IMG/VR virus record: IMGVR_UViG_3300043446_000593
Location: 1 to 26,086 of that record
DNA from: a virus
Length of the DNA stretch: 26,086 nt
Strand: one strand, 5' to 3'
Shown: one piece after another, positions 1 to 26,086 of the stretch
Layout of the letters: the number at the start of each line of letters is the position of its first letter
Position numbering within the stretch: position 1 is the stretch's first letter
Notes under the pieces: generated by a model
What the model was told of the DNA's origin: nothing
Seen by the model: the letters and a program-made list of their open reading frames with translations, nothing else
Database searches by the model: none
Made by a program: the position numbers and the translations under genes

Positions 1-994
1 AATTTCCGCTTTTTTGGGGTAATTTATCCATTAATTGTTCAATTATTGACTTACCACCGCTTGCTAATGTTTTTGCTCTAGCGTCATGCGGTAGCCAATG
101 TGTACCATACTCATAGGGTCGTTCTTTGATTTGATTGGCGTAGTAAACGATAGGTTGACCGTGTGCTTCGTGGTAATCCAATACCCGAATCTCCCCATGT
201 ACGACCTGATACCACCAAATAGCCGTAGCATCGTTAAATCCCAAATCCCATGCTGTATGCACAGGAAACATAGTGTCGCACTCAACTTTAGTGATTCTGT
301 CAGCATCCGTAAGTAAACGCATCTCTGTGCCGTATATAGCACCGAGTATGGCAGCTTCAAAGCTACACTCAAACTCTTGCTGATATTGGTCAATAGACAT
401 AGATTTCAAAGCATCGTCTAGTTCGGCTTGGGGCAATATCTTAGTTTGGCTGGCTCGTAATACCTTGCTAAACCAGTCGGTTTTGTTTATTTCAGCGTGT
501 TGGTATATGTCATAAAAGGCGTTATGACCCTTTGGCGTACCAATAAACACCGCCCAACCCATGCGGTCAGATAGTAATGGCCTAAGTACAGCACCCCATA
601 CGCTAGGCTTCATATCAGCGTATTCGTCTAGGATTACCCCGTCTAAGTACATACCCCTAAGTGCATCAGGATTATCTGCACCAAATAAGCGAATTCTTGA
701 CCCGTTGACAAGCTCAACCCACAGTTCTGATTGATTATGCTTACGGTATAAAGGCTGGCTATAACGCAACAAATAATCCCAAGCAATAGACTTGGCTTGG
801 CTATGGTACGGTGCAATATACGCATATCTTCCATTCGGCTTGTTTTCAAGCCCTGCTTTGATAATAAGGTCGTTAATACAGGCTACAGTCTTACCTGCCC
901 TGCGGTGAGCAATAACAATAGACCAGCGTTGCTTACGCTTATGAAAGTCCGCAAATATAGGTCTTGGGCGGTACTTTAGCTTAATGTTAGGCAT
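1..994 (-). CDS. terL: Terminase large subunit (partial, C-terminus outside window)
   Basis: This is the motor ATPase and nuclease that cuts concatemeric phage DNA and pumps it into the prohead. Reading leftward from ATG at 994, 331 codons are open to the window edge, with no stop seen. Visible motifs are a Walker A AHRRAGKT at about residues 29-36, a Walker B GVILDEYADM at about 119-128, and a motif III-like FIGTPKGHN at about 150-158. The start of the RNase H-fold nuclease, with the metal-binding Asp in TAWDLGFNDA, lies further on. The start overlaps the end of the small terminase gene by 8 bp, the usual terS-terL arrangement. The C-terminal part of the nuclease domain is missing only because the window ends. 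Assignment as TerL is secure; the packaging type (headful or cohesive) cannot be judged here. Confidence 0.95.
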   Translation of the reverse strand, partial: MPNIKLKYRPRPIFADFHKRKQRWSIVIAHRRAGKTVACINDLIIKAGLENKPNGRYAYIAPYHSQAKSIAWDYLLRYSQPLYRKHNQSELWVELVNGSRIRLFGADNPDALRGMYLDGVILDEYADMKPSVWGAVLRPLLSDRMGWAVFIGTPKGHNAFYDIYQHAEINKTDWFSKVLRASQTKILPQAELDDALKSMSIDQYQQEFECSFEAAILGAIYGTEMRLLTDADRITKVECDTMFPVHTAWDLGFNDATAIWWYQVVHGEIRVLDYHEAHGQPIVYYANQIKERPYEYGTHWLPHDARAKTLASGGKSIIEQLMDKLPQKSGN

Positions 995-1316
995 CTGCCC
1001 AAGTAATCTTTATATCGCCACCGTCTTGGCCTGTAACTTCGTTGACTTGGGTTTCTTTCCATCTAGCCCGTGTCTTTAACCAAAAGATAGCCGCAGCCGT
1101 ATTACCTTTCTTAGCCTGTTGAAATAGCGTGCCAGCGATGGCGGCATTAGCGTCTATACGCCCCTCGTCTAGTTCTTCCTTGTAATACTTAACTAATGTA
1201 TCAGCACTAATCTTTAGCCTACTGGCTATATCCTCATGGGGTACACCCAATGCAGATAAGCGTTTAGCCGTATCACGGTCTTCTTGGGTGGGTTTATGTT
1301 CTTTACCTTGAGCCAT
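987..1316 (-). CDS. terS: Terminase small subunit
   Basis: The 109-residue protein should recognise the packaging site on phage DNA and hand it to the large subunit. It has a helix-turn-helix near the N-terminus: residues about 15-45 include ALGVPHEDIASRLKISADTL. A helical oligomerisation region follows, with ATAAIFWLKTRARWKE-like spacing (GNTAAAIFWLKTRARWKE at about 71-88), which is typical of phage small terminases. Its position directly before the large subunit gene, with overlapping ends, is the strongest support. Size fits the family. Confidence 0.85.
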   Translation of the reverse strand: MAQGKEHKPTQEDRDTAKRLSALGVPHEDIASRLKISADTLVKYYKEELDEGRIDANAAIAGTLFQQAKKGNTAAAIFWLKTRARWKETQVNEVTGQDGGDIKITWADA

Positions 1317-1318
1317 TT

Positions 1319-2524
1319 TTATAACTCCGAAAGTACAGCTTTTTTACCCGTAAAGTCTTCCCAACGCTTGACTATTACATCGCAATATTTAGGGTCTAAT
1401 TCCATAAGCCTAGCTTTTCTACCCATCTTTTCGCAAGCTATCAAGGTAGAGCCTGACCCACCAAACAGGTCTAAAACTACATTATTAGGTTTGCTTGCGT
1501 CTTCTAGGGCTTTTTCAATAAGTTCTACAGGCTTCATAGTAGGGTGTAGGTCGTTTTTAGCTGTTCTTTTAATTTCCCATATATCCATGCCGTTGTTACC
1601 GCCATAAAAGTTATGGTTATCGCCAGTCCAACCGTAAAAAATAGGTTCATACTTACTCATATAGTCGCTATTGCTCAAGGTATGGTTGCCTTTATCCCAA
1701 ATAATTAAGCTTCTAACCTTTAAATTGGTTCTTTCTAGCGATTTCCAGTACTCGCCTATACCTAACCTATAAAAAGTAATATAAAACGCACCTACGCAAT
1801 ATGCGTAAATAATTGAGTTAATAGCATCAAAAAAGTCTTCTGCTTCAGTCCTAGACATTTTGTCGTTTTTAATGCCACCGTGTTTAGCGTTAAAACTTTT
1901 AGAGCCGTCAGCGTGTATTCCGCCAGTAAAGTCCATGTTATAGGGTGGGTCAGTAAATACCATGTCGGCTTTACCAAACTCTAATAAGTTATCTACAGCA
2001 TCCGTACTGGTGCTGTCACCGCACATAAGTCTATGATTTCCAAGAATATATATATCGCCTAGCTTAGTTTTAGGCTCAATTGGCGTGTCAGGTACGCTAT
2101 CTTCATCGGTTAGCCCTTCGGCTACTTCGGGGGATAATAATGCGTCTAGTTCTTTATCGTCAAAGCCAAGTAGCGTTAGGTCAAAGTCTTGGTCTTTTAG
2201 CTCCTGTAGCTCTAGCGACAGAAAGTTTGTATCCCACCCTGCGTTTAATGCCAATTTATTATCAGCAATCACATAAGCCTTTTTTTGTGCTTCTGTCATG
2301 TCTTTAAGCTCAATCGTAGGTACTTTAGCCATACCTAGCTTTCTTGCGGCTAAGAGCCTGCCATGCCCCGCTATAACGCCTTTATCGCCATCAACTAATA
2401 TAGGGTTAGTCCACCCAAATTCTTTAATACTGGCGGCTATTTGGGCTACTTGTGCGTCATCGTGGGTTCGGCTGTTTTTGGCATAAGGGATTAATGCCGA
2501 TACTTCGACCTCTTTAATTTCCAT
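1319..2524 (-). CDS. ParB-like domain fused to DNA methyltransferase (N6-adenine or N4-cytosine)
   Basis: The 401-residue protein has two parts. Residues 1-95 form a ParB/Srx-type domain (NSRTH at 17-21, GHGRLLAARKLG at 53-64). Residues about 155-400 form an amino-methyltransferase with catalytic motif DPPY at 192-195 and the AdoMet-binding motif FGGSGST at about 354-360. Motif IV precedes motif I, the beta-class order seen in N6-adenine and some N4-cytosine enzymes. It probably methylates phage DNA to evade host restriction, or marks sites used in replication or packaging; the target sequence cannot be read. It sits 2 bp upstream of terS in the same direction. A GAGGT ribosome site precedes the ATG. 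Fusions of this kind are known in phages. Confidence 0.9.
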   Translation of the reverse strand: MEIKEVEVSALIPYAKNSRTHDDAQVAQIAASIKEFGWTNPILVDGDKGVIAGHGRLLAARKLGMAKVPTIELKDMTEAQKKAYVIADNKLALNAGWDTNFLSLELQELKDQDFDLTLLGFDDKELDALLSPEVAEGLTDEDSVPDTPIEPKTKLGDIYILGNHRLMCGDSTSTDAVDNLLEFGKADMVFTDPPYNMDFTGGIHADGSKSFNAKHGGIKNDKMSRTEAEDFFDAINSIIYAYCVGAFYITFYRLGIGEYWKSLERTNLKVRSLIIWDKGNHTLSNSDYMSKYEPIFYGWTGDNHNFYGGNNGMDIWEIKRTAKNDLHPTMKPVELIEKALEDASKPNNVVLDLFGGSGSTLIACEKMGRKARLMELDPKYCDVIVKRWEDFTGKKAVLSEL

Positions 2525-2547
2525 ACTACCTCAAGTGATTGATTTAG

Positions 2548-2563
2548 TTAGGGTAAATTCTAA
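2548..2563. promoter_or_regulatory. Imperfect TTAGG-N6-TCTAA dyad upstream of the methyltransferase gene
   Basis: The site matches the two dyads at 8942-8957 (read on the minus strand) and 11826-11841 closely: 14 of 16 bases are shared with the former. It lies about 24 bp before the methyltransferase start. One arm has a mismatch, and there is no -10-like box at the spacing seen at the other two sites. A role as an operator is therefore only suggested. Confidence 0.3.
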
Positions 2564-2577
2564 TACTAAAACTAAGT

Positions 2578-2724
2578 TTATGCCATCTGTTTAACAAATT
2601 GGTTAAAGTGCTTCATCAATGCGGCTTTACGCTTTTCACGCTTATCTTGGTTCTTTTCTAATGTAGATTGTTTGTGCGGTTGTAATAAGCTGTTTTCGGG
2701 CTTAATCTTTTCCTTTTTCCACAT
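2578..2724 (-). CDS. Small basic hypothetical protein
   Basis: This is a 48-residue, lysine-rich reading frame beginning with ATG at 2724. A GGAG ribosome site stands 6 nt before the start. Residues 2-7 are WKKEKI, and the centre is a charged helix (KNQDKREKRKAALMKHF). No fold or function is recognised; the charge suggests nucleic acid or acidic-protein contact. It fills the space between the 131-residue gene and the methyltransferase gene in the same direction. Confidence 0.6.
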   Translation of the reverse strand: MWKKEKIKPENSLLQPHKQSTLEKNQDKREKRKAALMKHFNQFVKQMA

Positions 2725-2726
2725 AA

Positions 2727-3122
2727 TTACTCCATATATCTAAGCATAACTGCACGGTTAAGTTCATCGCCACGCAGGTTTCCAATGTCTTGCGAGCGTC
2801 TAATTGCTTGATTTACCGCAAAATTTGTATCAGGAAACGATTGGTATTGATTTGGGTTCATTTGTACATTTTTACGAATAGCCATGTTTCCGCTAAATGT
2901 ATTAGGGTCATATATCTGACCACCATAAATTGTTGGAACATTGTAATAAGCATTAGCGTTAGGCAAGCCCAGTTCTTTTCCTTGGGCGGTCATGCTTAAT
3001 TCGGTATGTGGTTCATAGCCTTGTGGGTCAAATACGATTGGGCGGTTTAGGTCAATAGGATAGCCTGCCGAATCTTTAGCTTGTGTTATACGCAAGATTT
3101 GAGCAAGGCGTTGTAAATCCAT
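2727..3122 (-). CDS. Conserved phage hypothetical protein (PTIYGG type)
   Basis: The 131-residue soluble protein has no membrane segment. It is rich in Asn, Gln and Tyr, with the phrase YNVPTIYGGQIYDPN at about 60-74, a pattern I recall from small phage proteins of unknown role encoded near terminase or structural genes. The final residues include a helical stretch (RGDELNRAVMLRYME). Its start overlaps the stop of the upstream 60-residue gene by one base, so the two are likely translated together. No catalytic motif is visible. It may be a minor virion component, but that is inference from composition and location. Confidence 0.7.
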   Translation of the reverse strand: MDLQRLAQILRITQAKDSAGYPIDLNRPIVFDPQGYEPHTELSMTAQGKELGLPNANAYYNVPTIYGGQIYDPNTFSGNMAIRKNVQMNPNQYQSFPDTNFAVNQAIRRSQDIGNLRGDELNRAVMLRYME

Positions 3123-3304
3123 TACATATCTTTCATAGCGTCAGAGATTACTTGTCTGCGGGGTTTTTTAGCAGTTTTAGCAGCATCTTTAAAGTCTTGT
3201 GCGCTTGGGCGGCCTTCTTCGCCAGCTTTCTTCATACGCTCGCCTGAACCTTTTTTAATTCGTTCACGCTTGGCGTGGATATTGGCGTAAAGACCCTGTT
3301 TCAT
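3122..3304 (-). CDS. Small conserved phage protein (KQGLYANIHAKRERI type)
   Basis: The 60-residue, strongly basic protein has the N-terminal phrase LYANIHAKRERIKKGSGERM followed by a short proline-containing linker and a basic tail. Near-identical N-terminal phrases occur in small proteins of many environmental phages and are annotated only as hypothetical. The start codon overlaps the stop of the neighbouring 61-residue gene by 4 bp (ATGA), which indicates translational coupling. Function is unknown. Confidence 0.75.
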   Translation of the reverse strand: MKQGLYANIHAKRERIKKGSGERMKKAGEEGRPSAQDFKDAAKTAKKPRRQVISDAMKDM

Positions 3305-3486
3305 GCTTTTTCTTCAATGTATTTAGCGTAAGCATCTTCAAGCTTGGCTTTGCGGTTGCCTTTGGCGTATTTACGCTCGGTTGCTAGGGCTATCGCCAAT
3401 GCCTGCTTCTTCGATTTTCCCGCAGCTTTTTCTTTCTCGTAGTTCTTGCCTACGGCTTCTTTGCTCCCTGACTTAATTAGCGGCAT
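3301..3486 (-). CDS. Small conserved phage protein (MPLIKSGSKEAVGKN type)
   Basis: The 61-residue, Lys/Ala-rich, probably helical protein begins MPLIKSGSKEAVGKNYEKE and continues with AAGKSKKQALAIAL. Short proteins with this opening and the GKxxKQAxAIA phrase recur across tailed phages, often beside the KQGLYANIH protein as here. No enzyme motif is present. A clear AGGAAATTATT spacing precedes the ATG. Function is unknown. Confidence 0.75.
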   Translation of the reverse strand: MPLIKSGSKEAVGKNYEKEKAAGKSKKQALAIALATERKYAKGNRKAKLEDAYAKYIEEKA

Positions 3487-3498
3487 AATAATTTCCTT

Positions 3499-3855
3499 TT
3501 ATTTCAAAAACTTAAGTTTATAAGTGGTACTATCAATCAGTTCTGCAATCGCATCAATTAGGTTTTGCAGTTCGCTGTCTTGCGGTAAATCTTGGCGGGC
3601 ATCTGCCACAAAACTTTGTAGCGATTCCATGTATTTAATTGGGTCTTTGGGCTGGTGGTAAACGCTTGGGAAAGTAGTTATCTTTCCGTATTTACCCATG
3701 TAAGCTTCTGCAAAATCATCGGTTAGTTCGACAATTTCATCGTAATACTTGCCCAATGCTTTATGCTTTGAATAAGAATCGGTACTCCAATGGAAAAAAT
3801 GCGTATTAGTCGCAGAATGTAGTAATGTGGCTACGAATAAAGCACAATTTTCCAT
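3499..3855 (-). CDS. Dps/ferritin-like helical protein (DUF5856-like)
   Basis: The 118-residue all-helical protein has the phrase LLHSATNTHFFHWSTDSYSK at about 11-30, then KHKALGKYYDEIVELTDDFAEAYMG. This matches my recollection of the phage DUF5856 family, which resembles the four-helix Dps/ferritin fold; the conserved His and acidic residues could bind metal. The role in phages is not established. Candidate roles are DNA protection or a small structural function. A clean AAGGAG ribosome site lies upstream. It is encoded with other small genes ahead of the terminase block. Confidence 0.7.
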   Translation of the reverse strand: MENCALFVATLLHSATNTHFFHWSTDSYSKHKALGKYYDEIVELTDDFAEAYMGKYGKITTFPSVYHQPKDPIKYMESLQSFVADARQDLPQDSELQNLIDAIAELIDSTTYKLKFLK

Positions 3856-3870
3856 AAAAACTCCTTGTTT

Positions 3871-4167
3871 TTACTGATTATAATCGTGTTTTGGTATTAA
3901 ACCAATCACTCTTAATGCAGCTTCAGGTGAATCTACACGGCTTAGTGGCCCACCTTTCCAGTTCGCAATAAACTTGAGTTGGTCTTTGGTGAACTTAGCT
4001 TTTGCATCACGCTTGACTTCCATCAATATCGTTTCACCGTTAAAACACACCATCAAATCGGGTATTCCTCTGCCGACCATTGATAAAATGTAAACATCAG
4101 CACCCGCTTTTCTAAGGGTTTCTACTATTTGTGTCTGATTTACATCCACTTTACGAGCGTATGGCAT
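3871..4167 (-). CDS. VRR-NUC domain nuclease
   Basis: The 98-residue protein is a compact PD-(D/E)XK-type nuclease. The active-site pattern is visible as GIPDLMV (Asp37), ILMEVKR (Glu50, Lys52) and a following Gln63 in KDQLKF. Stand-alone VRR-NUC proteins of this size in phages act on branched DNA, in the manner of Holliday junction resolvases; that activity is inferred. It is the first leftward gene from a 57-bp divergent gap, across which a metallophosphoesterase is transcribed the other way. Confidence 0.85.
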   Translation of the reverse strand: MPYARKVDVNQTQIVETLRKAGADVYILSMVGRGIPDLMVCFNGETILMEVKRDAKAKFTKDQLKFIANWKGGPLSRVDSPEAALRVIGLIPKHDYNQ

Positions 4168-4180
4168 TGATTATTAACAA

Positions 4181-4215
4181 TATTCGGTTAAGATAAGCTA
4201 ACTTTATCACGAATA
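4181..4215. promoter_or_regulatory. Nested inverted repeat between divergent genes
   Basis: The 57-bp space between the VRR-NUC start (4167) and the phosphoesterase start (4225) holds two nested arms. The outer arms are TATTCG (4181-4186) and CGAATA (4210-4215). The inner arms are GATAA (4192-4196) and TTATC (4204-4208). Its place between divergent starts fits an operator serving both genes. No convincing -35/-10 pair was found. Confidence 0.4.
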
Positions 4216-4224
4216 GGGTCAGTT

Positions 4225-5184
4225 ATGACTAAACCTCGCACTACAGATGAAGAATTTATAGCACTTTGGAAAGAACATCAATCTGTTCAGGTACTTTCTA
4301 AAATTTTAGACATATCGTATCGCAATGTATTAAAAAGAAGAAAAAACATTGAAAAGCGGTACGACATCATGCTTAAAGCATTAGACAACAAAGGCAGACC
4401 AGACATCTACATTCCTGACGACAATACTCAATGCGAAATTACGCTAGATAATGGTGTTATTCTTGTTGGCTCGGATTGCCACTACAACCCCAAATATGTA
4501 ACAACAGCCCACCGAGCATTTGTGCAATGCGTCAAATACCTGAAGCCAAAGGTAGTCATATTAAATGGCGACCTATTTGATTTTGCAACAATTTCAGCCC
4601 ACCATCGTATTGGTTGGCAACACCACCCTACTGTTAAAGAAGAATTAGATGAAGTTCAGGAAAGATTAGGCGAAATTGAAGATGCACGACCAGCAGGTTG
4701 TAAGTTAATGATTTCCATAGGAAACCACGACTTACGCTTTTCGGGCAAATTATCCAATGTGTTGCCCCAGTACGAGGGTATTAAAGGGTTTGACATAGCT
4801 GACCATACGCCATTATGGAAGTGGTATTGGAGCATTATGGTTAATAAGACTTGTATGATTAAGCATCGTTGGCATAACGGTATTCATGCGGTTTACAACA
4901 ATACCCTTAAATCAGGCACTTCGTTTGTATCAGGGCATTTACACAGCCTTAAAGTAACCCCGTGGACTGACTATACTGGCACTAGGTATGGTGTAGATAC
5001 AGGCACAATGGCTTGTGTCAAAGATAGCCAGTTTATTTATGCGGAAAATAATCCTTTGAACTGGCGGTCAGGATTTGCTGTACTTACATTTAATAACGGC
5101 AAATTAATGCCGCCTGAACTGGCAGAAGTGGTTGACGAGGATGAAGGCTTGTACTATTTCCGTGGTCAAGTTATGAAAGTATGA
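4225..5184 (+). CDS. Calcineurin-like metallophosphoesterase with N-terminal HTH
   Basis: The 319-residue protein has the full dinuclear metal signature of the family: SDCHYNP (Asp84, His86), NGDLFD at 114-119, GNHD at 166-169, a His in IKHRWHNG near 214, and GHLH at 237-240. Residues about 20-45 (LSKILDISYRNVLKRRKNIE) look like a DNA-binding helix-turn-helix. Phage enzymes of this kind are thought to act on nucleic acids or nucleotide phosphoesters; the substrate is unknown. The gene overlaps the downstream metallopeptidase by 4 bp (ATGA). It runs opposite to its flanking operons. Confidence 0.9.
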   Translation: MTKPRTTDEEFIALWKEHQSVQVLSKILDISYRNVLKRRKNIEKRYDIMLKALDNKGRPDIYIPDDNTQCEITLDNGVILVGSDCHYNPKYVTTAHRAFVQCVKYLKPKVVILNGDLFDFATISAHHRIGWQHHPTVKEELDEVQERLGEIEDARPAGCKLMISIGNHDLRFSGKLSNVLPQYEGIKGFDIADHTPLWKWYWSIMVNKTCMIKHRWHNGIHAVYNNTLKSGTSFVSGHLHSLKVTPWTDYTGTRYGVDTGTMACVKDSQFIYAENNPLNWRSGFAVLTFNNGKLMPPELAEVVDEDEGLYYFRGQVMKV

Positions 5185-5534
5185 AATTAACGCCCAAGAT
5201 ACTAGAAAACATCTATGCAATGCTGTATTGCACAGAGCCGTTTTCGTCTTGGGAATTGCCGTTACCTGAAGAAATTAAGTTTGTTGTAGATTCTGACCCT
5301 GAAGCAATGGGTACATACCTTTATGACGATGGCGAAAAACACGCCCATACCATTACTATTTCTGATGCTCGTTGTGGGCATTTAGATACAGTTATAAGGA
5401 CTATGGCCCATGAGATGATTCATGCGTCTAGGTGGAATACCGTAACCCATGCGTGGACTAAACACGATAAAACTTTTCGTAACCGTGCCAAAGCGGTGGC
5501 TAACGAGTTGGGGTTTGACCCCCTTGAATTGTGA
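5181..5534 (+). CDS. SprT-like zinc metallopeptidase
   Basis: The 117-residue protein carries the zinc protease motif HEMIH at 77-81 and a later His (HDKTF, about residue 95) that could be the third ligand, the SprT/Spartan pattern. Cellular relatives cut proteins crosslinked to DNA. A phage copy could clear protein roadblocks or act on virion proteins; neither is shown. It is translationally coupled to the metallophosphoesterase through ATGA. The C-terminal zinc ribbon of full SprT proteins is absent, so this is a minimal domain. Confidence 0.85.
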   Translation: MKLTPKILENIYAMLYCTEPFSSWELPLPEEIKFVVDSDPEAMGTYLYDDGEKHAHTITISDARCGHLDTVIRTMAHEMIHASRWNTVTHAWTKHDKTFRNRAKAVANELGFDPLEL

Positions 5535-5590
5535 TGTATGCCGCTATTAAAGGTAGCGTTAATATGACGATGCCAAAATAAAGTGCTAGG

Positions 5591-5863
5591 TCATTCATTG
5601 AGCCGTCTTTCTACAATCTCAATTAAAGTATCGAACTCAACTTCGTAGTGTCTTTCAAAAGCTTTTGCTCCGAGTCCATGCAGACCTGTAGAACCTCGGT
5701 GATGCTCGGTACATAGGGGAAGAATTGGTGCTTCTGACCGTTTGCCCCCAAAGCGTCTGACATGGTGAAGCTCTGCGGGGGTGTCATTGATGCCCAAGTA
5801 ATAGCATAAGACGCAACCAAGTCTTGCAATATCGTCATGGCGTTTTTTATCCTTTTTGTTCAT
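5591..5863 (-). CDS. Ref-like HNH nuclease
   Basis: The 90-residue protein, read from ATG at 5863, has Cys17 and Cys20 (CVLC), His33-His34 (ELHHVRR), and PLCTEHHRGSTGLHG at about 49-63. This pattern matches the zinc-dependent core of the P1 Ref (recombination enhancement function) nuclease family, which cuts DNA in a RecA-dependent way. A longer frame opens from TTG at 5899 but lies inside the preceding gene and lacks a ribosome site, so the ATG is preferred. The C-terminal helix is intact. Recombination or repair is the likely setting. Confidence 0.8.
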   Translation of the reverse strand: MNKKDKKRHDDIARLGCVLCYYLGINDTPAELHHVRRFGGKRSEAPILPLCTEHHRGSTGLHGLGAKAFERHYEVEFDTLIEIVERRLNE

Positions 5864-6248
5864 TGGCGTAGTCGTACCATAGTTGGTAAAAAGCAACAAA
5901 TTCGCTTACACCGTTGCCAATTTTAAGGCATGAGCCTTGGGGCTGAACGGCAAAAAAATTATCAACTTGTAGCCCATCGTCAGTATTGCCGTAAATAATA
6001 ATGACCTGAAAGTTGGGTTGCCCTGCCAAAGCCTGTAATAAGCGTTTCTGACCATCGCTAACCTTTTCATTAGGGCGTTTCCATTCCATGACTAAAAACT
6101 TGCCCTTGCGCTCGGCTATGCCGTCTATATTGCTAGGCACAAAGTTAGGATTGGAAGGAATTGAACCTTTTAAGCACCCATAATCAATATGAGTCGCAAA
6201 AGCGTTACGCATTATTTTATTGAATGTTTGCATCTTGTTGGAGTACAT
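5847..6248 (-). CDS. PD-(D/E)XK nuclease
   Basis: The 133-residue protein (ATG at 6248) has a nuclease core: Asp42 in NIDGIAE, then Glu55 and Lys57 in VMEWKRP, and a Gln in SDGQKRLL, the same order as the VRR-NUC protein at 3871. It probably cleaves DNA in recombination; the substrate is unknown. A TTG two codons earlier is an alternative start. The gene overlaps the small upstream gene by about 32 bp and the Ref-like gene by 17 bp, so this is a tightly packed nuclease pair. Confidence 0.8.
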   Translation of the reverse strand: MYSNKMQTFNKIMRNAFATHIDYGCLKGSIPSNPNFVPSNIDGIAERKGKFLVMEWKRPNEKVSDGQKRLLQALAGQPNFQVIIIYGNTDDGLQVDNFFAVQPQGSCLKIGNGVSEFVAFYQLWYDYANEQKG

Positions 6249-6384
6249 CTTCAAGTTCTTGGGCTAAGTCAGTCACATCACAGCTAATCAGATAAGCCTG
6301 TGTGTGGTCTTGCTTTAGTTTGGCACTATGCAACTTTTTAATTGCACGGTTTAATTCTAAAAATACTTCGGCAAATTCTTTCAT
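6217..6384 (-). CDS. Small hypothetical protein
   Basis: This 55-residue acidic, helical reading frame begins at ATG 6384, in a 4-bp ATGA overlap with the upstream 109-residue gene. Sequence features are KEFAEVFLELNRAIKKLH at residues 2-19 and a second helix DVTDLAQELEDVLQQ. No family is recognised. The coupling and the continuous helical composition support translation even though it overlaps the next gene by 32 bp. Confidence 0.6.
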   Translation of the reverse strand: MKEFAEVFLELNRAIKKLHSAKLKQDHTQAYLISCDVTDLAQELEDVLQQDANIQ

Positions 6385-6710
6385 TTGGTTAGTCTTTCTA
6401 TTTGTCTGTCGTTAGCTTGTTGGGTGCGCCATGCTTCAAACCGCATCTTGGCGGCTTCTAATTGCCACCGTAAGGCTTCTTTTTGTTCAACCGCTACACC
6501 GATGGCTTTGCATAAATCTTGATAATCTTGGCTACGGTAGGCTTCTCGTTCCTGTGCGCCTAACGATTGTTCCTCGGTTTGCGACATTTTGATGGCTTTT
6601 AAGCTATGCCGAAAGTTCTCAAGCTGGGCTAGTTCACCTGACGCTTTAGCATATTGCGGTGCGGTTTTAAATATAAAATCAATAGCTTCGTGCGGGTCAT
6701 ACTCTTTCAT
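6381..6710 (-). CDS. Helical phage protein of unknown function (EREAYRSQDY type)
   Basis: The 109-residue, highly charged helical protein has KAIKMSQTEEQSLGAQERE at 38-56 and a C-terminal EALRWQLEAAKMRFEAWRTQ. This layout is a widespread phage early protein (AxxERE-Y-S-xY, then LRW-L-AAxxRxExWR) found beside recombination genes. No activity is established. Its start overlaps the end of the cytosine methyltransferase gene by 14 bp, and its stop is coupled to the next gene by ATGA. Confidence 0.75.
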   Translation of the reverse strand: MKEYDPHEAIDFIFKTAPQYAKASGELAQLENFRHSLKAIKMSQTEEQSLGAQEREAYRSQDYQDLCKAIGVAVEQKEALRWQLEAAKMRFEAWRTQQANDRQIERLTK

Positions 6711-7506
6711 TTAATCGCTCCATTAATAATTGCCATGCAACAGCAGCCACTTGCGGTACTTGTCCGTTTCCAATAGCTTTAAGCCTGTCCACTCTTGCGG
6801 CCACCCCATCAGCCATTCGTAAAGGTTCGGGTTGATTGAAGATGGTATGTAAGTTCCATTTGCTTTGGCTGTTCTTGTCGCTCCCGAACCCCCAGCGTTG
6901 CCCCCGCCCGATGGTGTTGTCGGTGTTGGCCATATTACCCCTCGTTTCTGCATCGCTTTTCTGCTGTTGCTGCCCCCCGAACTGCCCGTTGTAGGTGTGT
7001 GAAAAAACTTTTTGTTGTCGGGCAACAATCCAAATTCTCTTTCGGTGATGTTTAGCTCCAATGTCTGACGCTCCCAACACTCCCCATTCCGCATCGAACC
7101 CCATGTTGGCCAAGTCTGCGAGAACTCGGTCAATTCCTCGATGAACGAGCATTGGTGAGTTTTCCACAAAGACAAATTTGGGTCGTACTTCGCAAATGAC
7201 CCTTGCCATTTCTTTCCACATTCCTGACCGTTCTCCGTCAATTCCTGCTCCTTTTCCTGCGGCAGAGATGTCTTGGCATGGAAACCCGCCCGATACAACA
7301 TCAACAATTCCTCGCCAAGGCTTTCCGTCAAAGGTTTGAACATCATCCCAAATCGGGAAAGGCGGGAGTATTTCGTCATTTTGTCGGGCAAGCAATACGC
7401 TTGCTGGGTATGCTTCCCATTCGACTGCACAGACGGTTCTCCATCCGAGCAGTTTTCCTCCAAGTATTCCCCCACCAGCGCCTGCGAAAAGAGCCAACTC
7501 ATTCAA
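6697..7506 (-). CDS. C5-cytosine DNA methyltransferase
   Basis: This enzyme methylates carbon 5 of cytosine, probably to protect phage DNA. From TTG at 7506 (269 residues) the order is: AdoMet motif ELALFAGAGGG at 3-13, catalytic GGFPCQDIS with Cys77, VFVENSP at about 112-118, HHRKRIWIV at about 153-161, and the late motif IGNGQVPQVA. The target-recognition part is short. The TTG is chosen because GGGGGA lies 5 nt upstream and the frame then starts MNELALF, the usual opening. An earlier TTG (7554) lies inside the preceding gene. The gene overlaps that gene by 8 bp (TTGAATGA) and is overprinted by the frame at 6723-7502. Confidence 0.9.
   Translation of the reverse strand: MNELALFAGAGGGILGGKLLGWRTVCAVEWEAYPASVLLARQNDEILPPFPIWDDVQTFDGKPWRGIVDVVSGGFPCQDISAAGKGAGIDGERSGMWKEMARVICEVRPKFVFVENSPMLVHRGIDRVLADLANMGFDAEWGVLGASDIGAKHHRKRIWIVARQQKVFSHTYNGQFGGQQQQKSDAETRGNMANTDNTIGRGQRWGFGSDKNSQSKWNLHTIFNQPEPLRMADGVAARVDRLKAIGNGQVPQVAAVAWQLLMERLNERV
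6723..7502 (-). CDS. Overprinted +1-frame protein inside the cytosine methyltransferase gene
   Basis: A 259-codon frame, shifted +1 relative to the methyltransferase, stays open across nearly its whole length. Its ATG at 7502 overlaps the upstream gene's stop as ATGA, with GGGGGA 9 nt upstream, so its initiation site looks as good as that of the methyltransferase. The product is rich in Trp, Thr and Glu, with LSLWKTHQCSFIEELTEF, WPTWGSMRNGECWE and LYEWLMGWPQEWTGLK. I recall proteins with the W-K-T-x-QC ... TWPxWGxMRxGxCWE and EWLMGWPxxWT pattern as hypothetical proteins in many phages. Their conservation could be real dual coding or a by-product of the constrained methyltransferase sequence. 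Function is unknown. Confidence 0.5.
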   Translation of the reverse strand: MSWLFSQALVGEYLEENCSDGEPSVQSNGKHTQQAYCLPDKMTKYSRLSRFGMMFKPLTESLGEELLMLYRAGFHAKTSLPQEKEQELTENGQECGKKWQGSFAKYDPNLSLWKTHQCSFIEELTEFSQTWPTWGSMRNGECWERQTLELNITEREFGLLPDNKKFFHTPTTGSSGGSNSRKAMQKRGVIWPTPTTPSGGGNAGGSGATRTAKANGTYIPSSINPNLYEWLMGWPQEWTGLKLLETDKYRKWLLLHGNY

Positions 7507-7684
7507 TCCATTCCCCCTTATTACCTTTGTTACCTTTTTTCCATTGGTCAGCAAAATCTGTTAGTAATTCACTATCAAATTCGTAGTTTGATAGATATTC
7601 TCTAAACTTTGCTAACCCCCATTCTGACCGCCATTTACACAACTGCCTAACACCGCAACGATATTTATGTTCCTGCTCATTCAA
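7499..7684 (-). CDS. Small conserved phage protein (DUF7696-like)
   Basis: The 61-residue protein begins at TTG 7684 with AGGA 8 nt upstream. Features are EHKYRCGVRQLCKWR near the start and DQWKKGNKGNKGEW at the end. This resembles the short phage family DUF7696 (EH-x-x-x-CE-x-RW ... QW-KGN) from memory, with moderate certainty. It sits between the replication-like gene and the methyltransferase and shares an 8-bp TTGAATGA junction on both sides. Function is unknown. Confidence 0.6.
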   Translation of the reverse strand: MNEQEHKYRCGVRQLCKWRSEWGLAKFREYLSNYEFDSELLTDFADQWKKGNKGNKGEWIE

Positions 7685-8051
7685 GTTCCATTCCTAACTT
7701 CACCATGCACTTGCGTTTCAAAGTTTCGTAAGTATCGTAGCCATTGCCTAAAATGCCAAGTTCTTTTGCTTTAGCTTCGATGCCTTGCTGACTAAACATC
7801 CATGACCTATCTACTTTTTCTTTGGCGGGAGTCATGTCTAAGGTGTCAGTCCAACGCTCACCGTTAATCCAAGACGCAGGATATGGCACAAAATCTATGT
7901 GGGTTCGTTTAAGTTCCCAGTATTTGATGTGGTTTGGTAAGGCTTCCAAAGCTTCTCGCTTTTCAAGCTGGGATAACTTCCCCCAAGCAGATTCAGCCTT
8001 TTTTTTAGCCACTTTCTTAGGCCACACTTCCCAAAATTTCTCAAATTCCAC
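7677..8051 (-). CDS. Replication protein-like fragment (phage O / DnaT-type C-terminal motif)
   Basis: The 124-residue protein from GTG at 8051 opens FEKFWEVWPKKVAKKKAE, then has VPYPASWINGERWTD at about 55-69. This is the familiar phage replication or helicase-loading signature (FW-x-x-YPKK-x-KK-A ... HPATWLNGERW). Usually the motif lies at the C-terminus of a longer protein with a DNA-binding domain; here it stands alone. GTG is preferred because GGGGGA precedes it by about 8 nt and the longer frame (to 8102) runs into the previous gene. It may recruit the host helicase, which is inference. Confidence 0.75.
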   Translation of the reverse strand: MEFEKFWEVWPKKVAKKKAESAWGKLSQLEKREALEALPNHIKYWELKRTHIDFVPYPASWINGERWTDTLDMTPAKEKVDRSWMFSQQGIEAKAKELGILGNGYDTYETLKRKCMVKLGMELE

Positions 8052-8052
8052 A

Positions 8053-8289
8053 CTAAATCCCCCATTTAGATAGATTGTTAAAAATATACAAATACAAACC
8101 AAAAAAGTACATCAATACCGCAGCAAATTCTACTAAAAACAACGCCCAATCGTCTTGCTTCCAACCCGCTATGGCCCACATGACGCTACCCACAAAACCA
8201 AAAATAATGTTGGCGGGGTATTCATTAATACTGGTTAGCCCAATACCAATCAAACACAAAAATGTACCAGTCCATTTAAAAAGGCGCAT
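8053..8289 (-). CDS. Small integral membrane protein
   Basis: The 78-residue protein has two to three hydrophobic spans: about 8-20 (FLCLIGIGLTS), 27-42 (ANIIFGFVGSVMWAIAG) and 50-70 (LFLVEFAAVLMYFFGLYLYIF). The pattern of hydrophobic spans around YPANIIFGFVGS resembles short PnuC-like or DUF6552-type phage membrane proteins. No partner is evident. Its TAG stop is 1 nt from the GTG start of the replication-like gene, and its start overlaps the preceding gene by 14 bp. Confidence 0.75.
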   Translation of the reverse strand: MRLFKWTGTFLCLIGIGLTSINEYPANIIFGFVGSVMWAIAGWKQDDWALFLVEFAAVLMYFFGLYLYIFNNLSKWGI

Positions 8290-8470
8290 CGGGCAAATCC
8301 AATTTAAGTTTATCGGCTTTTATAAACTGGTAAGTCCAGTCGGTGTAGGTCTGTATTAAATGCTCGGCTTCGTGTTTAGTCTTGACTGTACGCATTAATT
8401 CACCATGCTCATCATAGATTTTGTAATGGCTATAAGCGTTTATACGGTCATCGGTAGTAAATGTGGTCAT
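8276..8470 (-). CDS. Small hypothetical protein
   Basis: The 64-residue soluble protein has no cysteines and a mixed alpha/beta look: INAYSHYKIYDEHGELMRTV, then KTKHEAEHLIQTYTDW. The phrase YDEHGELMRTVKTKHEAEHLI suggests a short sheet followed by a helix, as in small modulator proteins, but no family is recognised. It is coupled by ATGA to the preceding 54-residue gene. Confidence 0.65.
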   Translation of the reverse strand: MTTFTTDDRINAYSHYKIYDEHGELMRTVKTKHEAEHLIQTYTDWTYQFIKADKLKLDLPDAPF

Positions 8471-8631
8471 AAATACTCCACTCTAGCGGTCATAGAATCT
8501 ATACGCATTTGTAGCTCACGGTTTTTAAGATGCAATTCACGAATCATATCCGCAGCTTCTTGCACGGTGTAATCAACCTTTGTTGTTTTCATCAACTGTT
8601 CTAACTTGTCGGCCAGTTCTAACGGTGTCAT
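8467..8631 (-). CDS. Small helical hypothetical protein
   Basis: This 54-residue frame begins at ATG 8631 in an ATGA overlap with the secreted-peptide gene. It ends at 8467 in another ATGA overlap with the next gene. The sequence forms two helices (LELADKLEQLMKTT and VQEAADMIRELHLKNRELQM), the second with coiled-coil-like spacing. The couplings on both sides make it a convincing gene despite its size. Function is unknown. Confidence 0.65.
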   Translation of the reverse strand: MTPLELADKLEQLMKTTKVDYTVQEAADMIRELHLKNRELQMRIDSMTARVEYL

Positions 8632-8891
8632 TGCAATACTCGTGGTGATGGTGGGTTGGGTGGTGACATAGGCACAGTATAAGACGGTGTGCCAATCGCC
8701 CAGCCTTGCGGTGTAACAGCTTGATTAGGGTAAATGGTAATTGTTTGTCTTACCTCGTTGTTTACTATTTGAGCGGAATTACCCTGTTTTTGTACATAAT
8801 AAGAAACATTACCTTGTGGGTCGGTCACTACATAAGTTTGGGCAAAAATTGGTGTAGCTACAAAAATTGCTAAGGCTGCTAAATATTTCAT
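8628..8891 (-). CDS. Small exported protein with signal peptide
   Basis: The 87-residue protein has a classical signal peptide: Lys2, a hydrophobic core (LAALAIFVATPIFA), and a likely cleavage after Ala17 (FA-QT). The mature part is rich in Gln, Val, Tyr and Pro (TYVVTDPQGNVSYYV) and ends in a proline-rich tail. It should act in the periplasm or at the envelope, perhaps in superinfection exclusion, which is speculation. It heads the leftward early operon, with GGGGGA as ribosome site and the composite promoter-like element upstream. Confidence 0.75.
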   Translation of the reverse strand: MKYLAALAIFVATPIFAQTYVVTDPQGNVSYYVQKQGNSAQIVNNEVRQTITIYPNQAVTPQGWAIGTPSYTVPMSPPNPPSPRVLQ

Positions 8892-8913
8892 AATTCCCCC
8901 TTGTAAAACTGTA

Positions 8914-8958
8914 ATCGTAATGCGTTATCAAATAAAGTTTATTAGGACTTACCCTAAT
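8914..8958 (-). promoter_or_regulatory. Composite promoter element B upstream of the exported-protein gene
   Basis: Read on the minus strand, the dyad TTAGG-GTAAGT-CCTAA (plus coordinates 8942-8957) is followed by TAAA, a TTGA and a -10-like TACGAT (8919-8914). The dyad centre lies 30.5 bp upstream of the first -10 base, which puts it near -42 from the expected start of transcription. The plus-strand element at 11826-11869 has the same parts at the same distances. Confidence 0.5.
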
Positions 8959-9344
8959 GGCTCATAAATGTGGCATTAAACGGGTTAATGACCTATTTAT
9001 GTTACTTATAGGTTTATTTATTATATTTTTGTATAACCTGCGGGTTTAACTATTCGGGTCGGTTTGTGAGGATTGAGGGCGTAATACTCCTATCCGTAGA
9101 TAGGATGAATTATTCGAGTTCGGATGTTTCGGACTTCGGTATAACTAAATGATGGGTACTTGTGCTTGTTCAGGTCTGCCATTACCAAGACTACCCAGTT
9201 CCCCTTGTCTTTCGACAACAGGACAGTTCCATAATTTTTGCTCATTTAGCAACAAAAACATGGGGCTAATGCCGTTTCGCTTCTGAAGGATTACAGCCTT
9301 TACTGACGCAGCACCAATGAGGTCAGGCTAGACAGATAGAGAAA

Positions 9345-9357
9345 ACCCCTTTGGGGT
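9345..9357 (-). terminator. Possible terminator hairpin for the repressor transcript
   Basis: On the minus strand ACCCC-AAA-GGGGT is followed by a T-rich run (TTTTCTCT) about 120 bp after the repressor stop codon. The stem has only 5 bp. The same bases overlap one arm of the plus-strand pseudoknot candidate, so either or both readings may apply. Confidence 0.35.
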
Positions 9358-9459
9358 AGCTCTAAGTTCGACCCGCTTTAGAAAAGACCAGCCAGCCTTT
9401 CCAAAACGCTCAAAGCTACCCAAAAGGGTCTTGTGGCTAGTTTCTAATACAGGGTCGAA
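9354..9459 (+). ncRNA. Candidate pseudoknotted structured RNA
   Basis: Four sets of perfectly complementary arms lie within 106 bases. A: 9354-9361 GGGTAGCT with 9414-9421 AGCTACCC. B: 9367-9374 TTCGACCC with 9452-9459 GGGTCGAA. C: 9378-9384 with 9441-9447. D: 9385-9389 with 9427-9431. B, C and D nest inside each other; A pairs from outside B into the loop closed by D, which makes a pseudoknot. No tRNA cloverleaf or open frame explains the arms. The plus strand is tentatively preferred because a nearby stem uses G-U pairs there. I cannot assign it to a known RNA class. Confidence 0.4.
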
Positions 9460-9478
9460 TCTGCATTAACAGTATAAC

Positions 9479-9724
9479 TTAAATTTTGCGCTCTGCAAGT
9501 TCAGGCCAAATTAAATGCCAAGACTGGGGAAACATATCCTTACGGGTTACTAGCCCGTGGCTTTCCCGTTCAATCTGTGCTGCCAGTTCCATCAGCTTAC
9601 TAGCGGGTAATCCTTCGTTTTGCCAGCGATGCACGGCTTGGGTGGTTACTTTGAATCTGCGGGCTATTTTGGCTGGGCCACCGCATAAATGAATCATTTG
9701 TTTGGGTGTAAGTTTGAAGTCCAT
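9479..9724 (-). CDS. Cro/YdaS-type repressor
   Basis: The 81-residue DNA-binding protein has helix-turn-helix residues at about 10-38 (HLCGGPAKIARRFKVTTQAV, HRWQNEGLP). It ends in the typical GLVTRKDMFPQSW...IWPELA tail of phage YdaS/Cro-like regulators. It should bind operators in the adjoining control region and set the balance between the two early transcription directions. ATG at 9724 is chosen; a GTG at 9772 would add 16 unrelated residues inside the rightward promoter region. No strong ribosome site precedes the ATG. Confidence 0.85.
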   Translation of the reverse strand: MDFKLTPKQMIHLCGGPAKIARRFKVTTQAVHRWQNEGLPASKLMELAAQIERESHGLVTRKDMFPQSWHLIWPELAERKI

Positions 9725-9744
9725 AAAAGTAATTTTATAGTTAA

Positions 9745-9761
9745 GTTGATATTTTAACAAC
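9745..9761. promoter_or_regulatory. Candidate operator upstream of the repressor gene
   Basis: GTTG and CAAC arms frame an A+T-rich centre, with partial symmetry inward (TA). The site lies 21-37 bp before the repressor ATG, overlapping a weak leftward promoter (TTGTTG and TATAAA-like boxes 18 bp apart). Autoregulation by the repressor would fit, but the site is only inferred. Confidence 0.35.
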
Positions 9762-9766
9762 AAATC

Positions 9767-9795
9767 TTGCACATGGGTAAAAAAAGGTTTATAGT
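9767..9795 (+). promoter_or_regulatory. Rightward early promoter (sigma70-like)
   Basis: TTGCAC (9767-9772) and TATAGT (9790-9795) are separated by the ideal 17 bp. Transcription would begin near 9802 and run into the 69-residue gene, SSB and downstream genes. It is divergent from the repressor gene, as in lambda-like control regions. Confidence 0.75.
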
Positions 9796-9798
9796 AAA

Positions 9799-9821
9799 GT
9801 TACCTGACTACTCAGGCTAAC
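9799..9821 (+). promoter_or_regulatory. Inverted repeat at the predicted rightward start site
   Basis: CCTGA (9803-9807) and TCAGG (9812-9816) flank a 4-nt loop. GTTA and TAAC extend the arms, with one extra C on the right. Its position over the expected transcription start suits a repressor operator or a 5' leader hairpin. Confidence 0.45.
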
Positions 9822-9835
9822 TTATGGAGAAACTT

Positions 9836-10045
9836 ATGGATGATAGACAAATGATGGAAGCACAATCTGAATTGGAATATGAATTAACAGTAATTTTTGA
9901 AGAATTGGAAGAAGGCGTTATTTTGAGTTCGTCACAGATAGACACACTTCGCTATGCGTGTGGATTCCCTAAAAAGACTAGGGTTACCCCTGTATTGGCT
10001 GAAGTATTTAACGATTTTTCTAATATTTTTGGGGGAAAACAATGA
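9836..10045 (+). CDS. Small acidic hypothetical protein, first gene of the rightward operon
   Basis: The 69-residue protein starts at ATG 9836, with GGAGA five bases upstream; an in-frame ATG at 9824 is too close to the promoter hairpin and lacks a ribosome site. It is acidic and helical (ELEYELTVIFEELEEG) and has a C-terminal stretch LRYACGFPKKTRVTPVLAEV. No family is recognised. It overlaps the SSB start by ATGA, so it may regulate or accompany SSB. Confidence 0.7.
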   Translation: MDDRQMMEAQSELEYELTVIFEELEEGVILSSSQIDTLRYACGFPKKTRVTPVLAEVFNDFSNIFGGKQ

Positions 10046-10650
10046 TAGTTACAGGAAGCGCACCCGTGAAAGAATTTCAAATTGCACCAACTGGGTCACA
10101 TTTGGCTCGTCTATACCGCATTATTGACCTCGGTACGCAAAAGTCCGAATACATGGGCAAAGTTAATATGTTGCGTAAGGTCAAGTTTTTTTGGGAATTG
10201 CACGGTGATGACCTAAAAACCGATGACGGCAAACCCTTAATCCAAACCCGCAATTACACGCTATCGCTAGGTGAAAAGGCTTCGTTACGGAAGGACTTGG
10301 AATCTTGGCGTGGCAAATCCTTTACCGAGGATGAGTTGCGGGGCTTTGACCTTACAAACCTATTAGACAAGTGGTGCATGATTACCGTTCAGCATCGAGA
10401 ATCCAACGGCAAGACTTATGCCGATGCGGTAGCCGTAACGCCAGTCCCAGCCGTAGTTGCTAAAGCTGGCTTACCTAGTGGCGTAAACCCAACACTTCTG
10501 TTTGATATGCAGAAGTTTGACCAAGCCGTATTTGATAGCCTGTCCGATGGTTTAAAGAACCAAATTCAACAGTCGGCAGAATTTCAAAACAAGAACCGCA
10601 AAGTCCACAATGCGATTGAGGATGATGAGGACTTGAGCGTTCCGTTTTAG
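10042..10650 (+). CDS. ssb: Single-stranded DNA-binding protein
   Basis: The 202-residue protein has the phage SSB layout: HLARLYRIIDLGTQKSE near the N-terminus, RNYTLSLGEKASLRKDLE and WRGKSFTEDELRGFDLTN in the middle, then a flexible region and an acidic tip EDDEDLSVPF. The tip is the partner-binding feature of SSBs. It coats single strands during replication and recombination. Its ATGA start is coupled to the previous gene, and a nuclease gene follows downstream. Confidence 0.88.
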   Translation: MIVTGSAPVKEFQIAPTGSHLARLYRIIDLGTQKSEYMGKVNMLRKVKFFWELHGDDLKTDDGKPLIQTRNYTLSLGEKASLRKDLESWRGKSFTEDELRGFDLTNLLDKWCMITVQHRESNGKTYADAVAVTPVPAVVAKAGLPSGVNPTLLFDMQKFDQAVFDSLSDGLKNQIQQSAEFQNKNRKVHNAIEDDEDLSVPF

Positions 10651-10674
10651 GGGGTAACCTTAAAGGAGAAAGCC

Positions 10675-10875
10675 ATGAACCATGCGATTAAAGATGTGAT
10701 TGAATCCAAATACACCGTTAAGACTTTTCAAGAACGGGGCTACGATGAGGAAGTACCTATCATCGGATTTGCCGTTGAGGACTTAGAAACCGTCATTAAA
10801 AGCGTGGTCTTGGCTTGTGCCGAGCGGGTCACAAATGACCGAGAACGCAAGGATATATTATCGTTAGCAAGTTAA
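10675..10875 (+). CDS. Small hypothetical protein between SSB and nuclease genes
   Basis: The 66-residue protein has a strong ribosome site (AAGGAGAAAGCC) before its ATG. Residues about 28-55 form a helix-rich part (GFAVEDLETVIKSVVLACAERVT). No recognised motif. The setting between SSB and a RecB-family nuclease suggests a replication or recombination accessory role. Confidence 0.7.
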   Translation: MNHAIKDVIESKYTVKTFQERGYDEEVPIIGFAVEDLETVIKSVVLACAERVTNDRERKDILSLAS

Positions 10876-10884
10876 GGGGGATTT

Positions 10885-11649
10885 ATGTTAGTGAAGGAGA
10901 ATACAAGTGAAAGTGGTCATTTCTATTTACCCAATGGCGATACAGCCTATCGCATCGTTGGCAAGAACGGCAAAGAAAGAAACACAACTGTCAAAGACGC
11001 AAGAGAACGGGGCTTATTGCCCTCAGTTACCACCATTATCGGGTGTGCTGCGAAACCCGCACTTGATGTATGGAAACAACAACAAGCCATACTCGCTGCA
11101 CTTACATTACCTCGCTTAGACGGGGAATCGGAAGAAGATTGGCTAAGTCGGGTTGTAACCGATTCTAAGGAAACCGCCAAGCAAGCTGCGGAACGAGGAA
11201 CTCAAATCCACGGCATCATAGAAGCGTTTTACGAAGGCGTTTACATCCCTGAGTTACCAACCTATGTCCGTGTTGTAGAAACGGCTATAAACAGCCATTT
11301 TGGGCCACAGTTGTGGGTTGCTGAGAAGTCCTTTGCCCACGGTGGCTATGGCGGTAAATGCGACCTCATTAGCCGACCCCATTACCACCCCAAAACAGAA
11401 GGCTTCGTAATCGACTTTAAGACCACCGAAAAGGATGTCGATAAGCTTGACACCTACTTTGACCACCATATGCAGTTGGCGGCCTACAGGCACGGTTTTG
11501 AGATGCCTAACGCACGGTGCGCCATTGTGTATGTCAATGCCAACGAGAACAAGGCTAAACTAATCGAGATACCTGAAGATGACCTGAGAATCGGGTGGGA
11601 ATGTTTTAGTCATTTGTTGGCGTTTTACAAGGTAAAAAACCGCTTATAA
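10885..11649 (+). CDS. RecB/Cas4-family PD-(D/E)XK exonuclease
   Basis: The 254-residue nuclease is probably the recombination exonuclease that works with the SSB. Motifs in order: a His in GTQIHG at 105-110, Asp160 in GGKCDLI, Asp177 and Lys179 in VIDFKTT, and the downstream QLAAYRHG at 197-204 typical of the RecB-like family. The N-terminal half has the helical PSVTTIIG start also common in phage enzymes. The ribosome site GGGGGATTT is shared with two other early genes. The stop is followed directly by the structured region at 11657. Confidence 0.85.
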   Translation: MLVKENTSESGHFYLPNGDTAYRIVGKNGKERNTTVKDARERGLLPSVTTIIGCAAKPALDVWKQQQAILAALTLPRLDGESEEDWLSRVVTDSKETAKQAAERGTQIHGIIEAFYEGVYIPELPTYVRVVETAINSHFGPQLWVAEKSFAHGGYGGKCDLISRPHYHPKTEGFVIDFKTTEKDVDKLDTYFDHHMQLAAYRHGFEMPNARCAIVYVNANENKAKLIEIPEDDLRIGWECFSHLLAFYKVKNRL

Positions 11650-11656
11650 TCACAAC

Positions 11657-11775
11657 GGGGTGGTAGCTGGGCTTCCCCCGCCCAACCTTCACGGGCTATC
11701 ACCCCACCTTTACAGGGCGTTAAGCCGCCCCAAGAGGATGTGGCAAGTAGCGAGTTTTGCGGCTTTCTGCGTTAC
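11657..11775 (+). ncRNA. Structured untranslated region downstream of the exonuclease gene
   Basis: An 11-bp outer stem (11657-11667 with 11695-11705) includes one G-U pair. Inside is TGGGC/GCCCA (11668-11672 with 11680-11684). A GGGCG/CGCCC hairpin follows at 11715-11730, and a third stem GTAGC/GTTAC with inner GCGG/CTGC (11747-11775) again uses G-U pairs. No T-run follows, so it is not a classical terminator. The wobble pairs favour a plus-strand RNA, perhaps a transcript-stabilising or regulatory element. The rest of the gap to 11898 holds the promoter element below. Confidence 0.4.
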
Positions 11776-11825
11776 ATGAAATAGTCCACCAAATCTTGCC
11801 CTGTCTTTTTACTCTTGTATAAGAC

Positions 11826-11869
11826 TTAGGGTTTGTCCTAATAAAATAATATTGACTATGGGCTATACT
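11826..11869 (+). promoter_or_regulatory. Composite promoter element A upstream of the 30-residue membrane peptide gene
   Basis: Dyad TTAGG-GTTTGT-CCTAA (11826-11841) is followed by TAAA, TTGA (11852-11855) and TATACT (11864-11869). The dyad centre is 30.5 bp before the first -10 base, identical to the element at 8914-8958 on the other strand. No good -35 box is present, as expected where an activator bound at about -42 replaces it. Confidence 0.55.
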
Positions 11870-11898
11870 GACCATGTTGTTTATCTAAAGGGGGATTT

Positions 11899-11991
11899 AT
11901 GAAAGATGTTTTATTAGGTGTAATTGGGGGGCTGATTGCCTTTGGTATACCAGCAGTTGTCTATGTGCTATATACAGGGGGTATATCGTGA
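11899..11991 (+). CDS. Tiny single-span membrane peptide
   Basis: The 30-residue peptide has one hydrophobic segment (VLLGVIGGLIAFGIPAVVYV). Ribosome site GGGGGATTT precedes its ATG, and the stop overlaps the GTG of the next gene (GTGA), indicating coupling. Its size suggests a membrane-acting modulator, but the role is unknown. Confidence 0.6.
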   Translation: MKDVLLGVIGGLIAFGIPAVVYVLYTGGIS

Positions 11992-12197
11992 GTTACATCA
12001 ATACCATTATGATGGGCGATACGCCTGTCGATGTTTACGGCACAGAATGTTCAGCAGAACCCGATGTGGGTTTGATGACTGACTATGTTGAAATTGAGGA
12101 CTTAAAAATAGGCGGTGTTAGCGTCTATGAGTTGTTTGCGTCTTACGGTCTGTTAGACAAAGCGCAAGAATACATTAACGATGCGTGGGGGGGATAA
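11988..12197 (+). CDS. Small acidic hypothetical protein
   Basis: The 69-residue protein starts at GTG, with GGGGG upstream. It is acidic; phrases include MTDYVEIEDLKIGGVSVYEL and a C-terminal helix LLDKAQEYINDAWGG. No family is certain. It is coupled to the preceding gene by GTGA and to the next by TAATG. Confidence 0.65.
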   Translation: MSYINTIMMGDTPVDVYGTECSAEPDVGLMTDYVEIEDLKIGGVSVYELFASYGLLDKAQEYINDAWGG

Positions 12198-12400
12198 TGA
12201 ACACACCATATAACACAGGCAAAGTAAAGATTGGGTGCAATTACCAAAAGCCACCGTATGTTGAAGAAGATATGGATATGCTACGGCTACAGTCTTATTT
12301 AATTCACGACCCCGCTCGATTAAAACGAGAGTATTGGACTAATAAAATCCTGATTTGGGTTGGGGTGTTTGTTTTAACTATCGCAATCTTGCAAAGCTAA
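12197..12400 (+). CDS. Small C-terminally anchored membrane protein
   Basis: The 67-residue protein starts at ATG 12197 (an in-frame GTG at 12185 lies within the G-run of the ribosome site). A soluble N-terminal half is followed by one hydrophobic C-terminal span (ILIWVGVFVLTIAILQS). The last 27 bp overlap the 3' end of the endolysin gene on the other strand, so transcripts converge here without a visible terminator. Function is unknown. Confidence 0.65.
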   Translation: MNTPYNTGKVKIGCNYQKPPYVEEDMDMLRLQSYLIHDPARLKREYWTNKILIWVGVFVLTIAILQS

Positions 12401-12895
12401 TTGTCTAGCTTCTTCGACCCGATTAAGCCATCCATTAATAAAACGGGCTTGGTCGGGTTTTCTTGCAACTATGCCTTGATAAAAGTCTGTCCGAGCGTCT
12501 GAAAACTTTGCAACCAAGTCTTTAGTATTTGCATCATTAATCGCTGCCCTAGTCCTAGGCCCGATAATTCCGTCAGCCACCAATCCGATAGCCTGTTGTA
12601 GCGTCTTAACGCTTCGCCCTGTTCCTGCATTAACGGCAAAATCAAATACCACATAGTCCAGTCCTTTCGGTAAGACTTCACAATAGGCAGCGTTCCAATA
12701 CTTTTGTTTATACAGTTTACCGACCTTTTCGGGGGTTAAAGACTTCATATCGGCTTCGGATACAGGGTGACCCACAAATTCTTCCCAAACACGCTGGGTA
12801 ACTCCTAGGTTGGTGAATCCACCCCTGTCCAAAGGGTCATTACTCACGCCCCCTTCATGTTTTAGCACACGGGCTAAACACTCCTCAAATCTCAT
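12374..12895 (-). CDS. Endolysin, glycoside hydrolase family 108
   Basis: The 173-residue lysozyme degrades peptidoglycan to release progeny. The N-terminal GH108 domain shows the catalytic Glu in KHEGGVSNDPLDRGG (Glu14) and FTNLGVT; the C-terminal part (about 105-165) is the PG_binding_3-type region with GLVADGIIGPRTRAAIN. No export signal is present, so holin pores should be needed. The gene follows the holin with a 4-bp overlap, the standard lysis cassette order. Confidence 0.92.
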   Translation of the reverse strand: MRFEECLARVLKHEGGVSNDPLDRGGFTNLGVTQRVWEEFVGHPVSEADMKSLTPEKVGKLYKQKYWNAAYCEVLPKGLDYVVFDFAVNAGTGRSVKTLQQAIGLVADGIIGPRTRAAINDANTKDLVAKFSDARTDFYQGIVARKPDQARFINGWLNRVEEARQLALQDCDS

Positions 12896-13260
12896 TTCTT
12901 TAGGTTTGCCATGATACGGCTACCAAACAGGAATCCAAAAGCAATGTTGGCGGCTTCTAAACCGATGCGCTGTACATACTGGTCAACGGGTAAGAATAGG
13001 GTGCATAGTCCTACAACAATAACGGTTAAAGCCCCGATATAACGGGATGACGCCCTTAAATCAATCACCCATTGGCTAGGTTGTCCGTATGGGTTATCCA
13101 GCTTAGCAAGGGCTTCTAAACGAGCGATTTCGCTGTTATCAAGCTGAATCTGCTCGGCAATGGTGGTTGGGCGAACTCCACCGTTAAAACGCCCTATAAG
13201 CTGTTTAATGCCTTCTACCCCTACTGGGACTAAAGCACCGATGATGGTTTCTAAAATCAT
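12892..13260 (-). CDS. Holin (3TM type)
   Basis: The 122-residue membrane protein resembles the GTA/phage 3TM holin family. A hydrophobic N-terminus (ETIIGALVPVGVEGI) precedes a soluble helical part, then two hydrophobic spans (IGALTVIVVGLCTLFLPV and ANIAFGFLFGSRIMANL). It would open the inner membrane to the endolysin. It overlaps both neighbours by ATGA. Confidence 0.85.
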   Translation of the reverse strand: MILETIIGALVPVGVEGIKQLIGRFNGGVRPTTIAEQIQLDNSEIARLEALAKLDNPYGQPSQWVIDLRASSRYIGALTVIVVGLCTLFLPVDQYVQRIGLEAANIAFGFLFGSRIMANLKK

Positions 13261-13469
13261 TTCTTAAACACCAAGTCAGCCATCCAAGTGACAAAGCCAC
13301 CAAAGACGGATGCTGCGCCCATAATTGCCCAAAGACTTCCCTTAGACCTTTCAGCCATCATCACTAGCTTTTTGATGTCGGCTTCCATCGTGTCAACCTT
13401 TTTTTCCATTGTTTCAAATTGGGCCACTAACTTACCGTATTTGTAAGGGTCGAGGAAGTCATCAGCCAT
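13257..13469 (-). CDS. XhlA/holin-accessory-like coiled-coil membrane protein
   Basis: The 70-residue protein from ATG 13469 has a coiled coil (about 15-40, FETMEKKVDTMEADIKKLV) followed by one membrane span (WAIMGAASVFGGFVTWMADL). This is the layout of haemolysin XhlA-like holin partners. A longer frame runs to 13628, but it overlaps the 55-residue gene below and is not used here. Overlaps the holin by ATGA. Confidence 0.75.
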   Translation of the reverse strand: MADDFLDPYKYGKLVAQFETMEKKVDTMEADIKKLVMMAERSKGSLWAIMGAASVFGGFVTWMADLVFKK

Positions 13470-13470
13470 A

Positions 13471-13638
13471 TCATGCTTTCTTGCGTACAGTTTTGACTGG
13501 CGACTTTTTTGCAACGGTTTTCCGTTTAGTCGCAACTTTTTTAACGGGTTTTGGGCAATCCCAATTTTTAAATACATCAGCCCAATACACCTTTTTGGTG
13601 TAGCCCATCTTATCGAATACCCAGTCAATTAGAAACAT
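13471..13638 (-). CDS. Small lysine-rich protein
   Basis: A separate 55-residue frame starts at ATG 13638 (after the fibre-assembly gene) and ends one base before the coiled-coil gene. It opens MFLIDWVFDKMGYTKKV and has a strongly basic tail of repeated KKVATK and KKSPVKT units. Such short basic-tail proteins occur in phage lysis or structural modules. The long antisense-like frame in this region is an extension of the next gene and less credible. Function is unknown. Confidence 0.65.
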   Translation of the reverse strand: MFLIDWVFDKMGYTKKVYWADVFKNWDCPKPVKKVATKRKTVAKKSPVKTVRKKA

Positions 13639-14116
13639 TTTGCACCTCGTTAGGGTTATTAGGCCAAGTTACTGATAATTGTGCCAATTCATCTACATTC
13701 GTGCAAGCATTGACCGCAGTAATAGCGTTTTCACAAGTAGTTCGAATTGATGCTCTCCATATGTTCCAATCGGCAGGAATTGGGGTAGATGTTTCTACCG
13801 ACTTTACAACCATCCAATCGGTAGGCAAAAGCATGGTGTAAGCCGTATTGCGTAACTGTGCAATGGTATTAGTCTTACATTGGTCTAAATTTTTAGGATT
13901 GTTAATGTAAGTTAAAGACGCACCGTTTAGTTCTTGGCTAACCCAATAGTATTGTTGATTGGCGGGGCTATTGGTTGGTATAACTTCTTCTAAGCCAATC
14001 TCAGCCTTTTCTTGTGGCGTAGATAAATTTAACCAATTTTGTGGGTATTGAATCCCATTAATCTCAAAGGCTGTGCCTTCTTGAATATAAGTGTTCGTAG
14101 TGGTTGAATAGAACAT
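13625..14116 (-). CDS. Tail fibre assembly-like protein
   Basis: The 163-residue protein begins with a strand-rich part (INGIQYPQNWLNLSTPQEKA), then a helical C-terminal half typical of small tail fibre assembly or chaperone proteins. It directly follows the 830-residue fibre gene, which is the usual place. AGGAAA ribosome site. The family link is from memory of the QYPxNWLNLSTxxEKAxxG phrase, so moderate confidence. Confidence 0.65.
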   Translation of the reverse strand: MFYSTTTNTYIQEGTAFEINGIQYPQNWLNLSTPQEKAEIGLEEVIPTNSPANQQYYWVSQELNGASLTYINNPKNLDQCKTNTIAQLRNTAYTMLLPTDWMVVKSVETSTPIPADWNIWRASIRTTCENAITAVNACTNVDELAQLSVTWPNNPNEVQNVSN

Positions 14117-14124
14117 AATATTTC

Positions 14125-16617
14125 CTATCGTGCGTTAGCGTATTTAAAGGGTGACTCACAAAATGCGGCATAAATGTAAGTGCCGCCATTTGTATTTAAA
14201 TCTGAATCTGTACCACGAATTTTAAAACCATTAGATAGAATATCAACATCTCTGCCTGCTGTTGAATCTTCTGCGGCTGAAAGATTTGGAAATAACCCAA
14301 GACCAGCAGAATTGTATGGATTTCTTGCTGTATCTCGAATAGTCCAGTTTGCAGTTGTATCTGTTCGCTTAAACATCACATATCTAGGTCTAAACCCAGT
14401 AAACACAAAAGTTCCATCACTAGAACCATTACCTGTGTATGAGCCAAATGCAGAATAGCCAGCGATTTGTGCAAAGCAATAGGCTACAAATGTTGCAGAT
14501 GATTGGTTTGTATCACCGCCATTTCCTAAAGAAAATACAGTTGATGTTGGACTTGTATTGTTCCAATAATTACTATTCGAATATGACCCTGCTGTGCTAT
14601 TTAAAAGTGTTGCATATTGATTACCTAAACTTACATGATATACACACCAATTATTTGCGGCACTTCTTGATTTAACAATATACATAGATGGAGCAACACC
14701 TAAACCATGCCCTACAGTAGCACCACTTGTGCCATTACCAGTATAAGTAACAATACTAAATCCAGCACTTGTATTAGCACTTACTGTAGATGTAATAGTG
14801 CCTTGTGTATTGGTTACGGCTGTTGCGTTAGACGCCCGCCATTGCCAGCCTACATAAGCGTCCCCACTATAATTAACACGCTCGCCCAAACCGCCCGAAC
14901 CTCTATTTAATGTAAAACCATTAGAGTTAAAAGCAGACAAATAACCAGTTGAATCGTTTGTTCCTTCTGAATCTGTTGTGTTTGAATAAAGCGAAATACC
15001 ACTACCCCTAACAGAATCTGTTAATACATGGCGAGTTGATTGGCTTCTGTCTTTAACCCAAACAAAATCAGGCTGCATAGAGTTACTATTGGTAACTGAT
15101 TGAGTTAACGCTCCTGTTCCTGTGTAAATTGAAACATCAAAATACTTATTCGCCTGTGTAGATGCAGTAGCACCAATCGTAGGAGTAGGCAAGTTAAATG
15201 TATTGAGTTCTTTGAACCCTGTTGGTGGGGTGTAGGCGAATGGTCTTTGCCCAAAATTGACTGATTGCGCTGTGCCGTTATAACCAGCTATAGATAAAAC
15301 TTCTTCTACAGTTCCGCCAGTCCAAGTTAGTGCCGCACCAGTTTTAGATGAACCACTTGTAGGCACTCCGCTATTTTGAAATGTTCCATTTTTAGAAAAG
15401 TAAATAGCACCATTATCAGAGTCAATCGCAACACCAATTACATCGCCATTGGTAAATGAACTTCCATAAGAGGATGCTGAACCATTAGTTTGTTTTTGTC
15501 CATCAGCCATATAAATAACTGACAAAGTGGGGTCTAACATTGATGTAGAATACCCAGCTTGCGGATAATCATTGTTAGGTCTGCTACCATCTCTAGCAGT
15601 CATTATTCCAATTTGAGGATATACAGTAGAAGCATTTGCTGTTAATGTAACTTCCATATACCATTTGCCAGTTGTCATAGCAAAAGTGCTTCTAGAGTTT
15701 CCTACATTTGAACCGCTAGGTTGGCTAAGATTAAGATTTGCTCCAGTTAAGGTTGTTTGTGTGCCACTAGTTAGCGGATTCATTACCGAAAAATTACTAG
15801 CAGTAGCACTTGTCAGCGTAGGCACATCGGTCATGCTGTCATAAGTAGCACCGCTTGTAATGCTGATATTGTTTGTAGTCCAATAGTTTGCGTTGCCTGA
15901 AAAGTCTTTTCCTAATCCAGCATTGGATGATGTAGTTAATGCAGAGTTATCGGTAAATGGTAAATAAAATCCATTAGTGCCATATGTGCCTGTGTATTTA
16001 ATCGGTTGCCATACACCAGTTGTTGAGGATGTAGCACCAAATGAAGATGGGGTTAGGGCTTGACCGTCAATGAAGTTTACTTCTGCTAGGTAGCCATCAA
16101 AATATTGAGAAGCAGTTGGTGTATATCCTATGTAATTAACTAAATTGTTATTCCATTGCAAATCATAATTTTGTGTTGGTGTAGCATAAAAAGTGCCAGT
16201 TATTTGTGTGCCATTTACATATATTTTTATTCTATTAGAGCCTGTTGCTTGTGTAGTATCAACCGCCAAAACAATATGATACCAAGCAGATGGGTCACGG
16301 AATGTATATTGCGAACTTGAAGTGTAAAAATAAGCATTATATGTTCCATTTGTGTAATCAAAAAATTCTATTGAACCATCAACAAATCTAAGAACACCAT
16401 AAGTTCCGCTACCTGTGCCATTTGTATACGGACTCATTAATGCTTGATTGCCTGTTAATGAACCTCGTTTTAGCCAACCAGACCATGTAAAAGTTCTTCT
16501 GTTTCCAGTAGCAAATGTTCTATTTAAATAAGCAGAAGCACTAGCCCGAAAGCGTAGGGAGTTGGTTAAGTTATAACCTTGCGCTCCATTAGCAGTAAAG
16601 ACTACAGGTAGGGTCAT
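14125..16617 (-). CDS. Tail fibre / receptor-binding protein with LamG- and SPRY-like domains
   Basis: The 830-residue virion protein is built from beta-rich modules. About 20-200 is a concanavalin/LamG-like domain (RTFTWSGWLKRGS, WYHIVLAVD, YLAEVNFIDGQAL). About 315-465 is a SPRY-like domain (KWYMEVTL, IGVAIDSDNGAIYFSKNG, NFGQRPFAY). The rest holds DUF7483-like repeats with YTGNGTSGATVGHGLG and YTGNGSSDGTFVFTGFRP. Such proteins bind host surface polysaccharide. The start at 16617 overlaps the neighbouring fibre gene by 4 bp. Ser/Thr/Asn/Gly-rich throughout. Confidence 0.85.
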   Translation of the reverse strand: MTLPVVFTANGAQGYNLTNSLRFRASASAYLNRTFATGNRRTFTWSGWLKRGSLTGNQALMSPYTNGTGSGTYGVLRFVDGSIEFFDYTNGTYNAYFYTSSSQYTFRDPSAWYHIVLAVDTTQATGSNRIKIYVNGTQITGTFYATPTQNYDLQWNNNLVNYIGYTPTASQYFDGYLAEVNFIDGQALTPSSFGATSSTTGVWQPIKYTGTYGTNGFYLPFTDNSALTTSSNAGLGKDFSGNANYWTTNNISITSGATYDSMTDVPTLTSATASNFSVMNPLTSGTQTTLTGANLNLSQPSGSNVGNSRSTFAMTTGKWYMEVTLTANASTVYPQIGIMTARDGSRPNNDYPQAGYSTSMLDPTLSVIYMADGQKQTNGSASSYGSSFTNGDVIGVAIDSDNGAIYFSKNGTFQNSGVPTSGSSKTGAALTWTGGTVEEVLSIAGYNGTAQSVNFGQRPFAYTPPTGFKELNTFNLPTPTIGATASTQANKYFDVSIYTGTGALTQSVTNSNSMQPDFVWVKDRSQSTRHVLTDSVRGSGISLYSNTTDSEGTNDSTGYLSAFNSNGFTLNRGSGGLGERVNYSGDAYVGWQWRASNATAVTNTQGTITSTVSANTSAGFSIVTYTGNGTSGATVGHGLGVAPSMYIVKSRSAANNWCVYHVSLGNQYATLLNSTAGSYSNSNYWNNTSPTSTVFSLGNGGDTNQSSATFVAYCFAQIAGYSAFGSYTGNGSSDGTFVFTGFRPRYVMFKRTDTTANWTIRDTARNPYNSAGLGLFPNLSAAEDSTAGRDVDILSNGFKIRGTDSDLNTNGGTYIYAAFCESPFKYANAR

Positions 16618-17348
16618 GCAACCCCCAAACTTCTACCTTGCTCGTATAGGTTTGTACCATCAGAGCGAAATACAAAGTAATCTTTAGCACTTGCGGCTGT
16701 TGATAAGGTAGGTGCAGTTCCACCAGCCCATTTAAATACTGCGTTCCAAGTTAAGGTGTTTGAGCCTGAGTTTTGGATAACAGCAAGGCCATAATAAGCA
16801 CCGTTTACAAGTCCTGTGGGTGCGCCCATAGTGCGGTTAGATGATACAAAGGTAAAGGTAGCAACTTGAGCCGTATTCGCTGCCCATGCAATCGTAGCGG
16901 CATCGGTTAAAGCCACATTACCAAAGTATTGTTGAGCAGTAAAGTTAGTAGCAGTTGCTGGGGCTACATAATCTGTTCCAGCCGTGGCTGTAGATACCAC
17001 ACCTGATGTTCCTTTTAATACGCCTGTTAAGGATGTAGCAAGGGTTGTAGTGCCCGTAACCGTTAGATTAGTAAATGAGCCTGCGCTTGAACCACCGACT
17101 AACGCATCAGCATAAGACTTAGTTACTGCGTCTGTTGATAAAGTGGGGGTAGCCAAATTAACAATTTTGTTACTATTTGCGTCTAGGTTACCCGTCATTG
17201 GGGTTTGACCATCGCTTGCCAATGAGCCAGTAAGAGCAGTAGCTATATCACTAAGTGTGTTATTAGCCCATGTACTTGCAATGGTTGTGCCTGTAACTAC
17301 GGGATTACCTGCTGGTAGCGAATATGTGCCTGAGCCGTTGCGGGACAT
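16614..17348 (-). CDS. Tail fibre-type protein with N-terminal virion-attachment motif
   Basis: The 244-residue protein begins SRNGSGTYSLPAGNPVVTGT, then ASTWANNTLSDIATALTGSL, a known opening of podovirus tail fibre proteins that attach to the virion. The middle carries NLDANSNKIVNLATPT, a fibre repeat motif. It is likely the adapter for the long fibre protein next to it, with which it overlaps by 4 bp. Ribosome site AAAGGA. Confidence 0.8.
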   Translation of the reverse strand: MSRNGSGTYSLPAGNPVVTGTTIASTWANNTLSDIATALTGSLASDGQTPMTGNLDANSNKIVNLATPTLSTDAVTKSYADALVGGSSAGSFTNLTVTGTTTLATSLTGVLKGTSGVVSTATAGTDYVAPATATNFTAQQYFGNVALTDAATIAWAANTAQVATFTFVSSNRTMGAPTGLVNGAYYGLAVIQNSGSNTLTWNAVFKWAGGTAPTLSTAASAKDYFVFRSDGTNLYEQGRSLGVA

Positions 17349-17350
17349 GA

Positions 17351-17380
17351 TTGTTTTCCTTTACCTTTTAATGCTATAAT
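17351..17380 (+). promoter_or_regulatory. Own promoter of the HNH nuclease gene
   Basis: TTGTTT (17351-17356) and a perfect TATAAT (17375-17380) are 18 bp apart, and TGC directly before the -10 makes it an extended -10 promoter. AAGGAG follows 7 bp before the ATG. It reads against the surrounding late operon. Confidence 0.7.
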
Positions 17381-17399
17381 CCCCATAAAGGAGATTGTT

Positions 17400-17978
17400 A
17401 TGCCGTTTAAAAATCCACACCCTCTTTACCAAGTTTGGCAAGGCATGAAGGCAAGATGCTATAACCTTAACAATAAACATTACCCAAATTACGGTGGCAG
17501 AGGTATTAAAGTTTGCGACCAATGGATAAACAATTTTAATCAATTTGTTTCCGATATGGGCGATAGACCGCAAGGTTATTCCATAGACCGAATTGATAAT
17601 AATGGCGATTACGCTCCACAAAATTGCAAATGGTCTAGTCGTAAAGAACAACAACGAAATCGCAGAATTACTAAAAAAATAACGATTGATAATGTTCAAT
17701 ACCTTGTTTGCGATATTGCTCAAAAATATGGTTTTAAATACGACACTATTGTTAATAGAGCCAAAACTGCAAAAACTTTTGATGAACTTGTAGATAAAAA
17801 ACGCAAAGTTTTTAAAAGCGGTCTTACGCTTGGCGGTCAAGCAAGCGGGGCTAAAAAACGAGCCATGACCCATTGCAAAAATGGGCATGAATTTACGGCA
17901 GAAAACACCCATATTTACAAAGGATGGAGAAGGTGCAGAGCTTGTCATAGAATTAGACAATACAATCGAACTCATTAA
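17400..17978 (+). CDS. HNH homing-type endonuclease, antisense in the late operon
   Basis: The 192-residue protein has an HNH-like core: YQVWQGMKARCYN at 10-22, YGGRGIKVCDQW at 31-42, GYSIDRIDNNGDYAPQNCKW at 59-78. A DNA-binding helical segment with CDIAQKYGFKYDTIVNRA follows (about 104-121). The C-terminus has paired Cys/His residues: Cys159, His163, Cys179, Cys182. Free-standing enzymes of this type spread by cutting uninterrupted DNA. It is on the strand opposite to all neighbouring late genes, with its own promoter and ribosome site. Confidence 0.88.
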   Translation: MPFKNPHPLYQVWQGMKARCYNLNNKHYPNYGGRGIKVCDQWINNFNQFVSDMGDRPQGYSIDRIDNNGDYAPQNCKWSSRKEQQRNRRITKKITIDNVQYLVCDIAQKYGFKYDTIVNRAKTAKTFDELVDKKRKVFKSGLTLGGQASGAKKRAMTHCKNGHEFTAENTHIYKGWRRCRACHRIRQYNRTH

Positions 17979-17989
17979 CTGACCCGTTT

Positions 17990-19489
17990 CTACTCATTGA
18001 TTGCTCCTAAATTTTTCTTTGGTTTTTTTGCGCCAGCCCTCATTAAAGCCGCTAATTTATTAACATCAGATTTTCTTATTTTTGTAGCGGCTACTCTAGC
18101 GCCCATTGCGCCCGCAGTAGCGGCAAGACCTAAAGGTGCGCTGGCGGCTGTTGTTAACAATGGAACGATTGAACTTACAGGGCCAGTTGGGGCAAATTTG
18201 CCAAAATAACGCAATAAATTTTGCACATTACCGCCCCTTGCGGCTTGAATAATAGCTTGTTGTTCTTCAGGGGTAAACATTCGCATTTTTTTAGGATTAT
18301 TTGCAAGTTGTCGCAGTTGTTGGGTTAATGAATTTTCAGAACCCGACATACTAAATCGAGTTTTTTCGGTTTCGGCTCGCTCAAGCATATCCTCAAATAT
18401 TTGAGATTTACTCAAACGATTGTATGTATCTCTTGCTTCTTTCCATTGCGCCAAGCCTTCTTTTGTGCCACCAACAATCGAGGATTCAGGAATGCTTGCC
18501 AAATAATCATCAAAATCATTTTTTAATTGTGTAGCAATTTTTCTTTCTGCTTTCTTTTGAGAGCCTTGCAAATCACCAATCATAGTGCGCAAAGCCTTTA
18601 ATTTATTAAAATCTTTTGCAACAGTTGGATTTTCCAGTCTTTTCATGACAATAGCAATGTCAGGATATAGTTCTGCATCGTATCCAATATCTTCTAATGA
18701 CCTGCTAATTTGTTTCATGTTATTAGCAAAATCTTTGGGGTCAATTTCAACACCGCTCTTTTGCGCTGTATTAAATAATTTGTTTGATTGAGCTGCAAGT
18801 GTTTCAGAGCTTGGCGCATTAGCAATTCTAATTTCAGTTTCAGATGGAGTTCTGCGTAACGCTTCTGCTACTTTTGCAGGTGCTGTTTTAACAACTTCAG
18901 GCACAGCTTGAATAGCTTGACTTACAGGCTGTACAACATTTTGTCTAACTATAGGTGTTGCTGTTGAAGCCATGCGAGCATAACTTGGCAACATTCCTGT
19001 AGTTGGAATAATAGGGGGCAATTTAGCGGCTTCTGCTACCTGACCAACATCTTGTAAAAACTCTTGGGCTACAGGGCTTGTAGGCGTGTAAGTCATGCGT
19101 CTAGCTAAATCACTTTGGGCTTGTTGGCCTACTTGTACCCCTTGTTGTGTGCCAAACTGAGGGCTTGTAGCCGACTTATACACACCGTATGCAGAACTTA
19201 CAGGGCCTGCAATAGCAGCAGAACCAACAGTCAATGGCACTTCGTATAGAGCTTTTACCCTATCCATCATTGTGCGTTTTGGTTCAGCTTTTGGTTCAGG
19301 TCTTGGTGTTTGGCTAACAACTGTTGGCACATCTGTGTTAATAATGTTTGAGCCTAAAACTTGCTTAGTTTTTGGGTTATACAGTTTTTGGGCTTGAGCA
19401 ATAACTTCTTCTTGAGTAGCCCCAACAGGGCCAATCAATGTTATTTCTTTACCGTCAGGGGCAACGACTGTATATTCTTTTTCAGCCAT
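17990..19489 (-). CDS. Virion-associated protein, possibly internal/ejection
   Basis: The 499-residue protein opens YTVVAPDGKEITLIGPVGATQEEVIAQAQ, a short domain seen at the start of some phage internal proteins, followed by Ala/Pro-rich linkers and long helices. The end has a hydrophobic Ala/Gly-rich stretch (about 435-470, LLTTAASAPLGLAATAGAMG). It lies among virion genes before the 450-residue and small Gln-rich genes, a position often used for ejection proteins. No enzyme motif; the role is inferred from layout. Confidence 0.65.
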   Translation of the reverse strand: MAEKEYTVVAPDGKEITLIGPVGATQEEVIAQAQKLYNPKTKQVLGSNIINTDVPTVVSQTPRPEPKAEPKRTMMDRVKALYEVPLTVGSAAIAGPVSSAYGVYKSATSPQFGTQQGVQVGQQAQSDLARRMTYTPTSPVAQEFLQDVGQVAEAAKLPPIIPTTGMLPSYARMASTATPIVRQNVVQPVSQAIQAVPEVVKTAPAKVAEALRRTPSETEIRIANAPSSETLAAQSNKLFNTAQKSGVEIDPKDFANNMKQISRSLEDIGYDAELYPDIAIVMKRLENPTVAKDFNKLKALRTMIGDLQGSQKKAERKIATQLKNDFDDYLASIPESSIVGGTKEGLAQWKEARDTYNRLSKSQIFEDMLERAETEKTRFSMSGSENSLTQQLRQLANNPKKMRMFTPEEQQAIIQAARGGNVQNLLRYFGKFAPTGPVSSIVPLLTTAASAPLGLAATAGAMGARVAATKIRKSDVNKLAALMRAGAKKPKKNLGAINE

Positions 19490-20841
19490 TATTTAACTCT
19501 CCAGCCACCTTGTTGAGTTTGTGCTGGCATACCAGCCCGTTTACGAGCCAATTCCATACCTTTGGTTACATTTTCTTCAAACTCTCTAGCTGCTTTAATA
19601 AACTCAACTTCAGATTGTGCCAAGCTCATTCTGTTTAAAGCTGCTGTTGCTTTAGCACCTTCTTGCTCAGTAATTTGACCTGCACCTCTAATTGTTTCGT
19701 AAGCTGCCAAGAATGTTTGACCGCCAATTTGTTTAAAGCGTTCTTTAAAATCAGTTGTAGAAGTTCCAGGAATAAAGCCAGCAGCACCAAATCCACCCGT
19801 GATTCCGCTAACACCAACAGCAGTATTAAATCCTTCATGTGGTGCTATTTTGCCGTACTCAATCCGTTCTTTGCCAGTTTTAGGGTCTTTTACAACTTTT
19901 GCATCACCAATTAAACCGTTAATGTTATTAATTGTGTCTTGCATAAAGTTAATTGCCGCAGGAGCTTTTTCAGCATATTCTTGTTGGCGTTTAGCCTTAT
20001 CAACATAAATTTCTTTATTAGCTTGAACCCTTGCTTGTGGCGACATAGCTGGCCCACCCGTATAAGATGCTTGTGTCATAGTGGGTTGATTGCCAACAGT
20101 AGGTTGACCCATAGGTGTACTAACAGCTTGACCTGTAGGTGTGCTTACAGGTTGAGTTGTTTGCCCCCTTGCAACACTAGTTTGAGGTACTGCATTGGGG
20201 TTATACCATCCTTCGTAAGTGCCTTGCATAATATCTTTTTGAGATAAAGCTGGTTTTTCAGTACCCGCAGAAAATGGCAAATTAGGGTCATTAACATTAG
20301 TCCAACCATGTATTTCTTTGCCATTAATAAAACGAACATCTTTTTCCCATTTTGGCCCTTCTCCAAGTTTCTTAATAGAAAGTTGTTGTAAGGCAGGGTT
20401 ATAAGCTGTAGAACCAAATAAGTAAGCAGCTTCAGGATTAGCAGGCACAGCAGGGCTAATCATTTTGCCTTTTACTGTTTCGTAAGTTTCAGTAGGAATG
20501 TCAGGCTCATATGTAGCTTCTTTTCCACGCAACAAATCACGATATTGTGTCATTTCGTTTGCATATTGTTGGCGTAATGCTTTAGCTAAATCTGCTTGTG
20601 CTTTGTCACCTTTTTCTGCTAGGCGTGTGCCTGCATACATTTGAGCCAAAGGAGCAGCGTATTGGAAAAAGCTAGGCGCAACATAACGACCGCTTACCAT
20701 TTGACCTGACGGCATTTGTTGACCTTGTTGCATAAGCAACTGAGCCATTTGCTGTTGGCGATTTAACGCCTGTTGCTGTTGCAATATTTCGGGTGGCACA
20801 TTACCACCAACATTAATCATCGGTAATTGTCCATTAGCCAT
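19489..20841 (-). CDS. Gln-rich virion protein, possibly internal
   Basis: The 450-residue protein has a Gln/Met-rich N-terminus (PPEILQQQQALNRQQQMAQL), then a helical region. A Pro/Thr/Gly linker follows (about 215-270), and a C-terminal helical domain contains AAYETIRGAGQITEQEGAKA. That phrase is shared with other phage ejection-type proteins I recall. It abuts the 499-residue gene by one base. Likely an internal virion or ejection component. Confidence 0.6.
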   Translation of the reverse strand: MANGQLPMINVGGNVPPEILQQQQALNRQQQMAQLLMQQGQQMPSGQMVSGRYVAPSFFQYAAPLAQMYAGTRLAEKGDKAQADLAKALRQQYANEMTQYRDLLRGKEATYEPDIPTETYETVKGKMISPAVPANPEAAYLFGSTAYNPALQQLSIKKLGEGPKWEKDVRFINGKEIHGWTNVNDPNLPFSAGTEKPALSQKDIMQGTYEGWYNPNAVPQTSVARGQTTQPVSTPTGQAVSTPMGQPTVGNQPTMTQASYTGGPAMSPQARVQANKEIYVDKAKRQQEYAEKAPAAINFMQDTINNINGLIGDAKVVKDPKTGKERIEYGKIAPHEGFNTAVGVSGITGGFGAAGFIPGTSTTDFKERFKQIGGQTFLAAYETIRGAGQITEQEGAKATAALNRMSLAQSEVEFIKAAREFEENVTKGMELARKRAGMPAQTQQGGWRVK

Positions 20842-20843
20842 AA

Positions 20844-21164
20844 TTAGTCCATGCCTGAAGTCATTGTTGGTACAACACCTTGACCGCCATAACCATATAC
20901 ATTACTTGCACCATATTGATTCATAGCAGATTGGGCATTAGCGTAAGGGTCTGATTTTTGTCCTTTTCTAAGCATCATTGCCATAGCCATAGGATTCATG
21001 CCACCTTGAGCGGTTTGCCCAGCTTGTTGGGTCAGTCCTTGAGCCTGTTGCATTGCCATATTTTGATTGGCTTGCTGTTGGGCAATATTTTGATAGTATG
21101 GTGATAACCCACCTAAATCTTGGGTTTGTGGCATTTGCATAATGTATGGGTTGTAAGCGTTCAT
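20844..21164 (-). CDS. Small Gln/Met-rich protein
   Basis: The 106-residue low-complexity protein is rich in Gln, Met, Ala, Gly and Tyr. Examples are QNIAQQQANQNMAMQQAQGL and NPMAMAMMLRKGQ. It overlaps the upstream S74-type gene by ATGA. Probably a minor virion or assembly protein; nothing more can be read. Confidence 0.6.
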   Translation of the reverse strand: MNAYNPYIMQMPQTQDLGGLSPYYQNIAQQQANQNMAMQQAQGLTQQAGQTAQGGMNPMAMAMMLRKGQKSDPYANAQSAMNQYGASNVYGYGGQGVVPTMTSGMD

Positions 21165-22216
21165 GGTATTAATCCGTAATCTACGACCTTATAGCCGTCA
21201 TCTAAAGTCTTAACTGCAAATGGGTAAACTTGTTCTACTTCGTCAGCCATAACGCCAACATGAACGCCATGACCAGCATACTCACGGTCTTTAAATTCAT
21301 CTTTGTATTCAAAGCTATACAAGGTCAAGCCATTCTCTAATACGCCCACTGGTTTAACATTTTCTTTAGTGCGTGGGTCACACATCATCATTGCAGCACC
21401 ACCTAAACCAAATAAACCTTGATTTAGATTAGCTTGTGCGGCTTGTCTAGCGTTAAAGTCACCCATAGCAGCGTTATATTGCATACCAGCAGCACCTAGT
21501 AAATCAGGGCCTGCGGTAGTCGCTTGTTGAGCAGAATTAACAAATTGTGGGCCTTGCACTTGTGCGCCTGTACGAACAGCAGATAAGGTGTTAAGTGGCT
21601 CATTACGCAAATACGCTTGTTCTTGCAAAGCGGTTTGACGAGCTTGTTGACCAACACCAAAACCTTGCGTTGTGGCGGCAGCTAATAGGTCATTTTCTCG
21701 TTGGGCTTGCATACGCATAGCGTTTTCATACGCCTTAGAGCCAATATCAATACCTTTATTAGCTAAATCTTGTGCAAGTTGCTCACGCCCCATTTGTAAT
21801 TGTGGGGCAAGGCGTTGCATATACGCTTCTTGGTAAGTCTGACTAGGATTAAATCCTGTGCTTGGCAGTTTGCTAACATCAAACGGGGTTTGTAGCATAT
21901 TTTCTACATAACCCAGTCCTTTATTTGCTAACGCACCAAGTCCAATACTAGCTTGGTTTTGATAATCAAGAAGTTGTTGTTGTGCGGGGCTTAAAGTCTG
22001 CGTAGCAGTCCAAGTAGGGTTACCGTATGGGTCTTGCCCTGTAATAGCGTAACTGAGGTTGCCATAAGGCGTAATCTGATTTACACGGTTAGCCGCAGTA
22101 GCCGCACGAGCCGCTTCTAAATTACCTGTTGCTGTAGCTTGTGCTGCCCCCGCATAATCGGGGGGTGCAGGTGCGCTTGGCGCAGGCCCTAATCCTAAAA
22201 ATCCACCACCACCCAT
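21161..22216 (-). CDS. Tail protein with C-terminal Peptidase_S74-type chaperone
   Basis: The 351-residue protein has an Ala/Gln-rich helical main part and, from about 278, a short Peptidase_S74-like intramolecular chaperone (CDPRTKENVKPVG, LTLYSFEYKDEF, VGVMADEVEQVYPFAV). Domains of this kind help trimeric fibres fold and may then cut themselves off. The usual Ser at the cleavage motif appears as Cys here (CDPR in place of SDxR), while the Lys is kept. AGGAG ribosome site. The trimeric fibre role is inferred. Confidence 0.8.
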   Translation of the reverse strand: MGGGGFLGLGPAPSAPAPPDYAGAAQATATGNLEAARAATAANRVNQITPYGNLSYAITGQDPYGNPTWTATQTLSPAQQQLLDYQNQASIGLGALANKGLGYVENMLQTPFDVSKLPSTGFNPSQTYQEAYMQRLAPQLQMGREQLAQDLANKGIDIGSKAYENAMRMQAQRENDLLAAATTQGFGVGQQARQTALQEQAYLRNEPLNTLSAVRTGAQVQGPQFVNSAQQATTAGPDLLGAAGMQYNAAMGDFNARQAAQANLNQGLFGLGGAAMMMCDPRTKENVKPVGVLENGLTLYSFEYKDEFKDREYAGHGVHVGVMADEVEQVYPFAVKTLDDGYKVVDYGLIP

Positions 22217-22217
22217 A

Positions 22218-22652
22218 CTATTCTCCTCTGTTTAAGGGGCATCGGATGTTAAGAAACCGACACTCCTCTTTACGCATTGCCATAATGACCAAATCACCAC
22301 TCATGTGGGCATCAGGTATTTCAGCGACAACCTTAAAGCCCAAATGTCGGTTTAACTTTAGGGCATCCGTGTTATCAGCACAGATTTGCCCTAGTATAAC
22401 GCTAAGTCCAAGTTTATTAAAGGGATAGTCAAAGACTGCCCACAAAAAATCTTTACTAGCCCAATTTTCGCCTACGCTACCTATATGAATTTCACACGCT
22501 TTTGGCATGAAATTGGTATAACCAGCGACAGCTACCAAATTACCGTCTTTTAATTGCCCTATACATTGGGTGGTTTTAGGTAGGGGAAAGTTAAGAATCC
22601 GAACCAGCCATTCCCCCAAATATCGCTGATTTTCAGTAATAACTGTTCTCAC
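22218..22652 (-). CDS. GNAT-family N-acetyltransferase
   Basis: The 144-residue protein has the GNAT layout: a mid-protein strand (CEIHIGSVGENWASKDF), then the acetyl-CoA-binding region and NTDALKLNRHLGFKVVAEI with the diagnostic Asn-Arg-Leu-Gly-Phe helix-strand. Enzymes of this type in phages can modify host or virion proteins. It lies between the neck gene and the S74 gene, so a virion-linked target is possible. The target is unknown. Confidence 0.8.
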   Translation of the reverse strand: MRTVITENQRYLGEWLVRILNFPLPKTTQCIGQLKDGNLVAVAGYTNFMPKACEIHIGSVGENWASKDFLWAVFDYPFNKLGLSVILGQICADNTDALKLNRHLGFKVVAEIPDAHMSGDLVIMAMRKEECRFLNIRCPLNRGE

Positions 22653-24422
22653 CTATAAGACTCCACCCGCTTCCATTACATAATCGGTTGATGCCCAATG
22701 AAACTCAATACCTTGACTTGCCACATTCATACTAATTGAACCTGCATAGCCTATACCTGTCACCCCTTGCCAAAACTTCGTTACTACAAGGTTTCCACCC
22801 CAATTTGTGTCATCCCATGTGGATATATCCCAAACCCCAATATCAAGGGTAGATGGGTTAAACGATATTTGATTGGTTAGCGGTACGGTGTCAAAATCGG
22901 TTGATATACCGCATAAAACGGTCGGTAAGCCGTTATCGGTCTGTAGAATAGGGCGTACTAAGGTAAAGCGTTTTTGTTGTCCTCTGCGGTCAAAATACGA
23001 ATACGCTTGTTGTACAAAGCCGTTAATGTTGTTGGAATCGTCAGAAAATGAGTCATAAAAACGAGCTACATAGCCGTTTCCACCAAAATACATATCTTCT
23101 CCGCTTAATTCCCAACAATTTGCGCTGATATTAGTAAATCTAGACCATGATTTTGTAATGTTGTGCATTACATACTGTTCTTGACCACTAGTTACGGGAA
23201 TATTAACAAGCAACATATTGTATTTAGCCAAATAATTGATTTGCCAACCATAATTAGCTGAATATAGGTCGGCTGCTTGGCTAATAGCGTAAAAAATCTT
23301 GTCGGTAATATTGATACGGGGGTCTAAACGGGTCGATTGCAAGCCTGCGGATAAGGGTACAAGACCATCTTGGGTTAGAAGTAGGATGTCACCACCGTAT
23401 TTAAAGACGCATTTACGAGCAAAAGTCTGTCCGATGTTCCAAATACCCACTAAAGACCAGTCATTTGGGTCAGATGGGTCAGAACCCTTGTAAACAGCTA
23501 CTTCACCGTTACTTGTAACGAATACGGCTAGGTCATCTACCCCGTAACCAGCGTCAATAGTCCATGTTCCCATTGCCTGTAGGTAACCACCCTTTTTAAA
23601 AATGCCACCAAGAGGAAATTCGGTGACTGCACCATTAATACTATCTACTGGTAAATACCAAAAGCTTAAGCTATTTTCTTGAACAAAGTAAAGACGCTCT
23701 TTAAACAAGTTTACATAAGCAAAAGTATTGCTATTTGCGCCAGTTATGTAGTAATTAATACTGTATGTACCTACAGTAGTGGCGTTTCCACTAGGAGCAG
23801 ATGCCATTGTGTATGTAAAGGTGCTTGCACCTGTTACTGTAATGCGATAAGTACCATTAAATTGGGTAGGAATAGCCCCCGCAACAGTAATCGTATTGCC
23901 AGTAACAAGATTATGGGGGCTTGCAGTTGTTAAAGTAGCGGTTAAATTGCCTGTGCCACCCCTAGTAATGGTAGAAATTGTTTGGGCGGTGTTTGTTGTA
24001 GCACTTCTTGACCAGCGTGTACCATCATAAACGACCATAGGGTCAGTATTGTTGACAGCAGCCATAAAAGAACCGCCAGCAGTCGTGATAATGGCGTGTA
24101 TCCATTTACCGCTTGTATTACCAGTTAGGCTTGAAGTGGCGGTTGAGGTGCTTGCGTCATAAATGATGTTATCGGTGGCAGCAAACAATTTAGTCGTTGT
24201 TGGACTGCTGTAGCTCATTAACGATAAAACTTGCCCTGTAATGCCCTCAGAAATTTTAGTGTAGCCTTTTCTAAGCGTTACATCCGTAGGCGTGGGGAAG
24301 AAATTGACCATTTGAACTGCGTCTAACGGGTTCATTTCTGCCAATGAATCCCTTGCGTTCCACCCCCCAATCGGGGATGGCAACGATGCAGTCATAGCCC
24401 TTCGTTGCTGTGGTACTGCCAT
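22653..24422 (-). CDS. P22 gp10-like neck / head-completion protein
   Basis: The 589-residue protein begins with SLPSPIGGWNARDSLAEM and MVNFFPTPTDVTLRKGYT, the pattern of the podovirus gp10-like stabilisation protein that closes the head-tail channel. A beta-sandwich insert (about 147-228, SPHNLVTGNTITVAGA, FNGTYRITVTGASTFTY) interrupts the neck fold. The gene starts right after the gp4-like adaptor, as in P22-type order. Confidence 0.75.
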   Translation of the reverse strand: MAVPQQRRAMTASLPSPIGGWNARDSLAEMNPLDAVQMVNFFPTPTDVTLRKGYTKISEGITGQVLSLMSYSSPTTTKLFAATDNIIYDASTSTATSSLTGNTSGKWIHAIITTAGGSFMAAVNNTDPMVVYDGTRWSRSATTNTAQTISTITRGGTGNLTATLTTASPHNLVTGNTITVAGAIPTQFNGTYRITVTGASTFTYTMASAPSGNATTVGTYSINYYITGANSNTFAYVNLFKERLYFVQENSLSFWYLPVDSINGAVTEFPLGGIFKKGGYLQAMGTWTIDAGYGVDDLAVFVTSNGEVAVYKGSDPSDPNDWSLVGIWNIGQTFARKCVFKYGGDILLLTQDGLVPLSAGLQSTRLDPRINITDKIFYAISQAADLYSANYGWQINYLAKYNMLLVNIPVTSGQEQYVMHNITKSWSRFTNISANCWELSGEDMYFGGNGYVARFYDSFSDDSNNINGFVQQAYSYFDRRGQQKRFTLVRPILQTDNGLPTVLCGISTDFDTVPLTNQISFNPSTLDIGVWDISTWDDTNWGGNLVVTKFWQGVTGIGYAGSISMNVASQGIEFHWASTDYVMEAGGVL

Positions 24423-24424
24423 GT

Positions 24425-25342
24425 TTAAGTTCCGTAGCCAGTGTCTGGGATGTTAGCGTAACCAATAAGCACTTTGCTTGGATATGGGGCAAAACTAAGG
24501 GTTGCACTACCTTTGTCGTTGGCTTTCGCTACATTTAAGTAGCGGAAATAGTCTTGTTGCAACGCAGTAGTATCAAACCCTTTAATTTGGAAATACTTAA
24601 GTTTTGTGCCTAACACCATCACCGTATCGTCTAATACAGTTGTGTCGTTATCAGCCGTAAAGCTGTTTTTAACTGTGCCTGTTGAGCTTCTAGCCCAACC
24701 TTTAGAACGATATTCAAAGCCTAAGTATTCTTGGGTGTTGTAGGGTGGCCAAATCTGAAACTGTTGCCCCAAAATACGCCAACGGATGCGTGGGCCTGTG
24801 GAGATATAACCCGACTTTAGCCATTGCCATTGTTGGGCATCTTCAGGGCCGAGCATTTGCCAATGCTTCGTTTTGTCCCAATGGGTATTGTCGGTAATGG
24901 TTTCAAAATCAGTTGGTAAGTCGTATTTGGTTTGTGAAAAGGTAAAAGTTACCCCCGTGTATGTGCCACTCGCTAATTGGCTCATAACAATAGTTGAATA
25001 TGTGCCATCAAAAGTAACACTAGAAACATAGGTATCTTGATTGATACCTGTGCCAGTAATGGAATAATTGCTATTTAGGGCGGTGGCATCGCCTGTAACG
25101 ATAATGTTGTAACTAGATGCGCTAACCGTATCGCCCACAAAAGTCTGCGCATCGGTGTAAAAACGATACTCCAACTCCAAGGCTTGCCAATCGTATTCTT
25201 TGACCAAATCATAGCCTGTGCGGTTCATTAAAGCTAAAACTTGTTGAACATCTTGATTGGTATTACCCGCAACATAGTTGGGAATAGCAAGGTTTAACTC
25301 GCTAGTGGTCTGCTGAACCAATTGGAGCATCGTTGATGACAT
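24425..25342 (-). CDS. P22 gp4-like head-to-tail adaptor
   Basis: The 305-residue protein starts with helical LQLVQQTTSELNLAIPN and later has TKYDLPTDFETITDNTHWD and WQWLKSGYISTGPRIRWRI, typical of the podovirus adaptor that follows the portal. A beta-rich insert lies at about 66-136 (SSYNIIVTGDATALNSNYSI). Together with the gp10-like gene it forms the neck. No lysozyme-like catalytic pair was recognised, unlike some gp4 relatives. Confidence 0.75.
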   Translation of the reverse strand: MSSTMLQLVQQTTSELNLAIPNYVAGNTNQDVQQVLALMNRTGYDLVKEYDWQALELEYRFYTDAQTFVGDTVSASSYNIIVTGDATALNSNYSITGTGINQDTYVSSVTFDGTYSTIVMSQLASGTYTGVTFTFSQTKYDLPTDFETITDNTHWDKTKHWQMLGPEDAQQWQWLKSGYISTGPRIRWRILGQQFQIWPPYNTQEYLGFEYRSKGWARSSTGTVKNSFTADNDTTVLDDTVMVLGTKLKYFQIKGFDTTALQQDYFRYLNVAKANDKGSATLSFAPYPSKVLIGYANIPDTGYGT

Positions 25343-25344
25343 AA

Positions 25345-25983
25345 TTACGCTTCCTCTGTAACTTTGGGTTTTCTGCCTTTAGGCTTACTAACTGCCGCAA
25401 GTACAGCCGCCATTTGCTCTTGCATTTGTGCCAGCTTCGCATCAGTTTCAGCCTTAATTCTAGCATTTTCCTCTGCTTTTTGGGCAAGTTCTTGTTTTAA
25501 AGCGTTAATTTCTTCTGCCCGCTTAGTCGCTTCTGCGGTTTCTTCGGCAAGATTTAAGAAAGTCCGTGCCTTATCCCTAAACGCATGGGGTGACATACCC
25601 GCAATCATGCCAATTCGTTGTAACTGTAGGTCAGAAGCGTTAGCAATCGACTCTACGGTCATAAACTTAATGCCTTTGAGTTCTTGGGCTTGGGATTGGC
25701 TAATTAAAGGCCATTGTTCTACGGGCGTTCCTAAAATCTCGCTACTTGAATCTTGGGTAGCTTGATATTGAAGCCATTGACGAGGAAAACGCTGTTTATG
25801 GCTTTCCTGTGCGTAGGTATCAATTTCCGTTAGATTATCCCCAGCGACCATAATCCGTACAAAGTCATAATCTTTGTAGATGGGTCTGCCTGCTTCGTTG
25901 GATTCATGCTCTAGTTTGACTGCTCGCTTATAAAACTTAACTGCCAAACGAGAATCTGCGTCTTGGGTATCGCTATCAATCAT
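25345..25983 (-). CDS. Conserved coiled-coil protein between late promoter region and neck genes
   Basis: The 212-residue protein has a helical N-terminal domain (YDFVRIMVAGDNLTEIDTY, KQRFPRQWLQYQ), then HAFRDKARTFLNLAEETAEA and a strong coiled coil (AEEINALKQELAQKAEENAR), ending in a basic tail with SKPKGRKPKVTEEA. Proteins with this layout follow capsid genes in several podovirus-like phages; the role is unknown. A clear AAGGAG ribosome site. The terminator upstream separates it from the preceding late gene. Confidence 0.7.
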   Translation of the reverse strand: MIDSDTQDADSRLAVKFYKRAVKLEHESNEAGRPIYKDYDFVRIMVAGDNLTEIDTYAQESHKQRFPRQWLQYQATQDSSSEILGTPVEQWPLISQSQAQELKGIKFMTVESIANASDLQLQRIGMIAGMSPHAFRDKARTFLNLAEETAEATKRAEEINALKQELAQKAEENARIKAETDAKLAQMQEQMAAVLAAVSKPKGRKPKVTEEA

Positions 25984-26026
25984 TTAAAACTCCTTAAGTG
26001 GTTAAGGTACTACGGTTAAAGAAAAA

Positions 26027-26050
26027 GGGCTACCCAATTACGAGTAGCCC
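26027..26050 (-). terminator. Rho-independent terminator
   Basis: Stem GGGCTAC (26027-26033) with GTAGCCC (26044-26050), loop 10 nt. On the minus strand the stem is followed by TTTTTCTTT, so leftward transcription from a gene to the right would stop or weaken here. On the plus strand a CTTGTTTTT run also follows, so it could act both ways. Confidence 0.8.
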
Positions 26051-26073
26051 CTTGTTTTTACTACAATTTTTGA

Positions 26074-26086
26074 TTAAACGCTAGTT
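26074..26086 (-). CDS. 3' end of a further late gene (possibly the major capsid protein)
   Basis: A minus-strand TAA at 26076-26074 ends the frame Thr-Ser-Val-stop, 24 bp before the terminator. Only four codons are visible. The capsid guess comes solely from P22-type gene order, with the adaptor genes following. Confidence 0.3.

Follow-up and report, generated by a model that had tools for sequence, protein, structure and literature searches.

An overprinted +1-frame gene in phage C5-cytosine methyltransferase genes, and its proposed role as the small-domain subunit

The window analysed here is the whole of a 26-kb virus contig (26,086 nt), on the minus strand of which lies a methyltransferase gene, here called M, that ends at a stop codon at 6697 and probably starts at a TTG (MNELALFAGAGGG...; Table 1). 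M encodes an intact C5-cytosine methyltransferase, matching PF00145 in Pfam (E=1.9e-32) and phrog_363 in PHROG (E=5.7e-68), with HhaI as its top PDB match (E=2.6e-16), and the motifs FAGAGGG, GGFPCQ, VENSP, HHRKRIW and AIGNGQVP can be read in it directly. The criteria for a C5-cytosine DNA methyltransferase, namely a Pfam DNA_methylase match together with motifs I, IV (PC), VI (ENV/ENS), VIII and X, are all satisfied. The canonical monomeric layout, with motif IX and a target-recognition domain (TRD) placed between motifs VIII and X of one polypeptide, is not. In C5-methyltransferases the large domain comprises motifs I–VIII and X, and the small domain consists of the variable region and motif IX (PMC3404938). 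The VIII–X region of M is short, of low complexity, gap-rich in the alignment and modelled with a pLDDT of only 30–40, and in the short members of the family the spacing from motif VIII to motif X is about 36–80 aa, which leaves almost no space for a TRD.

A second open reading frame, P, occupies the +1 frame of M over nearly its full length, beginning with an ATG 4 nt after the M start and running for 259 codons and a stop. P has no Pfam match, and a PDB search with it returned nothing significant (best E=0.11); in PHROG it matches phrog_1008, labelled 'DNA methyltransferase', and its C-terminal end matches phrog_26627 and phrog_35493. AlphaFold gave no informative model of P (pLDDT 44.5, pTM 0.16), so the small-domain role proposed below has no fold backing. 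The sequence has short conserved core motifs (WKTxQC, WPxWGxMxNGxC and EWLMGWPxGWTDLKPLE) and a variable, WPTP-rich middle, features that fit a recognition module without proving one. The first ~60 residues of P (MSWLFSQALVEEYL...) are specific to the core family. The TGA stop of an upstream 61-aa ORF overlaps the P ATG, and translational coupling of P to this ORF through the stop/start overlap is possible.

A preliminary description of the locus, made without database searches, had reported a 259-codon frame in the +1 frame of an intact methyltransferase, an ATGA formed with the upstream stop, and a GGGGGA lying 9 nt from the ATG; all of this held, as judged from the ORF coordinates and the PF00145 match, with the addition that GGGGGA also lies 5 nt from the TTG. 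Its further statement that such proteins are common unannotated phage proteins held in part: the WKTxQC and WPxWGxMxxG phrases belong to the overlapping P family, some of which is labelled 'DNA methyltransferase' through phrog_1008.

Table 1. Features of the M/P locus in the window
Feature	Coordinates	Strand	Remarks
Upstream 61-aa ORF	7499..7684	-	TGA stop overlaps P ATG (ATGA, 7502-7499)
GGGGGA, Shine-Dalgarno-like	7512..7517	-	5 nt from M TTG, 9 nt from P ATG
Nested starts TTGAATG (TTGAATGAG, 7506-7498)	7500..7506	-	TTG for M 7506-7504, ATG for P 7502-7500
M, C5-cytosine methyltransferase large domain (motifs I–VIII and X)	6697..7506	-	~269 aa; PF00145, phrog_363, motifs read directly
M motif X, DRLKAIGNGQVP	6754..6789	-	physically overlaps the end of the P motif-IX-like element
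P, overprinted +1-frame gene, proposed small-domain (target recognition and motif IX) subunit	6723..7502	-	259 aa
P motif LWKTHQCS	7146..7169	-	overlies M motif VI region
P motif TWPTWGSMRNGECWE	7071..7115	-	matches PSRGxMxxxxIY of in-frame fused enzymes
P motif-IX-like element SINPNLYEWLMGWPQEWTGLK	6774..6839	-	+1 frame in 112 scanned loci

The first question raised by such a frame is whether the methyltransferase itself could keep it open. The preliminary description had put the chance at about 4 in a million under equal random codons, which is the wrong null: when the synonymous codons of M alone are shuffled, the +1 frame carries a mean of 6.8 stops and is fully open in 2 of 20,000 shuffles, or ~1e-4. 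Far more weight is carried by the relatives. Among 80 IMG/VR loci picked by M only, blind to P, every one has a +1 ORF of 228–316 codons, with only 25–87 codons in the +2 frame. Across 71 deduplicated relatives the +1 frame contains 13 stops in all, where codon shuffles predict 413 and the codon usage of flanking genes 702; the real +2 frame has 1245. With additional methyltransferase-selected loci drawn from Bacteroides-, Microcystis- and Mycobacterium-phage queries, the P core lies under one stop-free +1 ORF in 153 of 154 deduplicated complete relatives selected by their methyltransferase, and in 206 of 208 deduplicated intact enzymes once other sources are included. The two exceptions are a locus of borderline coverage (L339) and an enzyme with a fused P domain (L379). 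In this pooled set, M identity to the window falls to about 27%, and 87 of the 206 genes have a GC content below 50%.

Conservation of the P sequence, as distinct from mere openness, was addressed with a P profile applied to M genes outside its training set, each compared with 100 synonymous shuffles. The real +1 translation beat all shuffles nearly everywhere, failing only for one unrelated methyltransferase and for contigs that break off early. Shuffled M genes still reach up to about 245 bits on the P profile, because the conserved motifs of M cast a P-like 'shadow' in the +1 frame; weak distant P matches alone were therefore not taken as evidence, and openness and shuffles were required as well. 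Distant profile matches as standalone evidence were likewise rejected on the example of L379, which has 27 stops in its +1 frame and still weakly matches P.

Selection on P was assessed by classing every nucleotide difference by its effect in both frames, in pairs 2–16% diverged. The alternate-frame dN/dS (NN/NS) for the +1 frame is 0.365 (95% CI 0.30–0.44), with control values of 1.46 for the +2 frame and 0.89 (0.75–1.04) for flanking genes. Relative to the remaining M-silent changes, those that create a P stop run at a rate of 0.24, compared with 0.75 in the flanking control. The SN/SS estimator was less useful, as SS sites are few and its control also falls below 1 (0.51). By the criterion that an overprinted gene should display purifying selection in the alternate frame beyond what the reference frame explains, as judged against the +2 and flanking-gene controls, P qualifies: it is coding DNA and not a by-product of M, a conclusion that is shown at the level of sequence and has no expression or peptide data behind it.

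These results bear on the simplest rival explanation, in which the amino-acid sequence, codon usage or DNA-level constraint of the methyltransferase keeps the +1 frame open and no second protein exists. In its favour, the conserved methyltransferase motifs do cast the P-like shadow described above. Against it stand the excess of stops expected in shuffles that preserve both protein and codon usage, the P scores above all shuffles for almost all relatives not used in training, the filtering of substitutions by their effect on P, and the ordinary +1 stop numbers of homologous methyltransferases with a fused small domain or an in-frame motif IX. This rival is refuted at the sequence level and can be regarded as all but excluded. 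The preliminary description had left the choice between a dual-coding locus and a frame kept open by selection on the methyltransferase; the former holds at the sequence level and the latter fails. Both outcomes that it had named as refuting were looked for and not met with: P is open even in distant relatives with an intact methyltransferase, and M-silent changes that alter P are suppressed in the overlap, those that create a P stop more so. The openness of the relatives lies far beyond that of shuffled codons.

Paired starts are a further property of the family. The nested form ATGAATGAG is found in most relatives, and across 119 distinct start regions the majority read NTGAATGAGTTGGCTCTTTTCGCA, with an NTG start for M and the ATG of P 4 nt later. 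The core family has the nested NTGAATGA, in which the P ATG is nearly invariant, and 82% of 130 core relatives show a Shine-Dalgarno (SD) match spanning at least 4 bases ahead of the P start. In a smaller group of start regions (ATGTCATGG) the order is reversed, P beginning 5 nt before M. In distant relatives P opens at an internal ATG about 110–160 nt inside M, with SD-like matches before this ATG in 56%, against 26% in shuffles. Initiation at the overlapping start codons AUGUG and GUGUG has been found to yield two frames in E. coli (PMC9841429).

An alternative is that P lacks initiation of its own and is made from M by programmed frameshifting or transcript slippage, as M–P hybrids. Support for this comes from G runs of 8–11 bases near the 3′ part of the gene in one subclade, and from indels in four loci (L112, L122, L139 and L142) through which M continues into the C-terminal end of P. 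However, P has its own nearly invariant ATG beside the M start in the core family, distant families possess the internal P ATG, often with an SD site, and long G runs are limited to some members of the family, making this rival very unlikely.

In the same four loci the 8–11 G run, at about 3080–3150 in each, is variable in length, and the indel puts motif X out of frame; phase variation, slippage and assembly error are all possible causes. The frame-swapped C-termini that result were at one point considered as proof of subunit exchange, an idea that was dropped, as G-run indels disturb both frames.

The methyltransferase motifs themselves are split between the two frames. In a regular-expression scan, the motif-IX-like pattern LNPxWVEWLMGFPxGWTD was found in the +1 frame of 112 loci and in the +2 frame of two shifted ones, motif X was found in the M frame of 99 loci, and the motif-IX-like pattern was absent from the M frame of all scanned relatives. 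Motif IX of HhaI reads KLHPRECARVMGYPDSY, and its likeness to the P element has been judged by eye only. Separately, an indel in two loci (L315 and L316) shifts the C-termini of both methyltransferase and P, leaving motif X in the +1 frame and the motif-IX-like element in the +2 frame.

The strongest functional evidence on P, which remains an inference from sequence alone, is a natural M–P fusion. Methyltransferases of Vibrio and Alteromonas plasmids (L373 and L376–L380) have an M portion that includes motif X and, continuing in frame, a C-terminal domain homologous to P (hhalign probability 94.6%, E=6.8e-8, 95 columns). Common to this domain and P are P-x-x-G-x-M...Y and GG-L-x-P-x-F-x-E-x-x-M-G-Y-P-x-x-x-T. 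The fused domain covers only about 95 P columns, and the first 120 residues of P fall outside the alignment. Both in these fused enzymes and in ordinary plasmid C5-methyltransferases with an in-frame motif IX, +1 stops occur in the numbers predicted by shuffles; the overlap therefore occurs where M is without a small domain, and is absent where one is supplied in frame. A scan of viral contigs found no fused M–P enzymes on them.

P without M was seen only once, on a contig fragment (L358, 1-1329, +), where a P-like C-terminal domain (E=2.1e-15 with a six-protein set) ends a 443-aa ORF that runs off the contig end. The upstream part of this ORF looks HNH-like, and the other frames have no detectable methyltransferase.

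A third rival accepts P as a real protein and makes it an accessory one, for example with an anti-restriction or regulatory function, overprinted on the methyltransferase and linked to it only through co-expression. Nothing beyond co-expression is required by dual coding or by coupled starts, and the N-terminal ~60 residues of P, confined to the core family, are missing from the fused domain. Against this, M is without motif IX and a TRD while P has a motif-IX-like element, in-frame M–P fusions occur exactly where the overlap is missing, and P is linked to M at almost every locus seen. We consider the accessory-protein explanation unlikely.

We prefer the reading in which M supplies the large domain and P the small domain of a single two-subunit C5-cytosine methyltransferase, encoded in overlapping frames with nested starts; we regard this as likely, with a probability of roughly 0.7, and it is inferred from sequence alone. 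Frame 0 would yield M, the large catalytic domain with motifs I–VIII and X and a short low-complexity link at the usual place of the TRD, and the +1 frame would yield P, carrying the small-domain functions of motif IX and, presumably, target recognition. Ribosomes bound at a single Shine-Dalgarno site would begin at one or the other of two codons spaced by 4 nt (NTGAATGAG), so that both subunits could be made from one mRNA. P would then dock on M, and the resulting enzyme, active and sequence-specific, would modify phage DNA; this methylation would probably counter host restriction. What the sequences show is dual coding, its conservation, the paired starts, the split of motifs between frames and the M–P fusion in other enzymes. 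The rest is inference only, there being no expression, peptide, interaction or biochemical data: the synthesis of both proteins, their assembly into a complex, the need for P in activity, the reading of the target by P, the recognised site, and protection of the phage from host restriction.

The closest precedent, by analogy of the motif split and without established sequence homology, is M.EcoHK31I (YGGCCR), a heterodimeric enzyme with motifs I–VIII and X in its larger polypeptide and motif IX in the smaller (PMC3404938). M likewise has motifs I–VIII and X without IX. In EcoHK31I, too, the smaller ORF reportedly overlaps the larger in a different frame (Lee, Kam and Shaw 1995), as P overlaps M. 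The systems differ in that a TRD is predicted in the EcoHK31I large subunit, whereas in M the VIII–X stretch is too short and too variable for one, and in that M/P is phage-borne, with an essentially complete overlap and core-family starts nested 4 nt apart. What would be new relative to the M.EcoHK31I kind is thus the phage setting, the nearly complete overlap, the nested starts, an apparently TRD-less M and a wide distribution. M.AquI is also a natural C5-methyltransferase of two polypeptides, the second of which carries motif IX (PMC3404938), but there that polypeptide has both IX and X in a linear split, whereas M keeps X and the frames overlap fully. The Vibrio and Alteromonas plasmid enzymes (e.g. 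WP_159373553 and WP_071971165) share the order of an M-like domain (I–VIII, X) followed by a P-homologous domain, but in a single frame and a single polypeptide, with no overlap. A further case of a gene lying out of frame within a phage DNA methylase gene is the hidden HNH ORF of the ShiLan domain in mycobacteriophage methylases (PMC11855218); that ORF is an inserted homing endonuclease confined to the insertion, whereas P has no relation to HNH and extends across the methylase proper. PHROG lists phrog_1008, phrog_363, phrog_26627 and phrog_35493 as separate 'DNA methyltransferase' or unknown families, with no overlap indicated in its output. The open-access literature searched yielded no account of an overlapping gene that extends across phage C5-methyltransferases, which is weak evidence, and a prior description cannot be excluded.

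Phages with the M/P pair have recorded hosts in Acinetobacter, Klebsiella, Salmonella, Pseudomonas, Vibrio, Mycobacterium, Bacteroides, Microcystis and Synechococcus, and they include the cultured phages Salmonella S9-5, Vibrio 1.291.O, Acinetobacter ABMM1 and Pseudomonas phPA-G. The pair is also present on plasmids of Acinetobacter and Leptospira and in the genomes or MAGs of three bacteria, Bradyrhizobium, Nitrosomonas and Gallionella. In Gallionella the copy has a disrupted frame, and in Nitrosomonas the P match contains one TAG close to its end. In the GenBank records examined, just one of the two frames is annotated and the choice varies: the P frame is annotated as a hypothetical protein in L167 (PP083311) and L183 (KX853510), leaving an intact methyltransferase frame unannotated, while in L162, L164 and L168 the methyltransferase frame is annotated and the P frame is not. 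In Mycobacterium phage Ochi17 (L165, 2375-3134) the methyltransferase is split into two annotated genes, gp73 and gp74, by a frame disruption that breaks both frames together, and tblastn suggests that this disruption is common to the related phages Llama, OfUltron and AlpineSix.

A bolder reading, towards which we lean only slightly, is of a large and ancient family of C5-methyltransferases in phages and mobile elements, with two enzyme domains overprinted in two frames, of which annotation records one, the second half being hidden in the +1 frame of nearly all related methyltransferases sampled. Many phage cytosine methyltransferases seem incomplete, being without motif IX and without a TRD. 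Should the +1 frame hold the missing half, an annotated gene that has been recoded would fail on expression or lose its specificity, and annotation omits one of two genes. The overlap, if true, would be unusual in that both products are parts of one enzyme, and the existence of in-frame, fused, non-overlapping counterparts makes the origin of an overprinted gene pair directly open to study.

Several other features of the window were recorded. ORFs of 127 and 110 aa lie antisense to the M/P region (7203-7586 and 7273-7605, both +) and are likely to be by-products of two constrained frames, their coding status being unassessed. Also of unassessed coding status are a 192-aa ORF (17400-17978, +) antisense to a 204-aa ORF (17361-17975, -) over nearly its whole length, and a 133-aa ORF (25364-25765, +) likewise antisense to 25345-25983. 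The contig carries a second methyltransferase, a 401-aa protein (1319-2524, -) with a ParB-like N-terminus and a DNA-methyltransferase C-terminus, which matches phrog_498 (E=4e-142).
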